Under the pieces are notes generated by a model. That model did not search any database. It was given only the letters and a program-made list of their open reading frames with translations, and was not told the DNA's origin. This document shows, piece after piece, positions 1 to 64,000 of a stretch of DNA of 64,000 nt (within the stretch, counting starts at the first letter, position 1; each line of letters starts with the position of its first letter). This DNA is from an uncultured Campylobacterales bacterium (GTDB lineage Bacteria; Campylobacterota; Campylobacteria; Campylobacterales; Sulfurimonadaceae): the NCBI GenBank assembly GCA_903892995.1, contig CAITKP010000037.1:1-64000 (forward strand). The letters are read 5' to 3'. The translations under genes and the position numbers were made by a program.

Positions 1-214
1 CTATTATGGAAATGGTGACACAAACCAATACAATGCAGACGTGATCTATAAAGTTCCAGCAGTTAAAAACCTAGAACTTAAAGCGCGTTATATGGTTCAA
101 CAAAATCAAGTTGTTTCAACTACTCTAGCAGGTGGTACTGGTACTGCTTCCCAAGGTTTCGGCAACGACACTTCAAACCACGAGTTACGTTTAGAAGCTA
201 ACTACAGATTCTAA
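1..214 (+). CDS. C-terminal end of an outer-membrane porin, OprD-like (partial)
   Basis: Only the last 70 codons lie in the window; the reading frame starts at base 2 and ends with TAA at 212-214. The translation alternates polar and aliphatic residues like amphipathic beta strands and finishes NYRF, with the terminal phenylalanine that outer-membrane barrel proteins use for insertion by the Bam machinery. The pattern of a strand with LELKARYM, a loop rich in Gly, Thr and Ser, and a last strand HELRLEANYRF is typical of OprD-type porins of epsilonproteobacteria. Substrate cannot be read from this end. The fold is fairly sure, the family less so. Confidence 0.6.
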   Translation, partial: YYGNGDTNQYNADVIYKVPAVKNLELKARYMVQQNQVVSTTLAGGTGTASQGFGNDTSNHELRLEANYRF

Positions 215-219
215 TACCT

Positions 220-248
220 TTGTCCCTTTTGGGGGCAATGAATTTTTA
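220..248 (+). terminator. Intrinsic terminator after the porin gene
   Basis: A 7-bp stem (TTGTCCC with GGGGCAA, one G-T pair) closes a five-base loop and is followed by TGAATTTTT. It lies 5 bases after the porin stop codon and before the next operon. Confidence 0.55.
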
Positions 249-279
249 AAAATACTTTAATAAAATAAAGGCCGTGCTC

Positions 280-1185
280 ATGAGATCAATTTTGGTATTA
301 TTAACTTTTTTTCATTCTCTCCTTGCGTTTAACTACGACTTAAAACCCGTGAAAGTAGATGCCACTACATACTGCTTTTTTGGGTTACCACAAGGGATTG
401 ATGAGCACAACAATGGCAACATGGTCAACTCATGTTTTGTCGATGCAGGGGATAGCTATTTAGTCGTAGATAGCGGCCCTACATACCAATATGCACAACA
501 AGCATATACACAGATAAAAAAGATAAAAAATCTTCCTATATCGTATGTTATCAACACACATATTCATGATGATCACTGGCTTGGTAATGGATACTACCAA
601 GAGATAGGTGCAAAAATCATCGGTTCATCTCAGTTTAAAAATGAATCGATACTTGAAACAACAAGAATGCAACAAAGAGTTTCAAAAGAGGCCTATGCAA
701 AAACTACAAGTGTATTTCCATCAATTTTAATAGATAAAGATACTGTTTTAACTATTGCAAAGCAGGAGATACAAATCATACATGTAAATAAAAAAGCTCA
801 CTCAAGTGGTGATCTTTTAGTCTATATTCCTAGTTCAAAGCTTCTTTTTGCGGGTGACCTTGTTTTTAATGACCGCCTTCCATCTTTAAGAGATGGTGAT
901 ATCAACTTCTGGATTAAAGAGCTTGATTATATCCGTTCACTGAGTCCTACTCATATCATTGGTGGGCATGGAGAGATAGTTGACTCTAGCGCTGCTGATT
1001 TTACCTATGCCTATCTTGTATCTCTAAAAAAAGAGGTACAAAAAGCGATAGACAATGGAGTCACTATTGAAGATGCAGTGCAAACAATAACCTTACCTCA
1101 GTATCAAAATGCAAATATGTACAACACAATGCATAAGCAAAATGTAGAATCGACATATAGAACAATGGAGTGGAACAATGAATAA
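280..1185 (+). CDS. Exported MBL-fold metallohydrolase, SoxH-like
   Basis: The protein has an N-terminal signal peptide (hydrophobic residues about 3-17) and the metallo-beta-lactamase zinc motif HxHxDH at H94-H96-D98-H99, with further likely ligands in KAHSSGD and GGHGE. It therefore probably acts in the periplasm as a zinc hydrolase or thioesterase. It resembles SoxH and the quinoprotein-relay metallohydrolases found beside sulfur-oxidation and periplasmic redox genes. ATG at 280 is preferred because AAAGG at 267-271 lies 8 bases upstream; the in-frame GTG at 274 is too close to that site. It is the first gene of a five-gene operon of exported proteins and overlaps the next gene by 8 bases. 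The substrate is unknown. Confidence 0.8.
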   Translation: MRSILVLLTFFHSLLAFNYDLKPVKVDATTYCFFGLPQGIDEHNNGNMVNSCFVDAGDSYLVVDSGPTYQYAQQAYTQIKKIKNLPISYVINTHIHDDHWLGNGYYQEIGAKIIGSSQFKNESILETTRMQQRVSKEAYAKTTSVFPSILIDKDTVLTIAKQEIQIIHVNKKAHSSGDLLVYIPSSKLLFAGDLVFNDRLPSLRDGDINFWIKELDYIRSLSPTHIIGGHGEIVDSSAADFTYAYLVSLKKEVQKAIDNGVTIEDAVQTITLPQYQNANMYNTMHKQNVESTYRTMEWNNE

Positions 1186-1552
1186 AGTAGTTTTTTTAAT
1201 TTTAATCTCTGCTCTACATCTCCAAGCCATTGAGTGGAAAAGTTATGATGAGGGTTTAAAAATTCAAAAACAAACTCATAAACCGATCATGATTGATGTT
1301 GTGAGAACAAATTGTCATTACTGCAAAGATATGGAAAAAGCAGTATTTGATGATAAAGAGATGAGCAGTTGGCTCGAAGAACGCTTTATTCCAGTTAAGA
1401 TCAATCTTGATCTTAACAAGCTCCCGCTCAATCTTTCTGTTACATTTACGCCCACGTTTTATTTTATAAACGAGGATCATAAAGTGATCAAAAAAGTTCC
1501 AGGTTCATGGAATATTGAGGATTTTAAATCACTCTCGCAAGGGGTTCAATGA
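1178..1552 (+). CDS. Exported thioredoxin-fold protein (CHYC active site)
   Basis: A signal peptide (residues 1-17) precedes a compact thioredoxin fold of about 105 residues with the redox pair C46-H-Y-C49 and a cis-proline region TFTPTFYF. The arrangement resembles SoxW and other thioredoxin_7-type proteins that reduce periplasmic disulfides or persulfides. It overlaps the upstream hydrolase by 8 bases and the downstream DsrE-like gene by 4 (ATGA), so translation is probably coupled. A partner among the Cys-bearing proteins of this operon is likely, but this is inferred from position. Confidence 0.78.
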   Translation: MNKVVFLILISALHLQAIEWKSYDEGLKIQKQTHKPIMIDVVRTNCHYCKDMEKAVFDDKEMSSWLEERFIPVKINLDLNKLPLNLSVTFTPTFYFINEDHKVIKKVPGSWNIEDFKSLSQGVQ

Positions 1553-1983
1553 TGAAAATATTCTCTCTTTTGCTGATGCTTTATTGCATGGTATTTGCAG
1601 ATACAGAGTTTGCAAAACCTCTGCCATCCATCGAGCATCCAAGAAAGATCATCTTTTCCATAAAAAGTGCAGATCATGAAGCGATCAACCACCTCTTAAG
1701 CAGTGCGAACAATGTTCTCAAATTTTATGGACCCGAAAAGGTTCAAATGGAGATCGTGGCTTACTATCACGGAATCGAAAGCTTATTGAAAAAAAATCCA
1801 GATATTGCAGTACGAGTTCAAACACTCATGCAGTATGATGTAGATTTTGTAGCTTGTGGAAATACTATGCAAACCAAACATATAGAGCCAAATGAGCTTA
1901 TAGATGGAGCACGGATAGTCACTGCTGGAATCGTTGAAGTCACAGAAAGAGTACAGGACGGATGGATCTATATAGTTCCATAA
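1549..1983 (+). CDS. Exported DsrE-like protein 1
   Basis: The first 17 residues form a signal peptide; the rest has the alternating beta-alpha pattern of the DsrE/DsrF superfamily, ending with a conserved cysteine in VACGNTM (C103) at the usual place for the sulfur-carrying cysteine. Most DsrE proteins are cytoplasmic sulfurtransferases, so export is unusual. The ATG overlaps the TGA of the thioredoxin gene. A second exported DsrE-like gene closes the operon, suggesting that the two could form a mixed complex. A sulfur-transfer role is inferred from family and context. Confidence 0.72.
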   Translation: MMKIFSLLLMLYCMVFADTEFAKPLPSIEHPRKIIFSIKSADHEAINHLLSSANNVLKFYGPEKVQMEIVAYYHGIESLLKKNPDIAVRVQTLMQYDVDFVACGNTMQTKHIEPNELIDGARIVTAGIVEVTERVQDGWIYIVP

Positions 1984-2024
1984 ATCCTCATGGTTTATAA
2001 ATCAAAACAAAAAAAGGAAAAAAA

Positions 2025-2948
2025 ATGAAAAAAATCGCGCTAGTTCTTATTGGAGTTTTTCTCACTGTTTCTGCTTATGCAGCTGGTGATCTACATCTTT
2101 TTGATATCAGCAATAAAGATGGAGCTCTTACAACACAAACATTGCAAAAAGCCTTTGAAAAAAATGGTTTTAAGATAGCACTCAATAATGACATGACAAA
2201 GCCCTTTGAAAAACAGTTTGAAAAAAGTGACTTTAAAATCTTTACACTCATGACTGTGTACCAGCCAGAACTTGCAAATAAGCTTATAAAAGTAGAAGCA
2301 AAATCAGGCGTTTTTGTTCCAATGGGAGTTGGAATCTATCAAGCAAATGGAGAAAACACTTTACATGTAAGCCTTTTGACTTCAGAAGCTCAGGCAAAAA
2401 TTATAGGTATTCAAAACAATGATATCCTAAAAAAAATCGAAACTCTTGCACTTAAAAGTGTTCGTGAAGCTCTTCCAAATGCAAAAGAGTATCTAAGCGA
2501 AGATAGTCTCAAAGAGAATAGAAATCTCTTAAGTATGTTTGAATATACATTAAGTGGTAACGATGCAGAAAAAGCTAAGGGCGATATCAAAATGAATTTA
2601 GAGGGAAATTTTGCTCCACACGGTTTTATTATGCCCTCAACTATGGATTTTGATGCGGATGTTTTTGATGGCAACGACAATGCAAATCCTTTTAGTTTCT
2701 ATGAAACATACTCTATTTGTAAACTTCCAGTTATCTACACTGTTGCAAAAAGCAGACCTGAAGCAGCGGCTTTTGCTCCATGTACGCTTGTTGTGTATAA
2801 GAAAAAGAGTGAAGATAAAATCATACTAGGCTTTCCTGCGGTTTACAACTGGCTAAGCAGTGCAAAAGTTGAAGATCAAGAAGCAAAAGCGACTCTTTTA
2901 AAAGCACAAGAGGATTTTGAATCGATCTTAAAAGAGATTACGGAGTAA
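2025..2948 (+). CDS. Exported DUF302-domain protein
   Basis: A clear signal peptide ends near AYAAG (about residue 21). The mature part contains two repeats of the DUF302 fold, the first around residues 25-140 and the second around 165-300. DUF302 proteins are common next to periplasmic sulfur and redox genes, but no reaction is known for them. A strong purine-rich site (AAAAAGGAAAAAA) sits before the ATG. Five bases separate it from the following DsrE-like gene, so it belongs to the same transcript. The copy of the dispersed palindrome at 2361-2371 encodes Leu-His-Val within this gene. Confidence 0.7.
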   Translation: MKKIALVLIGVFLTVSAYAAGDLHLFDISNKDGALTTQTLQKAFEKNGFKIALNNDMTKPFEKQFEKSDFKIFTLMTVYQPELANKLIKVEAKSGVFVPMGVGIYQANGENTLHVSLLTSEAQAKIIGIQNNDILKKIETLALKSVREALPNAKEYLSEDSLKENRNLLSMFEYTLSGNDAEKAKGDIKMNLEGNFAPHGFIMPSTMDFDADVFDGNDNANPFSFYETYSICKLPVIYTVAKSRPEAAAFAPCTLVVYKKKSEDKIILGFPAVYNWLSSAKVEDQEAKATLLKAQEDFESILKEITE

Positions 2949-2953
2949 GGAAG

Positions 2954-3418
2954 ATGAGATACTTTTTCCTACTTACTCTATTGCTCAGCTTTTTACATGC
3001 AGAGCAAGATGTAAAAAAAGTTGTTTATGACCTTACAACATCAGATATTGGAGCTTTCAAACAAAAACTCCTCTCTGGTGTTGCAAATAATAAAGGATAT
3101 TATGAGGGGAAACTTCAAGAGCTAGAAGTTGCTGTCGTAATTCATGGAGATGCCTATAAGTTCTTTATTGAGGAGTTAAAAAACTCAGCTTATAAAGATG
3201 AAAAAGAGCTTTTTTCACAGCAAAAAGAGCTCAAACAACGCATTACATCTTTAGCAACAAACTATCATGTAGAGTTTTTAATGTGTGGTTCTGGAATGAA
3301 GAAAATCCAGCTCACAAAAGAACAGATTTACCCTTTTATACAAATTGTTCCAAACGCTGCTATTGGTTTGATCGATAAACAAAACGAGGGTTATGCCTAT
3401 TTGCCTATAGCTCACTAA
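2954..3418 (+). CDS. Exported DsrE-like protein 2
   Basis: A signal peptide of about 16 residues is followed by a DsrE/DsrF-like domain with its cysteine in LMCGSGM (C111), aligned with C103 of the first exported DsrE-like protein of this operon. A charged insertion (about residues 78-98) separates the central helix. It is the last gene of the operon and overlaps the convergent short-chain dehydrogenase gene by 4 bases. Function is unproven; sulfur or persulfide carriage in the periplasm is the simplest reading. Confidence 0.7.
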   Translation: MRYFFLLTLLLSFLHAEQDVKKVVYDLTTSDIGAFKQKLLSGVANNKGYYEGKLQELEVAVVIHGDAYKFFIEELKNSAYKDEKELFSQQKELKQRITSLATNYHVEFLMCGSGMKKIQLTKEQIYPFIQIVPNAAIGLIDKQNEGYAYLPIAH

Positions 3419-4146
3419 GGTTTTTTATAGCCAGCTTGCACAATCCGCTCTCTCAAGGATTGTGGCAAGAGTAAAAGTAGTTTGATTAAAAAATAAAATC
3501 TCAAGGGAAAAGCATAAACTGCTTTTTTCTTCTCTATAGCTTTTACTATTCTTCTTGTTCCCTCATCTAAACTCATCAAAAAAGGCATTGAAAAACTGTT
3601 TTTTTGTGTCAAAGGAGTATCTATAAATCCGGGTAAAATATTTATAACATCGATTCCATGAGGTTTATATTTATATCTCATACCCTCTGCATAAGCGTTT
3701 AATGCTCTTTTTGATGAGCTATACGCCACAGAACTTGGCATCGAGATGATTGAAGCGAGCGAAGATATAAAAACTATAGTTCCACTTTTTTGCTCTTTAA
3801 ATTTTGGAAGCAAAGGCTCTAAAATAGCGTGAGAAGATAAAAGATTTGTATCATAGAGTTTTTTAAAATCATCAAAAGGTGTTACTTCTAAAGAGTGTCC
3901 AATGGAGATTCCCGCGTTTAAAATCACCATATCAACAGAGCCAATCGAAGCAATTTTTTCTTGAAGAAGTTTAAAATCTGTAATGTCGATATCTATAATA
4001 TCAGCCTTACATCTAAGGCTTTTTTGCAGTTGCTCGAGTCTAGTTTTATCTCGAGCTAAAAGAATAAGATGGTTCTCTGGTTTATCGTAATAGCAAGCAA
4101 GTGCGGCACCTATGCCACTACTTGCTCCAGTTATGAGAATCTTCAA
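3415..4146 (-). CDS. Short-chain dehydrogenase/reductase
   Basis: A classical SDR of 243 residues. The Rossmann motif TGASSGIG is at residues 6-13, the NAG motif (LNAG) near residue 77-79, and the catalytic Tyr and Lys are Y142 and K146 with serines at 128-129. The C-terminus is hydrophobic (FYFLIKLLLLLP), suggesting membrane contact, as in the DltE/YbbO-like reductases. Its start overlaps the stop of homoserine dehydrogenase by 4 bases, so the two are cotranscribed, but a link to threonine synthesis is not evident. Substrate unknown. Confidence 0.85.
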   Translation of the reverse strand: MKILITGASSGIGAALACYYDKPENHLILLARDKTRLEQLQKSLRCKADIIDIDITDFKLLQEKIASIGSVDMVILNAGISIGHSLEVTPFDDFKKLYDTNLLSSHAILEPLLPKFKEQKSGTIVFISSLASIISMPSSVAYSSSKRALNAYAEGMRYKYKPHGIDVINILPGFIDTPLTQKNSFSMPFLMSLDEGTRRIVKAIEKKKAVYAFPLRFYFLIKLLLLLPQSLRERIVQAGYKKP

Positions 4147-5402
4147 ACGATACGAATCATCACTGGTTTAGAGTTTACAAAATCAAGTTCTTCAATATTT
4201 TGAATCATATTTTGTATATCTTTTTCAACCGCTGTATGCGTCGAGATCAAAAGATTTGCACTTGCATCACGAGATGGGCGCTGCAAAATAGTTTCTATTG
4301 AAATATTATGATTTGCAAAAATAGTCGTGATTTTTGAAAGCACTCCGGCTTTATCAGAAACATTGATGCGTAGATAGTATTTTGAAACAATCTCATCGAT
4401 GGATTTAAGCTTGAGTCCACCCTCAAGAGGCTTATCAAAGCCAAGCATTGGTTTGCTTTTTCCGCTTCTTGCAATGTCTATAATATTGGCAATAACTGCA
4501 CTCGCAGTTGCGTTACCGCCAGCACCAGCACCATAATAAAGTGTTTCACCCACCTTATCACCCACAACGCTGATCCCATTCATAACGCCATCGATCTTTG
4601 CGATCATCTCATCTTCATCGATCAAAGAAGCATGGACACGAAGTTCCACTTGATTAGCATCTTTTTTTGCAATTCCTAAAAGTTTGATTCTATACCCAAA
4701 CTCTTTTGCAAAATTGATATCCTCTTGAGAGATATTTTGTATCCCCTCAATTAAGATATCTTCAGGTTTTGCATCGATACCATAAGCGATACTTGCAAGG
4801 ATTAAAAGTTTATGTGCAGCATCAAATCCACCAACATCAAAAGTCGGATCAGCTTCAGCGTATCCAAGTTCTTGAGCTTCTTTTAAAATCGCATCATAAG
4901 AGACACCCTCTGCACTCATTTTAGTCAGCATATAGTTACATGTACCGTTCATAATTCCCATAATCGACTCTATATGATTTGCTGAGAGTCCATCACGAAG
5001 GGCATTGATAATAGGGATTCCACCTGCAACACTTGCTTCATACTCAAACGCCAAATCACCCGCAAGTTCTTGAAGTTCATAGCGGTGATATGCCAAAAGA
5101 GCCTTGTTCGCAGTAACAACGGCTTTTTTATTTTTAAGCGCGTGTTTGACGACACCAAAAGCATCCTCAACACCACCCATAAGCTCTACGACGATATCGA
5201 TCTCTGGATCATCGAGTACATCATTTACATTATCACTCAAAAGAATGCCAAGATCTCTTTTTTTAGAAAGATCACGAACGACTCCGCTTTTTACTTCAAT
5301 CTTTGTTCCAGCACGTGCTGAGATAATCTCTTGGTTGTCTTTTAAAATATTTACTACCGATGTTCCAACGGTTCCAACACCAATAATTCCAACTTTAATC
5401 AC
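4143..5402 (-). CDS. hom: Homoserine dehydrogenase
   Basis: Reduces aspartate semialdehyde to homoserine, the branch to threonine and methionine. The 419 residues show an N-terminal nucleotide-binding motif GVGTVG (residues 8-13), the conserved TANKALLA, the catalytic segment GIMNGTCNYMLTKM, and a C-terminal ACT domain (about 345-419) that normally carries threonine feedback. The start is a GTG that overlaps the stop of the aminotransferase gene (GTGA), a coupling seen repeatedly in this genome. Length and motifs are standard. Confidence 0.96.
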   Translation of the reverse strand: MIKVGIIGVGTVGTSVVNILKDNQEIISARAGTKIEVKSGVVRDLSKKRDLGILLSDNVNDVLDDPEIDIVVELMGGVEDAFGVVKHALKNKKAVVTANKALLAYHRYELQELAGDLAFEYEASVAGGIPIINALRDGLSANHIESIMGIMNGTCNYMLTKMSAEGVSYDAILKEAQELGYAEADPTFDVGGFDAAHKLLILASIAYGIDAKPEDILIEGIQNISQEDINFAKEFGYRIKLLGIAKKDANQVELRVHASLIDEDEMIAKIDGVMNGISVVGDKVGETLYYGAGAGGNATASAVIANIIDIARSGKSKPMLGFDKPLEGGLKLKSIDEIVSKYYLRINVSDKAGVLSKITTIFANHNISIETILQRPSRDASANLLISTHTAVEKDIQNMIQNIEELDFVNSKPVMIRIV

Positions 5403-6625
5403 TCAGCGTCCTTAGCATCTTGAAGCTTTTTCAAAAATGCTTTTACATTTTTTGCAGCTTGACGAATACGTTTATCATTTTCTATCAATGCGATACGTAC
5501 ATACTCATCTCCATACTCCCCAAAACCAATTCCTGGAGCTACTGCTACATGTGCTTCTGTGAGTAACTGTTTTGAGAACTCTAAAGAACCAAGATGTAAT
5601 GCATAATCAGGAATTTTTGCCCAAACAAACATACTTGCTTGATTTTTTTTCATCGGCCAACCAGCTTTATTAAAGGCATCAAGAAGTACATTTTGGCGGT
5701 GTTCATATTTGCTTGTAATATCTAAAACGCACTGTTGATCGCCATTGAGCGCGACAGTTGCTGCAACTTGGATCGGAGTGAACATCCCATAATCAAGCCA
5801 AGATTTAATCTTTTGAAGCGCACCGATGAGTTTTTTGTTTCCAACAAAGAAACCAACACGCCAGCCCGCCATATTGTAGCTTTTTGAAAGTGTAAAACTC
5901 TCAACCGCAACATCTTTTGCCCCAGGAACACTCATAATTGAAGGAGTCACATAACCATCAAAAGTGATATCTCCATATGCAATATCCGAGATAACATAAA
6001 AACGCTCTTTTTTCGCCATTGCGACAAGTCTTACATAAAAATCTTGTGTAACTGTTGCAGTTGTTGGATTGTGAGGAAAGTTTACAAGAACAAATTTTGG
6101 TCTTGGAGAGTTCTCTTTAAAAACACGCTCTAAATCTTCAAAAAACTTATCTTCATCAACTTTATAATCTTCATCATACGCAAGACCAAATTTCACAACA
6201 TTTCCACCAGCTAAAATAAATGCATAAGAGTGAATTGGATAAGTTGGATCTGGAACAACAGCAACATCACCTGGGTTTGTGATAGCGTACGCTAAATGTG
6301 CATACCCTTCTTTACTGCCCATTGTAGCCACACACTCAGTTTGAGGGTCAAGGTCAGCATCATAACGGCGTTTGTACCAGTCAGCTATCGCTTGAAGAAG
6401 TTTTGGAATCCCTTTTGAAACAGAGTATCCATGAGTTTTTGTTTTTTTGGCAGATTCTATAAGTTTTTCGCGAATATGTGCAGGAGTATCACCATCGGGA
6501 TTTCCCATACTAAAATCTATAACATCAGCGCCCGCGCGACGCTCTTTCATCTTAAGTTCATTGACTTCTGCAAAAACATATTTTGGAAGTCTATCCATTC
6601 TATCAAATTTTATTTCATCAAACAT
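5399..6625 (-). CDS. Class I/II PLP aminotransferase (alanine or LL-diaminopimelate type)
   Basis: A fold-type I aminotransferase of 408 residues. The PLP lysine lies in SFTLSKSYNMAGWRVGF, with the substrate-binding NFPHNPT motif upstream and the arginine of EYVRIALIEN near the C-terminus. Similar proteins in epsilonproteobacteria are annotated either as alanine aminotransferase or as LL-diaminopimelate aminotransferase; sequence reading alone does not decide. It is the first gene of the run with hom and the SDR gene, which fits a role around aspartate-family amino acids. Confidence 0.9.
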   Translation of the reverse strand: MFDEIKFDRMDRLPKYVFAEVNELKMKERRAGADVIDFSMGNPDGDTPAHIREKLIESAKKTKTHGYSVSKGIPKLLQAIADWYKRRYDADLDPQTECVATMGSKEGYAHLAYAITNPGDVAVVPDPTYPIHSYAFILAGGNVVKFGLAYDEDYKVDEDKFFEDLERVFKENSPRPKFVLVNFPHNPTTATVTQDFYVRLVAMAKKERFYVISDIAYGDITFDGYVTPSIMSVPGAKDVAVESFTLSKSYNMAGWRVGFFVGNKKLIGALQKIKSWLDYGMFTPIQVAATVALNGDQQCVLDITSKYEHRQNVLLDAFNKAGWPMKKNQASMFVWAKIPDYALHLGSLEFSKQLLTEAHVAVAPGIGFGEYGDEYVRIALIENDKRIRQAAKNVKAFLKKLQDAKDAE

Positions 6626-6701
6626 TTATGCATCCTGCCTAAATAAAGTTGGGAATTTTAACATAAATATCTCTATAAATTCTTTAGCGTAGTATCTAAA
6701 A

Positions 6702-7529
6702 TTATCTTGATTCTTTTGCCTCTATATTTAGACCATTTTTTATGTTGCTAAGCATATAGATATCAGAAATTTTCATATAAACACTCTCTAGTGGTACATT
6801 AAGATTGAGAAGAGAGGTTTTTTTATCAACTTTTTCTACTTTTAATAAATTTAAATCTCTATCATAAAAAGATACGTATGGATACCAACTATTTGCAGAA
6901 TCCGAAATAATCGCAAGCTTGCTCACACTCGAGATTTCAAGCCATTTTTCCGCACTTAGTTGTTCTATATTGATATTATTTTCAGCATCCAGTTTCTCTA
7001 CATGTAAGTGCGCATTTTTCATATCAATCTCATAATTCCATGCACTTGGCGTTTCAATCTGTACCCCAACAATGTGCAATCCTACTTTTGCAAGTTCTGC
7101 TTCAAGGAGTAAGGGATCGATGATTCTATCTGCGCTGTATTGGATACTCCAGATAAATGTAGCACCATCTTTACTTGCATTTATTGTTGTATATTTATAA
7201 TAACCTAGATTTCTAAGAGCATCGCTAAGAGTTTTTATAAAGAAAGTTGATGATCCCTGAGTCTTGAAACTCAGAGTGAGGGGCTGAGCGCCCTTGAGTG
7301 AAAGATTGATGATTCTATTCTCTTTGAGCGTTTGCAGGACTCTGAGAAGATCAACCCGCGTGTCATCGCTATAGCGGGCTTTTTGCTTAAAAATAGTTGC
7401 TAAAAATGTTTTGTTTGCGTTATAGTTTTTCATTCCCAAAATAGATTGAAGACTCTGGTCTAAAATCTGACTCTCATCTGCAAAAAGTGCAGCATATAAA
7501 AAGAGAGTTAGAACGAAAAACTTTATCAA
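6702..7529 (-). CDS. Exported protein of unknown function
   Basis: A signal peptide (about residues 1-17, cleavage near LFAD) is followed by about 258 residues without a motif I recognise. The sequence is rich in beta-strand patterns and charged loops and has no further membrane segment. It overlaps the RodZ-like gene by 4 bases at its start, so the two are translationally coupled and may act together at the cell envelope. A copy of the dispersed palindrome near 6999-7008 encodes Leu-His-Val in the middle of the protein. Confidence 0.65.
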   Translation of the reverse strand: MIKFFVLTLFLYAALFADESQILDQSLQSILGMKNYNANKTFLATIFKQKARYSDDTRVDLLRVLQTLKENRIINLSLKGAQPLTLSFKTQGSSTFFIKTLSDALRNLGYYKYTTINASKDGATFIWSIQYSADRIIDPLLLEAELAKVGLHIVGVQIETPSAWNYEIDMKNAHLHVEKLDAENNINIEQLSAEKWLEISSVSKLAIISDSANSWYPYVSFYDRDLNLLKVEKVDKKTSLLNLNVPLESVYMKISDIYMLSNIKNGLNIEAKESR

Positions 7530-8317
7530 TTTTTGCCCTTGTTGAGCGCCTTAAACTCATCACGAGTAATCTCACTCAAAGAACCATTTTCAAATTTGAA
7601 ATATTTTTTCTTCTTTTCATTATACTCTTTGACTTCGCTACCCAAATCTATTTTCAAAAGTCCATGACCCATTTCTAAAAGGTAATTTTTAGACGCATTG
7701 AGATCGAAATTTTCTCGAATTGTTACCTGTGTCTGTTTGAAATCCTGCATATCTGTGTATGTCATCCAAAGATTTTTTGTAGGAATAATCTCTAACTTGA
7801 TAGTTTTTGCAGCCACCAAAGGAGAAGGTGTCGTGATGCTTGTATTGTTCTCAACCGTTGCATTACTATCAGAACTATTGACTTCAGTTACAGCTGTTTC
7901 ATTGCGCTCTAAATTAGCTTTTGCAGTGTCGATTTCACTATTGTTAAGTTCGACTGTAGTCGTATCTGTCGTAGTATGCGTCAAGCTCGAAATAATAAAA
8001 TATCCGACTATAAGCGTGATAAAAAGCGCAGATAAAACCAACTTTTTGTCAAATTTTCCATATTCTTTTGTATCGATTTTAATATACTGAACAATCTCTT
8101 CATCTTTTGCTGTATGTGCTTCAAATTCTGCTAAAACATCTTGAAGATTGACTTTATAATCACGCTCCAAAATAGCAATAAATCCTCGAAATTGAACTTT
8201 TGGAAGTTTATCAAATGATTTATTTAAGATCAGTTCGATATTTGCACGTGCTATATGCGTCTTTTCATATATCTTTTGTGCTCCAATAGCCTTTAACTTG
8301 TCAAAATCTTCACTCAT
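7526..8317 (-). CDS. RodZ-like single-pass membrane protein
   Basis: The topology is that of RodZ: about 90 cytoplasmic residues that look like a helix-turn-helix-type helical bundle (LKAIGAQKIYEKTHIARANIE), one membrane segment (about residues 93-112), a Thr/Asn/Ser-rich linker, and a periplasmic beta domain (about 170-263) with a KNLWMTYTDMQ stretch that resembles the DUF4115 domain of RodZ. RodZ links MreB to the wall-elongation machinery. The match is by architecture rather than by strong motif, so the assignment is tentative. It overlaps rlmB and the exported protein gene by 4 bases each. Confidence 0.5.
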   Translation of the reverse strand: MSEDFDKLKAIGAQKIYEKTHIARANIELILNKSFDKLPKVQFRGFIAILERDYKVNLQDVLAEFEAHTAKDEEIVQYIKIDTKEYGKFDKKLVLSALFITLIVGYFIISSLTHTTTDTTTVELNNSEIDTAKANLERNETAVTEVNSSDSNATVENNTSITTPSPLVAAKTIKLEIIPTKNLWMTYTDMQDFKQTQVTIRENFDLNASKNYLLEMGHGLLKIDLGSEVKEYNEKKKKYFKFENGSLSEITRDEFKALNKGKN

Positions 8318-8994
8318 ATACGCATCCTATCCATTAAAATTGCTCCCGCTACACTGACATTTAAAGAATCAAATCCATTTTCCATTTTTATAGAGATTTT
8401 TTCATCCAATCTTGCTACTGCTTTAAGAGGTAATCCCTCTCCTTCACTTCCAAGAATGATGGCTCTTTTTTCTGCTGGTTTGATATCTCTAATATCTTCA
8501 CCATCCATAGTTGCGCCATAGATTTTAAATCCCGACATTTTAAGATCATTAATCACATCATAAAGATTTGTAACGACTGAAAATGGCATATCACAAAGTG
8601 CTCCGCTTGAACTTCTCATAATCGGCTCAAAAGAGAGTTGTTTGACACCTGTCGCCACGATTCCATCGACTCCAAATGCATAAGCGCTTCGTACAATCGC
8701 TCCAATATTACCTACGTCTGTAACAGATGAGAGAATGACTACAAAATCTTTATTTAAAAAAGTTTTGAAAGGTGCAAGAGAAAAATCCTCGATCTCAGCT
8801 AAGAAGCCTTGATGGTTTGAGCTTTTACACATCTTGTCAGCGGCATCACTTGGGATACGCTTGACTTCAAAATCGTACTTCATCAGTTTTGAGTACTCTT
8901 TTTTATCTATATCTTTTGCAAGGTAGAGTTTAGAAACAAGTTTGGGATGATTTTGCAGTATATAATATACTGGCTGTTTTCCATAAATTAGCAT
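8314..8994 (-). CDS. rlmB: 23S rRNA 2'-O-methyltransferase, TrmH/RlmB family
   Basis: A SPOUT-class (SpoU/TrmH) enzyme of 226 residues with an N-terminal substrate-binding domain (MLIYGKQPV) and the three knot motifs: NIGAIVRSAYAFG, ILGSEGEGLP and LNVSVAGAILM. RlmB methylates a guanosine in the peptidyl-transferase region of 23S rRNA. The length is slightly short of the 240-250 usual for RlmB, so another TrmH-family target is possible. It heads the overlapping set with the RodZ-like gene. Confidence 0.88.
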   Translation of the reverse strand: MLIYGKQPVYYILQNHPKLVSKLYLAKDIDKKEYSKLMKYDFEVKRIPSDAADKMCKSSNHQGFLAEIEDFSLAPFKTFLNKDFVVILSSVTDVGNIGAIVRSAYAFGVDGIVATGVKQLSFEPIMRSSSGALCDMPFSVVTNLYDVINDLKMSGFKIYGATMDGEDIRDIKPAEKRAIILGSEGEGLPLKAVARLDEKISIKMENGFDSLNVSVAGAILMDRMRI

Positions 8995-9024
8995 AATGTG
9001 ATTTTAACCAAAAATTTCTATTTT

Positions 9025-9840
9025 TTAGTTGAGTTCAAGAAGTCTTTTATAACAGCTTTTTGGATTCTCTCCAGTGATCTTAGAGATAAGCTTTGAGGCG
9101 GTTTTTATAGGAAGTTCTAGTTCTAAGATATCATTTTGACTTATATTGGAGTTGATCGCTTCACCAGCTTCGATGACAACAACCCATTCACCTTTATAAT
9201 TGCCAGCAAGAGTCTCTAAAATCTCTTGAGCAGTTCCATGCAAATATCTCTGAAACTTCTTTGTCAACTCTTTTGCTACAAAAAGTTTTCTCGTTGGAAC
9301 CTCTTTTATCAGCTCCTCTAAAAGTTTATCAAGGCGATGAGGAGATTCATAAAGAATTGTTGTATAGCCATTATAAAGTGCTTTTTGCAAGGCTTTGTCA
9401 CGGTCGCCGCCTTTGTGTGGTAAAAATCCAAAAAACAAAAAGCTGGTCTCTACAAATCCACTTGCAGCATAGGCAGTAAGCACAGCATTTGCGCCAGGAA
9501 GCACATCATATTTAACGCCATTATCTTTACAATACGCTACTAAAAGCTGCCCCGGATCGCTAATACCCGGCATTCCTGCATCACTTGCATAAACAACATT
9601 TTTTTCAAAAAAATCGGGTGTAAGGTTTTGAACAAAATGGTGTTCATTGTGTGAATGCAGTGAAATAAACTGTTGATTTTCTTTACATGTAAGGCTGTAA
9701 CGCTCTTTAAGAATTTGGAGGAGTTTTTTAGTTACGCGAGTATCTTCGCAAAGCAGAGTATCGGCTTCACCTAGAGCTTGCATAGCTCTAAGTGTTATAT
9801 CGCCGATGTTTCCAATCGGAGTTGGAACAAGAGTTAACAA
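9025..9840 (-). CDS. rsmI: 16S rRNA (cytidine-1402-2'-O)-methyltransferase
   Basis: A tetrapyrrole-methylase-fold enzyme of 271 residues. It has the diagnostic N-terminal LVPTPIGNIGDITLRA, CEDTRVTKKLL, the SDAGMPGISDPG loop and YESPHRL. RsmI methylates C1402 in the ribosomal P site. It follows rpmE by 15 bases on the same strand. A palindrome copy at 9683-9693 encodes Leu-Thr-Cys-Lys. Confidence 0.96.
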   Translation of the reverse strand: MLTLVPTPIGNIGDITLRAMQALGEADTLLCEDTRVTKKLLQILKERYSLTCKENQQFISLHSHNEHHFVQNLTPDFFEKNVVYASDAGMPGISDPGQLLVAYCKDNGVKYDVLPGANAVLTAYAASGFVETSFLFFGFLPHKGGDRDKALQKALYNGYTTILYESPHRLDKLLEELIKEVPTRKLFVAKELTKKFQRYLHGTAQEILETLAGNYKGEWVVVIEAGEAINSNISQNDILELELPIKTASKLISKITGENPKSCYKRLLELN

Positions 9841-9855
9841 ATGTTAGCTCTTTAA

Positions 9856-10056
9856 TTAGTTCATATTGTAACGTTTTTTGAATTTATCAATACGTCCAGC
9901 AGTATCAACCATACGCTCAGAACCTGTAAAGAATGGGTGACATTCGTTACAAATATCTATTTGCATTTCGCTTTTTTGACCTTTTGTTACAAATGTGTTA
10001 CCACATGAACAAGTTACTGTACAATCAACTAAAACTGGGTGAAGATCTTTTTTCAT
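9856..10056 (-). CDS. rpmE: Ribosomal protein L31, zinc-binding type
   Basis: At 66 residues with cysteines in [11 protein letters not shown] and CNEC, this is the zinc-containing form of L31. The conserved HPFFTG segment and the basic C-terminus are present. An AAGGA-type site precedes the ATG. It leads a short run with rsmI on the minus strand. The roughly 100-base gap before it must hold its promoter, though no clear -35/-10 pair was recognised. Confidence 0.96.
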
Positions 10057-10159
10057 AAGTTTTCCTTTGATACACGTTTGTGTGCGTATATCTATATATA
10101 TTTTAAATCCGTATGGGGGCAGATTCTTGAAACGGAAGTGTAGCTAAAATAATCTTTTA

Positions 10160-10831
10160 TTACAATAACATCTTTGAAGACACGGCTACAACTGCTGTTT
10201 CAGAACGTAGCACCATTGGCGTGTCAAGTCTATATACTTTTTGTCCGCTTAAAAGCTTTTTTTCACTCTCAGAAAAGCCGCCCTCACTGCCTATGAGAAT
10301 CGTCTCAAACTTTTCATCGCCGCTTAGAGCTTCATCACAAAAATCAAAAACGACACTGTCGGGATATTTTTTCAAAAACTCCGATATATTTTTAAGCGTT
10401 TCAAACTCCATCACATCGGTTCTGCCGCACTGTGAAGAGGAGCTTTGTAAAATTCGTCCAAAGCGATTAAAATCAGGCTTGAAATTTTTTTGCGACTTAT
10501 CGCAGTAGATGAAACTTATCTTTTTTACACCCAGTTCATTGAGCATCGGTAACACTTTTTCCACAGAGTTTGTATCGATGACGCACCAGCCTACATGTAA
10601 GCGTTTTTGAGACTCTACTTTTTGTTCATACGACTCTAAAAGCCTTACATGTAAAGCCCTTGGATCGATTGAGATCACCTCGTACATGTAAGCCATTGCA
10701 AGATTTTCATTTGAACGAAATGTCAATATATCGCCCACTTGATGGCGTCTTACTTTGACGAGATATTTATGGAGTTCACCTTTAATATTTATCTCTTGGC
10801 GTCCTGAATCTTCGTGTGTGACGTAGATCAC
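10160..10831 (-). CDS. rsmE: 16S rRNA (uracil-1498-N3)-methyltransferase
   Basis: A SPOUT-type enzyme with an N-terminal PUA-like domain (GELHKYLVKVRRHQVGD) and the C-terminal knot ILIGSEGGFSESE followed by LDTPMVLRSETAVV. It methylates U1498 of 16S rRNA. The reading frame is open up to a TTG at 10843, but the GTG at 10831 overlaps the TGA of the upstream gene (GTGA) and gives the family-like N-terminus MIYVTHEDSG, so that start is preferred. Three palindrome copies near 10591-10692 fall inside this gene. Confidence 0.94.
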   Translation of the reverse strand: MIYVTHEDSGRQEINIKGELHKYLVKVRRHQVGDILTFRSNENLAMAYMYEVISIDPRALHVRLLESYEQKVESQKRLHVGWCVIDTNSVEKVLPMLNELGVKKISFIYCDKSQKNFKPDFNRFGRILQSSSSQCGRTDVMEFETLKNISEFLKKYPDSVVFDFCDEALSGDEKFETILIGSEGGFSESEKKLLSGQKVYRLDTPMVLRSETAVVAVSSKMLL

Positions 10832-11232
10832 AGCCACATCCAAATTGAGATACTAAGTATTAAAAACAGTTCTGCAAAAAGAATCTTTTTGGCATAATCT
10901 CTATATAAAGGGATCGCATGCGGAAGATTTTTAAGATGCTTGAGAGGCTTAACCCTTTTAGCTTCTAAAACAATAAACACTATTCCTGCCACAATCATCG
11001 CAATATTTGCTAATGTGAAATGCAGATGCTTTGCCGCCATCATAATCGTTCCTGTAAAAAGAACAGATGCCAATACCACGGCAATAGTCGGTGTTAAAAA
11101 GGCCATCTTTTTGCGATACGGCAAAAGCTCTTTAGCTTGAAAAAGCAACAAAAAATTCAGTCCGATCATAATCAAAAGTGCGATAGCACCCCAGTTGTGA
11201 TAATCTATGCTCATATTGTACATGTAATTCAT
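10828..11232 (-). CDS. Small integral membrane protein, unknown
   Basis: This 134-residue protein has four predicted membrane segments (about residues 14-32, 45-66, 75-90 and 113-133), with basic loops such as LPYRKK and RVKPLKHLKNLP on the likely cytoplasmic side. I do not recognise the family. Several methionines near the start (residues 1, 4 and 7) leave the exact start open. It overlaps rsmE by 4 bases and faces moeA across a 56-base divergent gap. Function unknown. Confidence 0.65.
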   Translation of the reverse strand: MNYMYNMSIDYHNWGAIALLIMIGLNFLLLFQAKELLPYRKKMAFLTPTIAVVLASVLFTGTIMMAAKHLHFTLANIAMIVAGIVFIVLEAKRVKPLKHLKNLPHAIPLYRDYAKKILFAELFLILSISIWMWL

Positions 11233-11288
11233 AAGCGAATTTTACTATAATATGCCTAAAAAAACGCTCTACATTAAGGATTTTACTT

Positions 11289-12506
11289 ATGGCTATACCA
11301 GTAGAAGAAGCACTGCGACTCATTTATGAAAACATATCACCAAAAAGGAGCAAGATTCTTCCTCTTGAAGAAGCGATTGGTCATATTATAGCAACTGATA
11401 TAATCGCAACTCACGCACTTCCGCCATACGACAACTCTGCTATGGATGGGTATGCTATTAAGTGTGATGGCAGAAATAGTGGATTGACTATCTTAAAAAC
11501 AATCCTTGCAGGCGATAAAGAGGAGTATATGCTTCAAGATGGCTGTGCATATAAGATCATGACAGGAGCAAAAATCCCTTTTGGTACCGAAGCGATTGTA
11601 CCCATAGAGGAGTCTCAAATCGATGGTACATCTCTTATGTTTACCCGTGAAGTAAAACATGGAATGCATATCCGATTAGCCGGAGAGGATATCCAAGAGG
11701 ATGAGCTCATTATCCACAAAAACAGCTCTCTTTGTTCGCATCATATCACGCTTCTAGCATCGCAGGGACTCTCACATGTAAGAGTTTATGAGAAACCTCG
11801 CATCGCACTTTTTGCTTCAGGAAGTGAACTCAAGATGCATTGGGAAAAACTTGGAATTCACCAACTTTACAATACAAACACACCTACTTTTATCGCTCGC
11901 TCTCGTGAACTTAGCTGTGAAGCGGATTTTTTAGGAACGGCAGATGACAGCGTAGAAGCGCTTTGTGAGATGATACAAACGGCGCTTGATTATGATCTTA
12001 TCATCACTTCAGGCGGAGTAAGTGTCGGCGATGCAGATTTTACAAAAGAGGCATTTTCCCATTTTGATTTTGAACCAATCTTTGAAATGGTGGATATTAA
12101 ACCAGGAAAACCAACCACTTTTGGACGCATTGGCAACAGTTACGTTTTAAATCTTCCAGGAAATCCCCTTGCAGCAACACTCAACTTTGAACTTTTTGCA
12201 AAAGCTGCCATCTTAGCGCTTGGTGCAAATGAAGAGAAATATATAAATTTTATAGAAACAAAAATGAAAAACGATTTTCATACAAAAGCTGGAAAACGTA
12301 GCTTGATTCCTGGATATTTTGATGGGGAGAGCTTTTGTGCCATGGAAAAATTTGCCCCTGGAATGATAATGCCAATGGCTGTTTCAAATGGATTTATCAT
12401 GATAGACAAAGAGGTGTCGAGTTTGAAACAAGGAGATAAAGTAAAGTTTATCTCCTCTCGTTTTAGCTTTACATGTAAGCAAGAAAAAGATCTTGTTACT
12501 TACTAA
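11289..12506 (+). CDS. moeA: Molybdopterin molybdenumtransferase
   Basis: MoeA inserts molybdenum into adenylylated molybdopterin. The 405 residues include the signature LPPYDNSAMDGYA, the MoCF domain with ITSGGVSVGDADF, the PGKPTTFGRI segment and LPGNPLAATLNFE, plus a C-terminal beta domain. An AAGGA site lies about 9 bases before the ATG. Its 3' end overlaps the convergent queD gene by 4 bases, placing it back to back with moaA-queE-queD. Palindrome copies at about 11773 and 12469-12479 are in frame. Confidence 0.97.
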   Translation: MAIPVEEALRLIYENISPKRSKILPLEEAIGHIIATDIIATHALPPYDNSAMDGYAIKCDGRNSGLTILKTILAGDKEEYMLQDGCAYKIMTGAKIPFGTEAIVPIEESQIDGTSLMFTREVKHGMHIRLAGEDIQEDELIIHKNSSLCSHHITLLASQGLSHVRVYEKPRIALFASGSELKMHWEKLGIHQLYNTNTPTFIARSRELSCEADFLGTADDSVEALCEMIQTALDYDLIITSGGVSVGDADFTKEAFSHFDFEPIFEMVDIKPGKPTTFGRIGNSYVLNLPGNPLAATLNFELFAKAAILALGANEEKYINFIETKMKNDFHTKAGKRSLIPGYFDGESFCAMEKFAPGMIMPMAVSNGFIMIDKEVSSLKQGDKVKFISSRFSFTCKQEKDLVTY

Positions 12507-13084
12507 ACACTCTGCGGGTTTGTAAAACTTTTTTGATTTTTAATATCTTCAAAAAGGTTTTTATCTCCAAATCCCTCTCTGACTTCATCACTAAAGATGA
12601 TCTCTTCAAGTAAAATTTGACCCATCGCTTTTGAGTATGCATCTTCACCAAAACATTGTGCATAGCCCGTTTCTGTTTCATGAACAATAACACTATGAAG
12701 TTTGACCTCTTTTTCTCCATTTACCTTACATGTAAGCTTTAAAAGCGCATCGATCATCAAAAATATTACACGACTAAACTGTTCTGCTGAGGGAGAAACT
12801 GGAAGTTCTACCCATCGGCTCGAGTGTTTTTTCATATCCTCTTTATAGCTTTCATCATCTTTGCTCCACAAAGTGATAGCATGATCAAAACTCTCAACAA
12901 GTGCTTTCATATTTTGTTTCATAAGACCAAAGTCATACACCATCTGTCCATTATCTAAAAAGTTGGATTCAAATAAAATCTCCACTTTATAAGAGTGTCC
13001 ATGGATCGAACTTCTACATTTCACAGAACTACACCCACGCACAATATGCGCATTTTCAAATTTAAAAAGTTTTCTAATTATCAT
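12503..13084 (-). CDS. queD: 6-carboxytetrahydropterin synthase, long form
   Basis: QueD converts dihydroneopterin triphosphate to 6-carboxytetrahydropterin on the way to queuosine. Zinc ligands H13, H28 and H30 and the nearby catalytic C23 are visible in KFENAHIVRG and KCRSSIHGHSY, with FDHAITLW and HETETGYA providing the remaining catalytic residues. At 193 residues it is much longer than the 120-residue E. coli enzyme, because of insertions in the middle and at the C-terminus. It lies 3 bases after queE. An in-frame palindrome at 12725-12736 encodes Leu-Thr-Cys-Lys. Confidence 0.9.
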   Translation of the reverse strand: MIIRKLFKFENAHIVRGCSSVKCRSSIHGHSYKVEILFESNFLDNGQMVYDFGLMKQNMKALVESFDHAITLWSKDDESYKEDMKKHSSRWVELPVSPSAEQFSRVIFLMIDALLKLTCKVNGEKEVKLHSVIVHETETGYAQCFGEDAYSKAMGQILLEEIIFSDEVREGFGDKNLFEDIKNQKSFTNPQSV

Positions 13085-13087
13085 ACT

Positions 13088-13846
13088 TTACACTCCATGA
13101 TTCTGATCCCAAATGCGAATATGCAGTCTGTCGCTGTAGGTGTAGCCTTTAGTTTTACAAAATTCTATGAGTGCTAAAGAGTTTTTTTCTATCTCTTTTT
13201 TACTTCCACCTAGAGGCATACAATACACTTGCAAACGTGGAGCATAAGAGATGATCTCATCAATCTCATCATCAAGTCCTAAATCAATCGAATCTTCATC
13301 GATGGAGAACTTAAAAAAAGCCTCTTTTGCGTTTTGTGCATAGGAGCTAATTGCATCAGGTTTTATCCTCTTTGATACACTCTCGCCAGAATTTGAAAGC
13401 TTAACAGAGAGCGCATAAACGCACTCTTTATAGATAGGATATCTCTCAAAATCGATATGAATCGTCGCATTTGTTTCAAAAGTAACTCGATGCTTTTCTT
13501 CTATGAGTTTTGTTATGAACTCTACAAAGATTGGATCATCATAGTTTAAAAGTGGCTCTCCGCCCGTGAGTACGATATCTACACCTTCTGGAAGTTCATA
13601 TAAATCCCTTACATGTAAGAGTTGCTCACTCTTTATTATGGGAATCCATTTCGATGCGAAATGCTCACGATTTACCGCATAAACAGTGTCGCAGCCTAAA
13701 ACCTCTTTGCCGCTATCGCTAACTTGAACGCATCCAAATCCTTCGCAACGCATATTGCATCCGCCAAAACGAAAAAAAAGTGAAGGCACTCCCGTGTAGC
13801 GTCCCTCACCTTGAATAGAGTAAAAATGTTCAACAAGGGAGAGCAT
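13088..13846 (-). CDS. queE: 7-carboxy-7-deazaguanine synthase, atypical cluster spacing
   Basis: A radical SAM enzyme that contracts 6-carboxytetrahydropterin to 7-carboxy-7-deazaguanine. FYSIQGEGRYTG and the glycine-rich LTGGEPLL identify the family. The iron-sulfur cysteines do not follow CxxxCxxC: C30 and C34 have the usual spacing, but the third, in GCDTVYA, is C52 after 17 further residues, with an extra C39 between. Insertions at this place are known in some other QueE groups. The ATG shares one base with the moaA stop, and queD follows after 3 bases. Confidence 0.92.
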   Translation of the reverse strand: MLSLVEHFYSIQGEGRYTGVPSLFFRFGGCNMRCEGFGCVQVSDSGKEVLGCDTVYAVNREHFASKWIPIIKSEQLLHVRDLYELPEGVDIVLTGGEPLLNYDDPIFVEFITKLIEEKHRVTFETNATIHIDFERYPIYKECVYALSVKLSNSGESVSKRIKPDAISSYAQNAKEAFFKFSIDEDSIDLGLDDEIDEIISYAPRLQVYCMPLGGSKKEIEKNSLALIEFCKTKGYTYSDRLHIRIWDQNHGV

Positions 13847-14811
13847 CAGCCACCTGTCTCATAAAATGCGCGGGTTGAAACCTCGTCACTTGATTCGCTC
13901 CAGCGGTTTTTTTCAGGTTTTGTGCGCACAACTTCTTTGAGCACAAGTGCAGCATTTTTGATATCACCACGCTGGATAAAATCTTTAATGCTCATCGCTT
14001 CATCAAAATAGAGACATGGGATCAAATACCCCTCTGCAGTTAAACGGATACGGTTGCACTTTTTACAAAAATCATCCTCGTAAGGTTCAATGAGACCAAA
14101 TTTATATCCATCTGGCATTTTAAAATAGTGCGAAGGTGAGTGTCCATCAAACCCCTCATCGCTAAATTCATAATGTTCTTTGATATGTGCCAAAAGCTCC
14201 GCACTTTTCATCCCCTTAATATCAGCGGAAGCATGAGAATTTTCCATATATTCGATAAATCGAATTGTCATATTTCTCTCTTTGCAGTATTCTAAAATAT
14301 CTACGATCTCATCAGCATTCATTCCCTTCATAGGAACCATATTTATCTTTACATGTAAGCCCACTTTTAAAGCTTCTTCTACGCCCTCAAGCACATTTTT
14401 TAAAACATCTTTTCCAGCTATTTTTTGCGCAATCTCAGGTTTGAGTGAATCAACTGAAATATTGATACGACTAAGCCCCGCATCTTTGAGCTTTTGTGCA
14501 GCATCTTTTAAGAGATATCCATTTGTCGTCATCGCAAGATCGATATCGCTCTTATAGTCATAAATCATCTTAATAAATTTATCCAGATCTTCTCGAAGGA
14601 GTGGTTCGCCACCTGTTATACGGATCTTTTTTACACCCTCATCTATGGCAATCTTTAAAAACTCAAAAAGATCTTCAAAAGAGAGTAAGTTCTCTTTTGG
14701 TACCCATGAAAAAGGTTTTTCTGGCATACAGTATTGACATCTAAAATTACATCTCTCTGTTACAGAGACACGAATATAATCAACTACTCTATCATAACTA
14801 TCTATTAACAA
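13846..14811 (-). CDS. moaA: GTP 3',8-cyclase (molybdopterin synthesis)
   Basis: MoaA begins molybdopterin synthesis from GTP. The N-terminal radical SAM cluster is CNFRCQYC, followed by [12 protein letters not shown]; the second cluster binding GTP is in [18 protein letters not shown]; and the C-terminus ends in the catalytic Gly-Gly pair (ETGG). It is the first gene of moaA-queE-queD, joining two pathways that both start from GTP. MoaC is not in the window. The palindrome at 14349-14359 encodes Leu-His-Val. Confidence 0.97.
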
Positions 14812-14937
14812 AAAAGTTCCTTGGAATTACAAAGTTTTGGATTATATCAATATGAAGTTTGTAAAGAGTTGATGTTTGTATAAATGAGGATCTTTTTAAT
14901 GATGAATATAGAAATGGGTAACAAGACAGAGGAGAAA

Positions 14938-14963
14938 AGATAAAGGGGTAAGCCCCTTTATCT
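14938..14963 (-). terminator. Intrinsic terminator after petABC
   Basis: A perfect 11-bp stem (AGATAAAGGGG with CCCCTTTATCT) closes a four-base loop. Read on the minus strand it is followed by TTTTCTCC, and it lies just after the petC stop codon. On the plus strand there is no long T run. Confidence 0.85.
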
Positions 14964-14970
14964 TAGGTTG

Positions 14971-15912
14971 TTAGTGTAAATCTTTCCAAATAGAACGTTT
15001 CCACAAGTAAGCAAATAGTGCAAATATTACAATGAATACCATTACTTTTTTACCCACTTCATCACGTTCAACACGTTTAGTATCACCAGCGTCAGCAAGG
15101 TGCTCTATAACTTTTTCTGCAGTCTCAGCTGTTACACCAACACGTGGCATTGCTGTTCCTTCGATAAGATGTTGAGGATTTTCCACAAACGTACTTATGT
15201 AATGCTCACCACGAGAACGGATGTACATTGAAAGATCTGGAGGTAATTTACCCATATATTTTGTTAATGCATCTTGATAATCGATTACTTGAATATCAAA
15301 AGCCAATTCATCTTTTTTCATTTTGAACGAAGGTTTATCACCTATTTGTGTCCAATTTTCATATTTCATAGCATGACAACGTCCACAAGCTGTTTCAAAA
15401 GCCATTTTTGGAGTCAATTTATCTTGTTTTACTGCGATTGATTGTAAGTAAGCAACCATATCAGCTACTTCTTGATCAAGATCTCCGCCAGCGCCACCGA
15501 ACTGTGCCATTGGATGTACTTTACCACTTGCTGCATCATACTTGTGCTCAACTTTTAGAGCATGAGCAGGATTTTTGATAAGTGCCGCAAGGAACTTAGC
15601 ATCATATACAACACCCGCATTACTTAAGTCTGGAGTATTAACACCATAACTTTGTGCCGTTGCAACTGGATCCATTGGTGCAGCCAAACCAGCAACTTTA
15701 ATCGCGTGACAACCAGTACAAGCACCAGCGCCCATAACAAGATCTTTACCGCGATTAGCATCACCTTTTTTTGTAAGAGCTGGAAGATCAGCATAAGCAA
15801 ACTTCTCACTCTCTACATGTTTATGCATTTTTGAATGCGCAAACGGTTCAACAAGATAATATGTAGCAAGCGTAAAAACTGTAACAACAGCTAATATAAA
15901 TAATTCTTTCAT
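14971..15912 (-). CDS. petC: bc1 complex dihaem cytochrome c subunit
   Basis: An N-terminal signal anchor precedes two CxxCH haem sites, ACTGCHAIK and ACGRCHAMK, in two cytochrome c domains; methionines such as those in HPMAQFGG and TAMPRVG are candidate sixth ligands. A C-terminal membrane segment (MVFIVIFALFAYLW) holds it in the membrane. The dihaem form, rather than a monohaem cytochrome c1, is the usual PetC of epsilonproteobacteria. It accepts electrons from the Rieske protein and passes them on to cbb3 oxidase. It is the last gene of petABC. Confidence 0.95.
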   Translation of the reverse strand: MKELFILAVVTVFTLATYYLVEPFAHSKMHKHVESEKFAYADLPALTKKGDANRGKDLVMGAGACTGCHAIKVAGLAAPMDPVATAQSYGVNTPDLSNAGVVYDAKFLAALIKNPAHALKVEHKYDAASGKVHPMAQFGGAGGDLDQEVADMVAYLQSIAVKQDKLTPKMAFETACGRCHAMKYENWTQIGDKPSFKMKKDELAFDIQVIDYQDALTKYMGKLPPDLSMYIRSRGEHYISTFVENPQHLIEGTAMPRVGVTAETAEKVIEHLADAGDTKRVERDEVGKKVMVFIVIFALFAYLWKRSIWKDLH

Positions 15913-15925
15913 TTTCTATTTCCCC

Positions 15926-17140
15926 TTACGCTTTTTTCTCTGATTTAGTGATAAATGGAAGTGCGATCCATAAACCAATAAACACTAAAGCAGCAACCAA
16001 ACCGATTGTACTAAAGATACCCTCAGGAGGTAATTTACCCATAGCAGTTAAAACAATCATATCAACTAACATAGCCCAGAACCAAAGTGAGAATAGACCA
16101 CGGCGGTTTGCTGGAATAGCGTTTGGACTTCTATCTAAGAATGGTAACAAGAAGAAAATAACTTGTGCAAAACCAAATGCCATTAGACCGATATTTGTAG
16201 AGAATGGACGTAAAATCTCATAAGACCATAGGAAATACCACTCTGGATAGATATGTGCTGGAGTTTTAAGTCCATCAGCTGGATCAAAGTTTACTGGATC
16301 CATTGCAAAATCATAATGGAAGAACACTAGGTAGAAGAAGAAAATCAAGAAGATTCCAACTACAAATAGATCTTTACTCATAAAGTCATTAGCAAACGCG
16401 ATAACTTTAGAACCTTTTTTGTCACCCGCTTTATATTTAGCAGCCTCTTTTTCAAAATCAAGTTCTTCACCATCTTGGTTGTTAACGTGAGGGATACGAA
16501 GTGCTCCAAAGTGAAGACCGATAACACCCATGATAGCAAGTGGCAAAAGAAGAACGTGAAGCATAAAGAAACGGTCAAGGAAAGCTTGTGCAGGAACATA
16601 ATCCCCACGAATCCACTCAACGATACCATCTGCATGTAATCCACCAAGACTAAAGAGGTTAGTAATAACCATACCAGCCCAGTAGCTCATTTGTCCCCAT
16701 GGAAGCATATAACCAGAAAACGCTTCAGCTGAGAATGTAACAAATAAAAGCATTCCAGAGATCCAGATCATCTCACGTCCATTTTTATATGAACCATAGT
16801 AGATACCTGTAAACATGTGGATATAGATAACTAAGAAAACAACAGATGCCGCAACACCATGAACATGTCTCCATAACCATCCAAAATCAACTTCACGCAT
16901 AATTGTGTAGTTAACACTGTCAAATGCTGTATTAACATTTGGTTGGTAATACATCAATAAAAAGATTCCAGAAACTAATAAAAGAGCAAAAGTAATAGCC
17001 AAAACCATACCCATAGCCCACAAAAAGTTAATATTTTTTGGAATCCAATACTCAGTTGCCATAACACGACGAACTGTATCAATACCAAGGCGTTGATTTA
17101 TCCAGTCATGAACACTTGTAGCTTTTGTAAAATGTGCCAT
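15926..17140 (-). CDS. petB: Cytochrome b of the bc1 complex
   Basis: Carries the two b haems and the quinone sites of the bc1 complex. The 404-residue protein has eight or more membrane helices; the haem histidines lie in RHVHGVAAS and in LDRFFMLHVLLLPLAIMGVIGLH, and the Qo motif is PEWYFLWSYEILR. This is a fused cytochrome b with both the b6-like and subunit-IV-like parts. It follows petA by 13 bases and precedes petC by 13, as expected for one transcript. Confidence 0.97.
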   Translation of the reverse strand: MAHFTKATSVHDWINQRLGIDTVRRVMATEYWIPKNINFLWAMGMVLAITFALLLVSGIFLLMYYQPNVNTAFDSVNYTIMREVDFGWLWRHVHGVAASVVFLVIYIHMFTGIYYGSYKNGREMIWISGMLLFVTFSAEAFSGYMLPWGQMSYWAGMVITNLFSLGGLHADGIVEWIRGDYVPAQAFLDRFFMLHVLLLPLAIMGVIGLHFGALRIPHVNNQDGEELDFEKEAAKYKAGDKKGSKVIAFANDFMSKDLFVVGIFLIFFFYLVFFHYDFAMDPVNFDPADGLKTPAHIYPEWYFLWSYEILRPFSTNIGLMAFGFAQVIFFLLPFLDRSPNAIPANRRGLFSLWFWAMLVDMIVLTAMGKLPPEGIFSTIGLVAALVFIGLWIALPFITKSEKKA

Positions 17141-17153
17141 TTATCCTCCTCCT

Positions 17154-17675
17154 TTACAGCGTAATGCCAGTTTCTTTCATTTTTTTGTACTCAGGACCCT
17201 CTTCACCAAGAACCAATTTATTTCCATCTACTTTAAATGGAGGAATATCAAGGCCACGTGGAGGTGGAGCTTTTGTAACCATACCTGTAAAATCATACAT
17301 ACCTCCGTGACATGCACAAAGGAAATCTGATGATTCAGGACGGTAACCTGGAATACATCCTAGGTGCGTACAAAGACCGATACAAACCATGTAATGTTCA
17401 CCATTTACAAGAACATCACGAGCTTTATCTGCATCAGTTTGTTTAGCAAGCATTGCAGCTGTTTTTTTCAAAACGAAGATCGGTTTCCCTCTCCATTTTT
17501 CTACTACAAGTTCATTCTCTTTGTATGCTGACATATCAAGAGTTGTAAAACCTGCAGAACGTACACTTGGAAGTGGATCCCAAGATTTTTTCATAGCGTA
17601 AAGAGAAGCAACCGCTCCGACACCAGCAACGGCACCGAAGGCTTTGCCCATAAACGCTCTTCTTCCATTTTTCAT
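17154..17675 (-). CDS. petA: Rieske iron-sulfur protein of the bc1 complex
   Basis: The twin-arginine-type start NGRRAFMGKAFG and a hydrophobic segment anchor the protein. The cluster ligands are in CTHLGC and CACHGG. In this 173-residue protein the loop between the two cluster motifs is of normal length. It takes electrons from ubiquinol or menaquinol and passes them to PetC. First gene of petABC; a GAGGAAATGCT stretch precedes the ATG. Confidence 0.97.
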   Translation of the reverse strand: MKNGRRAFMGKAFGAVAGVGAVASLYAMKKSWDPLPSVRSAGFTTLDMSAYKENELVVEKWRGKPIFVLKKTAAMLAKQTDADKARDVLVNGEHYMVCIGLCTHLGCIPGYRPESSDFLCACHGGMYDFTGMVTKAPPPRGLDIPPFKVDGNKLVLGEEGPEYKKMKETGITL

Positions 17676-17735
17676 AGCATTTCCTCACTACTTTAGAATC
17701 GTAAGCTTAATGCTATATCAATCTCTCTTAAAACT

Positions 17736-18602
17736 CTATAAATAGAACTTATCTTTAAGATAATTTACAAGTTTGCTACTATTTTGTTGCAGTCTGTTAT
17801 AAGAATGTGATAAATTTTGAGCAACTTTGTCGCTTAAAAGAGTTTTATCAAATCCCTCTATTATTGGCACATTGAGCTCTTTAAAGAAGTTTTCGAACTC
17901 ATTTGTATAATCTGCACGTTTGAGATAAAGCGGTCTTCCTCCACTTGCCAAACAATCTAAAACAGCTTGAGGAGAGCTAGTGATCAAGGTTTTGCATGAT
18001 GTGATAAACTGATCATACTCTTCAAACTCATAATATTTTGGAAATCTTTTTTTGAGCATCTCTTCATAATCAAAAAAGTAGTAAAAGCCTATCAAAAGCT
18101 CTATATCTAAGCCCTCTAGTATATCAAAATGCTTCTCTAAATCTTTTTCATAATCATCATCACCAAAGAAAAATCCGAGTTCTATTGTTTTCTCAAACTC
18201 GCCAAAATACTTATCATCAACCATTACAGTTTTACATGTAAGCGCATCTTCAAAATATGGAGAGATCAAAAACTCATTTTCTTCGCGTTTATCTTGCGGA
18301 TCATCACTCACTCTTATGAAGTTTGGAAAGTAGCTTCTCATATCTTCAAGCATCAAAGGATTAGCCTCCGCACTGTCAAAAATAAGCGCATCTCCACGAT
18401 GAGCAATATTTACAATATTTCGCACTAAATCGATCCCGACACTGTTTTTTATCCCAAAATGTCTCGCCTCATGCGCGATTCTAAAATCAGAACATAAAAG
18501 TGTGACCTCATCATCTCCAAGTGCATTTAAAATAGCCACCGCTCTTCTAAATCTATCCAGCCCAACACGATGCCCAGTATCTACATAATAAAACTTTTTC
18601 AT
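17736..18602 (-). CDS. Possible PseG/GT-B-like protein, unknown
   Basis: A 288-residue cytoplasmic protein with no signal peptide. The opening YYVDTGHRVGLDRFRRAVAI and the later LITSSPQAVLDCLASGGRPLYL recall the GT-B fold of PseG and MurG-like sugar-nucleotide enzymes, where a similar SP-x-x-x-x-x-x-SGG loop binds the nucleotide. The N-terminal G-x-GH pattern of PseG is only partly kept. No sugar genes lie nearby. The palindrome at 18231-18242 encodes Leu-Thr-Cys-Lys. The fold is a guess; the gene itself is convincing by length and codon pattern. Confidence 0.5.
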   Translation of the reverse strand: MKKFYYVDTGHRVGLDRFRRAVAILNALGDDEVTLLCSDFRIAHEARHFGIKNSVGIDLVRNIVNIAHRGDALIFDSAEANPLMLEDMRSYFPNFIRVSDDPQDKREENEFLISPYFEDALTCKTVMVDDKYFGEFEKTIELGFFFGDDDYEKDLEKHFDILEGLDIELLIGFYYFFDYEEMLKKRFPKYYEFEEYDQFITSCKTLITSSPQAVLDCLASGGRPLYLKRADYTNEFENFFKELNVPIIEGFDKTLLSDKVAQNLSHSYNRLQQNSSKLVNYLKDKFYL

Positions 18603-18680
18603 ACTTATCTCTATTTATAAATTTAAGAACGATTATAACTTGTATAAGCTTTCTATTCTGTCTATTTTTGATACGATCTT

Positions 18681-18980
18681 GTTATTACTTGGAAAACTTT
18701 AATCACAAAAGAACAGCAAAAAGAGTATTACAAAAGCTCAAATCCGCCATCAATGCAAAATATTTTAAAAGAGATCATTGACGATACAAAAATATGAGCA
18801 CACGTGATGGATAGCAATATCACTCCTTGTGTAAAACAAGGCATTTTACTTTTAAATACGATTTTGACCGTTAAGGATGGAAAATCAAAATCGCATCATA
18901 ATATAGGCTGAGAAATATTTACAAACACCATCATCAAACATATCTCTGAAAACTTTGAGAGGATAATTTTTATATTGTTA
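18681..18980 (+). pseudogene. ung: Remnant of uracil-DNA glycosylase
   Basis: One reading frame across this gap carries pieces of uracil-DNA glycosylase in the correct order: TWKTLITKEQQKEYY (N-terminus), NPPSMQNILKEI (the PPSLKNI block), VKQGILLLNTILTV (the hallmark KQGVLLLNxxLTV), SHHNIG and EIFTNTIIKHIS. Two in-frame TGA codons interrupt it, at 18795 and 18909; the second stands where the family has the Trp of GWE. The catalytic GQDPYHG region is deleted between the first two pieces and the C-terminus is lost. Bases 18603-18680 hold nothing recognised. Confidence 0.82.
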
Positions 18981-18992
18981 TTTCTCCTACCA

Positions 18993-19021
18993 TTGCATAA
19001 AATAATTTAATTCGTTATGAT
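18993..19021 (+). promoter_or_regulatory. Likely sigma-70 promoter for the leucine leader and leuA
   Basis: TTGCAT at 18993-18998 and TATGAT at 19016-19021 are separated by exactly 17 bases. The -10 matches the consensus at five of six positions, the -35 at three. Transcription would start near 19028, about 20 bases before the leader-peptide ATG. Confidence 0.55.
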
Positions 19022-19046
19022 TTCATATCACAAAAAAGGAGAGATC

Positions 19047-19133
19047 ATGAAAAGTCATCACACACACATTTCAAAAACAATGTCAGGCATTAGTTCTGCG
19101 AACCTCTCCCTCCTTCTGCTGCACCTGCTGTAA
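19047..19133 (+). CDS. leuL: Leucine-rich leader peptide (attenuation) upstream of leuA
   Basis: A 28-codon open frame begins at ATG 19047 behind a strong site (AAAAAAGGAGAG) and ends at TAA 19131. Its last nine residues are LSLLLLHLL, seven leucines, using CTC, CTT and CTG codons rather than the TTA that AT-rich genomes of this kind favour. The next gene is leuA and a terminator-like hairpin lies between. This is the layout of a leucine-responsive attenuation leader: ribosome stalling at the Leu codons when charged tRNA-Leu is scarce would alter folding of the downstream RNA. The symbol is by analogy; no sequence relationship with enterobacterial LeuL is claimed. Confidence 0.78.
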   Translation: MKSHHTHISKTMSGISSANLSLLLLHLL

Positions 19134-19174
19134 TTTTTCACACAAACACACTTTTATATTTTCATTTTTAGTTT

Positions 19175-19209
19175 TGCCTTTTAGGGCGTAATGCGTCCGT
19201 ATATAGGCA
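19175..19209 (+). promoter_or_regulatory. Imperfect hairpin between leader peptide and leuA terminator
   Basis: TGCCT (19175-19179) pairs with AGGCA (19205-19209), enclosing a second stem GGGCGT/GCGTCC at 19184-19198 with two G-T pairs. It lies where an attenuation system would place its pause or antiterminator structure. The role is inferred from position only. Confidence 0.35.
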
Positions 19210-19237
19210 TTATTCTATCGCTATTGTTACACTTAAA

Positions 19238-19261
19238 ATCCTTACATGTAAGGATATTTTT
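19238..19261 (+). terminator. Attenuator-type terminator built from the dispersed palindrome
   Basis: The perfect 18-base inverted repeat ATCCTTACATGTAAGGAT is followed by ATTTTT, so the RNA would form a 7-bp stem with a CATG loop and a short U run. It lies 105 bases after the leader stop and 43 before leuA. The core is the same CTTACATGTAAG found throughout the window. Confidence 0.6.
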
Positions 19262-19303
19262 GTCTAAATCATAGCGTTTTGCATCTATTACAAGGATATT
19301 TTT

Positions 19304-21352
19304 ATGCAGACATTTACAAAATATAAACCGTACGAAGCGGTTCAATTGGATAAAAGAGAGTGGGCGGATAAAACTGCTACAGTTTCACCCGTGTGGGTGA
19401 GTACAGATTTGCGAGACGGCAATCAAGCACTTGCAAATCCGATGGGCATCGAGCAAAAAGTAGCCTATTTTAAGGCGCTTGTCGAGTTTGGATTTAAAGA
19501 GATAGAGATCGCTTATCCGAGTGCGTCGCAGACAGAGTTTGACTTTTGCCGAGTTTTGATAGAGAATGATTTGATTCCCAAAGACGTCACCGTAGGGATA
19601 TTGACTCCATCCATCAAACACCACATAATGCGCAGTTTTGAAGCGTTGCAGGGTGCAAAGCGCATCAATATGCACTTGTACAATCCAACCGCTTCCAACC
19701 AGCGTGAAGTGGTGTTTAAACGCACAAAAGAGGAGATCATCGCATTGGCGTTGGAGGGTGTGGCGTGCATCAAAAAAGAGGCCCAAAATTTTGCGGGCAA
19801 GGTGGTTTTTGAGTATTCGCCCGAGAGCTTTTCGCAGACGGAGTTGGAGTATGCGTTGGAAGTTTCAAATGCCGTCATAGAAGCATATACGCCTACATGT
19901 AAGGCTCCGATGATATTGAACTTGCCAAACACCTTAGAAGCGTGTTCGCCAAACATCTACGCAGATCGCATCGAGTGGATGGGTAAGCATATCAAAAATC
20001 GTGAGAGCGTCATCATCAGCGTGCATCCACATAACGACCGTGGATGTGCGGTGGCAAGTGCAGAGTTGGCGGTTTTGGCGGGAGCGCAGAGAGTGGAGGG
20101 AACGATGCTTGGAAATGGCGAGCGAGCCGGAAATGTGGACTTGGTGACATTGGCGTTTAACTACTTTTCACAAGGGATTGATCCATGCTTACATGTAGAG
20201 AAGGTGGATGAGATATTGGCACGCATTACGGCTATCACAGGCTTACATGTAAGCGATCGCCATCCCTATGTGGGTTCGATGATCTACACGGCGTTTTCTG
20301 GTACGCATCAAGATGCCATAAAAAAAGGGATGGAGCATCACATAGACCAGAAAAGTAAGAGTTGGGAAGTACCATATTTGGCGATAGACCCGCAGGATAT
20401 AGGGCGTGAATATAAAGACTCTATACGCATCAATTCTCAGTCGGGAAAAGGAGGCGTGACCTATGTGTTAAAAGAGGTATACGGTATCGAAGTATCTCAA
20501 GATATGCAGGCAAAGCTTGCTGAGGAGGTGAAAAATATCTCCCAACAAAGAGGCGGAGAGATCAGCAGTGATGAGATTTTGGGGATTTATCAGGGGATGA
20601 TGCGACGAAATGTCAACAGTTGGAATGCGAACAACTACAACAAACACGCTGCTTTCGTTTCCGATTTGGCATTGCCGGTCGTTGATTTGCTTGCACCAAA
20701 AGAGGGCGAAGAGATTCTTGATATGGGATGCGGTGAGGGGAAATTGGCAGTAGAGATTCAAAAAAGTGGTGCAAAAGTAACGGGAGTCGATTTGAGCGCT
20801 GAGATGGTAGAGAGCGCAAAAGCAAGAGGGATCGATGCAAGTGTGATGAGTGCAACGGAACTGTCGTTTCAAAACCAATTTGACGCTGTGTTTTCCAATG
20901 CAGTTTTGCACTGGATCAAAGAGCCTAAAAAAGTGATAGAAAATGTCTATAATGCTTTAAAAGCACAGGGAAAATTTATCGCGGAATTCGGCGGAGAAGG
21001 CAATGCAAAAACCCTTGTCGATGCTATGGAAGCGGTGTTTAAAGATCATCCTGAATTTGGAGCATTTGAAAACCCTTGGTATTTTCCAAGCGTAAAAGAG
21101 TACAAAGAGTTGTTGGAATCGCGTGGTTTTAGAGTAGACTACATAGAACTAATCCCGCGACCTACGCCCGTGGATGATGTGACCAACTGGCTTGATCTTT
21201 TTGCAAACGGTGTCACGGCACATTTGAGTGCAGACGAAATCGCGGCTTTTAAAGAGGAAGTGGTCTTACAAGTAAGGGAAAAACTGTACGATGAAAACAG
21301 CGGTTGGCACGTCGATTATATGCGTTTGAGACTTAAAGCACTAAAGGAGTGA
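19304..21352 (+). CDS. leuA: 2-isopropylmalate synthase fused to a SAM methyltransferase
   Basis: Residues 1 to about 430 form a long-type 2-isopropylmalate synthase, first enzyme of leucine synthesis: catalytic DLRDGNQ at 35-41, metal-binding HPHND at 241-245, and the linker ending EISSDEILGIYQ. Where long LeuA proteins continue into the leucine-binding LeuA_dimer domain, this one instead has a class I methyltransferase (about 435-682) with motif I DMGCGEG at 473-479, GVDLSAEM, and the trans-aconitate-methyltransferase-like AVFSNAVLHW. Both parts are complete and in one frame without a stop. Local G+C is high (32 of 60 in 19741-19800), and TTG leucine codons are frequent, unlike neighbouring genes, suggesting transfer. 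An AAGGA site precedes the ATG. Confidence 0.93.
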   Translation: MQTFTKYKPYEAVQLDKREWADKTATVSPVWVSTDLRDGNQALANPMGIEQKVAYFKALVEFGFKEIEIAYPSASQTEFDFCRVLIENDLIPKDVTVGILTPSIKHHIMRSFEALQGAKRINMHLYNPTASNQREVVFKRTKEEIIALALEGVACIKKEAQNFAGKVVFEYSPESFSQTELEYALEVSNAVIEAYTPTCKAPMILNLPNTLEACSPNIYADRIEWMGKHIKNRESVIISVHPHNDRGCAVASAELAVLAGAQRVEGTMLGNGERAGNVDLVTLAFNYFSQGIDPCLHVEKVDEILARITAITGLHVSDRHPYVGSMIYTAFSGTHQDAIKKGMEHHIDQKSKSWEVPYLAIDPQDIGREYKDSIRINSQSGKGGVTYVLKEVYGIEVSQDMQAKLAEEVKNISQQRGGEISSDEILGIYQGMMRRNVNSWNANNYNKHAAFVSDLALPVVDLLAPKEGEEILDMGCGEGKLAVEIQKSGAKVTGVDLSAEMVESAKARGIDASVMSATELSFQNQFDAVFSNAVLHWIKEPKKVIENVYNALKAQGKFIAEFGGEGNAKTLVDAMEAVFKDHPEFGAFENPWYFPSVKEYKELLESRGFRVDYIELIPRPTPVDDVTNWLDLFANGVTAHLSADEIAAFKEEVVLQVREKLYDENSGWHVDYMRLRLKALKE

Positions 21353-21430
21353 GTATGGAAACTCTATTTATCATCGATTTATGTAGCACATGGGTTATAT
21401 TCTATGTTCCAAATCATTTTGGCCGTAATT

Positions 21431-21448
21431 AGCAGTGAATTCACTGCT
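21431..21448. other. Perfect 18-base palindrome downstream of leuA
   Basis: AGCAGTGAATTCACTGCT reads the same on both strands. It lies in the 213-base gap between the convergent leuA and DUF1348 genes but has no T run on either side, so it could be a binding site, a weak bidirectional terminator, or chance. Nothing else was recognised in the gap. Confidence 0.35.
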
Positions 21449-21565
21449 CCACCTAAAGTCAAACACACCATAAAATTACCTACAAATATACTCAAAAAGA
21501 TCTTTGCTAAATATTCATAGATAAAATTATTTGTAAATGTACAATAGTATTAAACTACAGTACTT

Positions 21566-22039
21566 TTACAAGTCCAATTGAACAAGAGATGCATAATCTT
21601 CTGGTCTTATATCCGTATCCCAAATCAGTTTTCGCTCGCTTTCTTCAATTTTCAGATCATTGATGCTTGCAATACGTTTTTGCATATAGCCTTTCTCATT
21701 AAACTCCCAGTTTTCATTGCCGTAACTTCTGAACCATTGGTCATGTTCATCATGCCACTCATAGGCAAATCTTACGGCGATTTTATTATTTGTAAATGCC
21801 CATAACTCTTTACAAAGTCTATAATCAAGCTCTTTTGCAAACTTTGCTTTTAAAAATGAGACTATCTCATCTCTTCCACTTAAAAACATATCTCTGTTTC
21901 TCCACTGGCTATCCGGCGAATACGCCATCGATATTTTTTGTGCATCTTTAAGATTCCAAGCATTCTCAGCCATTCTCACTTTTAGCGTTGCACTTTCAAG
22001 ATCAAAAGGCGGTAACGGTTTTCTTATCTCTTCATTCAT
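21566..22039 (-). CDS. DUF1348/NTF2-like protein
   Basis: The 157 residues match the DUF1348 group of the NTF2-like (SnoaL) fold, with ESATLKVRMAENAWNLKD, SQWRNRDMFLSGRDEIV, LDYRLCKELWAF and FRSYGNENWEFNEKGYM. Members form cone-shaped pockets, but no reaction is agreed. It is a single gene just downstream of tetR with a copy of the same operator in its promoter region, so it is probably controlled by that repressor and may be part of a response to a small toxic molecule. Confidence 0.85.
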   Translation of the reverse strand: MNEEIRKPLPPFDLESATLKVRMAENAWNLKDAQKISMAYSPDSQWRNRDMFLSGRDEIVSFLKAKFAKELDYRLCKELWAFTNNKIAVRFAYEWHDEHDQWFRSYGNENWEFNEKGYMQKRIASINDLKIEESERKLIWDTDIRPEDYASLVQLDL

Positions 22040-22059
22040 TGTATTCTCCTTTTAAAAAC

Positions 22060-22073
22060 CAAACGATTGTTTG
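22060..22073. promoter_or_regulatory. TetR operator, copy 1 (before the DUF1348 gene)
   Basis: CAAACGATTGTTTG is an inverted repeat CAAAC-N4-GTTTG about 20 bases before the DUF1348 start. The identical 14 bases occur before tetR. Confidence 0.75.
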
Positions 22074-22093
22074 AATAAATAAAACAAAAAAAA

Positions 22094-22651
22094 TTACCGA
22101 AACAAGCCGATAATCTTTTCACCTACATGTAAGTAGTCTTTTGAAGTTCTATAAAGGTTCATCATCATGATCGCGCCCTGCGTGAGTGCTACATACTCTT
22201 TTGCCAACCTGTGAGCTTCTTCTTCACTGTATTTACCTCGCAAGATTTTTGCCAAAGCATTTTCCCAAGCACTAAAGTAAGACTTTATCTCCTCTTTGAA
22301 CTCCAAGTTTTCAGCAGATACTTCCAACGCCAAATTTCCAAGCAAACAACCACCCTCACTATGCAAAAAGTAATCATCCGTTTTTTTCACAAAGAGTTTT
22401 ATTTTTTCAACATCTGACAGATCACCTCTATCTGCGATAGCGTAAATATGCTCTGTAAAATAGTGATGAATGTACTTCAAAGACTCCAGACCGATCTCAT
22501 CTTTGCTCTTAAAATGGTGGTAAATACTCCCTTTGATAAGCCCGCAAGCCTCGGCAATATTTGCCATAGAAGTGTTGTAATACCCACGAATCTTAAAAAG
22601 TCTGGTAGCCTCTTTTAAAATCTCTTCACGTGATGTCTTTTTGATTGCCAT
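22094..22651 (-). CDS. TetR-family repressor
   Basis: The N-terminal helix-turn-helix is clear: REEILKEATRLFKIRGYYNTSMANIAEACGLI... followed by GSIYHHFKSKDEI, and the rest is a ligand-binding helical domain of the AcrR/YcdC type. The start at 22651 (MAIKK) is chosen because the 13 codons upstream of it overlap the operator at 22663-22676. A matching operator lies before the DUF1348 gene. It therefore probably represses itself and that gene. The palindrome near 22122 lies near its C-terminus. Confidence 0.92.
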   Translation of the reverse strand: MAIKKTSREEILKEATRLFKIRGYYNTSMANIAEACGLIKGSIYHHFKSKDEIGLESLKYIHHYFTEHIYAIADRGDLSDVEKIKLFVKKTDDYFLHSEGGCLLGNLALEVSAENLEFKEEIKSYFSAWENALAKILRGKYSEEEAHRLAKEYVALTQGAIMMMNLYRTSKDYLHVGEKIIGLFR

Positions 22652-22662
22652 TATTATCCTAC

Positions 22663-22676
22663 CAAACGATTGTTTG
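22663..22676. promoter_or_regulatory. TetR operator, copy 2 (before tetR)
   Basis: CAAACGATTGTTTG, identical to 22060-22073, lies 12 bases before the tetR start. The flanking CC and AT/AA bases also agree. Two identical 14-base inverted repeats beside the two neighbouring genes support autoregulation and joint control. Confidence 0.78.
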
Positions 22677-22723
22677 ATAAATTGTATCAAATCAATTCTT
22701 TATTTGTCAAATTCTCTAAAATA

Positions 22724-23518
22724 TTAGCACGGATAAATAAAGTGTCGCCCTTGTTGTTTTTGCATTTCAAGAGGTGTATTAAATATAGCGGAGAGATTTT
22801 GACTATTTAACACAAGCTCTTTTTCACCCGATGCATAGATATTTCCCTCTTTAATCAATACCACTTTTTGTATCTCTTCAAAAATCTCTTCGATATGATG
22901 TGTCACCAATATGACTGTCGTACCACTTTTAGCAAGAGAGCGCATCATATCAATAAAATCCAGTTGCGCTTTAATATCTAGCCCCACTGTTGGTTCATCG
23001 AGTAGTATTGCTTTAACTGGATGCACAAGCGCACGAGCTACGATACATTTTCGCAATTCTCCTGTTGACATTTGATCTACTTTTTTATGGCGTAGATGCA
23101 AGATCCCTAAACGCTCCATCGCACTCTCAGTTGCACGCATCTGCTCTGCTGTATTTTCTAAATGATCAAACAATCCTATGGTTCCATAAAATCCACTCAG
23201 TACCGTTTCAAACCCATTTAAAGAGTTGCCATAAAATAGAAACTTTGTATGCAGATCGTTCGTCACAACACCTAGATGCTTGCGCAGTTCAGTAACAACC
23301 CATCTCTCATAACTGAGTATCTCTCTTTTAAAAGGTTCATTTTTAAATGATGGGTAGAGTTCACAATTTATAAGTTTAATTAGTGTTGATTTTCCTGAGC
23401 CATTTGCTCCTAAAATAACACAATGCTCGCCCTCTTTGATTTGTAATGATATATTTTTTAGTACAAGATTCTCTTCATAGCGAAGCGTAACATTTTCAAA
23501 ATTTATAATGGAATTCAC
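22724..23518 (-). CDS. Orphan ABC transporter ATPase
   Basis: A single nucleotide-binding domain of 264 residues: Walker A GANGSGKST, signature MSTGELRK, Walker B AILLDEPTVGLD, and switch His in VTHHIEEI. It resembles the ModF/YlmA group of stand-alone ATPases more than a transporter subunit with an adjacent permease; no permease is nearby. The DUF2798 gene 11 bases upstream encodes a small membrane protein and is probably cotranscribed. Substrate unknown. Confidence 0.88.
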   Translation of the reverse strand: MNSIINFENVTLRYEENLVLKNISLQIKEGEHCVILGANGSGKSTLIKLINCELYPSFKNEPFKREILSYERWVVTELRKHLGVVTNDLHTKFLFYGNSLNGFETVLSGFYGTIGLFDHLENTAEQMRATESAMERLGILHLRHKKVDQMSTGELRKCIVARALVHPVKAILLDEPTVGLDIKAQLDFIDMMRSLAKSGTTVILVTHHIEEIFEEIQKVVLIKEGNIYASGEKELVLNSQNLSAIFNTPLEMQKQQGRHFIYPC

Positions 23519-23529
23519 TCTAAACTGCC

Positions 23530-23754
23530 CTACTTCGATGCGATTTTCATCGCAAGTTTACGGGCAAATGGAAAAACAAGCAAGATCGTTGGGAAAGCTA
23601 TGATGTAAGCTAGTAACCAAGCATGCAACCATATTTTTAGAAAGTTATCTACTAATCCAACATTGATAAATGTAATCGCTCCCGACATGATGAAACTCAT
23701 AAACCCTGAGAGCAAAAGCGCTTGTATTTGATGAAGATATTTTATAGAAACCAT
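23530..23754 (-). CDS. DUF2798 small membrane protein
   Basis: This 74-residue protein has two membrane helices (about residues 10-32 and 42-64). The pattern LSGFMSFIMSGAITFINVGL-x-x-N-F-x-x-x-W-x-x-A-W, ending in AFPTILLVFPFARKL, is that of DUF2798. Function is unknown. It precedes the orphan ABC ATPase and might help hold it at the membrane; that is inference from position. AGGGA precedes the ATG. Confidence 0.82.
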   Translation of the reverse strand: MVSIKYLHQIQALLLSGFMSFIMSGAITFINVGLVDNFLKIWLHAWLLAYIIAFPTILLVFPFARKLAMKIASK

Positions 23755-23813
23755 TTTTTTCCCTAATTATTTTTGGGTAATTTTAGCAAACTATAGCTTC
23801 CATTTTATAGTAA

Positions 23814-23831
23814 AAATTTCTAGAGAAATTT
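23814..23831. promoter_or_regulatory. Inverted repeat in the DUF2798/DsrE-like divergent region
   Basis: AAATTTCT and AGAAATTT are separated by two bases, roughly midway between two divergent starts. It could be an operator for both genes. No regulator can be named. Confidence 0.35.
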
Positions 23832-23877
23832 CTGCATTGTAAATAAATTTTTTTAGATTAGTATATGAGTAAAAATA

Positions 23878-23889
23878 TTTACATGTAAG
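23878..23889 (+). repeat. Dispersed palindrome copy overlapping a ribosome-binding site
   Basis: TTTACATGTAAG followed by GA forms the site TAAGGA, 9 bases before the ATG at 23901. Folding of the palindrome would hide part of this ribosome-binding site. Confidence 0.6.
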
Positions 23890-23900
23890 GATTATTCACT

Positions 23901-24242
23901 ATGAAGACAAAATTACTTATAGTCATTAGTACAGACAATGCGGATAGCATTATGAAATTTCCTTTGCTTTACGGCGGAGTCTCTTTGCCTAGAGGTTATT
24001 GGGAAAAAGTTCATGTGATGTTTTGGGGTGCTTCCATAACGCAAGCACGGGACAATCAGAGCATTCGCGAGAAAGTCCAAGCTATACAAAAAGAGGGTGT
24101 GGAGTTTAGCTCTTGCATCGTCTGTGCGCAGGAGTATGAAGCGGCTGAGTCCTTAGAGGTCATCGGCATACCATGCAACCACACAGGGGAGCTTTTGACG
24201 CAAGCGCTGAAAAGTGATGAGTGGTCGGTACTCACTATCTAG
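23901..24242 (+). CDS. Cytoplasmic DsrE-like protein
   Basis: The 113 residues have the DsrE/DsrF pattern: LLIVISTDNADSIMKFPLLYGG, then VHVMFWGAS, and the cysteine pair in EFSSCIVCAQEY, where sulfur-carrying cysteines usually lie. It has no signal peptide, unlike the two DsrE-like proteins near 1.5 and 3 kb. The start has an overlapping palindrome and ribosome-binding site. No partner gene is evident; a sulfur-relay or redox-sensing function is possible. Confidence 0.68.
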   Translation: MKTKLLIVISTDNADSIMKFPLLYGGVSLPRGYWEKVHVMFWGASITQARDNQSIREKVQAIQKEGVEFSSCIVCAQEYEAAESLEVIGIPCNHTGELLTQALKSDEWSVLTI

Positions 24243-24310
24243 TGTGAAAATTTAGGTATAGAACGAAAGAAAATTCTTATAGCATACGAATCAATAAACA
24301 AGGAAAAATA

Positions 24311-25060
24311 ATGATAGCTTCAAACTTTTCACTCAAAAATTATCTCAATCGCATAAATTATGCAGGAAAAATTCAGGCTGACTTAAAGACATTAAACGCT
24401 TTAATGAGCCATCAACTCCAAAGCGTTCCTTTTGAAAATACAGAGGTTCAAGCGGGTCGGATTCCCTCTCTAGTTCTTGAAGATATTTATACAAAAATAG
24501 TTACCGATAAACGAGGCGGATACTGCTACGAAGTGAACGGTTTATTTGCTATGGCGCTTTCTGCTATCGGGTTTGAGTGGTATTTTGTAGGTGCTCGTCC
24601 GATGTTTTATCCCTCTCGCCGACCAAAAACACACATGGTTATAGTTGTCATTCTTGATGGAGAAAGCTATCTATGTGACACTGGATTTGGAGGGTATGGT
24701 CTGCGTGAACCTCTTAAAGTCGTTGAAACTCTCGCCGCTGAACAAAACGGCGATCAATTTCGCCTTGCCTTTATAGATGAAGAGTTTGTTCTGAGTTCAC
24801 TTGTCAATGAAGAATGGATGCCGCAATATGGTTTTGCACTTTCACAACAAGAGTGGATAGAGTTTAGTCTGGCGAACTATTTTAATGCAACGCATCCTGA
24901 GACTATCTTCACACAAAAAAAATTAGCTATTATACAAACGCCTACAGGGAGAAAAATACTTGTAGACAATAGTCTCAAAATTATCGATCAAGGGATCACA
25001 ACAGTCAGTGAAGTTGAGTATTTTTCTGCAGCAAAAGAACAGTTTGGATTATTAATATGA
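24311..25060 (+). CDS. Arylamine N-acetyltransferase
   Basis: NAT-family enzyme of 249 residues. The catalytic triad is visible as the Cys of RGGYCYEVN, the His of KTHMVIVV and the Asp of CDTGFGG. It acetylates arylamines or hydrazines from acetyl-CoA, and in some pathways acts on polyketide or amide intermediates. It is a single gene behind AAGGA, following the DsrE-like gene by 68 bases. Such enzymes are uncommon in this bacterial group and fit the accessory nature of the block. Confidence 0.93.
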   Translation: MIASNFSLKNYLNRINYAGKIQADLKTLNALMSHQLQSVPFENTEVQAGRIPSLVLEDIYTKIVTDKRGGYCYEVNGLFAMALSAIGFEWYFVGARPMFYPSRRPKTHMVIVVILDGESYLCDTGFGGYGLREPLKVVETLAAEQNGDQFRLAFIDEEFVLSSLVNEEWMPQYGFALSQQEWIEFSLANYFNATHPETIFTQKKLAIIQTPTGRKILVDNSLKIIDQGITTVSEVEYFSAAKEQFGLLI

Positions 25061-25072
25061 GTAAATCAAATA

Positions 25073-25084
25073 CTTACATGTAAG
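25073..25084. repeat. Dispersed palindrome copy between nat and mnmG
   Basis: An exact CTTACATGTAAG lies 12 bases after the acetyltransferase stop. A weak hairpin (GCGATA with TATCGC) starts at 25083 and ends near 25114, without a T run. Together they may end transcription of the convergent genes. Confidence 0.55.
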
Positions 25085-25162
25085 CGATATCTTCATTTCA
25101 AGAAGAAGTATCGCCAAAACCACTTATTGCATAATTTAACATACTCTCTACTGATTTTACTT

Positions 25163-27034
25163 CTATTTTTTTGCAGCCATTTTTATATAGATATGTAAAA
25201 TCTCTAAGGCTGCGGGCGTCATTCCAGAAATCTGTAATGCTGCTTGCAGAGTCGGTGGATTGAAGCGTTCTAGCTTTTCAACGATCTCTTTTGAAAGTCC
25301 ACTCACACCTGCAAAATCAAACCCTTGTGGAATCTGTATAGTGAGATATTTTTTCATCTTTTCGATCTCTTGGCTTTGCTTATCGACATATCTTGCATAT
25401 TTTGCTTCGACTAAGATCTCCTCTTTGATATACTCATCATATTGACTCAAGTCTGGCACGATTGCGACCATCTTTTCAACAGTAAAACTTTTACGAGCAA
25501 CAAGCTGTTCTGCGTAGATTGTATCGCTTATTTTTTCCTCATCCAAACTTTCTAGTAAAGCAATAAACTCTTTGTTTGGCGTAAATTTTGTCTCTTTTAA
25601 AAGCTCTATTCCAGCTTGAATCTGCTCTTTTTTGACAAGCATCTTCTCGTATACTTCTTTTGGAAGAAGTCCAAGTTCAAAGCCATAAGCACTCAAACGC
25701 ACATCTGCTGATTCTTCACGAAGAAGTAAGCGATACTCAGCACGTGAAGTAAACATACGGTATGGTTCTTTTGTCCCTTTTGTAACCAAATCATCAATCA
25801 AAACACCGATGTATGCTTCATCGCGACGAAGTACAAGCGGTTCTTTACCTTGCAATGAAAGTGAAACATTGATACCTGCCATAAGTCCTTGCGCGGCAGC
25901 TTCTTCATAACCCGTCGTTCCGTTTATCTGCCCTGCGAGATACAAATTTTTCACTTTTTTAGTCTCTAAAGAGTGTTTGAGTTCTGTGGGATCAACATAA
26001 TCATACTCAATCGCATATCCATAACGCACAATGCGGGCATTTTCCATCCCTTTTACAGAGTGGATCATCTCCTCTTGCACATCAACGGGAAGCGAAGTGC
26101 TCATGCCGTTGATGTAGCATTCTGTATTGTCAAGTGTTTGAGGTTCTATGAAAAGATGGTGCTGATCTTTATCTCGAAAACGGTTGATCTTATCTTCGAT
26201 ACTTGGACAATATCTCGGACCGACACCCTCGATCTGACCTGTAAAAAGCGGTGCTCTGTGAAAATTGCCCTCGATGATGGAGTGTGTATCTGTATTTGTA
26301 TAAGCGATGTAACATGGAAGCTGTTTTTTAGTGCGTGCGAACTCTTCACGATCGGTTCTAAAACTAAATGGCGTTGGAAGCGTATCGCCATCTTGAACTT
26401 CCATGACGCTTAGATCAATGCTCGAAGTATCGATCCTCGCACATGTTCCTGTTTTTAAACGCCCAACTCTTAAACCTTTACATGTAAGCGATTCTGAGAG
26501 ATTTTCAGCAGAAAATTCGCCAAAGCGTCCAGCAGATTTTTTATACTCGCCGATATGAATGACACCTTTTAAAAATGTACCTGTTGTAAGGATGACGCGA
26601 GCGGCTTTATATTCATGAAAAAGTTCTGTTCTCACACCCACAACTGTGTCGCCATCAAACAAAAGTGCTTCAGCTGTTTCTTGTTTGAGTTCTAAATTTG
26701 GAGTTGTTAAAATAGTGTTTCTTGCTATGATGCGGTACTTGTCCATATCGATCTGCGCGCGGGTTCCACGCACTGCTGGACCTTTTGTTTGGTTTAAAAT
26801 GCGAAACTGTATTCCCGCTTCATCGGTGATAAGTCCCATCTCTCCGCCAAGTGCATCAAGCTCTTTGACCAAATGCCCTTTAGCAAGTCCGCCAACTGCT
26901 GGATTACAGCTTGTTGCACCCACTTGTTCAGCAAGCATCGAGAGTAAAAGAGTTTTTTGTCCCATTCTTGCACATGCCAAGGAAGCTTCAACGCCCGCAT
27001 GTCCGCCACCAATTACTATTACATCATAATTCAT
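25163..27034 (-). CDS. mnmG: tRNA uridine-34 carboxymethylaminomethyl enzyme, FAD subunit
   Basis: With MnmE it adds the carboxymethylaminomethyl group to U34 of several tRNAs. [10 protein letters not shown] marks the FAD site; [14 protein letters not shown], the ALGGEMGLI segment, [11 protein letters not shown] and [15 protein letters not shown] are family signatures; the helical C-terminal domain binds MnmE. The open frame extends 39 codons further upstream, but [11 protein letters not shown] is the family start, so 27034 is used, giving 623 residues. A palindrome at 26478 encodes Leu-Thr-Cys-Lys. Confidence 0.97.
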
Positions 27035-27177
27035 AATATTTTTCCAAAATGTAGGATAATTTTTTGAAATTATAGCAGTTCCTCTAACTATACAGATTGA
27101 AAGATTTCTATATTGATAAAAGATTAATCTATAATTCATTACAATTGGCAAAAATTATATTTATCATCGGAATTTTA

Positions 27178-28281
27178 ATGAATACTATTAATGTACTAGC
27201 AGTCGATGACGAACCATTTAACTTAGACCTTATAGAACTTGCCTTTTTCGATATGCCTCATGTAATACTCACCCAAGCCATTAATGGCAAAGATGCCTTA
27301 GAAAAACTCCAAACTTGCGATGCAGAAGTAGTTTTACTCGATTTAAGAATGCCTATAATGGATGGATTTGAAACGCTACAAAGAATAAAAAATGATCCTA
27401 TTTTCTCAAAAATTCCCGTTATTATCGTCACAGCTAACAGTGAAGAGAAGCATAAAGCTCTTAAAATGGGAGCAAACGATTTTTTAAGCAAACCAGTAGA
27501 TGTCGAAGAGCTCAAACTTCGCACCTCAAACCAAGCCTCTTTGTATAAAGCGCAAAAGGAGCTTGAAAAACTCAACAAAAATCTTGATCAACTTGTTGAA
27601 ACAAGAACAAATGAGCTTAACCTCGCACTTTTACAAGCCAAAGAAACAGAGTATGAAATCTCTTTGCGTCTTGGTCGTGCGAGTGAATATCGAGACCTAG
27701 AAACTGGGATGCATATCAAAAGAATGAGTCATTACTCGGCGCTTTTAGGAAGACTCTGGGGTATGGATGAAGAGGAGGAACAACTGCTTTTATATGCATC
27801 ACCTCTGCATGATATAGGTAAAATAGGGATTCCTGATGTAATTTTGCTCAAACCTGGAAAACTTGATGAGGGTGAATTTAAACTGATGAAAGAGCATACA
27901 ACTATCGGTGGTTTGATGCTAGAGGATGGAGAAAAATACCCAATTATCAAAGCAGGACAGATCATAGCAACCCAACACCATGAAAAGTATGATGGCACTG
28001 GCTATCCAAAAGGTCTCAAAGGGGAAGATATCCATATACATGCAAGGATTGTAGCTATTGCTGATGTGTTTGATGCGCTTTCATCAAAACGGGTTTACAA
28101 GGATGCCTTTCCTTTAGAAAAAACCCTACAGATCCTAGCTGAGGGAAAATCTTCTCACTTTGATCCGCTTCTTCTTGATCTTTTTTTAGAGAATATAGAA
28201 CAATTTTTAGAGATCCAAGTCGCTTTTCCTGATGTTGATGAAGCACCACATATACTAAACCTTATTGAGGAGTGCAGATGA
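27178..28281 (+). CDS. Response regulator with HD-GYP output domain
   Basis: A CheY-like receiver (about residues 1-120; acidic pair in VDDEP, phospho-acceptor Asp in VLLDLRMPIMDG, Lys in FLSKPVD) is joined by a coiled coil to an HD-GYP domain: LHDIGKIGIPD, HHEKYDGTGYP and ADVFDALSSKRVYK. HD-GYP domains hydrolyse cyclic-di-GMP, so the protein probably lowers c-di-GMP when phosphorylated. The start at 27178 (MNTINVL) replaces a 27-codon upstream extension of poor quality. It opens a five-gene signalling operon and overlaps the next gene by 4 bases. Confidence 0.94.
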   Translation: MNTINVLAVDDEPFNLDLIELAFFDMPHVILTQAINGKDALEKLQTCDAEVVLLDLRMPIMDGFETLQRIKNDPIFSKIPVIIVTANSEEKHKALKMGANDFLSKPVDVEELKLRTSNQASLYKAQKELEKLNKNLDQLVETRTNELNLALLQAKETEYEISLRLGRASEYRDLETGMHIKRMSHYSALLGRLWGMDEEEEQLLLYASPLHDIGKIGIPDVILLKPGKLDEGEFKLMKEHTTIGGLMLEDGEKYPIIKAGQIIATQHHEKYDGTGYPKGLKGEDIHIHARIVAIADVFDALSSKRVYKDAFPLEKTLQILAEGKSSHFDPLLLDLFLENIEQFLEIQVAFPDVDEAPHILNLIEECR

Positions 28282-28643
28282 AACTTTTACTTGTCGAGGA
28301 TGAAGATTTTAACCTTATGGTGCTTGAGGAGATGATCAGGATATTTTATCCCGATTCACAAACCATGAGCGCAGTCAATGGAGAACTCGCCTATGAGATC
28401 TTAAAAGAAAATAGCTTTGATCTTATTTTGAGCGATGTTAATATGCCTGTTCTTGATGGTTATGGTCTTGTAAAAAAGATCAAAGAGGAGCTCAAACTCT
28501 CTACTCCTACTGTTGCTGTCACAGCTTTTGCTGTTCAAGGCGATAGAGAAAAAATCCTTCTTTCAGGTTTTGATGATTATGTTTCAAAACCAATCGATAT
28601 GAGTGAACTTCAAAAAGTATTAGATAAGTATCTTCTTGGATAA
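28278..28643 (+). CDS. Single-domain response regulator
   Basis: A stand-alone receiver of 121 residues with LLLVEDEDFNL, phospho-acceptor Asp in ILSDVNMPVLDG and Lys in YVSKPID. It has no output domain and may carry phosphate within a relay or block the partner kinases. ATG at 28278 overlaps the TGA of the HD-GYP gene and has GGAG 7 bases upstream; the GTG two codons earlier is less likely. Confidence 0.92.
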   Translation: MKLLLVEDEDFNLMVLEEMIRIFYPDSQTMSAVNGELAYEILKENSFDLILSDVNMPVLDGYGLVKKIKEELKLSTPTVAVTAFAVQGDREKILLSGFDDYVSKPIDMSELQKVLDKYLLG

Positions 28644-28649
28644 GTACCA

Positions 28650-30950
28650 ATGAAAACATATAATATTGCCTATTGCAATATAGATGCTCTAAAATCTTGG
28701 ATAAAATCTATCGATTTTACTCTCGCAAAATCTGCTTTAATACAACTCTTTAGTGGTGTCGATGATTATACACTTCTCCAAGAGATATCTACTTATTTAC
28801 AAGCCAATATAGCTAATCTTACCATTATTGGAACCTCAACTGCAGGTGAAATTCTTGAGGGAGAGATGCGTGATGAAACTATTGTCATCTCTCTAACTCT
28901 TTTTGAGAAAACGACTCTTGCCTCTTGTATATTTCATTCTGAAGATTCTTATATTCTAGGTCAAAAAGTTGCACAAGCCATAGTTTCTCAAGATACCAAA
29001 GCGATTATTATGTTTGCGGATGGCCTTACATGTAATGGTGAAGCTATACTACGCGGATTTACAGATAAAGCGGGAAGTGAGATAGTTATCGCAGGCGGTA
29101 TGGCGGGAGATAATAGCAACTTTGTAAAAACATTTCTGCTTCATAATGGCAATATAACCAAAAACGCTGTAGTGGCTGTTGCACTAAACAACGAAGATCT
29201 CATTGTCTATAATAATTATAATCTTTCTTGGCGCGCTATCGGATTGCCGATGAAAATCACAAAAGCAAATAAAAACCATATTATCGAGATCAACAATCGA
29301 CCAAGCATAGAGGTTTACCGTGACTATCTTGGAGAAAAAGTTATACAGAACCTTCCAGAATCTGCAATTGAATTTCCACTTATTTTTGAGAGAAATGGGA
29401 TTCAAATAGCAAGAGATATCCTAGCGAGTGATAATGGATCTCTTATTTTCGCTGGAGAGATCCCTGAGGGAACTGAAGTCTATTTTGGAGTAGCAAGCGC
29501 AGCAGAGTTTGATAAAGAAAGACAAAGGATTGTAAAAGAGAGTTCACAAGTCCCGATCCAAACTCTTTTTGTTTATTCATGCGTTACTCGTAAAACATTT
29601 TTGGACAAAGAGCTTGAACTTGAGTTCAAACCACTAAGCAACATAGCGCCTCTTAGCGGTTTTTTTACGTATGGAGAGCTTTATTATGCAAATAAAAGCT
29701 GTGAAATGCTCAATATTACGACAACTATTTTAGGAGTTTCAGAATCAAATGAAATCAAACCCTTCAAGCCTTTAAAATCCACTAGTAAAAGAGTAAGTCT
29801 TTCTACTTCTGCGCTGATTCATCTTGTTGATAAGAGTATTAATGAACTCAAGCAAGAGTCAGCACAAAAGCAAAATTCCATTGCTATTCTAGGTCAATAC
29901 CAAAATGCGATGGATCAATCCTATATCATCTCCCAAACAGACACAAAAGGGCGTATCACCTTTGTCAATGATCTTTTTTGCAAAATATCAGGATACACCA
30001 AAGAGGAACTTATCGGAAAATCCCATAGTTTTGTACGTCATGAAGATATGCCAAGTGAACTCTTCAAAGATATGTGGCAAACCATCCATGCAAAAAAAGT
30101 TTGGCGTGGAATTGTGAAAAATAAACACAAACTAGGATCAAGCTATTACGTCAATGCAACTGTTTTTCCTCTTTTGGATAAAGATGACATTATTATAGGC
30201 TATGTTGGTATTCGAGATGATATTACAGAACTTGTAAAAGCCAAAGAGGAAGCGCTCAGTGCAGAGAAAGCAAAAAGCGCATTTTTGGCGACCATGAGCC
30301 ATGAGCTTCGTACTCCGCTCAATGCCGTGATTGGTTTCTCTCAAATTCTTATGAATAGAAGTGATATGCCCATCCATACAGTCAAATCTTTTATTGAGAA
30401 GATCCATCTCTCTGGAAAACATCTCTTATCGCTCGTCAACAACATTTTAGATTTTTCTAAAATGGAAGCTCAAAATATGGAACTAAAAAAGCAAGCCGTT
30501 GATCTAAATTATCTTATTGCAGATAGTATTACGCTCATTGAAACAGCAGCAAGCAATAAAAAAATCAGAATAAACAAAGAAAATTTCATTGCCAACACAG
30601 TGTTTGGCGATGCGCAACTTCTCAAGCAAGTCCTGCTAAACATTCTTTCAAATGCTGTAAAATTTACGCCAGAGAAAACAACAATAACGCTTACATGTAA
30701 GGAAACTGAAAGTGAGTGTATTATCTCTATTTGTGATGAGGGTGTTGGTCTTGACCAAGAGCAGATCAAACATCTTTTTAAGCCCTTTTCCCAAATCAAA
30801 GAGCATCAAAATGAAGCGATTAAAGGAACAGGGCTTGGTCTTGCCATCTCCAAAAAGATTATAGAACTCCATCACGGCAAAATAGAGGTTCAAAGCCAAG
30901 TAGGACAGGGAAGCTGTTTTAATATTTATCTCCCAAAGGAAACAAAATGA
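28650..30950 (+). CDS. FIST-PAS sensor histidine kinase
   Basis: Domains in order: FIST N (about residues 20-220, with IIGTSTAGEI and IAGGMAGDN), FIST C (about 225-370, ending YSCVTRK...PLSGFFTYGE), PAS (about 420-525, FVNDLFCKISGYTKEELIGKS), HisKA with phospho-acceptor H551 in SHELRTP, and HATPase ([13 protein letters not shown]). There is no membrane segment, so it senses in the cytoplasm; FIST domains are thought to bind small ligands such as amino acids. It ends in an ATGA overlap with the next kinase. Its partner is likely one of the two receivers upstream. Confidence 0.92.
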   Translation: MKTYNIAYCNIDALKSWIKSIDFTLAKSALIQLFSGVDDYTLLQEISTYLQANIANLTIIGTSTAGEILEGEMRDETIVISLTLFEKTTLASCIFHSEDSYILGQKVAQAIVSQDTKAIIMFADGLTCNGEAILRGFTDKAGSEIVIAGGMAGDNSNFVKTFLLHNGNITKNAVVAVALNNEDLIVYNNYNLSWRAIGLPMKITKANKNHIIEINNRPSIEVYRDYLGEKVIQNLPESAIEFPLIFERNGIQIARDILASDNGSLIFAGEIPEGTEVYFGVASAAEFDKERQRIVKESSQVPIQTLFVYSCVTRKTFLDKELELEFKPLSNIAPLSGFFTYGELYYANKSCEMLNITTTILGVSESNEIKPFKPLKSTSKRVSLSTSALIHLVDKSINELKQESAQKQNSIAILGQYQNAMDQSYIISQTDTKGRITFVNDLFCKISGYTKEELIGKSHSFVRHEDMPSELFKDMWQTIHAKKVWRGIVKNKHKLGSSYYVNATVFPLLDKDDIIIGYVGIRDDITELVKAKEEALSAEKAKSAFLATMSHELRTPLNAVIGFSQILMNRSDMPIHTVKSFIEKIHLSGKHLLSLVNNILDFSKMEAQNMELKKQAVDLNYLIADSITLIETAASNKKIRINKENFIANTVFGDAQLLKQVLLNILSNAVKFTPEKTTITLTCKETESECIISICDEGVGLDQEQIKHLFKPFSQIKEHQNEAIKGTGLGLAISKKIIELHHGKIEVQSQVGQGSCFNIYLPKETK

Positions 30951-33274
30951 CATCAAGATTAGAACTTATAACACAAACTTTTCACATCACAAAACAGGTT
31001 TTAGATGATAGAAAAGGTGTGGGTCTTTATATAGAATCTTTAGCATCTTTGATTGTCGATAGATTTTATGATTATTTCCTCTCCAATCCAGAGTTTGCAA
31101 CTGTGCTCAATAAAGCAGACATTCCAAGACTCAAACGTATTCGTATAGAGTTTTTGATCTCATTATTTAATGAAAACTTCGATGATGAGCTTTTCAACAA
31201 GCTCTCTCGGGCACATCTTGATACACCAATAAGAGTCAATCCATATATCATCGCTTCGGCATTTGAAATACTCATAGAGTGTATCATCGATATCTCTTCT
31301 GTAAACGATCTACTCAAAAGAGATCTCAAAACTATTTTAAAATTTTTACATATTGCTGAGTTTATTATCCAAGATGATTTCCTAAAAAATACATCCGTTG
31401 CCGAACCAAGCAATATGCGAGTTGATATTGTAGATGCATTTGAAACACTTTTTGAGATGCTTGCCATCCATAAAAACAAACACACAGAACTCTTAGAGTT
31501 TTTTGAAAAAAATGAACTCAAAGAGCCCGATTCTGCGAATTTACCAAGTTCTGATTTTCAAAGTTGTATATTTACATTAAGTCTTGAAAAAATCCAAAAA
31601 CAGTTTGCAAACTTCAAAGATTTTAATCTTGATATCGCAAATATTGCTCTTTTGCACGAACAATATCATAATGAGGTCAAAGCACTTTATACGCTCATGG
31701 CAAACAATGAGAATGCAAGTGAGCAGATGAAAATCATAGAAAAAACCTCTACACAACTTTTTGAAAGTATTAGCAAACCCTTTGAGCATAGCTCCTCTTT
31801 GACCTTCTTATCGATCAACTCTGGAATGCGTTTTATGCGTAAATACAACGCAATCATCTATGAGACAAAATTCATCCCCTTCAATAACTCAAAAAATATG
31901 ATCGATTTTGTTCAAAATATGATGAATGAAGCTTTAAAAGGCTCTCTTGCATGGGCTATTTTAAGTATTGATGTCAGTGCAAACAAAGAGGGGCATAAAA
32001 CTGGCGAACTCAGTGAAACTATCACCCTCTCTAATGTAACACTTTATGTTACCTTGGTCATTAAAGATGTCCCTTATAAATCCTTTATTATCGATGTTAT
32101 CACTGTATTTTTGGAAGTACTTAAAACATCTATTATTAACAGAGAAAAAGAGTACTCTCTTTTAGCGCTTGCAGATAAAGCAGAAACAGCAAACCGTGCA
32201 AAAGATATGTTTTTGGCAAATATGAGCCATGAGTTGCGCACTCCGCTCAATGCGATCATCGGCTTTTCACAGATTCTTAAAACACGACAAGAGATCCCTG
32301 AAAACCTGCGCCCCTACATAGACAAGATCTCTATTTCGGGCAATAACCTTTTAAATCTTGTAAATACCATTTTAGATTTTGCAAAAATAGAAGCTGGTAA
32401 AATCTCTTATCATCCAAAAATGACTCTTGTTTCAGATGTTACAAGCGAAGTTTCCATCATGACAAGCTCACTAGCTGCGGCAAAAAACATCTCCTTAGAG
32501 TTTCCCGGTGATCTCTCTTTGGTTTTATATATCGATCCTCAGCTTATGAAACAAGTTCTTTTAAATATTCTCTCAAATGCAATCAAGTTTACTCCAGACA
32601 ATGGAAAGATCTCACTTGCAGTTGATTTTAATCAAGAAAAAAATGAGTTTATTCTCTCAATATGTGACACTGGAGTTGGGATGTCCAGTGAAGATATCTC
32701 TAAACTTTTCACACCATTTACACAAATAGACAACCATCTTCAGTCCTCTTCAAAGGGAACAGGTCTTGGACTTGTCATCACAAAAAGAATTGTTGAAGAT
32801 CTTCATAAAGGGCATATTTGGGTTGAAAGTGAAGTTGGAAAGGGAAGCTGTTTTTACATCTCACTTCCGATCTCAGATGAACTCTCTACCATAGCCATCT
32901 TTCCATCACCACAAAAAAGAGCAACAGATCTTCTCATCGTCGAGGATAATCAAGAGTTTGTAGATATTTTAGTCAGCAAACTCAATAACAATTTCAATAT
33001 CACAGTTACAAACTCAATCAAAAAGGCCAAAGAGTTGCTTGTGAAACATAAATATGACAAGATCATTTTAGACTTTTTCCTTATCGACGGTATCAGTTCT
33101 GAATTGCTCTACTTTATGGACACAAAAGAGATTACAACACCTGTTTATATTATCTCAGCAGAGGATGATTTAAAACTTGTTGCACATATTGGCGAATCTC
33201 AAAATATCGTCGGAGTCTTTAACAAAAAAGATTTAGAGATGATATGTGACACCCTCAATCGAGTAGTTTCGTGA
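30947..33274 (+). CDS. Globin-like hybrid sensor histidine kinase
   Basis: Residues about 1-150 look like a globin-coupled sensor: RFYDYFLSNPEFATVL, RIRIEFLISLF and RAHLDTPIRVNPYIIASA, in which H90 would be the proximal haem ligand. A middle region (about 200-400) is unassigned. HisKA follows with H428 in SHELRTP, then HATPase (GTGLGLVITKRI) and a C-terminal receiver with phospho-acceptor D709 in IILDFFLIDG; this receiver lacks the usual Lys-Pro after its last strand. No membrane segment. It may sense oxygen or nitric oxide. Kinase parts are certain, the globin reading is moderate. Confidence 0.88.
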   Translation: MTSRLELITQTFHITKQVLDDRKGVGLYIESLASLIVDRFYDYFLSNPEFATVLNKADIPRLKRIRIEFLISLFNENFDDELFNKLSRAHLDTPIRVNPYIIASAFEILIECIIDISSVNDLLKRDLKTILKFLHIAEFIIQDDFLKNTSVAEPSNMRVDIVDAFETLFEMLAIHKNKHTELLEFFEKNELKEPDSANLPSSDFQSCIFTLSLEKIQKQFANFKDFNLDIANIALLHEQYHNEVKALYTLMANNENASEQMKIIEKTSTQLFESISKPFEHSSSLTFLSINSGMRFMRKYNAIIYETKFIPFNNSKNMIDFVQNMMNEALKGSLAWAILSIDVSANKEGHKTGELSETITLSNVTLYVTLVIKDVPYKSFIIDVITVFLEVLKTSIINREKEYSLLALADKAETANRAKDMFLANMSHELRTPLNAIIGFSQILKTRQEIPENLRPYIDKISISGNNLLNLVNTILDFAKIEAGKISYHPKMTLVSDVTSEVSIMTSSLAAAKNISLEFPGDLSLVLYIDPQLMKQVLLNILSNAIKFTPDNGKISLAVDFNQEKNEFILSICDTGVGMSSEDISKLFTPFTQIDNHLQSSSKGTGLGLVITKRIVEDLHKGHIWVESEVGKGSCFYISLPISDELSTIAIFPSPQKRATDLLIVEDNQEFVDILVSKLNNNFNITVTNSIKKAKELLVKHKYDKIILDFFLIDGISSELLYFMDTKEITTPVYIISAEDDLKLVAHIGESQNIVGVFNKKDLEMICDTLNRVVS

Positions 33275-34050
33275 GCAACATCGTTTTACCAGAATCGTTT
33301 CCAACTCTTCCAAATGCAGTGCAAAAGATGCAGGAAATATTTGCGAATAGTCAAATTGACAATAAAACACTGATCGACCTTCTCCAAGATGATCCTCTTT
33401 TGTGTGCGAATATTCTCAAAATTGTAAACTCTCCACACTATGGTCTTATCAAAAAAATCTCTTCCATCTCTCACGCCGTTATGCTTCTTGGCGCGACAAT
33501 AATTCGTGGTATTGTTATGGCTGCAATGCTCAAAAAATCTTTTACTCTCAATCTTTTACCCTATAATATCTCCATTGAAGAGTTTGATAATATCTGTGCT
33601 TTGCGGGTTAGATTTTTAAACTCTCTTCCTAAGGATGTTGAACTCGATATGCAAATGCTTTCATCAGCAGCCTTTTTGATGGAAGCTGGAAAAATAATCA
33701 CTTCCAATCTGATCCTACAAAACAACTACAATAATCAATTTAGTGAACTTCTTCAAACACTCTGTATTGATGAAGCAGAAAAGCTTATCATCGGGATGGA
33801 CAGCTATCAGGTTGCTGGTGTTTTATTTCACAAATGGTCATTTGATGATGGATTTACACAGCTTGTTTCCAATATCTCCACACCCCAATCAAAAGGGCAA
33901 AAACTCTTACATGTAATCTCTACTCTCATTAGCGTCAAAGGGATACTCAGCGATGAAACTATCAACAATGCGCTCTCTCTTGCAACAGTTTATGAATTGG
34001 ATATAAACATTTTAAAAGATGCAATTACAGCAATCCTAAATGAAAAATAA
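33271..34050 (+). CDS. HDOD-domain signalling protein
   Basis: An HDOD domain covers most of its 259 residues: [38 protein letters not shown] and [20 protein letters not shown] domains lack the catalytic HD residues and usually act as protein-binding modules with c-di-GMP or kinase partners. The GTG start overlaps the stop of the hybrid kinase gene (GTGA), making it the last intact gene in the operon. In-frame palindrome at 33906 encodes Leu-His-Val. Confidence 0.88.
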
Positions 34051-34097
34051 CAATAGACTTTTTTTTACAAAACTATGAAAATATCTCTATAGTGTTA

Positions 34098-34214
34098 GGT
34101 ACAGGTCTTGGATTAGCAATTGTGAAAAAAATCATTGAGATGCACGGAGGCGAGATCTGGGTGCAAAGCACTCCAAAAGAGAGAAGCCGTTTTTATTTTA
34201 CAATATCTCTTTAA
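34098..34214 (+). pseudogene. C-terminal remnant of a histidine kinase
   Basis: An open stretch of 38 codons encodes [23 protein letters not shown] and ends SRFYFTISL, which is the G2 box and last strands of a HATPase domain. It has no start codon of its own, and the rest of the kinase is absent: the sequence between the HDOD stop and 34098 does not continue it. It is not a copy of either kinase upstream (these have AISKKIIELHHGKI and VITKRIVEDLHKGH), so a third kinase gene was lost here. Confidence 0.75.
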
Positions 34215-34225
34215 AGAGATATAAT
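34197..34225 (+). promoter_or_regulatory. Strong sigma-70 promoter with palindromic spacer
   Basis: TTTACA (34197-34202) and TATAAT (34220-34225) are separated by 17 bases. The spacer and the start of the -10 make up a perfect 20-base palindrome, ATATCTCTTTAAAGAGATAT (34203-34222). It lies across the end of the kinase remnant and would drive ppnP. The palindrome could be an operator. Confidence 0.65.
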
Positions 34226-34249
34226 TTCGCCAAAAAAAAGGGAAAATAA

Positions 34250-34564
34250 ATGTCAAAATTTACAAATGTCGATGTAGTAAAAGAAGCAAATATCTATTTT
34301 GGTGGCAAAGTTACAAGCCGAACAGTTGAGTTTGCAAATGGTGAAAAAAAGACTCTAGGAATCATGCTTGAGGGTGAGTACACATTTGGTACAGCAGCCG
34401 CTGAAATCATGGAAATACTCGCAGGTGAAATAGCTATTAAACTTCCAGGAGATGAAGCATTCACAGATATGCAAGCACCTTGTGTATTTGAAGTACCTGC
34501 GAACAGCTCATTTGATATCGTAGTCAAAACTGTTACTGACTACTGCTGTTCATACATCAACTAA
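34250..34564 (+). CDS. ppnP: Pyrimidine/purine nucleoside phosphorylase
   Basis: A single cupin domain of 104 residues of the PpnP (YaiE, DUF1255) family; the run NIYFGGKVTSRTVEF, LGIMLEGEYTFGTAAAEIMEIL, and YCCSYI match the E. coli protein in order and length. It splits nucleosides with phosphate to bases and ribose-1-phosphate. The ATG has GGGAAAATAA ahead of it. A small acidic gene and a Sel1-repeat gene follow closely. Confidence 0.9.
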   Translation: MSKFTNVDVVKEANIYFGGKVTSRTVEFANGEKKTLGIMLEGEYTFGTAAAEIMEILAGEIAIKLPGDEAFTDMQAPCVFEVPANSSFDIVVKTVTDYCCSYIN

Positions 34565-34586
34565 TTTTTAAAAAGGAGGGAATGCA

Positions 34587-34790
34587 ATGATAGATCCATT
34601 AAAAGATTACGTTCCTGAAGTAGTTGAGTATGATGAAGAGGTTGATGGCGGTGGTGAACACCTCATCCGAGATGACCTTCTCAGCGAAAAAGAGATGCTT
34701 AAAGCTAAAATCACACAAGCAAAAGCAGCAAGAAAAGGTTTTCAAACCAATTTTCGCCAGCCTATCCGTACAGAAAACGAGGTAAAATGA
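34587..34790 (+). CDS. Small acidic protein, unknown
   Basis: A 67-residue protein, acidic in the first half (EVVEYDEEVDGGG) and basic and helical in the second (KAKITQAKAARKGF). No known domain was seen. An AAGGAGG site lies 6 bases before the ATG, and the stop overlaps the Sel1-repeat gene start by 4 bases, which together make it a credible gene. Confidence 0.6.
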   Translation: MIDPLKDYVPEVVEYDEEVDGGGEHLIRDDLLSEKEMLKAKITQAKAARKGFQTNFRQPIRTENEVK

Positions 34791-35467
34791 TTCAAGACGC
34801 ACATAACGCATACAATAGCGGTGACTACACCAAAGCTTTTGAGCTTTATTCAAAACTAGAAGATAATGCCGAAGCGCAAACCTCTTTGGCTTACATGTAC
34901 CAAAATGCGCAAGGGTGTGAGGCAGATATCCAAAAAGCGATCTCGCTTTATTGGGCTGCATCGCAAATGAAACAGCCCTATGCACTCTATAATCTCGCAC
35001 TCTTTTATGCAAATGGTTTGCATGGTCTAGCATTTGATCAATACAAAGCACATGAGCTGTTTTTAGAAGCGGCAGTTCTTGAGGCTGTACCTGCAATGTA
35101 TGAAGTGGGCGTTATGTTTGAAAAGGGTCTTGGATGTGTTGCCAACTTCAGTGAAGCCGCATTTTGGTATGAAGAAGCCGCAAAACGTGGACATCCAGAA
35201 GCTTTTAACAACCTTGGTGTATTATACAAAGATGGACACGGCGTACCTCAAGATGAAAAACGTGCCTTTATCTGTTTCTCACGCTCTGCTGATGCAGGTC
35301 TCAAAGAGGGACTTTACAATCTAGGACTTATGTACGATCAAGGGCTTGGATGCGAAGAGGATCACGACAAAGCGCTTGATCTTTGTAGAAAAGCCGCTTA
35401 CAAAGGGCATGCAAAAGCCAAAGAGATCATTAAATCTTTGCAAGAAGATGGAAAGATAGTTTTTTAG
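34787..35467 (+). CDS. Sel1-repeat protein
   Basis: Five or so Sel1-like (SEL1/TPR) repeats cover the 226 residues, with the pattern A-x-x-x-L-G-x-x-Y-x-x-G-x-G repeated as in FNNLGVLYKDGHGVPQDEKRA and YNLGLMYDQGLGCEEDHDKAL. There is no signal peptide, so unlike many Sel1 proteins of Helicobacter it should remain in the cytoplasm as a scaffold. It overlaps the small acidic gene by 4 bases. The palindrome half at about 34890 falls inside. Confidence 0.85.
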   Translation: MIQDAHNAYNSGDYTKAFELYSKLEDNAEAQTSLAYMYQNAQGCEADIQKAISLYWAASQMKQPYALYNLALFYANGLHGLAFDQYKAHELFLEAAVLEAVPAMYEVGVMFEKGLGCVANFSEAAFWYEEAAKRGHPEAFNNLGVLYKDGHGVPQDEKRAFICFSRSADAGLKEGLYNLGLMYDQGLGCEEDHDKALDLCRKAAYKGHAKAKEIIKSLQEDGKIVF

Positions 35468-35543
35468 TCATTTGCGATTTCAGAGATTTACTCTAAGATC
35501 TTTATAAAACTTTTCAAGAAGAAATTTATTTAAAAGGATGCAT

Positions 35544-36158
35544 TTGTTCACTGGTTTGATTAGAGAGATGGCAGAGGTAAAAAACTTTGCAAACAACACA
35601 CTCACCCTTCGTGCAAAATATAAGGCTGGTATTGGTGATTCTATCGCCATCAATGGAGCCTGTCTCACTGTAACGCAACTGCATAATGATGGTTTTAGTG
35701 TTGAACTCTCCCCTGAAAGTCAAAAGATACTCGCGCTTGAAAACTACAAAAACAGAGTCCACATTGAACCTGCTATGAGCATGGGAGACAAGTTTGAAGG
35801 ACACATCGTCCAAGGGCATGTTGATACTCTAGGCACTATTAAAAACATCACAAATAATGGCAATAGCTATGATGTTTTTATCACAGTTGATACAAAATAT
35901 ATTCCCTACATCGTGCCAAAAGGCTCCATCACCATTGATGGCGTAAGCCTTACAGTCAATGAAGTTTTTGAAGACTCTTTTCGACTTACTATCATTCCCC
36001 ACACCATGCGGGAAACTCTCTTTGCAACCTACAAAAAAGGCTCACAAGTAAATATCGAAACTGATATGTTCGCACGCTATATTGCGCATATTCTCTCTCA
36101 TAAAACAGCACCTGCGACTTCATGGGATGAAGTCGATAAAATAAGTTCTCTCTACTAA
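35544..36158 (+). CDS. ribE: Riboflavin synthase alpha chain
   Basis: Converts two molecules of 6,7-dimethyl-8-ribityllumazine into riboflavin. Two lumazine-binding repeats are visible, with GDSIAINGACLTV in the first and GSITIDGVSLTV in the second. The family N-terminus MFTGLI is obtained with TTG at 35544, which has AAAGG six bases upstream; the in-frame ATG at 35538 directly abuts that site and is less likely. It is followed after one base by the FlhB-like gene. Confidence 0.95.
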   Translation: MFTGLIREMAEVKNFANNTLTLRAKYKAGIGDSIAINGACLTVTQLHNDGFSVELSPESQKILALENYKNRVHIEPAMSMGDKFEGHIVQGHVDTLGTIKNITNNGNSYDVFITVDTKYIPYIVPKGSITIDGVSLTVNEVFEDSFRLTIIPHTMRETLFATYKKGSQVNIETDMFARYIAHILSHKTAPATSWDEVDKISSLY

Positions 36159-36159
36159 A

Positions 36160-36414
36160 ATGAGCGATAAAGCCGTCGCCCTCAAATATGACAAAGAGCA
36201 AGACGGTGCACCAAAAGTTGTCGCCCTTGGAAAAGGGGAGATCGCTCAAAAGATCATAGAAAAAGCCAAAGAGTATCATGTGCCTATCTTTTGTAACCAA
36301 GAACTTGTCAACTCTTTGATAAACTTAGATATCGACACAGAGGTTCCTCCGAGTCTTTATAATGCTATTGTCGAAGTGTTTGTATGGTTGATGAAAAATG
36401 AATCCAAAGCATAA
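36160..36414 (+). CDS. FlhB C-terminal domain homologue (stand-alone)
   Basis: The 84 residues equal the part of FlhB that follows its autocleavage site: KAVALKYDKEQDGAPKVVALG, KIIEKAKEYHVPIFCNQEL and IDTEVPPSLYNAIVEVFVWL. The membrane domain and the NPTH cleavage motif are missing. Such short homologues occur in several flagellated bacteria and can replace the cleaved FlhB part in the export gate. It lies between ribE and the RimB-like gene, spacing 1 and 12 bases. Confidence 0.85.
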   Translation: MSDKAVALKYDKEQDGAPKVVALGKGEIAQKIIEKAKEYHVPIFCNQELVNSLINLDIDTEVPPSLYNAIVEVFVWLMKNESKA

Positions 36415-36426
36415 AAAGTTTCTCTC

Positions 36427-36864
36427 ATGAATGAAAAAAAAATAATCGGAAAAAAAGAGCTTATCTCCATCCCCGAATTAGAGCTGTATGATCTTGATGC
36501 TAAAGTCGATACTGGTGCTGATTCAAACGCTCTGCACTGTGATGATATTAATATAAATCCTGATGGCACTGTCTCTTTTACACTTTTAGATGAAGTGCAC
36601 GCATCCTATCATGGTAAAAGAATCAAACTGCCAATATATAAGATGAAAAAGATAAAAAGCTCTAATGGGATGGTGCAAGAGAGAGCTTTTATTAGAGTTT
36701 TTGTAGAGTTCTTTGGAGAAAGATATCAAACGCTCATTTCACTCACTTCAAGAGCTGATATGAAGTATCCCATGCTTATAGGAAGAAAATTTTTAAGTCA
36801 TAAATTTTTAGTGGATGTCTCACAAGAGTATCTCGCAAAATCTCGCATAAAGGAAAAAGAATAG
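36427..36864 (+). CDS. rimB: RimB-like aspartic protease (ATP-dependent zinc protease family)
   Basis: The retropepsin-like core is visible as KVDTGADSNALHC, with later YPMLIGRKFLSHKFLVDV. Homologues are encoded beside rimK in many genomes and, in Pseudomonas, cleave the poly-glutamate that RimK adds to ribosomal protein S6. Here it precedes rimK by 2 bases, which supports that role. The 145-residue size is normal for the family. Confidence 0.88.
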   Translation: MNEKKIIGKKELISIPELELYDLDAKVDTGADSNALHCDDININPDGTVSFTLLDEVHASYHGKRIKLPIYKMKKIKSSNGMVQERAFIRVFVEFFGERYQTLISLTSRADMKYPMLIGRKFLSHKFLVDVSQEYLAKSRIKEKE

Positions 36865-36866
36865 AT

Positions 36867-37799
36867 ATGAGAATCTATATACTATCACGGAACAAAGAGT
36901 TATACTCAACAAAAAGACTTGTTGAAGCCGCTGAGGCAAAAAATTGGGAAGTGAGAGTGATCGATTATCTCAAATGTTCCATCGAGATTATGAAGGGTGA
37001 ACTGCGTGTCATCTATATGGGAAAAGAGCTTCCCGCTCCCGATGCCATCATCCCCCGCATCGGAGCGAGCCGTACTTTTTATGGAACAGCAATGGTAAGA
37101 CACTTTGAGATGATGGGCGCTTTTTCAACATCAGGAAACCTTGCTATTGCAAGAAGCCGCGATAAACTGAGAAGTCTTCAAATCCTCTCAAAAAATGGTG
37201 TAGATATGCCTAAAACTGTCTTTGCCTCTAACAAATCAAGCGCAAAAGATGTGATCGCTCTAAGTGGCGGAGCGCCCTTGGTTCTTAAAATCTTAGAGGG
37301 AACCCAAGGAGTTGGCGTTGTCTTAGTCGATAGTGAAAAAGCTGCAAAATCGGTTCTTGATGCCTTTTATGGAATGGAAGTCAATCTTCTTGTACAAGAG
37401 TATATCGAAGAGGCTGGCGGAGCAGATATAAGAGCCTTCATCGTTGGTGGCGAGGTTGTCGGAGCTATGAAACGCCAAGGTGCAGAGGGAGATTTTAGAT
37501 CAAATCTGCATCAAGGCGGAACTGCAACTGCGCATAAACTCTCAAGAAAAGAGAAAGCCACAGCCCTGCTTGCTGCTAAGTCCATGGGGCTTGGTGTTTG
37601 CGGTGTTGATATGATTCCATCCTCTCGCGGTCCGCTTGTGATGGAAGTAAACTCTTCTCCTGGGTTAGAGGGGATTGAAAAATCAACCGGCATAGATATC
37701 GCTGGAAAAATAATGGAATATATACAAAAAAATGTTACGCCAAAAAGCGATACTGCAGCAAAAAAGAAGAAACACAAAAAAGATGTTATAGGCGCATAA
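36867..37799 (+). CDS. rimK: RimK-type glutamate ligase
   Basis: An ATP-grasp enzyme of 310 residues: N-terminal MRIYILSRNKELYSTKRLVEAA, preATP fold with PDAIIPRIGAS, ATP-grasp LVLKILEGTQGVGVVL and the metal site VMEVNSSPGLEGIE. RimK adds glutamates to the C-terminus of ribosomal protein S6. A lysine-rich tail (KKKKHKKDV) is longer than usual. It is flanked by the RimB-like gene and, without any gap, by the M42-like peptidase. Confidence 0.95.
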   Translation: MRIYILSRNKELYSTKRLVEAAEAKNWEVRVIDYLKCSIEIMKGELRVIYMGKELPAPDAIIPRIGASRTFYGTAMVRHFEMMGAFSTSGNLAIARSRDKLRSLQILSKNGVDMPKTVFASNKSSAKDVIALSGGAPLVLKILEGTQGVGVVLVDSEKAAKSVLDAFYGMEVNLLVQEYIEEAGGADIRAFIVGGEVVGAMKRQGAEGDFRSNLHQGGTATAHKLSRKEKATALLAAKSMGLGVCGVDMIPSSRGPLVMEVNSSPGLEGIEKSTGIDIAGKIMEYIQKNVTPKSDTAAKKKKHKKDVIGA

Positions 37800-38834
37800 A
37801 TGGTACAAGAGAGATTTTTTGATATTCTAAAACAACTCATTCGTATCCCAAGTGTAGTAGGTGAAGAGCATCCATTTTTTATGTTTGTCAAACGTGAACT
37901 TGAAGAGATGGGTGTTGTAGTCGAGTATTATGATGGAGTGCTCGTTGCAAAAGGCTCCAAACCACAAAGCGGCTATATCTCGGCACATAGTGACCGTAAC
38001 GGTCTTATCTGCACAGGTCACAATGAGTTTCAATACGCCGCCTTTATCGCAAAAAATCGTGCTGATCTTAAAGGGAACTCTAGCTCTGAGCAGTGGCTGA
38101 GCAACTTTACAGAGCGCTTTGTGGATGAAAAAGTACAAGCCTATGAACCATGGTCAGGAAGTTATCTTGGACTTGGAACTATCACATCCGCACAACTTTG
38201 TAAACGACGTAACAATATTATCTTTAGTGTCGATGGTTTTGAGCATCTTTTTCCTGGCACACCCATAGCTTTTATGGATAGACTTGAGCTCAAAGATGAT
38301 CTCATCAGCGCGCAGCTTGACAATGTTATATCAGTCGCCATCATCATCTACATGTACACCATTGGCTATGAGGGAACCGCCTTTTTTACCTCCTCAGAGG
38401 AAGCTGGAAAGAGTTGGCGCTTTTTGCTTGAGTGGTTTAGACGTTTTGATCTCTCAACAGATGAGCTTCTTGTGCTTGATACGAGTCCCTATAAAAGTCT
38501 CGAAGAGATTCAAAATATAGATATCGTGCTAAGAAACAAAGATGCAAATGCTATTTTTCGCTCACCGCTGAAAAAAAAGATCAAAAAAATAGCCCAACGT
38601 GAAAATATCCGTTTTGACTATAAAGATATCTATCTTAAACATAAAATAGATCAAAACGATGGCAAGGGTTCCATTGGAGTAACGGAGTTAGGAAGGCTTA
38701 TCGATGCGACAAAAGGCTCCATCCAAGGAACAACTTTGCAGATCCCAACCATAGGCTATCACACAGTCAATGAGACAACAACGGTTCAAGCCCTTGAGAG
38801 TATCATCACTGTTTTAAAAAGACTTTATCTCTAA
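37800..38834 (+). CDS. M42/M20-type metallopeptidase
   Basis: The dinuclear-zinc ligands can be picked out in order: SAHSDRNG (His and Asp), the bridging Asp of AQLDN, the catalytic pair TSSEEAG, VLDTSP, and a final His in GYHTVNET. It fits a cytoplasmic aminopeptidase or deacylase of 344 residues. The ATG begins right after the rimK stop. With RimB and RimK it may remove or recycle glutamate residues; that is inference from gene order. It overlaps mnmD at the convergent end by 21 bases. Confidence 0.85.
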   Translation: MVQERFFDILKQLIRIPSVVGEEHPFFMFVKRELEEMGVVVEYYDGVLVAKGSKPQSGYISAHSDRNGLICTGHNEFQYAAFIAKNRADLKGNSSSEQWLSNFTERFVDEKVQAYEPWSGSYLGLGTITSAQLCKRRNNIIFSVDGFEHLFPGTPIAFMDRLELKDDLISAQLDNVISVAIIIYMYTIGYEGTAFFTSSEEAGKSWRFLLEWFRRFDLSTDELLVLDTSPYKSLEEIQNIDIVLRNKDANAIFRSPLKKKIKKIAQRENIRFDYKDIYLKHKIDQNDGKGSIGVTELGRLIDATKGSIQGTTLQIPTIGYHTVNETTTVQALESIITVLKRLYL

Positions 38835-39599
38835 ATCGCTTAGTGGTTTTGCATCTGGATTGCAAGTGATTTTATGTGCCATATCTACCTCTTCATAATT
38901 TTTGAGTGGTGATAATGAAGCAAGCGTAGAACTTCTGCAACCCTCTGGCGCATACAAATAGATATGAAATCCGTTTACATGTAAAGCCAAACGCGTTGCC
39001 AAAGAGATAGAATAAGTTGTTAAAATCCCATCCTCTTTTATCACTCTAGCTATGTCATGAAAATACTCTTGTGTCCAAAGTATTGGGTTGCTCGATGGTG
39101 AAAAAGCATCTTGATACACAATGTCAAAAGTTTGCTTACATGTACGCAAAAATTCTCTTGCATCACCGAGATAAAGGCTTACATGTAAAGTTCCCTCTGA
39201 GTGTAAGCGCTCATCTTTATACTCGCCACTGCTTGAGAGCGCATAAATAATATCTTTAAACTCATCAAAAATATCGGGATATTGAAAATTTTTCAGTGAA
39301 GCTATTAGTTCTTTATCAAATTCAGGCGAATAGATAGTAAGCTTTTTTTTGATCCCCATAAGTTTCATATAGTAAAGCGTAGCAAGGGTGTTAAACCCAA
39401 GACCAAAGCAGATATCGAGTATTGCTATTTCCTCTTTATCCTTTACATGTAAGAGTGCTGGAATCACATGTTTTTGTAAAGATTCCTGCAAAGCGCCATC
39501 TTTTGTAGAGTGATAATGCTCATCAAACTCTTTTGAGTAAGCAGTAAAAGAGCCATCTTCACTTTGCACCATTGTGTGAAGCGTGTCATTAAAACTCAT
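38814..39599 (-). CDS. mnmD: tRNA 5-methylaminomethyl-2-thiouridine methyltransferase (stand-alone MnmD)
   Basis: A DUF752-type methyltransferase of 261 residues, equivalent to the N-terminal half of MnmC. SAM motif I is in LDICFGLGFNTLA, and the family signature is YQDAFSPSSNPILWTQEYF. It makes the last step in mnm5s2U synthesis and so follows MnmG, encoded at 25-27 kb. The FAD-dependent half of MnmC is absent here. Four palindrome copies, at about 38975, 39135, 39180 and 39442, encode mainly Leu-His-Val. It overlaps mqo by 4 bases. Confidence 0.92.
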   Translation of the reverse strand: MSFNDTLHTMVQSEDGSFTAYSKEFDEHYHSTKDGALQESLQKHVIPALLHVKDKEEIAILDICFGLGFNTLATLYYMKLMGIKKKLTIYSPEFDKELIASLKNFQYPDIFDEFKDIIYALSSSGEYKDERLHSEGTLHVSLYLGDAREFLRTCKQTFDIVYQDAFSPSSNPILWTQEYFHDIARVIKEDGILTTYSISLATRLALHVNGFHIYLYAPEGCRSSTLASLSPLKNYEEVDMAHKITCNPDAKPLSDLEIKSF

Positions 39600-41035
39600 G
39601 AATAATACTCCCTTTCATTTGCATGCATCGCTTCTCGGATCTTATTCACTCTTCTTTGCTGTTTTGAGATAGTCTGCGCAAGTACGCAGTAATCTCCCTC
39701 TGTTAGTTCATCATCAAATCTTTTTTGATCAAAACTTTTGCCAAGGTATTCACATACAAGTTTGGCATCGCGCTCTGCATTTCCAAGACAACTCGTAGCC
39801 CCAGGAGATGGAGTCATGTTAAAGATGATCCCATCACCTGTATTGATAGAAGCTTCACCTAAAATCAGCTTTCTTTGTTTTTTATCTATCACCTGTGGTC
39901 GCACACCGCCAAAACCATGTGCATACTCATACTCATCGATGCGCAGTGATGGCACGATTTTACGTACATCTTTTAAAAAAAGTTGTTTACTAAACCATGG
40001 AAGCTCAAAAAGAAAATTTCTAAAAATATAGTTGCGGATATCACTCTCTTTGAGCAATTTCCAAAGCGCACTCATCACATTGGCATCAAACTGAAGGGTT
40101 TTAAAAAAATCAAGATATGTCCCTTTTTTATAACGCTCTAACTTTGGAAGCACCAATGCTGTGGGTCCAAAACGGGTGTTGCCATCGGCTAAAATATCTG
40201 GGTCACCATGAAGCGCGGCAAAGGGGAGCTTTGGATTTTGGATCATATACACCTTGCCATTGAGAATTTTTTGTCTTGTCAGATAAAAACTCCCAGCAAT
40301 AGGCAAACAGGCAAAATCTTTTCCATGCCCCATTTTATGAGCCAAGAACAAGCTATGTGCCCCCGCATTTACCACTACAAAATCAGTATAATATTCGCTA
40401 TCTTTAGTGGATACTTTATACCCTTGAAAAGGGAGTTTTTGGATGTTTATAACTTGTGAATTCACAAACAGTTCTACATTTTTATCTGGCTCGTTTTTAG
40501 CATTTTCTATAAATGACTTGGTCATTTTGCCATAATCAACCGTAGTCCACTCCCCTTTTGCTCCAACACCCACGATATTTTCTGCTCTTTCTTTGCCATT
40601 TTCATCAAAGACGACACGCGGTTCTATCTCTTTTAGTTTCTGTTTGTCCCACACCTCAAGATAGGGGAAAAGTTCTGAAAACTCCTCGTAGCGATGTAGT
40701 AAAAACTCTACCTCATCATCGCCCACGCCAAGAGCCATTTTTTGATGAGAGAAGATAATCTCATTTTGGTATTCATGCTGCAGACAATATTTTTCCACCA
40801 TCTTTGCGGTGCGCTTTGTGATGGCCGCTTTTGCTAAAGTGTAGTTGGTCTCGATATCACCAACATGGATTGTTTGAGAGTTGCTTGTGCCTTTTGAGTT
40901 GAGTACTGCTACATCCTCATATTTTTCAAGAATTCCTATAGACTCTATATTTGTGTATCTTGCAAGCTCATATGCAAGTGCAGCACCAGAGATTCCAGCA
41001 CCAATGATGAGTACCTCAAACTTTTTTTGTTCCAC
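39596..41035 (-). CDS. mqo: Malate:quinone oxidoreductase
   Basis: A membrane-associated FAD enzyme that oxidises malate and reduces quinone in the citric acid cycle. FAD-binding LIIGAGISGAALA is at the N-terminus; NSQTIHVGDIETNY and FNMTPSPGATSCLGNAERDA are strongly conserved in MQO. The start is GTG at 41035, with AAAGGG six bases upstream. It faces gltA across a short divergent region holding a TATAAT at 41085-41090. The pairing with mnmD (ATGA overlap) has no evident functional reason. Confidence 0.93.
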   Translation of the reverse strand: MEQKKFEVLIIGAGISGAALAYELARYTNIESIGILEKYEDVAVLNSKGTSNSQTIHVGDIETNYTLAKAAITKRTAKMVEKYCLQHEYQNEIIFSHQKMALGVGDDEVEFLLHRYEEFSELFPYLEVWDKQKLKEIEPRVVFDENGKERAENIVGVGAKGEWTTVDYGKMTKSFIENAKNEPDKNVELFVNSQVINIQKLPFQGYKVSTKDSEYYTDFVVVNAGAHSLFLAHKMGHGKDFACLPIAGSFYLTRQKILNGKVYMIQNPKLPFAALHGDPDILADGNTRFGPTALVLPKLERYKKGTYLDFFKTLQFDANVMSALWKLLKESDIRNYIFRNFLFELPWFSKQLFLKDVRKIVPSLRIDEYEYAHGFGGVRPQVIDKKQRKLILGEASINTGDGIIFNMTPSPGATSCLGNAERDAKLVCEYLGKSFDQKRFDDELTEGDYCVLAQTISKQQRRVNKIREAMHANEREYYS

Positions 41036-41141
41036 AAAAATCCCTTTTACTTTTTAGAATTAAGGAATTTTAATACAAATAAACTATAATCTGTTGAATA
41101 TCAGATATGAAAAATTATTATCCAGCGCTGGGAGGTGCATA

Positions 41142-42413
41142 ATGAATAGCGTCACACTAATCGATAATAGAAATCAAAATAGCTACGAATTTGAAATACT
41201 TGACTCCACAATCGGAGCACCCGTCATAGATATTAGAAATCTTTATAGAGACACAGGAATGTTTACTTATGATCCAGGTTACACATCAACAGCGAGCTGT
41301 TCATCTGCTATCACTTATATTGATGGAGAGGTTGGAAAACTCCTTTACAGAGGCTATAACATCAGTGATCTTGCCACAAAAGGAACATATCTTGATACTG
41401 CATTTTTACTCTTGATGGGATACCTGCCAAGCATAGAGGAGCGTGAGTCTTTTGATATAGAACTTCGTAAGCGCTCCTTCGTGCATGAGGGTTTAAAGGA
41501 GATGTTTAATGCATTTCCCGACAAAGCGCATTCCATGGCAATGATGTCATCGGCAGTCTCTGCGCTCTCTACATTTTATTTTGAGCACCTCAACGTCAAA
41601 ACCGCAGAGGAAGTACAGATCATGGCGCGTCGTATCATCGCTAAAATTCCAACTCTTGCTGCATTTACACATAGAAGAATGTTTGGAATCCCATTTATTT
41701 ACCCAGATATAGAGCGCTCTTTTACAGAAAATTTTCTTTATATGATGCGTGCATATCCGGGTGAAAACCTCAAAATACCAGAGATTGAAATAAAAGCTCT
41801 TGATACTATATTCACGCTTCATGCTGACCATGAACAAAACGCTTCTACATCTACTGTTCGTGCCGTAGCATCAACTGGAGCACACCCATACGCTGCTCTT
41901 TCAGCTGGTATCAATGCACTTTGGGGAAGAGCTCATGGCGGAGCCAATGAATCTGTGATGGCACAATTGGAGATGATAGCAAGTGTAGAAAATGTAGATG
42001 CCTTCATACAAAGAGTCAAAGACCCAGATGATGAGTTCAAGTTGATGGGATTTGGACATAGAGTCTATAAAAACTACGATCCACGTGCGACAATACTAAA
42101 AAAACTGCTCGATCAACTTAAAAATGAACTTCAAGTGGATAACAATCTTTTAAAAGTCGCAGAGAAGATTGAGTATATAGCACTTCATGATGAGTATTTC
42201 ATCAAAAGAAAACTTTATCCAAATGTAGATTTTTATTCAGGGCTCATTCTCACAGCTCTCAAAATTCCAAGATCGATGTTTACTATTATATTTGTTATCG
42301 GTCGTTCAGTGGGCTGGGTGACGCAATGGATAGAACTGCAAAACGATCCTGAGAAAAAAATAGCTCGACCAAGACAGCGCTACATTGGAGAAGAGGAAAA
42401 AGAGTTTATATAA
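41142..42413 (+). CDS. gltA: Citrate synthase
   Basis: The 424-residue enzyme joins acetyl-CoA and oxaloacetate. Catalytic histidines are in LHADHEQNAST and GFGHRVYKNYDPR, and the C-terminal arginine region IARPRQRY is complete. It is the type II (hexameric-like) form, with the N-terminal beta domain FTYDPGYTSTASCSSAITYIDG. ATG at 41142 is used because GGGAGG lies 6 bases upstream; the frame is open for 16 codons before it. Confidence 0.97.
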   Translation: MNSVTLIDNRNQNSYEFEILDSTIGAPVIDIRNLYRDTGMFTYDPGYTSTASCSSAITYIDGEVGKLLYRGYNISDLATKGTYLDTAFLLLMGYLPSIEERESFDIELRKRSFVHEGLKEMFNAFPDKAHSMAMMSSAVSALSTFYFEHLNVKTAEEVQIMARRIIAKIPTLAAFTHRRMFGIPFIYPDIERSFTENFLYMMRAYPGENLKIPEIEIKALDTIFTLHADHEQNASTSTVRAVASTGAHPYAALSAGINALWGRAHGGANESVMAQLEMIASVENVDAFIQRVKDPDDEFKLMGFGHRVYKNYDPRATILKKLLDQLKNELQVDNNLLKVAEKIEYIALHDEYFIKRKLYPNVDFYSGLILTALKIPRSMFTIIFVIGRSVGWVTQWIELQNDPEKKIARPRQRYIGEEEKEFI

Positions 42414-42418
42414 AATGG

Positions 42419-42430
42419 TTTACATGTAAG
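42419..42430. repeat. Dispersed palindrome copy between gltA and its convergent neighbour
   Basis: TTTACATGTAAG lies in the 29-base gap between two convergent stops. The longer GGTTTACATGTAAGCC can form an 8-base-arm hairpin with one G-T pair on each side and might act as a terminator. Confidence 0.55.
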
Positions 42431-42442
42431 CCTTAGGAATTT

Positions 42443-42916
42443 TCAAAGGCCGTTACCCCACATATGCATTTTTTTTGCCATTATGAGATCGTAGCCTTCT
42501 AGGAGGTCTATCTCATTTGGTGCGCGAAATTCTAATGCTGCTAACTTATCTTTTACAAAAATGATATCCATAACATCTTTTTTCTCGATGATAATCAAAA
42601 ACGCGGCATTTGCTAGTGTATGGTATGCATGTTTTAGCATATTCTCTTGTTTTTGATGTTTTGAAAATGTATTATAAAAAACTACTACGTCATAATCTCT
42701 TGGAACTCCTCGGAAAATCTCTTCATAGTTTGAAACAAACTGCACTTTAACATTTTCCATAGTATCGCTGCATTCATAAAGTACAAGATTAAGTGCACCA
42801 TCAACTTCATCTAAAATAGCTTTTAAATCATGCGCCAAACCATCAACTCTATCGCTTACATGTAAAATTTTATACGCTGGAAGTGGGTTTATAAGCTCTT
42901 TAATACGCGAGTTCAT
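42443..42916 (-). CDS. Possible methyltransferase-like protein, unknown
   Basis: A 157-residue protein starting MNSRIKELINPLPAYKILHVSDR. The alternation LNLVLYECS, YDVVVFYNTFSKH and AFLIIIEKK is Rossmann-like, as in small class I methyltransferases, but the glycine-rich motif I is not seen, so SAM binding is uncertain. The open frame extends 38 more codons upstream, through the neighbour gene, and that part is rejected. It overlaps the neighbour by 17 bases. The palindrome at about 42855 encodes Leu-His-Val. Confidence 0.5.
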   Translation of the reverse strand: MNSRIKELINPLPAYKILHVSDRVDGLAHDLKAILDEVDGALNLVLYECSDTMENVKVQFVSNYEEIFRGVPRDYDVVVFYNTFSKHQKQENMLKHAYHTLANAAFLIIIEKKDVMDIIFVKDKLAALEFRAPNEIDLLEGYDLIMAKKMHMWGNGL

Positions 42917-43202
42917 GGAGTTCTTTAAAAAGATACGCTTCGACAATATCATCGATATAACGCTGTGTATGTGCCACCAAAACCTGCATCTGTTCCTCCA
43001 TAAAAGGCCAGACATATTCATTGTCATCAAAAACTACGATTGTTTCACCAATTATTTTGAAATCTTCACGCTTATCTTCAAATAATACTTCAACAACCTG
43101 ACCCTCTTCAAGCACTATCATCCCCCACTGTTGGACATCACTAATCTTACAAAGTTTTGCTTCTTCAACATCGTCACAATCCATCGCTAAAAGAATATTC
43201 AT
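42900..43202 (-). CDS. Small NifX-like protein, unknown
   Basis: A 100-residue acidic protein. The first half (MNILLAMDCDDVEEAKLCKISDVQQWGMIVLEEGQVVEV) has a layout similar to NifX/NifB-C-terminal-like cofactor-binding domains, with two cysteines near residues 9 and 18, but the similarity is weak. It is cotranscribed with the overlapping methyltransferase-like gene. No nif gene is in the window. Confidence 0.45.
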   Translation of the reverse strand: MNILLAMDCDDVEEAKLCKISDVQQWGMIVLEEGQVVEVLFEDKREDFKIIGETIVVFDDNEYVWPFMEEQMQVLVAHTQRYIDDIVEAYLFKELHELAY

Positions 43203-43341
43203 ATTTTAATCCTAATTTTTTTGATGATTTTATCATTATTTTATTGTTTCAAGAGATTTATCAAAGCATTAGTTTTATAGTTTAAGAGAAAAAATTTGTA
43301 AGTAGAAAAAAGGTTTTAGATTTAGTGTAGATTGTGATTAG

Positions 43342-43401
43342 CTCAGACCGAAGGCGTACTTTCGTACGCCGAGCGTGTCTGAGTTAAGCGCAAGATGCGC
43401 T
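43342..43401. other. GC-rich double hairpin downstream of porB
   Basis: CTCAGAC (43342-43348) pairs with GTCTGAG (43377-43383), enclosing GGCGTAC-TTTC-GTACGCC (43353-43370). A smaller hairpin AGCGC-AAGAT-GCGCT follows at 43387-43401. The block is far richer in G and C than its surroundings. It lies after the porB stop; on the minus strand a run of T (CCTTTTTTC near 43306-43314) follows further downstream, so it may end the por transcript. It could also be a dispersed intergenic element. Confidence 0.6.
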
Positions 43402-43417
43402 GAAGATGAAGCCTTTA

Positions 43418-44374
43418 TTAAACGCGTGCTTCTTCGCGGCGTTGTAGTTGTGCCCATTTTGCATCAACACGCTCTTGCCACTCTTTGATTAAGTATTTGT
43501 ACTCATCTTTAAAAAGGTGTTTAAAACGCCCTTGAGCTGCAAGATATTCCTCAACAGGAACAATGTTTTTTGGACGGTAAGTAATGTTTAACTCATGACC
43601 ATCAATAATCTCATATAATGGAAAAACCAAAGAATCTGTTGCCAAATCTGTAATCGCCATTGTATCTTTTGGATCAAATTTCCACTCAGTTGTACATGCA
43701 GAGATAGCATTGATAAATGATGGCCCCTCAACACTTAGACCATGTTGGATCTTTTTAACCATATCTTTCCACTTGTTTGGAGAGACTTGTGCAGCATATG
43801 GAATACCATGACTTGCCATGATAGAAACCATATCTTTTTTGTTTTTCTTCTCACCATAGCTTTTGCGGCCAGCTGGAGAAGTTGTCGCACTTGAACCAAT
43901 TGGAGTAGAAGATGAACGCTGTCCACCCGTATTTGCATACACTTCGTTGTCAAGAACAACGTGCATCATAGTGTGACCACGTTCCATACAACCAGAGATC
44001 CACTGAAAACCGATATCATAAGAAGCACCATCACCTGCAAAAGATACAAATTTTGGTTTACGATCAGGTTGTTTTAGACGACCTTTTGTTTTTAACGCTT
44101 TGTACATTGATTCAGCACCTGCAACTGCTGTTGAACCATTTTCAAAACCGATATGAATCCAAGAAGCATCCCATGAAGTATATGGATAAACTGCAGTACA
44201 AACTTCCAAACATCCAGTTGATGCTGAAAGAATAAGATCATCATTTGTAGCATTTAAAACTTCACGAACGATGATAGAGTGTGCACATCCTGGACAAAGA
44301 AGGTTTGCACCCTCAAAACGGTCTGCTGATGTTGAAAACTCTTTTAAGTTTTTAATTTTTTTCATTTCACTCAT
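43418..44374 (-). CDS. porB: 2-oxoacid:ferredoxin oxidoreductase, beta subunit
   Basis: The thiamine-diphosphate subunit of the pyruvate-type enzyme. Cysteines in LLCPGCAHS, STGCLEVC and SACTTEW would bind the proximal 4Fe-4S cluster, and the ThDP site is GDGASYDIGFQW...NEVYANTGGQ. The 318 residues and motif order fit the beta subunit of four-subunit pyruvate:ferredoxin oxidoreductases. It is the last gene of porCDAB. A substrate other than pyruvate cannot be excluded from sequence. Confidence 0.93.
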   Translation of the reverse strand: MSEMKKIKNLKEFSTSADRFEGANLLCPGCAHSIIVREVLNATNDDLILSASTGCLEVCTAVYPYTSWDASWIHIGFENGSTAVAGAESMYKALKTKGRLKQPDRKPKFVSFAGDGASYDIGFQWISGCMERGHTMMHVVLDNEVYANTGGQRSSSTPIGSSATTSPAGRKSYGEKKNKKDMVSIMASHGIPYAAQVSPNKWKDMVKKIQHGLSVEGPSFINAISACTTEWKFDPKDTMAITDLATDSLVFPLYEIIDGHELNITYRPKNIVPVEEYLAAQGRFKHLFKDEYKYLIKEWQERVDAKWAQLQRREEARV

Positions 44375-44383
44375 AAGAATCTC

Positions 44384-45607
44384 CTATAAAAATGCAAGTT
44401 TCGGACCACGAACGCCGATAAACTGTTGTAATTGAGTTGTTACTTTTCCAGCATCAACATTTGATTGAAGCTCTTTGTAAAGATCTCTTAGATGTGCTTT
44501 TGTAAGGTCACGACCACCAAGACCATAAACATAACCTGAAAGTAGTGCTTTTGTATCTGTATTGAAAAGGGCACCAGCAAGCTCATTGAAAAGCATTCCA
44601 GCAGCACCATTTGGTGATGATCTATCAAGTGCTCCAATAGCTTTTACATTTTTAAGTGCATCTGCAATTTCCATAAATGGGAACGGTCTGTAAACACGAA
44701 TACCTACAACACCTGCTTTAATTCCCTCTTTTCTCATCTCTAAAGCTACTTCACGAGCTGTCTCGACTGATGTTCCCATACATACAACAGCAACATCTGC
44801 ATCTTCCATCTCATACTTTTCTACCATGTTGTATTTACGGCCTGAAAGTTTTTCAAATGCATCAAATGCAGCTTGAATTTTCGGAGTAACATTGAGCATT
44901 AAATCTCTATGTTGACGAGCTTTATGCTCAAAGTGCCAATCCTCTTCAGTTTGAACACCATGAGTTACTGGATGGTCAAGATCGAGCATATCATTCATCG
45001 GTTGAAATTCACCAACAAACCCATACCCTTGATCATCTGTTAAAGTTTTAACACCTTGTGCAGTGTGAGAAGTCATAAAACCATCTTGGTGAACCATACA
45101 CGGAAGACGTACATCATGATCTTCAGCGACTTTAAATGCAATGAAGTTTAAGTCATATGCTTCTTGAGGATTGTAAGCATCAAGTTGAATCCAACCACTA
45201 TCACGTCCAAGATACATATCTGAATGATCCCCATTAACGTTAAGTGGAGCAGCAAGTGCACGGTTTACTACGTTTAAAACGATCGGTAAACGCATACCAG
45301 AAGCTTGGTAAAGTGTCTCAACCATAAGGGCAAAACCTTGAGATGAAGTTGCAGTTGCAACACGTCCCCCAGCAGCAGCAGCACCGATACATCCACTCAT
45401 TGCAGCATGTTCAGACTCAACCATAACGAATTCACCCTCAACATAACCATCTGCTAAAAACTTAGCATAACCCTCAACTATAGGAGTTGATGGCGTAATC
45501 GGATATGCAGCAACAACATCAATTTGACACTGTCTTAAAGCTTGAGCAGCAGCAAAGTTACCATCCCAGACTTCAATATCACGTAGTTCCATTTTATCAA
45601 ACGCCAT
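44384..45607 (-). CDS. porA: 2-oxoacid:ferredoxin oxidoreductase, alpha subunit
   Basis: The 407-residue alpha subunit has the YPITPSTPIVEGYAKF motif at the pyruvate-binding side, followed by VESEHAAMSGCIGAAAAGGR and a C-terminal transketolase domain. Together with PorB it forms the active site for decarboxylating pyruvate with CoA and ferredoxin; in organisms with the reverse citric acid cycle the reaction can run towards CO2 fixation. The ATG shares one base with the porD stop. Confidence 0.94.
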   Translation of the reverse strand: MAFDKMELRDIEVWDGNFAAAQALRQCQIDVVAAYPITPSTPIVEGYAKFLADGYVEGEFVMVESEHAAMSGCIGAAAAGGRVATATSSQGFALMVETLYQASGMRLPIVLNVVNRALAAPLNVNGDHSDMYLGRDSGWIQLDAYNPQEAYDLNFIAFKVAEDHDVRLPCMVHQDGFMTSHTAQGVKTLTDDQGYGFVGEFQPMNDMLDLDHPVTHGVQTEEDWHFEHKARQHRDLMLNVTPKIQAAFDAFEKLSGRKYNMVEKYEMEDADVAVVCMGTSVETAREVALEMRKEGIKAGVVGIRVYRPFPFMEIADALKNVKAIGALDRSSPNGAAGMLFNELAGALFNTDTKALLSGYVYGLGGRDLTKAHLRDLYKELQSNVDAGKVTTQLQQFIGVRGPKLAFL

Positions 45608-46020
45608 TATTCTTCTCCTTTACTATCAGCTTTGCTTGTGTCTTTTGCAGGCCACGCAGCTAAAGCTTGTTCTTCATCTGTTTGTTCTGAATACATCAAA
45701 AGTGATTTTGGATTTGTAGGACAAACCTCAACACAGATTCCACACCCTTTACAGTGATCCATATCTACGCCAATCATCTTTTTATCACGAGAGATAATTG
45801 AGATATCTGGACAATAGATCCAACAAAATTGACAATCAATACAATAATCTTTATTGAAAACAGGTTTTTCTATACGCCAATCAGCAACACTTGCAGTAAA
45901 TGAGTTATTGCCAGAGTACGCTCTATCCTCTTGGTGAGTCGTTGCGATATCTTTTATTGGACCTTCAAATGAACGGAGCATAGCACCAATTTCGAATTCA
46001 TCCCATCCTTTATTTGCCAT
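45607..46020 (-). CDS. porD: 2-oxoacid:ferredoxin oxidoreductase, delta (ferredoxin-like) subunit
   Basis: Two 4Fe-4S clusters are carried by CIDCQFCWIYCPD and CKGCGICVEVCP. An N-terminal extension of about 60 residues precedes the ferredoxin fold. Two ATG codons stand in tandem; the second, at 46020, has AAGGAG at the better distance of six bases. The subunit moves electrons from the thiamine site to soluble ferredoxin or flavodoxin. Confidence 0.93.
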   Translation of the reverse strand: MANKGWDEFEIGAMLRSFEGPIKDIATTHQEDRAYSGNNSFTASVADWRIEKPVFNKDYCIDCQFCWIYCPDISIISRDKKMIGVDMDHCKGCGICVEVCPTNPKSLLMYSEQTDEEQALAAWPAKDTSKADSKGEE

Positions 46021-46030
46021 CATCTGCTCC

Positions 46031-46588
46031 TTATTTCACTTCATCGTATGCACGTTGAATAGCCAACATATTTGCATCAATGATTTTTTGAGGTAATTTA
46101 CCTAGAATACGTTTCATATTTTCTTTGAAAAATTCTATGTCATACATTTTCGAAATCTTCATAAATGCACCAAGCATAGGCGTATTTGGAATTGCACGAC
46201 CAATAGTCTCTTGAGCAATTTTGATACAATCTACTGTATAAACATTTTTACCTGCAAGTTTTGGTTGAGAGGCAACAAGCTCTTCAGTGCTCAGGTGAGT
46301 TGTAATAATATAAACAGTATTTTCTTTATCATTGATAGTTACATCAGTCGTATAAACCAAAGCTGGATCGATAACAAATACAAAATCGGGTCTCATAAAT
46401 TTTTCATGATTCATAATCGGTTGATCGTCAACACGGTTATAAGCAGTCATAGCTGCTCCACGTTTAGCAGATCCATAAAATGCAAATGCCTGCACCTGTT
46501 TTCCTGTTGTAGATACAACATCTGCTAAACCTTTTGCCCCGGTAACAGCACCCTGTCCCGCACGGCTGTGCCATCTGATTTCTAGCAT
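46031..46588 (-). CDS. porC: 2-oxoacid:ferredoxin oxidoreductase, gamma subunit
   Basis: First gene of the operon, 185 residues. The N-terminus LEIRWHSRAGQGAVTGAKGLADV is the standard gamma-subunit signature, followed by AFAFYGSAKRGAAMTAYNR. Order gamma-delta-alpha-beta is typical of epsilonproteobacterial pyruvate:ferredoxin oxidoreductases. A 126-base gap separates it from the HAD gene upstream on the map; a promoter must lie there but none is obvious. Confidence 0.94.
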   Translation of the reverse strand: MLEIRWHSRAGQGAVTGAKGLADVVSTTGKQVQAFAFYGSAKRGAAMTAYNRVDDQPIMNHEKFMRPDFVFVIDPALVYTTDVTINDKENTVYIITTHLSTEELVASQPKLAGKNVYTVDCIKIAQETIGRAIPNTPMLGAFMKISKMYDIEFFKENMKRILGKLPQKIIDANMLAIQRAYDEVK

Positions 46589-46714
46589 AAAGTCTCCCTA
46601 AAAATTAAAATTCCAAAAGAATCATCTTACGTTTGATGTATTTTATGAAAGTTGCTCTTAAATATAGCTTGTTTCATGGATGTTATTTATTAACGTGATA
46701 AAACTGTGTTATAT

Positions 46715-47347
46715 CTACCTATTTAGGATAGTTTGCACAGCTTCAAGTGCATTTGTTTTAATTATATTTGTATATTTTTTCAACTCTTCTAAAGGCTCAT
46801 ATTCACTGACTACTGCAACACTTTTTATGCCTGCTTCTTTGGCTGCTATGAGATCCATTCTTGTATCTCCTATCATCCAACAATTCTCTTTTTGTACCTT
46901 TAAGAATTCCATCGCTTTATAGATTGGTTCGGGGTGTGGTTTTGGGTGTTGTACATCTTCACGCCCTATTAAAACCTCAAAATGGTGCATAAGCGAAAAA
47001 TGCTCCATCAATACTTTAGAATATCTTCCAGTTTTTGTTGTGACTATCCCTAACCTTGCATGTTGAGCAGCGAGTTCAATAGCTTCTGCTGCAAAGGGTA
47101 AAAGCTGGGTTTTTTGAGTAGAGATTTTACGATAATGCTCTTTGTAGGCATCGACCATATCCCACACTTTTTCATCTTCGACTCCAAGAGTTGCATACAT
47201 CACATCTAATGGATGACCGATGAGAGATTTGATCGCTTCATCGCTTGGATGCGACATTTTAAAAATATCAAAAGAGTTGTGAAAACTCTCAAGTATTGCC
47301 TCTGTTGAGTCTATAAGTGTGCCATCAAGATCAAAGAGAATGGTCAT
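46715..47347 (-). CDS. HAD-family phosphatase (phosphoglycolate-phosphatase-like)
   Basis: A HAD hydrolase of 210 residues with all four motifs: DLDGTLIDS (nucleophile Asp and general acid), VTTK, Lys in RPH-like HPKPHPEPI, and GDTRMDLIAAKEAG. The cap is the helical type of Gph, so phosphoglycolate or a similar small phosphate ester is a likely substrate; pyrophosphatase PpaX is an alternative. It overlaps the methyltransferase gene by 4 bases. Confidence 0.88.
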   Translation of the reverse strand: MTILFDLDGTLIDSTEAILESFHNSFDIFKMSHPSDEAIKSLIGHPLDVMYATLGVEDEKVWDMVDAYKEHYRKISTQKTQLLPFAAEAIELAAQHARLGIVTTKTGRYSKVLMEHFSLMHHFEVLIGREDVQHPKPHPEPIYKAMEFLKVQKENCWMIGDTRMDLIAAKEAGIKSVAVVSEYEPLEELKKYTNIIKTNALEAVQTILNR

Positions 47348-47943
47348 CGCGAAGCCGTAAGTAAAAAGATTCCATATGGCTCTTTTGCCTCTTTTTGTAC
47401 ATCAAAAATCTTTTGATATCTCACATTGCTAAAGCCATGTTTTTGAGCTAAAGACAAGAGATATTCTTCATCAAATCCAAAGTGGTGCACGCCATCATTA
47501 TCGGCATGAAATGTTCCATCCTCTTTCATCAAATCCGCAATAGCTATAAAACTGCCCTCTTTTAAAAGCTCATGAAGTTTTACAAAAAGTTCATCAAGAT
47601 GCTCGACATGGTGCATTGTCATGGCACTCACAATTCCATCATATTTTTTTTCTGTCTCAAATTTACAGATATCTCCATGAAAAGTGCTGATATTTTCACA
47701 TCCGAGTTCATTTAATTTTTCCAACATCCCACTTGATGTATCGACTCCGAGTAAACTCCTTACATGTAAGGCTATATTTCTACTTAAAAGCCCTGTACCT
47801 GCACCAAAATCTATCACTTCCATCGTATCGTTTAATTCTATATTTTTTACGATTGCATCATAAATATTTTTTGCCAACATCTGACGCATATTTGACATAT
47901 CCCAAGTTGCTGCATTTTGATCAAACCTATTTGCTTTGCTCAT
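47344..47943 (-). CDS. Class I SAM-dependent methyltransferase
   Basis: The 199 residues contain SAM motif I in VIDFGAGTGLLSRNIA, GVDTSSGM, and a post-motif AMTMHHVEHL, as in the Methyltransf_11/25 group acting on small molecules or quinones. MSKANRFDQNAATWD at 47943 is taken as the start because GGAG lies six bases upstream; a longer frame of 31 more codons is rejected. An exact palindrome at 47759 encodes Leu-His-Val. Substrate unknown. Confidence 0.87.
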   Translation of the reverse strand: MSKANRFDQNAATWDMSNMRQMLAKNIYDAIVKNIELNDTMEVIDFGAGTGLLSRNIALHVRSLLGVDTSSGMLEKLNELGCENISTFHGDICKFETEKKYDGIVSAMTMHHVEHLDELFVKLHELLKEGSFIAIADLMKEDGTFHADNDGVHHFGFDEEYLLSLAQKHGFSNVRYQKIFDVQKEAKEPYGIFLLTASR

Positions 47944-47983
47944 TTTTTCTCCAAATATTTTTCTTTTATTGTGAAAGTATACT

Positions 47984-49498
47984 TTATCTTTGATCCAAAT
48001 CGATCTGCCAATCTTTATAGTTATACCAAATCCCACTCGGGCTGGGAGTGATATTTTTTATCTTTTTATTTGCTACGGTAATATCGTTTGGAATAAACAA
48101 AAAGAGATATGCGTTATCGGCCACAATATCTGCAAATATACTCTGCCAAAGCTTTGAAAGAGCCTTTGTATCAACGCTCTCTTGCATCATTTCGATATTA
48201 CGATCAACTTTTTTGTTATGGTATCCGATAAAGTTAAATCCGCCAGCTTTATCATTATCACTGTGCCATAAAAGATAGGGATCAGGCGTAGAAGAGAGTG
48301 ACCAGCCAAGCAGTACCGTTTCAAACTTTCTTGGGAAAACGACCATATTTAAAAACGCCTGCCATTCCATAATACGAAGGCTTACATGTACGCCCGCTTT
48401 TTGAAGCTGATACTGCATAATCTGGGCTGCATAGGGACGAATTGCACTAGAATTGGACGTTGCAATCTCAAAAGTTAATGGATGTTTTTCATCATAACCC
48501 GCAGCCCTTAAAAGCTCTTTTGCACGTTGGAGATTTTGTTTTGGTGCTTTTACATCTTTATTAAACGCCAGACCAGTTGGCAAAAATGGTCCTGTGCAAA
48601 CTCGCCCATGTCCTAAAAAAAGGATTTTTACAAGCTCATCTCGATCAATTGCAAGTGAAAGAGCTTCTCTGACACGCGGATCTTGGAACTTCTTATTTCT
48701 TAAATTAAATCCTAAATAGCTATAAGTGTGTGCAATATCTTCGTACTTGTTAAACCTGACAAAAAAATCTTTATCAAGTTGGCGTTCATACTCCATTGCT
48801 TCGAGATTTCCTACATCGATTTTTGCGGATTTGAGCATTAAAAAGCGGGTCATTGGATCAGGAATCACATGAAAAATAATCTGATCAATTTTTGGTTTGC
48901 CCAAAAAATAGGTCGGATTTGCACTCAAAATTATATCTTTTGAGTGTTCAAGTTGTGTGAGTTTATACGCTCCGCTTCCTATTGGATGTGTGTTAAAAGA
49001 GGAGCTCATCAAATTTTTTTCATTCTTTAAAATATGCTCAGGCAAAATCCCCATCATCCATGTTTCTAAGGCTTTAAAATAGGGTTTTTTATAGACTACT
49101 TTAATAGTTTGTTCATCCACAATTTCAACACTTTTTACCATTCGAAATTCAGCAGTATAGGGAGAAACAACATCTTTGGAGTTGATAAGTTTGTAAGTAA
49201 AAAGAACATCTTTAGCACTTAGTTTTACACCATCTTGCCAAAGGATATTAGGTCTGAGTTTAAAGATCAGTGTCGTAGGATTTTCAAAATGAAAACTTTG
49301 CGCAAGGTCACCGATGATGGTGGATGAATCCTTGTCATATTTGACTAAAGCATTAAAAATAAACTCACTGATCTCTGCGGAACTAGAATCAGTTGCAAGA
49401 AGCGGATTGAGACGAGATGGGTTTGTCGAGGTTGCAAGATGCAAAGAGGAAGCGTGTAAAGAGAAAAATAAAAGTATAAAGAGAGAAAAATAGCGCAT
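47984..49498 (-). CDS. Peptide/nickel-type ABC transporter substrate-binding protein
   Basis: A secreted solute-binding protein of the SBP_bac_5 family: signal peptide MRYFSLFILLFFSLHASS, then LNPLLATDSSSAEISEFIFNALV and NILWQDGVKLSAKDVLFTYKL. About 490 residues of mature protein are normal for oligopeptide or nickel binding proteins. No permease or ATPase gene lies beside it, so it may serve a transporter encoded elsewhere. ATG 49498 is preferred to TTG 49519, since it gives a better signal peptide. Confidence 0.9.
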   Translation of the reverse strand: MRYFSLFILLFFSLHASSLHLATSTNPSRLNPLLATDSSSAEISEFIFNALVKYDKDSSTIIGDLAQSFHFENPTTLIFKLRPNILWQDGVKLSAKDVLFTYKLINSKDVVSPYTAEFRMVKSVEIVDEQTIKVVYKKPYFKALETWMMGILPEHILKNEKNLMSSSFNTHPIGSGAYKLTQLEHSKDIILSANPTYFLGKPKIDQIIFHVIPDPMTRFLMLKSAKIDVGNLEAMEYERQLDKDFFVRFNKYEDIAHTYSYLGFNLRNKKFQDPRVREALSLAIDRDELVKILFLGHGRVCTGPFLPTGLAFNKDVKAPKQNLQRAKELLRAAGYDEKHPLTFEIATSNSSAIRPYAAQIMQYQLQKAGVHVSLRIMEWQAFLNMVVFPRKFETVLLGWSLSSTPDPYLLWHSDNDKAGGFNFIGYHNKKVDRNIEMMQESVDTKALSKLWQSIFADIVADNAYLFLFIPNDITVANKKIKNITPSPSGIWYNYKDWQIDLDQR

Positions 49499-49572
49499 TA
49501 AAAATCTTTTTTGAGGCAATTATATCAAGGAAATGTTGAAGAAAGTTTTGAAAAAAATTTGAAAAGAAAAAT

Positions 49573-49599
49573 ATGGAAAAACCCAAGGGTTTTTTCCAT
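49573..49599 (-). terminator. Intrinsic terminator after rplM-rpsI
   Basis: ATGGAAAAACCC pairs with GGGTTTTTTCCAT, with one bulged base and a loop of two or more bases. On the minus strand it is followed by ATTTTTCTTTTC. It lies 8 bases after the rpsI stop. Confidence 0.85.
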
Positions 49600-49607
49600 A
49601 AAAACGA

Positions 49608-50000
49608 TTAACGTTTTGAGAATTGAGGTGAACGGCGTGCTTTTCTGAGACCTGGCTTTTTACGTTCTACTGTACGTGAATCACGAGTCATCATACCTTC
49701 TGGTTTCAAAATAGCTCTAAAAGATGCATCAAATTTTACTAGTGCACGAGAAATACCGTGACGTAGTGCATCTGATTGACCACCAAAACCACCACCTAAA
49801 GTAGTAGCAACGATATCAACTGATGTATCTTGTTTTGTTAATGATAAAGGTTGTTTAACACGAAGTTTTTTCGCTTCAAGTCCACCCAACCATGCGTCTA
49901 ATGAAAGACCGTTGATTGTGATTTTACCTGTACCTGGAGTTAACCATACTTTTGCTATTGAAGACTTACGGCGTCCTGTTGCATATATTCTTGTTGCCAT
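49608..50000 (-). CDS. rpsI: Ribosomal protein S9
   Basis: The 130 residues show the conserved start [19 protein letters not shown], the [19 protein letters not shown] core, and the basic tail ending [11 protein letters not shown], which reaches the P-site tRNA. It follows rplM by 11 bases, the usual pair in bacteria. Codon use is strongly biased and no palindrome copy occurs in it. Confidence 0.98.
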
Positions 50001-50011
50001 TAACTATCTCC

Positions 50012-50434
50012 TTACTTGCCAAGTTGTGCAGTATGTGGATGTTCACCACCTGCATAAACTTTTAGTTTTTTGATCATTTTAGCACCAAGTTTTGTTTTTG
50101 GTAACATACCACGAGTAGCTAATTTGAATAGTTTCTCAGGATTGTTTGCTAAAAGCTCAGTCATTTTAACGCTTTTTGTAGAACCAAAGTAACCACTGTG
50201 TGTAAAATACTGTTTGTCAGCGATTTTACCAGCACCTTTGAATACTGCTTTAGAAGCATTAACTACAACCACGAAATCACCACAATCAATGTTTGGTGTA
50301 TAACATGGTTTATCTTTTCCGCGAAGACGAGTAGCGATTTCAGTTACGATACGCCCAAAAGTCTTGCCTTCTGCATCAATCAAAATCCATTTTTGATCGA
50401 TTTGTTCAGGAGTTGCAATTTTTGTAAATTTCAT
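50012..50434 (-). CDS. rplM: Ribosomal protein L13
   Basis: Identified by WILIDAEGKTFGRIVTEIATRLRGKDKPCYTP and GDFVVVVNASK, with MLPKTKLGAKMIKKLKVY later. MKFTKIATPEQ at 50434 is used as start because AAAGG is 7 bases upstream; the frame stays open for five more codons. It heads rplM-rpsI. Confidence 0.98.
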   Translation of the reverse strand: MKFTKIATPEQIDQKWILIDAEGKTFGRIVTEIATRLRGKDKPCYTPNIDCGDFVVVVNASKAVFKGAGKIADKQYFTHSGYFGSTKSVKMTELLANNPEKLFKLATRGMLPKTKLGAKMIKKLKVYAGGEHPHTAQLGK

Positions 50435-50522
50435 TCTAGAACCTTTCATCGAATTAAAGTGCGGAAGTATAGCAGTATAAACTTATAATTCACTTAATTT
50501 AAGGTTTATGCAAGAATTATTT

Positions 50523-53237
50523 TTACTTTAGCTCTTTGAGCAGTATAGCATCCTCTTGCAAGTAGCAAAGATACCCTTTTACATCCTTGCCTGTAATCAC
50601 TTCAACCGCCTTTATATAAGCTCTTACTTGCTTTACATGTAAGTCGTTTAAGTGCTGTGAACTTTTATAATCGATGATGTTGTATCCGCCATCAGGACGC
50701 TTGACTAAGAGATCAATATATCTGAGTTCACCATGATAAAGCATCCCGATTTCTTTCATACATTCACCCTCTGTGAGGGCTAAAAACTCTTTATGATTTA
50801 AAAGCATCCCTACTCTTTTTTCAATACTTTTCAATTCATATTCATCCAAAAGAGCACCATATCTGTTGACCATCGCGCTGTAGGCTTGGAATGCACTTTT
50901 TTGTTCAAAGGTGTGCATCATCTCTAAATGATAATGAAGCGCCAAACCAAAATTGATAGCACTGAGTGTTTCTTGCTCCTCTTTGGCTACTGCTAAAATA
51001 TCGCTCTGCGTTCCATAATATCTGGATTTATAATCAAAAGGTTCAACGACTTGCACTTTTTGAACTTCTCTAGGCCTTACATGTAAAGTTCCATAAGATG
51101 CCGCACTCAAAGTGAGTTGGTCAAAAGTTGAGTCTTTCTCTTTGGAGATAATAAAAAGATTTTCACGCGCTCTTGTAAAGGCAACATACAAAGCATTGAG
51201 ATTATCTTCACTTGAGAGTTCTTTCTCTTTTTGTAGGGCATTTGCGTATTGCGCATCCAAGCCCTCACGCCCACTCATACGCAAGTAGATGTTTTTAAGC
51301 GCAATGCCCTCATATTCATAGATGATTGGCGCTCTTGAAGCGGGAGCTTTTTTGAGCCGATCCATCACAATAACATGCTCATACTCCAAGCCTTTGGACT
51401 TATGCACGGTCAAAACCCGCACGCCACTTAGATCCGATGCAGCAGCCGTTGTGTCATCTCTTTCATACTCAAACAAAAACTGCTCGACATCCTCATAATT
51501 ACCTAAGATCTCCATAAATCGAAGCAGATGCAGTTCGCCATCAAACAAAGAGTATCGCTCTATCGCATCTTTTACAAGTTCGCGCAGAGTTAAACGATTT
51601 ACATCCTTTTTAACAAGAGCAAACTCCTCTCTACCCAAAAGTGCAAAAAAGTTTTGCTTATAAATCTCTTCATCAAAATAGAGATATTTAAGGTACTGGA
51701 TAAGTGCTTTTATGATATCTTGATTGATAAGTTTTGTCGTTGTCTCTGTTACAACTTCTATTCCATGAGCTTTGAGCAGACTCTCTATCTCCTCTCCATC
51801 GCCGTTGGTTGCGCTTAGTATCGCGATCTCGTTGATATCGGCACCGAGTTTGATAAGTGTTTGTAGTTTTATAAGCGTTGTTTGCAGGACATCATCTGAT
51901 TTTATCACTTCGACATATCCGCCATTGGCGCTCTCTTTTACACTTTGATTTTTGTACCCTTTTATCTTGTTTGCAAAAGCAAAATTAACAAAATCGACAA
52001 TCGCTTTTTGTGAACGGTAGTTGATAACTAAAGGATCGACCTCTACATCATTATCGAGTTTAACAAAATCAAAAAGTGCGCTCACACCTCCACGAAATCT
52101 ATAAATGGACTGTTTCACATCGCCGACAAAAAAGAAGCTCCCATTTTCATGCAATCCATTTCCTGATGTTATCTCTTTGATAAGCGGACGCAAAATCTCA
52201 TACTGAAGAATACTCGTATCTTGGAACTCATCAAGCAAAATATGCTCAATCTTTGCATCAAGTCTAAAATATAAAAACTCACTATCGACTCGCGTTGTTA
52301 AAAGTTCATGCACAAGTGTAGAAATATCATCAAATCCAAGTTCTGAAATCTCCTTTGCAAGCGCTTTTTTACTCTTAACGTAGGTCTCGAGTAAAAGTGT
52401 TAAAGAGGTAAAAAAGCTCTCCTCTCTTGCTTGCATGCTGAGTCTGCAGTTTTCTTTAATGATACCAAGTTCATAATCCATAGCGCTCTGATAACACTTT
52501 TTAAAAGTTGCATAATCAAGTGAATCTCGAGAAAGCCACGCTTTAGATAAAAGCTCTTCAAAATTTTCACAATCGACACTATTTTTTACAGTGCTTGAAG
52601 CATCTTTACATGTAAGCACCATTTCGCGTATTTTATAAAACGCTTCCATCGCTTTTTTTTCATACTCTTTGTAGCCACTTGGCGTGAAGGAGAGTTTTTT
52701 TACCTCTGTGAGTTTTGCATAAAGTTCATTTAAAAGGGAGAAAATACCACTGACGTGTTTATCCATCATTAAAGAAAGATCGATTAAAAGATCATCTTTT
52801 GAAGCAACGCTCACTTCATCCAAAAATCGCTCTAAAAGCTTTTGTTCATGCTGGGAAGCAAAGGTCGTAAAGTTTGGCATAAGCCCTGCATAGAGAGAGA
52901 ATTTTCTTAAAATCTTTGCAAAGAATTTATCAAGCGTCATAATCTTCAAATCTGTATTTAAAAACTGCTCTAAAACAAGCTCTTTTTTTGCAAGCAAACT
53001 CTCTTTATCGATCCCTGTCACTTCTGAGATAACCATGAGTTCATCTCGATTTTCAAGCTCAAGAAGTGTTTGGCCTATACGCTCTTGCATCTCTGTAGCT
53101 GCTTTGTTTGTAAAGGTAAGCGCTAAAATTTTAGAGGGTTTAGCACCCATAAAAAGCAGACTCAAATAGCGCACGACGAGATTAAAAGTCTTTCCGCTTC
53201 CTGCACTTGCTTCATAAGCCAATCTATTTTTAAACAT
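50523..53237 (-). CDS. addA: AddA-type helicase-nuclease
   Basis: A UvrD/RecB-like double-strand break repair protein of 904 residues. Walker A is in YEASAGSGKTFN, later helicase motifs include ALTFTNKAATEM, LLDEFQDTS, VGDVKQSIYRFRGG and VHKSKGLEYEHVIV, and the C-terminal PD-(D/E)xK nuclease has LLVKRPDGGYNIIDYKSS. With AddB it resects DNA ends for RecA. ATG 53237 shares one base with the addB stop. Palindrome copies at about 50633, 51075 and 52606 are in frame. Confidence 0.93.
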   Translation of the reverse strand: MFKNRLAYEASAGSGKTFNLVVRYLSLLFMGAKPSKILALTFTNKAATEMQERIGQTLLELENRDELMVISEVTGIDKESLLAKKELVLEQFLNTDLKIMTLDKFFAKILRKFSLYAGLMPNFTTFASQHEQKLLERFLDEVSVASKDDLLIDLSLMMDKHVSGIFSLLNELYAKLTEVKKLSFTPSGYKEYEKKAMEAFYKIREMVLTCKDASSTVKNSVDCENFEELLSKAWLSRDSLDYATFKKCYQSAMDYELGIIKENCRLSMQAREESFFTSLTLLLETYVKSKKALAKEISELGFDDISTLVHELLTTRVDSEFLYFRLDAKIEHILLDEFQDTSILQYEILRPLIKEITSGNGLHENGSFFFVGDVKQSIYRFRGGVSALFDFVKLDNDVEVDPLVINYRSQKAIVDFVNFAFANKIKGYKNQSVKESANGGYVEVIKSDDVLQTTLIKLQTLIKLGADINEIAILSATNGDGEEIESLLKAHGIEVVTETTTKLINQDIIKALIQYLKYLYFDEEIYKQNFFALLGREEFALVKKDVNRLTLRELVKDAIERYSLFDGELHLLRFMEILGNYEDVEQFLFEYERDDTTAAASDLSGVRVLTVHKSKGLEYEHVIVMDRLKKAPASRAPIIYEYEGIALKNIYLRMSGREGLDAQYANALQKEKELSSEDNLNALYVAFTRARENLFIISKEKDSTFDQLTLSAASYGTLHVRPREVQKVQVVEPFDYKSRYYGTQSDILAVAKEEQETLSAINFGLALHYHLEMMHTFEQKSAFQAYSAMVNRYGALLDEYELKSIEKRVGMLLNHKEFLALTEGECMKEIGMLYHGELRYIDLLVKRPDGGYNIIDYKSSQHLNDLHVKQVRAYIKAVEVITGKDVKGYLCYLQEDAILLKELK

Positions 53238-55615
53238 CAATCACGTCCGCACAGCGTAGCATATTCGCAATATTTACATATTGACTCATCTTCGCATTTA
53301 GAAAAATTGAAACTTTTTTGTGTTTTGAGTTCTTCTAAATGTTCTTGTAAAAGGAGCAGTTTTTCCTCTAAAAAAGTTTCATCTATTATCTTGCCGCTAG
53401 AGAGATCATAATACCCACAGCCCGCGATTTTTCCCTCAGCGGAAGCTAAAAGATAGTAAAACTCCAGCTGAAAATCTGTAGCTTTTTGCAAAGTTTTTGC
53501 TGTGTAAGTAGGATATTTTCCACTTTTATAATCTAAAATATACAAGCCATTTTCTTGCTCATCGATCCTATCTATTTGCCCGCTGAGTTGCATATCAAAA
53601 TGCTTACATGTAAGCACTTTTTCACACTCTAAAACTCTCACACCACTTCGAAATCTCTCGATCTCGTTTTCTACAAAACTATCTAGTTTCCTGTTCCAGA
53701 GTTTGAGTTGGTACTCTTGTAATGAGCTGTTATTAGAAATATTTTCAAGTTCTCTTACTATCTTGCTGTGCAACTCTCTTGGATCAACAAAAGCGTTTTG
53801 TTTGAGATATACATTTTTAAGAGCTTCGTGCAAATCAAGGCCTATCTGATTTTCACTCGCTATATCTTGGGGCATCTCATGTTTTTTAAGATGTGATATA
53901 TAGCGATAATAGTATTTTCTTTTACAATCTAAAAAGCTCTTGAGCGATGTTGCAGAGAGTTTTACCCGAGTAAAATCATACTCTTGTATGATCTCATCCT
54001 CTTGTGAGATTTTCTCAAATACCGATTTTTTGTGGAGGATTTGCGCATAGAGTTCCTCATTTTTTGACTCTTGAGGCACAATGCCTAATTGCGTTAAAAA
54101 TCTTGATGGAATTGCTGTGCTTGATTTGACATAAGATATGCTTACATGCGAAGTGCCCTGCGGGTGAAAAGCTCTGTTCATCAAAAGTTGATAGTAATGT
54201 TTTTGAAGATTTTCTCTATCGTTTTGTGTTGGAAGATTTGCCGCGACGCGTATATCTGAGTTTAAAAAAAGATCTTTTTCACTTTTTTTAGGAACATTTG
54301 AGTCATTAAAATCTACGATAATTACACCTTTGTAGTTCATATATCGGCTCTCTAAAACTCCCATAACCGTTATCTTTCCACCTCGAACATCATCGAGAGA
54401 ACGCTGTGAGATTCTTTGCATAAAAAGGTGCAAAGTCGATTTTAGGTTCAAATCGTTATAGATTTTTTTTAGTTTACAAAAGCTGTAAAGCTCCTCTTGG
54501 AGTATTTTTTTCTCTGATTTATTATATGCTTTAGAAGAGTTTTCAAGAGATTTTATATATGCTTGTATCAATACTTCAAAGTCGATCTCATTCATACTCT
54601 TATAATACAATGGAACCAAAACTTCATAAAACTCAGATTGGTACCTTTTAAGTCTTGCGCCATTTTGTACCGTTGGATTTTCTATATATTCGCATACTGC
54701 TTCTAAGTGTTTATAGCTATCAGTGCGAGTAAACTTTTTCCCCATCGCAAAGTTGAAGTTTCCCTCTGTGTCATATAGATTTAAAAGTTCTGCAAAGCTT
54801 TCATTTGGAACTACGACGACGATCTCTTCACATTTTAGGCCATTTTGTATATATGCATAGACTTTTTGTTTTACAAAAGCCACTTGCAATATCTGCTCAC
54901 TAAAACTGTAGCACTCTATCTGTGATTTTTTGAGATTTTCTTCCTCGTTTAGTACCTTTTTTGTATTCATATCAAGAAGATAATTTTTCCCAATTTCAAG
55001 AGTAAATCCTAAATCACGAAACTTCTCTTGCATCTTTTTGTTAAACTGAGTCGTTGAAATTTTAATTTGCAAGCTGCAAATATCTGCACATTTTTGAAGG
55101 ATTTCAAGCTCAAAAGCACTCAAATATCCTTCAACAACGATCTCAATATCTCCAAGAGATCTGATATATTCCTCATTAAAGCGATAAAGTTTTGGTAAAA
55201 AAATAGGATCAAGAATTTTTCTCTCATTACACAAGGCTTCGTACCTTACATGTAAGGCTTGAAGTATTGTTATATGCTCCTCATAATCTCCATACGTGTC
55301 TGCAAGTTCAAGATCGCTTATAGCGACCTTCTCACCTGAAAGCTCCGTAAAAAGAGTAAAAACATAGCTACTGTTTTGAGTAAAAGTAAAAAAGTTTCTT
55401 TCTATCTGCAAAGAGTGAAACTCATTGAAATCGGAGGCTTCTAAAAGGAGTATATTTCGAGTGTCATTATCTATTTTTTTATATCCATCTACAATACATG
55501 TACGCTCTATAAATTCGGCCATTGTAAGATAGTTTGGTAGAAAAAGTGTCGATTTTTCAAAGTAAAGTTGCTCATGCCTTATAGCACGAGCAGTAGGAAG
55601 AACAATAGTGTGCAT
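53237..55615 (-). CDS. addB: AddB-type nuclease with iron-sulfur staple
   Basis: The 792-residue partner of AddA. The N-terminal part is an inactivated helicase-like fold; the C-terminus holds a PD-(D/E)xK nuclease (LSGQIDRIDEQENGLYILDYKSGKYP) bracketed by cysteines in LDCKRKYYYRYI and CKYCEYATLC, which fit the 4Fe-4S staple of AddB. It begins 6 bases after fixH, so the repair genes may be transcribed with the oxidase operon. Palindromes at about 53603 and 55252 encode Leu-Thr-Cys-Lys and Leu-His-Val. Confidence 0.9.
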   Translation of the reverse strand: MHTIVLPTARAIRHEQLYFEKSTLFLPNYLTMAEFIERTCIVDGYKKIDNDTRNILLLEASDFNEFHSLQIERNFFTFTQNSSYVFTLFTELSGEKVAISDLELADTYGDYEEHITILQALHVRYEALCNERKILDPIFLPKLYRFNEEYIRSLGDIEIVVEGYLSAFELEILQKCADICSLQIKISTTQFNKKMQEKFRDLGFTLEIGKNYLLDMNTKKVLNEEENLKKSQIECYSFSEQILQVAFVKQKVYAYIQNGLKCEEIVVVVPNESFAELLNLYDTEGNFNFAMGKKFTRTDSYKHLEAVCEYIENPTVQNGARLKRYQSEFYEVLVPLYYKSMNEIDFEVLIQAYIKSLENSSKAYNKSEKKILQEELYSFCKLKKIYNDLNLKSTLHLFMQRISQRSLDDVRGGKITVMGVLESRYMNYKGVIIVDFNDSNVPKKSEKDLFLNSDIRVAANLPTQNDRENLQKHYYQLLMNRAFHPQGTSHVSISYVKSSTAIPSRFLTQLGIVPQESKNEELYAQILHKKSVFEKISQEDEIIQEYDFTRVKLSATSLKSFLDCKRKYYYRYISHLKKHEMPQDIASENQIGLDLHEALKNVYLKQNAFVDPRELHSKIVRELENISNNSSLQEYQLKLWNRKLDSFVENEIERFRSGVRVLECEKVLTCKHFDMQLSGQIDRIDEQENGLYILDYKSGKYPTYTAKTLQKATDFQLEFYYLLASAEGKIAGCGYYDLSSGKIIDETFLEEKLLLLQEHLEELKTQKSFNFSKCEDESICKYCEYATLCGRD

Positions 55616-55621
55616 CTGCTA

Positions 55622-56128
55622 CTAATATTCTATTGGTTTTGTATCTTTTGTTGTATCCATGTGAAGATTATAATAGCGTTTATCAGCTCCTATGCTTATA
55701 GAAGCCATAATATCCCATCTTCCAACACCTGGAAGTTTCGTAGCAAAATTATAAACACCATTAGTCACATTTGCATCTGCTAAAACAAGATCTTGCTTAT
55801 GTGTTTGTGGTCTTGTTGCAATAACTTTTATTTTTGCATCATTAACGATATTTCCATCTTTTGTAGTGATCTTATAGGAAAACTTTGCATCTTCTGCATT
55901 TAACTTTTCACCAAGATACTCAATTGAATATTTTTTATCAAAAGCGATTTTTGCATTGATAAAATCGTTTGCATTATTATCTACATCCTGATATTTATTC
56001 ATGTAAATATCACTCTCTTCTACAGGCTCTTTTCCTGTTTCTACGATTGTCCAAGCACCTAAACCAACAATGCACATAAGAGAAATTCCAATTCCTATTG
56101 GCCAAACAATTCCACTATTCTTTTTCAT
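55622..56128 (-). CDS. FixH-like protein of the cbb3 operon
   Basis: A membrane-anchored protein of 168 residues: one helix (about 9-28), then a periplasmic domain with SYKITTKDGN and the family-like VYNFATKLPGVGRWDI. FixH (CcoH) is needed for assembly or stability of cbb3 oxidase. The ATG lies 14 bases inside the end of the preceding gene, in another frame. It is the last of the oxidase-related genes. Confidence 0.82.
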   Translation of the reverse strand: MKKNSGIVWPIGIGISLMCIVGLGAWTIVETGKEPVEESDIYMNKYQDVDNNANDFINAKIAFDKKYSIEYLGEKLNAEDAKFSYKITTKDGNIVNDAKIKVIATRPQTHKQDLVLADANVTNGVYNFATKLPGVGRWDIMASISIGADKRYYNLHMDTTKDTKPIEY

Positions 56129-56822
56129 TTTTACTCTTTTTTATATAAATTTTTCTTTTTATATACAAATAAAGTCCATACAAAACAATTAAATAAAATA
56201 TAGTTTTAATTATTTCCATTGCATATCTATTGGTGTTCCCAACGCCATTTTCAAGCTTTATACCTTTGGATGCAGCGACTTGATCAGCAATATCTGCATA
56301 TCCGTTAAACAGGGCTGCACTATATTTTTGAACTGTCTCACCACCTTTTGATTTTTCAGCAAGCAATGGAATAATAGAACCTCCATAGTCAGCGAGATTA
56401 TTTTTGAAATCATCAAAATTAGCACTAAAAAACAGAGCCATAAAGAGTGCTTGAGCACTTGATGCTGTTGGAGAGAGGATCTGCTTCTTATCAAAATATT
56501 TATATAGAGATTCTGGACGGCAAAGTATATCAACTTTTTGGTTTAGTTCGGAAAATGTCAAAAGTATGGTTGGTTCTTTGAAACCCTTCATCAACTCTTT
56601 TTCATAATCAACGATAGTTTGATTTTGATCAAACTCTTTGATAACGACTAAACGCAATACTATACCCGTCTTGTCATGTAGCTCTTTTCCCAGTTTTTCA
56701 ACATCTTGAGTCAATTGGGGATTAAACAGAACTTCATCTTTATATAAATACTCTGCATGAAGGAAAGAAAACGAAGATATAAGAAGGACGAGGGCAAAAA
56801 GCCCTCTATTAAACTTATTCAA
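56115..56822 (-). CDS. TPM-like membrane protein of the cbb3 operon
   Basis: A signal peptide (about residues 1-23) is followed by a domain that resembles the TPM (Psb32) fold, with LTQDVEKLGKELHDKTGIVLRLVVIKE, and a C-terminal membrane helix (about 205-222) with a lysine-rich tail. The role is unknown; position in the operon suggests help with assembly of the oxidase. It overlaps fixH by 14 bases and follows a very small membrane peptide gene. Confidence 0.6.
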   Translation of the reverse strand: MNKFNRGLFALVLLISSFSFLHAEYLYKDEVLFNPQLTQDVEKLGKELHDKTGIVLRLVVIKEFDQNQTIVDYEKELMKGFKEPTILLTFSELNQKVDILCRPESLYKYFDKKQILSPTASSAQALFMALFFSANFDDFKNNLADYGGSIIPLLAEKSKGGETVQKYSAALFNGYADIADQVAASKGIKLENGVGNTNRYAMEIIKTIFYLIVLYGLYLYIKRKIYIKKSKNEKE

Positions 56823-56828
56823 GTCTAA

Positions 56829-56918
56829 TTAACCTATGTAAAGATGGTTTGGAGTAAATACTGACCACAATGTGATTACAGCTAATACAACCAATCCCCA
56901 TGTTAAAATTTTATCCAT
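56829..56918 (-). CDS. 29-residue single-helix membrane peptide in the cbb3 operon
   Basis: An ATG at 56918 behind AAGGAG opens a frame of 29 codons: MDKILTWGLVVLAVITLWSV followed by FTPNHLYIG. It is one membrane helix with a short polar end. It fits exactly between DUF4006 (10 bases) and the TPM-like gene (6 bases) with no other use for the space. Small single-helix subunits such as CcoM and CcoQ are known in cbb3 oxidases, so it may be a subunit or assembly factor; sequence similarity to these is not claimed. Confidence 0.7.
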   Translation of the reverse strand: MDKILTWGLVVLAVITLWSVFTPNHLYIG

Positions 56919-56928
56919 AACTAACTCC

Positions 56929-57147
56929 TTACTTCATAACGCGATGCGTAGCGTTAGCCGTATCGATCATTTTAATTGACTGCTCATCTTTGACTTCGTA
57001 AAACTTAGTTTGGTTAGCATTTTGAACACCAAGACCCCAAACTGTAAGACCTGCCAAAATAGATAGTAATAAAACAGTAGCTATAAGCATACCAGTAATT
57101 CCATCAAGTGAAAATACACCTGAACCTTTGAAATTATTATCTACCAT
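56929..57147 (-). CDS. DUF4006 small membrane protein
   Basis: The 72 residues belong to DUF4006, a family confined to epsilonproteobacteria and found next to ccoP. One helix (about residues 18-38, GMLIATVLLLSILAGLTVWGL) follows a short polar N-terminus; the C-terminal third is soluble. It is 2 bases after ccoP. A structural role in the cbb3 complex is probable but unproven. Confidence 0.85.
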   Translation of the reverse strand: MVDNNFKGSGVFSLDGITGMLIATVLLLSILAGLTVWGLGVQNANQTKFYEVKDEQSIKMIDTANATHRVMK

Positions 57148-57149
57148 GA

Positions 57150-58061
57150 CTATTCTCCTTTACTTATATCAGTGATGTAAGTTGAAACAGCTTTAACTTG
57201 TGTAGCATTTAAGTTAGTAAATGCTGGCATTGCGCCGATTGCACCTTTTTTACCATCTTTAAGAACAGTTGAAACCATTTCTGCATCCCATCCATTGATT
57301 TTTGGAGCTACAGATGGCATACCTTCACCGTTTTCACCGTGACATGAGTTACATGTACCAGCAGTAAACGCTGCTTTTCCTGCTGCATCATCAGCTTTAA
57401 AACCATTAGCAACATATTTAGCAACAGCATCAATTTGTGCTTTGTCTTGTAACAACATTGGAGGCATTCCACCAGGGAAAGTTGTTTTCAAGTTATTAGC
57501 ACCATTGTTTACAACATGTTTTACAGAATCTTCTGCAATACGTTTATGTAAGTTTGCCGCTTTACCATTCATACCATCAGCATCAAGTCCATGACATGGA
57601 GCACAGTTAACTAAAAATACAGATTCACCCATATTATGAAGTTCTTCTGCTGTAAGGCTTGTATATTTTTCTTCAAACTTAGCATTCGCTTTAGCTGAAT
57701 CTTCATTATACTCACCAATTTGAGAATAAGCGTTTACTGGATATCCTACAATAAAGTACCATCCTGCCCAAACGATTAAACCTAAAAATATAATAGCCCA
57801 TCCCATTGGAAGTGGGTTTTTATATTCACCAATACTATCCCAATTTTCTTCTGCTAGCTCACCACCAGCAGTATCAGATTGCATTTGACGAACATATTTA
57901 GTAACAACGAAAACCGATACTATTACAAGTACAACAGCACCAGCGATAGCAAGCATGTTGACGATGTCACCATTCATACCACCCTTGATGTCCATCGCAA
58001 CATATGTAAAACCTAGCATCGCAGCAACAAATAGTGCGCCTACTACATAAAGCTTATTCAT
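57150..58061 (-). CDS. ccoP: cbb3 oxidase dihaem cytochrome c subunit
   Basis: Two N-terminal helices (about residues 5-22 and 33-53, plus a third near 93-112) precede two cytochrome c domains with CAPCHGLDADG and CNSCHGENGEG, and methionines in GGMPPM and AMPAF as likely axial ligands. It accepts electrons from cytochrome c and passes them to CcoO. Position and length (303) fit. The three-helix N-terminus is longer than in proteobacterial CcoP but usual in this group. Confidence 0.96.
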   Translation of the reverse strand: MNKLYVVGALFVAAMLGFTYVAMDIKGGMNGDIVNMLAIAGAVVLVIVSVFVVTKYVRQMQSDTAGGELAEENWDSIGEYKNPLPMGWAIIFLGLIVWAGWYFIVGYPVNAYSQIGEYNEDSAKANAKFEEKYTSLTAEELHNMGESVFLVNCAPCHGLDADGMNGKAANLHKRIAEDSVKHVVNNGANNLKTTFPGGMPPMLLQDKAQIDAVAKYVANGFKADDAAGKAAFTAGTCNSCHGENGEGMPSVAPKINGWDAEMVSTVLKDGKKGAIGAMPAFTNLNATQVKAVSTYITDISKGE

Positions 58062-58076
58062 ATATGCCTCTCCTAC

Positions 58077-58277
58077 TTAATTTTTTTCATCTTTAGAGAT
58101 CTTTTCAACCGGAGTATCTGTGATCTCATCTTTTAAGGCCATATTTCCATACTTCTCGAAATCTTTTATCCCCTTTTTCTCACTGCTGTATAAATGGTAT
58201 ATATAGCTATACAGTATAACAACCATAAATGCAACTAATCCAAAATAGGCGTACCCTTGAAGTTGAAAAATATCCAC
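58077..58277 (-). CDS. ccoQ: cbb3 oxidase small subunit
   Basis: 66 residues with one membrane helix (about 10-28) and a charged cytoplasmic tail with SSEKKGIKDFEKYGNMAL. Position between ccoO and ccoP identifies it. CcoQ stabilises the interaction of CcoP with the core; it is dispensable in some species. Confidence 0.88.
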   Translation of the reverse strand: MDIFQLQGYAYFGLVAFMVVILYSYIYHLYSSEKKGIKDFEKYGNMALKDEITDTPVEKISKDEKN

Positions 58278-58286
58278 CTTTGACCC

Positions 58287-58979
58287 CTATTTTAAACTGT
58301 TCAGATACGCGATTAAAGCTACAATCTCAGGAATTTTTCCTGCTGCAACCATATCTTGTACGTCTTTATCTTTCATACCAGCAGTGATCACTTTTGCTTC
58401 ATCTAAAGCCATTTTGTTTGCTTCTGCGACAGAGTTTGCCATTGCAACCGTAACAGTACCACCATCTTTTGTTGGAACTGGTTTGTTATAAGGTACACTA
58501 AAGAACTGAGCATTTGTTAACTGACTTGCATAAGCAGTGTTAATATCAGCTATATTAGTAAACATCCATCCATATGCTGGCATAATAGAACCAGGAACAA
58601 CAGCTGCTGGATCTTTCATATGATTTTCATGCCAGTCTGTTGTACGGTAGTTACCTACACGGTGAAGATCTGGACCTGTACGTTTTGAACCCCAAAGGAA
58701 TGGACGATCATAAGCATATTCTCCACTCAAAGAGTAGTGACCATAACGGTCCGTTTCAGCTTTAAATGGACGAATAAGTTGTGAGTGACAAGCATTACAA
58801 CTATTTTTTATATAAACTTCACGTCCTGCCATCTCTAATACAGTATATGGTTTTGTACCTACTGTTGGTTGAGCAGCTTGAGCAAAGTTTGGTAATATCT
58901 CAACCAAACCTGCAAACGCAATAACTAAAAACACACCTACCGCAAAAAAGAACGGATGTTTTTCTAACCAATGAAACAT
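58287..58979 (-). CDS. ccoO: cbb3 oxidase monohaem cytochrome c subunit
   Basis: A 230-residue membrane-anchored monohaem cytochrome: helix about 8-30, haem site NSCNACHSQLIRPF, and the MPAYGWMFTN segment with the axial methionine. It follows ccoN by 18 bases and precedes ccoQ by 9, in the classical order N-O-Q-P. Confidence 0.97.
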   Translation of the reverse strand: MFHWLEKHPFFFAVGVFLVIAFAGLVEILPNFAQAAQPTVGTKPYTVLEMAGREVYIKNSCNACHSQLIRPFKAETDRYGHYSLSGEYAYDRPFLWGSKRTGPDLHRVGNYRTTDWHENHMKDPAAVVPGSIMPAYGWMFTNIADINTAYASQLTNAQFFSVPYNKPVPTKDGGTVTVAMANSVAEANKMALDEAKVITAGMKDKDVQDMVAAGKIPEIVALIAYLNSLK

Positions 58980-58997
58980 ATTATTTCCTCCCTCTTT

Positions 58998-60497
58998 CTA
59001 TGCTGCCATAGGAGAAGCGTTTTGTAACTCGCTCTCTTCAACACGACGACCAGATGTCATAGTTTTATAGATGTTATATGCAAACATAAAGAAACCTATT
59101 AAGTATAACGCACCACCAACAGCACGAATTGTATAGTAAGGATGAAGAGCAGTAACAGTATCAATGAATGAATAAGCTAAGTTACCATATTCATCGTGAG
59201 CACGCCACATCATACCTTGAGTAATACCTGCAATCCACATAGAAGTAAAATATAAAACGATACCCAATGTTTGGATCCAGAATTGTGTTCCCATTAATGA
59301 CTTAGAGTAAATTTCTTTCTTAAATACACGAGGAGCCATATGGAAAAGTGCTGCCATAATCATAAATCCAACCCATCCAAGAACACCATCATGAACGTGA
59401 CCAACGATCCAGTCAGTAAAGTGTGCAATCGCATTTACAGATTTAATAGCTTGAATTGGTCCCTCTAATGTTGAGAACATATAGAACGTTGAACCAAGAA
59501 CCATAAATTTAATCAATGGAGAAGTTGCAACTTGTTGCCACTCACCCTTCATAGTTAGAAGCATATTAATAGCAGAACCCCATGATGGAAGAATCAGTAC
59601 TACAGAGAAAACAGATCCCATAGTTTGCATCCAATCTGGAACTGTAGAGAATAGAAGGTGGTGTCCACCTGCCCATAAATAAACAAACATTAGTCCCCAA
59701 AAAGATAGTAAAGAAAGTTTATATGAATAAACTGCTTGACCTGATTCTTTAGGAAGAAAGTAATAAATCATTGCAACGATAGGCACTGTAAATCCAAATG
59801 CAACTGCATTGTGACCATACCACCATTGAACTAAAGCATCATTTGTACCTGAATACATTGAAATTGAATGGTACCATGCACCAATACCTGTTTCTCCAGC
59901 TGGAGATGCTGCAAGCATAGTTGGAATTTCCATGTTATTAAATAGATAAAGCATAGCTATTCCAAGGAATGACGCAATGTAATACCAAACAGAGATATAA
60001 AGTGATCTCTCACGGCGAATGCCGATTAATCCAAATATACCAAGACCCCATAATACCCATACAAGAACAACAGCGATATCAATCGGCCATTCAAACTCTG
60101 CGTACTCTTTAGATGTTGTAATACCTAAAAATAAAGAACCAACAACAGCTACAACAACTAATAGATATAAAAAGAAGTGTAATTTTCCAAGGAACATTAA
60201 TACCTTAGATTCTGCCATTGAGACTTTTAATACACGTTGACCAACGTAATACCAAGTAGCCCAAATACCACTTAACGTAAAACCAAAAACAACTGCATCT
60301 GTGTGCAGTGGACGTAAACGACTAAAGTTAGTAAATTCGTTCAGACCTAAGCCACCTAGTATAGTGTTAACACCAGGAAATGCAAGCTCTGTAGCCAAAA
60401 TTACACCGATAAGCATACCCACAGCTCCTAATAGAACTGTTGTAAGCATGAACATCTTAGCAACTGTATAGTCATACTCTAATGGACGATTTTCCAT
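58998..60497 (-). CDS. ccoN: cbb3 oxidase catalytic subunit
   Basis: The haem-copper core, 499 residues with twelve helices. Haem and copper ligands appear in RPLHTDAVVFGF, WYGHNAVAFGF, AGGHHLLFST and GHVHDGVLG. A strong AAGGAGG lies 6 bases before the ATG. It reduces oxygen with high affinity, suited to microaerobic life. It is the first gene of the operon; the 180-base gap upstream (60498-60678) must hold the promoter, but I recognise neither FNR-like sites nor a clear -35/-10 pair there. Confidence 0.97.
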   Translation of the reverse strand: MENRPLEYDYTVAKMFMLTTVLLGAVGMLIGVILATELAFPGVNTILGGLGLNEFTNFSRLRPLHTDAVVFGFTLSGIWATWYYVGQRVLKVSMAESKVLMFLGKLHFFLYLLVVVAVVGSLFLGITTSKEYAEFEWPIDIAVVLVWVLWGLGIFGLIGIRRERSLYISVWYYIASFLGIAMLYLFNNMEIPTMLAASPAGETGIGAWYHSISMYSGTNDALVQWWYGHNAVAFGFTVPIVAMIYYFLPKESGQAVYSYKLSLLSFWGLMFVYLWAGGHHLLFSTVPDWMQTMGSVFSVVLILPSWGSAINMLLTMKGEWQQVATSPLIKFMVLGSTFYMFSTLEGPIQAIKSVNAIAHFTDWIVGHVHDGVLGWVGFMIMAALFHMAPRVFKKEIYSKSLMGTQFWIQTLGIVLYFTSMWIAGITQGMMWRAHDEYGNLAYSFIDTVTALHPYYTIRAVGGALYLIGFFMFAYNIYKTMTSGRRVEESELQNASPMAA

Positions 60498-60678
60498 ATA
60501 GCCTCCTTAAAGATTCAAAGCGTAACAGCCTATACATTTTGCATAGACTATAGACAGTGTCATCATAGCAGAAGAAATATAAAAATTTAATTATTTATCG
60601 GTAACTATTTTATAGAAGTAAAAATTAAGCTAGGATTTATTTTATTGTAGATTTTTGTAACATTACCTACAAAAAAAG

Positions 60679-61473
60679 CTATTTTTCACTGCCACATTTT
60701 CCCATTCCACATTTTCCAGCCTCACATTTCATTGCTGGACCGCATTTCATTTGTGTGGTTTCAACCTTTTCAAGCTCTTTATTTGTGTTATACCAAAAAT
60801 CAAATTGAAGATAAGCCTTATATATTGTCCAAATACCAAAGATAATTACAGTTAATGCAGCTAACTGAATCATCAATGCTCGAAATTTTTGTCCTGAAAA
60901 TAGACTCACTACAAAGCCAAACGTAAAGAGGGTTGGAATCGTAAATAATCCAAAAATAAACATCACCAATGCACCATAAAAGGCTGAAGAAGTTGTTGTA
61001 GCTGTTACTAACATCGTGTAAACTAAGCCACATGGGAATAAACCATTTAACATTCCCAAAATAAAGAAACTACTTTTATTTCCTGAATTCATCTGATACA
61101 AAAACATCTTTTTAAACCAACTATAGTTGCTAATAGGTATCTCAATTGAGTTTAAAAATTTTAGTTTTCCAGCAAATGAAAGTCCCATAACAACCATTAA
61201 TACACCAGCAATCGTAAACATAACTGATCTAACAAGAGGATTTACCTCCCATAACGACCCAAAATATCCAAATAATGCTCCAAGAAATGTATAGCTTGCA
61301 ACTCGTCCAAAGTTGTATGATAAGTGGTAAAATGTTTGTGCAAATTTTGAGTCTGTAGGTTTTACCTTAGCCATTGTGTACGTCATGATAAATCCACCAC
61401 ACATACCAATACAGTGGCCAATCGAGCCCAAAAGTGCAAAACTTATAATCGCTGTCAATTCTATGCTATTCAT
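60679..61473 (-). CDS. TauE/SafE (DsbD-like) membrane protein with Cys/Met-rich tail
   Basis: Six or more helices with two conserved cysteine pairs, GHCIGMCGG and GLFPCGLVYTM, as in the DsbD_2/SafE family related to CcdA. The last 23 residues carry a metal-binding-like run (MKCGPAMKCEAGKCGMGKC). Similar proteins near cbb3 genes are implicated in copper or thiol delivery for oxidase assembly. Here it is upstream of ccoN on the same strand, 181 bases away. The tail makes copper the most likely cargo, by inference. Confidence 0.78.
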   Translation of the reverse strand: MNSIELTAIISFALLGSIGHCIGMCGGFIMTYTMAKVKPTDSKFAQTFYHLSYNFGRVASYTFLGALFGYFGSLWEVNPLVRSVMFTIAGVLMVVMGLSFAGKLKFLNSIEIPISNYSWFKKMFLYQMNSGNKSSFFILGMLNGLFPCGLVYTMLVTATTTSSAFYGALVMFIFGLFTIPTLFTFGFVVSLFSGQKFRALMIQLAALTVIIFGIWTIYKAYLQFDFWYNTNKELEKVETTQMKCGPAMKCEAGKCGMGKCGSEK

Positions 61474-61531
61474 ATAAAATCTCTTTTTTGATAATTATAA
61501 TAAGAAAGTGTTAATTTAGTGTTAAGTAGAA

Positions 61532-61554
61532 AGATAAGAGAAAGTCTCTTATCT
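61532..61554 (-). terminator. Hairpin overlapping the carA stop codon
   Basis: AGATAAGAGA and TCTCTTATCT form a perfect 10-bp stem with a three-base loop. The carA TAA lies within the stem. On the minus strand it is followed by TTCTACTT, a short T run only. Confidence 0.6.
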
Positions 61555-62685
61555 ATTTGCTTGTAGTAATGAGAGAAATTCACTAAAGATATATCTGCTC
61601 TCTTTTGGTCCTGGGCTAGATTCAGGGTGATGCTGTACAGAAAAAACAGGTTCATCTCTATAGCGAAGTCCTTCGATAGTATCGTCAAAAAGATTTACAT
61701 GTGTTACTTCCGCTATCTCTACAATGCTTTCTGGAACATTGTAGTTATGATTTTGTGCTGTGATCTCGACAACCCCTGTTTTTTCATTTTTTACGGGATG
61801 GTTTCCACCATGGTGACCAAACTTTAATTTAAATGTATCATACCCATGTGAAATAGAAAGTAATTGGTGCCCTAAACAGATTCCAAATAAAGGTACTTTC
61901 GCTGCAAGAAGTTTTTTGATCTGCTCTTGTTCATATTTTAAAACAAGTGGATCACCAGGTCCATTTGAAAGAAATACTCCATCGATCTCTTTATTTTTAT
62001 ATCTTTCTACCAGTTCATCACCTGAAGTTGTATTTGGCACAACTTCAACTTGCATACCAGCTTCTGTCAGCTCATTTAAAATATTTCTTTTCACGCCAAA
62101 ATCTATTGCAACGATTTTTGCTTTTACCTCTGGAGCATCATTATATTTAAAATAAAATGGGTCATAAACACCATTTTGATGTACATAACTCTCTTTTGTA
62201 CTCACTTGTTCTATGTAATTAACATCTTCTATGCGCGGAGAGTTTTCAAGAATCTTTTTAAGTTCTTCCTTGTCACTTATCAGCGTAGAAGCGATCATCA
62301 TCATCGAACCTTGTTCGCGAATCATCTTGGTGAGGTAACGAGTATCTATATCACATATACCAATAACATCATGCTTTTTTAAAAAATCTCCAAGTGAACC
62401 CTCTGCTCTAAAGTTTGAGTATCGATCTTGATATTGACGAACAATCATCCCTTTTGCGTGCGCAGCTTTACTCTCCATGTCCTCATCATTGACTCCGACA
62501 TTTCCTATCTCTGTCATTGTGAAAGTTACAAACTGCCCAGCATACGATGGATCAGACATAATCTCTTGATATCCACTCATAGAAGTATTAAAAACGATTT
62601 CTCCAACACTTGTAGTATCCGCACCAAAACTGTTTGCTTCTAAAAAAATCCCATTCTCAAGATATAACCAAGCTTTTTGCATCAT
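61549..62685 (-). CDS. carA: Carbamoyl-phosphate synthase small subunit
   Basis: Releases ammonia from glutamine for carbamoyl phosphate synthesis (pyrimidine and arginine pathways). The N-terminal CPSase domain has EANSFGADTTSVGEIVFNTSMSGYQEI; the amidotransferase domain has the nucleophile Cys in FGICLGHQLLS and the catalytic HHPE in SVQHHPESSPGP. The ATG overlaps the stop of the DUF507 gene (ATGA). carB is not in the window. Palindrome copies are absent apart from one half site at about 61695. Confidence 0.97.
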   Translation of the reverse strand: MMQKAWLYLENGIFLEANSFGADTTSVGEIVFNTSMSGYQEIMSDPSYAGQFVTFTMTEIGNVGVNDEDMESKAAHAKGMIVRQYQDRYSNFRAEGSLGDFLKKHDVIGICDIDTRYLTKMIREQGSMMMIASTLISDKEELKKILENSPRIEDVNYIEQVSTKESYVHQNGVYDPFYFKYNDAPEVKAKIVAIDFGVKRNILNELTEAGMQVEVVPNTTSGDELVERYKNKEIDGVFLSNGPGDPLVLKYEQEQIKKLLAAKVPLFGICLGHQLLSISHGYDTFKLKFGHHGGNHPVKNEKTGVVEITAQNHNYNVPESIVEIAEVTHVNLFDDTIEGLRYRDEPVFSVQHHPESSPGPKESRYIFSEFLSLLQANR

Positions 62686-63233
62686 GCCATCCCTCTTTTT
62701 TGTATCTCTTCATGAAATAATTTTTCATAAAGAATCTCATAATCATCCGTGCCAGGAATGATATTACGTTTATAAGAACTAATTTTTTCTCTAACCGCTT
62801 TTTCGATCTCATCATTGTCTGCAATAAATGAAGTTATTGAGTTGTAAATAATATTTTTAATACGATTTTCTGCAACGTCAAAGTGAATTAAATCCTCTTC
62901 ATAAAGTTCATCTAATATTTTATGAGATAAATCTGAATAACGCTCTTCATAGTTTAAAATCACTCCATACTGTGGAGCTAGTTTTTTCTTTATCATATAA
63001 AAGAGTTGACGCTCATCTGCGAGATAAAACTCTATTTGATCCTCATTTGCATCAACGATTTCATACACTTTTTCTTCTAAAGTCATCTCTTGCTTTATGT
63101 TTGTCAATAATATTTTTTCTGCTTCATGTGCTACGGGTTCAAGACCTTTTGTCATAGTAACAACACCACTTTTACTTAAATCGATCGCTATTTTACTTGA
63201 TATATGTGGTACAGTTTTTAGTGAAACTTTCAT
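62682..63233 (-). CDS. DUF507 protein
   Basis: The 183 residues contain two DUF507 repeats (about 1-90 and 92-180), seen in EEKVYEIVDANEDQIEFYLADERQLFYMIKKKLA and SHKILDELYEEDLIHFDVAENRIKNIIYNSI. The family is widespread in epsilonproteobacteria and almost always precedes carA, but nothing is known of its function. There is no signal peptide. ATGA overlap with carA. Confidence 0.87.
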   Translation of the reverse strand: MKVSLKTVPHISSKIAIDLSKSGVVTMTKGLEPVAHEAEKILLTNIKQEMTLEEKVYEIVDANEDQIEFYLADERQLFYMIKKKLAPQYGVILNYEERYSDLSHKILDELYEEDLIHFDVAENRIKNIIYNSITSFIADNDEIEKAVREKISSYKRNIIPGTDDYEILYEKLFHEEIQKRGMA

Positions 63234-63305
63234 ATTCAGCCCTGTTTAAAATTTCATTATTCTACAATAAAAAAGGTAAAGATTTGATTATGCAATGGCC
63301 CTCTT

Positions 63306-63905
63306 TTAAACTCTTTTTCTTTTACAAAAACGATTGCCCTCTTTAACTGTGGGCATAAATCCATTCATAATCATAAGTATTAAGCTCCCCAAATATGGAA
63401 TAAGTACAAGTAAATAAAACCAACCTGATCTATTTGTATCATGAAAACGTTTTATTGATGTTACTATATTTATATAAAGCAAAGGAAGTAAAATAAACAT
63501 AAAAAATGCACCTGTAATTACAACAGTTTGATCAGCTATCTCATTACTTTCTGTATTTGACATAACTACGTAAACTCCAAAAAGCATCCAAATTGCAAAA
63601 GAAAATAGAGTGATTTTCCAATACTGCCATCTTGTATAGCAGCCTTTTGAAGAGAAAAGTTCTGCAAAGCCATATTTTTGGTCTTCATAATAGCAGCTCG
63701 CTTGCTCATATTCTAAATCACTTGCCTCAGTTAAATAGATCTCTTTGGCATTATGTCCTTCTAGATTAAATTCTGCATCCATCCCTTTTTGTATATGATT
63801 TACACTAATAACATCACTTTTTTTAAAGCTACAACGACTACCATCATTACATGTAATGATCCCTTCGTTTGTTGCATAATCATAATGCAGTATTTTTCCC
63901 TTCAT
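63306..63905 (-). CDS. DUF805 membrane protein with a cold-shock-like N-terminus
   Basis: Residues about 1-65 (MKGKILHYDYATNEGIITCNDGSRCSFKKSDV) have the layout of a small cold-shock beta barrel; the rest is DUF805 with three helices (about 98-115, 128-148 and 160-180) and the typical IKRFHDTNRSGWFYLL motif. The cold-shock-like part keeps the NEGIITCNDG loop but not the full RNP aromatic residues, so nucleic-acid binding is uncertain. A palindrome copy at 63846-63857 (CATTACATGTAATG) lies inside. Confidence 0.72.
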   Translation of the reverse strand: MKGKILHYDYATNEGIITCNDGSRCSFKKSDVISVNHIQKGMDAEFNLEGHNAKEIYLTEASDLEYEQASCYYEDQKYGFAELFSSKGCYTRWQYWKITLFSFAIWMLFGVYVVMSNTESNEIADQTVVITGAFFMFILLPLLYINIVTSIKRFHDTNRSGWFYLLVLIPYLGSLILMIMNGFMPTVKEGNRFCKRKRV

Positions 63906-63908
63906 GTT

Positions 63909-64000
63909 CTATTGTCCCTTTATCTGTGTTAGTAATGTTGTTATTTTAGATGCTTTTTGTGGATCCATTTTCGTTAATATCTTGCCAACAATATTTGGTT
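63909..64000 (-). CDS. C-terminal end of a MotE/MgtE-N-like protein (partial)
   Basis: Only the last 29 codons and two extra bases are in the window. The residues IVGKILTKMDPQKASKITTLL match the repeat of MgtE-N/FliG-like helical proteins, in particular small flagellar MotE-type chaperones. The reading frame ends with TAG at 63909-63911. It is 3 bases from the DUF805 gene, on the same strand. Family only tentative. Confidence 0.5.
   Translation of the reverse strand, partial: PNIVGKILTKMDPQKASKITTLLTQIKGQ

Follow-up and report, generated by a model that had tools for sequence, protein, structure and literature searches.

We found that an uncultured Sulfurimonadaceae bacterium carries, in a 64,000-nucleotide stretch of its DNA (the window, taken from a 107-contig assembly), a leuA2 gene fused in frame to a methyltransferase gene and placed behind a leucine-rich leader peptide and a terminator-like hairpin (Table 1). 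What emerges is a sulfur-oxidising bacterium with a spare, brake-less first enzyme of leucine synthesis, joined to a domain that probably methylates small acids and placed behind an RNA switch that would count leucine, an arrangement that looks starvation-induced.

Table 1. Features of the leuA2-methyltransferase locus (positions in the window; aa, residues of the fusion protein).
Feature	Position	Strand	Basis
Sigma-70-like promoter: TTGCAT, 17-nt spacer, TATGAT	18993..19021	+	Consensus match
Strong Shine-Dalgarno sequence AAAGGAGA of the leader peptide	19038..19041	+	Kept in all Sulfurimonadaceae leuA2 leaders
Leader peptide ORF MKSHHTHISKTMSGISSANLSLLLLHLL, then stop; 28 codons	19047..19133	+	Preceded by Shine-Dalgarno sequence; conserved
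Terminator-like hairpin, then U-rich stretch	19171..19226	+	Pairs 19175-19179/19205-19209 and 19184-19189/19193-19198
leuA2-methyltransferase fusion gene, 682 aa	19304..21352	+	ORF, Pfam, homologues, dN/dS
Catalytic TIM barrel, HMGL-like (aa 30-304), carrying R37-D38 and H241/H243	19391..20215	+	Pfam, alignment
IPMS_D2 post-catalytic domain (subdomain I region, aa 326-390)	20279..20473	+	Pfam
Subdomain II-like helices, aa 391-434; synthase end, stop point of single-domain LeuA2	20474..20605	+	Alignment, model
Interdomain hinge, aa 435-438; model segment 434-440 of low confidence	20606..20617	+	
3CCF-like class I SAM methyltransferase domain (aa 439-682); intact motif I, LDMGCGEG	20618..21349	+	
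Relic of a tauE/safE permease gene, with its start and a 3' portion but without its middle	21355..21506	+	Intact in G002

The initial annotation had described a LeuA joined in frame to a methyltransferase and lacking the leucine-binding domain, and this was borne out. The gene reads as one uninterrupted frame, in whose product Pfam recognised HMGL-like (1.3e-66), IPMS_D2 (3e-32) and Methyltransf_11 (residues 472-559, 7e-23) domains and found no LeuA_dimer (PF08502). The isopropylmalate synthase (IPMS) part is complete, as had also been claimed, with both of its Pfam domains and the subdomain II helices kept; work by Zhang and colleagues from 2014 reportedly found subdomain II to be essential for activity. 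The protein scored 653 bits over residues 4-525 against PRK03739, the 2-isopropylmalate synthase model of the yeast/actinobacterial type (cut-off 455), and 579.9 bits against the leuA_yeast equivalog TIGR00970, below the cut-off of 697.4 that the ordinary long leuA of the same genome exceeded with 735.7 bits. Residues R37, D38, H241, H243, H335 and Y370, the last two located beyond the HMGL-like domain, were invariant in 15 aligned sequences and are the same in M. tuberculosis LeuA; we take the RD pair, the HxH motif and the post-catalytic His and Tyr to be catalytic. The five residues that separate IPMS from HphA/homocitrate synthase specificity, Leu, Glu, Ser, Asn and Glu (PMC12961565), appear to map to L100, E170, S172, N206 and E273. 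Single-domain and fused LeuA2 proteins also share altered motifs close to the active site (HLYNPT, NLPNT and SQT in the alignment), which could alter substrate choice. In an AlphaFold2 model the methyltransferase reached a pLDDT of ~93, the barrel, from a shallow alignment, was of moderate confidence, and the hinge of low; the best solved relatives were M. tuberculosis LeuA for the synthase half and the uncharacterised 3CCF for the methyltransferase half (38% identity, TM 0.88).

A search for other proteins with these two domains recovered the same order in Sulfurimonadaceae assemblies. The full-length fusion is present in seven independent assemblies, including that of the cultured Sulfuricurvum kujiense, with identities to the window protein of 80% in S. 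kujiense, 79% in G007, 78% in nzgw179 (Sulfuricurvum), 71% in G017, and 70% in both G033 and G340; the G001 copy is cut by a contig end within the methyltransferase. In S. kujiense DSM 16994 the gene lies on the complete plasmid pSULKU02 (L175, NC_014755.1), annotated plainly as "2-isopropylmalate synthase". Since full-length homologues occur in independent assemblies, a frameshift or assembly joint near position 20600, which the initial annotation had named as something that would refute it, is excluded. Purifying selection acts on both halves: dN/dS lies between 0.05 and 0.13 over the LeuA stretch and between 0.08 and 0.37 over the methyltransferase. We accordingly rejected an assembly artefact, pseudogene, frameshift or chance joining, which the division of the assembly into 107 contigs might have favoured and whose probability we regard as negligible given the independent genomes, the plasmid copy and the low dN/dS.

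Fusions were found only in Sulfurimonadaceae, in genera g1, g11 and g15 (the last including S. kujiense), and among the best 80 methyltransferase relatives in a search of genome contigs only the two closest were fused. No fusion was found in 398 Pseudomonadota genomes at E < 1e-165, a threshold that divergent fusions would escape in a search run without a positive control, nor was a LeuA-methyltransferase fusion described in the literature searched. The gene is richer in G+C than its neighbours, as had been noted (0.456, against 0.371 for the window and 0.35-0.41 for the 12 neighbouring genes measured). Raised G+C, plasmid location and shifting neighbourhoods together suggest a mobile accessory gene.

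The absence of the regulatory domain had been expected to free the enzyme from leucine. Leucine control was probably not lost; an RNA attenuator appears to have taken it over from the allosteric domain of the protein. In this attenuator a short ORF preceded by a Shine-Dalgarno sequence and containing a run of leucine codons is followed by a terminator and then by leuA2. In the window the peptide ends in LSLLLLHLL, with leucine at seven of its final nine codons, and promoter-like hexamers occur at the equivalent place in G007, G001 and G002. Every Sulfurimonadaceae leuA2 examined, fused or single, has a leucine-rich leader whose sequence varies and whose leucine run is kept. A second family (f20), which we infer to be Sulfurospirillum-like, the genus name included, mostly has leaders ending in LVVVLLLKLR or similar, with valine and leucine runs, and most Arcobacteraceae loci inspected have shorter variants. 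Leaders with ends as different as LSLLLLHLL, TLLLRLLLSL, SFSLLLLNLL and LVVVLLLKLR retain the leucine run and the Shine-Dalgarno sequence. When one fixed rule was applied, a leucine-rich short ORF with a Shine-Dalgarno sequence stood upstream of 7/8 leuA2 genes, against 2/175 other genes from the same loci.

In the hairpin that follows the leader 94% of cells pair; covariation is slight, so the case for it rests more on conservation and placement, and the U-tract in the window is poor (ATTATTC). A covariance model (R1) built from 11 hairpin copies gave strong matches (1e-13 to 1e-16; 1.4e-16 in the window) only before leuA2. Weak R1 matches in or near hisIE and unrelated genes had no leader peptide, and we judged them to be chance. 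The anatomy is that of an attenuator, from which we infer a response to leucine, and it is very probable that leucine attenuation controls the fusion gene.

The same genome encodes a second, ordinary leuA with a LeuA_dimer domain (G000:C43, 557 residues), the sole LeuA_dimer match in the whole assembly, and no leucine leader was seen upstream of it. The initial annotation had held that an ordinary leuA accompanied by a silent fused gene would count against its reading; the former is present, and as to the latter, purifying selection, the promoter-like site and the leader show that the fused gene is not a dead copy. It is an accessory enzyme, and not the housekeeping LeuA.

In a LeuA tree rooted at its midpoint all long LeuA_dimer proteins formed one group (100/100), and the fused proteins fell among the dimer-less leuA2, with the Sulfurospirillum-like single-domain LeuA2 as sister. 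The sister proteins (~435 aa) are themselves without LeuA_dimer, so the methyltransferase did not take the place of this domain directly, as had been supposed; because the fused proteins nest among dimer-less leuA2, the regulatory domain had most likely gone before the methyltransferase joined. The methyltransferase is dispensable, since it is absent from G002, G003, G345 and several Sulfurospirillum-like genomes that carry leuA2. In G002 it was apparently removed by an in-frame internal deletion that left leuA2 and the leader in place, and the synthase now ends in YDESVCLRVKG, resembling the methyltransferase end YDENSGWHVDYMRLRLKA. On the Aliarcobacter cibarius plasmid pACIB (L176:3998-5310, NZ_CP043858.1) leuA2 is split into two annotated ORFs and is probably a pseudogene.

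The fused domain had been assigned to the trans-aconitate methyltransferase (Tam) type. Its class I SAM methyltransferase nature stood, on a Pfam match above cut-off, a glycine-rich motif I and the fold of the model; the Tam assignment is loose, the scores against PRK01683 and PRK14103 (54.9 and 67.9 bits) being far below the cut-offs of 297 and 320. Tam scored no better than BioC, whose model gave 71 bits, also below cut-off, and structural similarity was alike for BioC and Tam (TM ~0.73) and for JHAMT (0.70). A trans-aconitate-methyltransferase-like action is possible. In the tree the fused clade nests inside a broad stand-alone family of many phyla. The 3CCF-like methyltransferases (L049-L126) are very widespread as stand-alone proteins, including in several other Campylobacterota. 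In the loci inspected no leucine genes lay beside the stand-alone members and the neighbourhoods held no clue to the substrate; the repeated neighbours in Alphaproteobacteria are housekeeping genes, for instance accC and aroQ, as named from their sequences. Since the family is mostly stand-alone and without leucine-gene neighbours in these loci, the compound that it naturally methylates may be something other than an alkylmalate.

In the Sulfurospirillum-like family a 438-residue leuA2 is often directly followed by a methyltransferase gene of 254-267 residues. The product shares 33-36% identity with the fused domain, from which long branches separate it with 100/100 support, and scores 96 bits against PRK01683 over the length of the model; for it, as for the fused domain, the nearest characterised enzymes are BioC, Tam and juvenile hormone acid methyltransferase, with scores below the named-enzyme cut-offs. 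Since leuA2 of this other family has a methyltransferase of a different subfamily directly 3' of it, there were at least two origins of the pairing.

Exporter genes follow leuA2 in both lineages (TauE-type or LysE-type), and do not stand beside every copy. In the window two pieces of a tauE gene, at 21355-21393 and 21419-21506, survive immediately 3' of the stop codon of the fusion, and in G002 an intact TauE/SafE permease gene (L039:7339-8145, minus strand) begins a few bases after leuA2. From this relic, and from the G002 deletion with its intact tauE, the ancestral order in the genus of the window was probably leader, leuA2-methyltransferase, tauE. In the Sulfurospirillum-like family the genes run leuA2, methyltransferase, MOSC or OsmC, LysE-type exporter, and some genomes lack one or another of them; leuA2, an optional methyltransferase and LysE were seen in L130-L138, L140, L141, L041, L154 and L155, and most leuA2 loci examined in this second lineage have the exporter.

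Other neighbours vary. A YbaK-like aminoacyl-tRNA editing gene lies directly 3' of the fusion in G340 (L128:3655-4128) and G017 (L036:10701-11174), and an NTF2/SnoaL-like gene directly after it on pSULKU02. Just downstream of the fusion in the window, two genes stand side by side on the opposite strand (21566-22690), one of them DUF1348 (NTF2-like) and the other with the look of a TetR-type regulator. An arylamine N-acetyltransferase-like gene recurs near leuA2 (window 24311-25060; L035:10400-14506; L152:9301-12125), and in two of the genomes it is accompanied by genes that resemble a MocR regulator and an FMN-binding protein, all judged from sequence.

These observations led us to a tentative model, whose chances as a whole we put slightly below even, in which the fusion is a leucine-starvation-inducible accessory enzyme that makes and methylates an alkylmalate. 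With charged leucyl-tRNA in short supply, ribosomes would stall in the leucine-codon run of the leader, the downstream terminator would fail to form and the fusion would be transcribed. Without a leucine-binding domain the synthase half should ignore leucine, and would condense acetyl-CoA and 2-oxoisovalerate to 2-isopropylmalate or a close analogue, a product deduced from the intact catalytic residues and from specificity residues of the IPMS type. With SAM, the carboxyl O-methyltransferase fused to it might then esterify 2-isopropylmalate, its 3-isomer or the dehydration product, and in the related operons the methylated product could leave through the TauE- or LysE-type exporter. Substrate, esterification and export are all deduced in this scheme; under leucine limitation the outcome would be a secreted methyl ester, as signal or overflow product, or the removal of unwanted alkylmalates. 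What speaks most strongly for methylation directed at the synthase product is that two different methyltransferases joined leuA2, with an exporter near each. The earlier suggestion that an acid of the leucine pathway is methylated is plausible, the pairing having arisen a second time, and we regard an alkylmalate-type substrate as rather probable. In yeast both 3-isopropylmalate and isopropylmaleate are esterified by Tmt1 (PMC3197675), and cells starved of amino acids produce 3-isopropylmalate methyl ester and secrete it (PMC4684349, PMC3197675); PMC4684349, citing Dumlao 2008, presents the ester as a signal for invasive growth that forms once the acid has built up in cells short of leucine. 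In a bolder version, bacteria convergently evolved what Tmt1 does in yeast, a dedicated production and export of isopropylmalate methyl ester, as a signal or shared metabolite, switched by leucine starvation; it would have been assembled on two occasions from different methyltransferases and exporters, with feedback moved from protein to RNA leader. This version seems to us unlikely.

Other readings have to be weighed against this model. The deregulated synthase might condense pyruvate or 2-oxobutyrate, yielding norvaline- or norleucine-type analogues or trans-isomers, which the methyltransferase would cap and exporters remove, with a trans-editing protein perhaps cleaning the tRNA. The LysE-type amino acid exporter of the Sulfurospirillum-like operons and the YbaK-like gene directly 3' of the fusion in G017 and G340 favour such a role, as does the view that bacterial Tam counters spontaneously formed trans-aconitate, a function likewise proposed for HvrF of the pantaphos cluster (PMC7858074). 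However, no editing gene lies beside the fusions of G033 and of the window genome (G000), and fusing a clean-up enzyme to the synthase exceeds the needs of overflow control, which leaves this possibility improbable in our judgement. Lower again we place a specialised-metabolite pathway in which LeuA2 takes an unusual 2-oxoacid, as MAM and phosphonomethylmalate synthases do, and the methyltransferase esterifies the product. The changes near the pocket common to all single-domain and fused LeuA2 would fit, as would the mobile accessory distribution with its plasmid location and raised G+C, and the relatives MAM synthase (PMC6635470) and HphA (PMC12961565) serve special pathways; yet a leader that counts leucine, and in the second lineage valine too, binds the unit to branched-chain metabolism, the leuA2 copies inspected have no conserved biosynthetic cluster around them, and the IPMS-type specificity residues appear to be kept.

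The least probable of these readings, in our estimation, makes the fusion a back-up leucine enzyme, free of feedback and switched on when leucine is exhausted, whose methyltransferase is a hitch-hiker acting on an unrelated substrate or a stabiliser of the fold. That G002, G003 and G345 keep synthase and leader without the methyltransferase agrees with it, as does a leader tuned to leucine, and the dimer-less LeuA2 of Leptospira is a second IPMS strongly induced by superoxide (PMC12345160). A mere passenger is harder to reconcile with a methyltransferase that is under purifying selection with its SAM motif intact, and with the independent pairing of leuA2 with a second, different methyltransferase.

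If, as the alkylmalate model has it, the methyltransferase acts on the synthase product, bacteria would have their own equivalent of the starvation signal that yeast makes in the form of 3-isopropylmalate methyl ester. The fusion would also hint at the substrates of the very widespread, uncharacterised 3CCF-like methyltransferase family, and the cultured carrier S. kujiense DSM 16994 opens it to direct testing.

Branched-chain operon attenuators such as leuL consist of a short ORF with leucine codons and a terminator, followed by leuA. The fusion leader has this order in common with them but differs in gene, organism group and sequence, governs a dimer-less fused synthase, and matches no Rfam family in the leader region. 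Like the fusion, Leptospira LeuA2 (NF042434; PDB 4OV4/4OV9) is a second IPMS without the leucine-binding domain, beside an ordinary LeuA1; it belongs to a different LeuA branch (the fusion scored 200.8 bits against NF042434, cut-off 500), has no fused methyltransferase and is superoxide-induced, with no leucine leader reported in the available text of PMC12345160. M. tuberculosis LeuA (PDB 1SR9/3FIG) shares ~45% identity over barrel and linker, and the catalytic residues, and has a leucine-binding regulatory domain at the place that the methyltransferase occupies in the fusion. Plant MAM synthases and tomato IPMS3 are likewise IPMS homologues that have shed the regulatory domain and leucine feedback (PMC6635470), but they are eukaryotic, with neither a methyltransferase domain nor an attenuator. 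In the pantaphos cluster of Pantoea ananatis, HvrC and HvrF also combine a LeuA-like synthase with a trans-aconitate-type methyltransferase, although as separate genes of a phosphonate pathway and with no leucine leader reported in the available text of PMC7858074. Finally, the fused domain belongs to the same class I fold group as Tmt1, Tam, BioC and JHAMT, and differs from them in being joined to the maker of its putative substrate.
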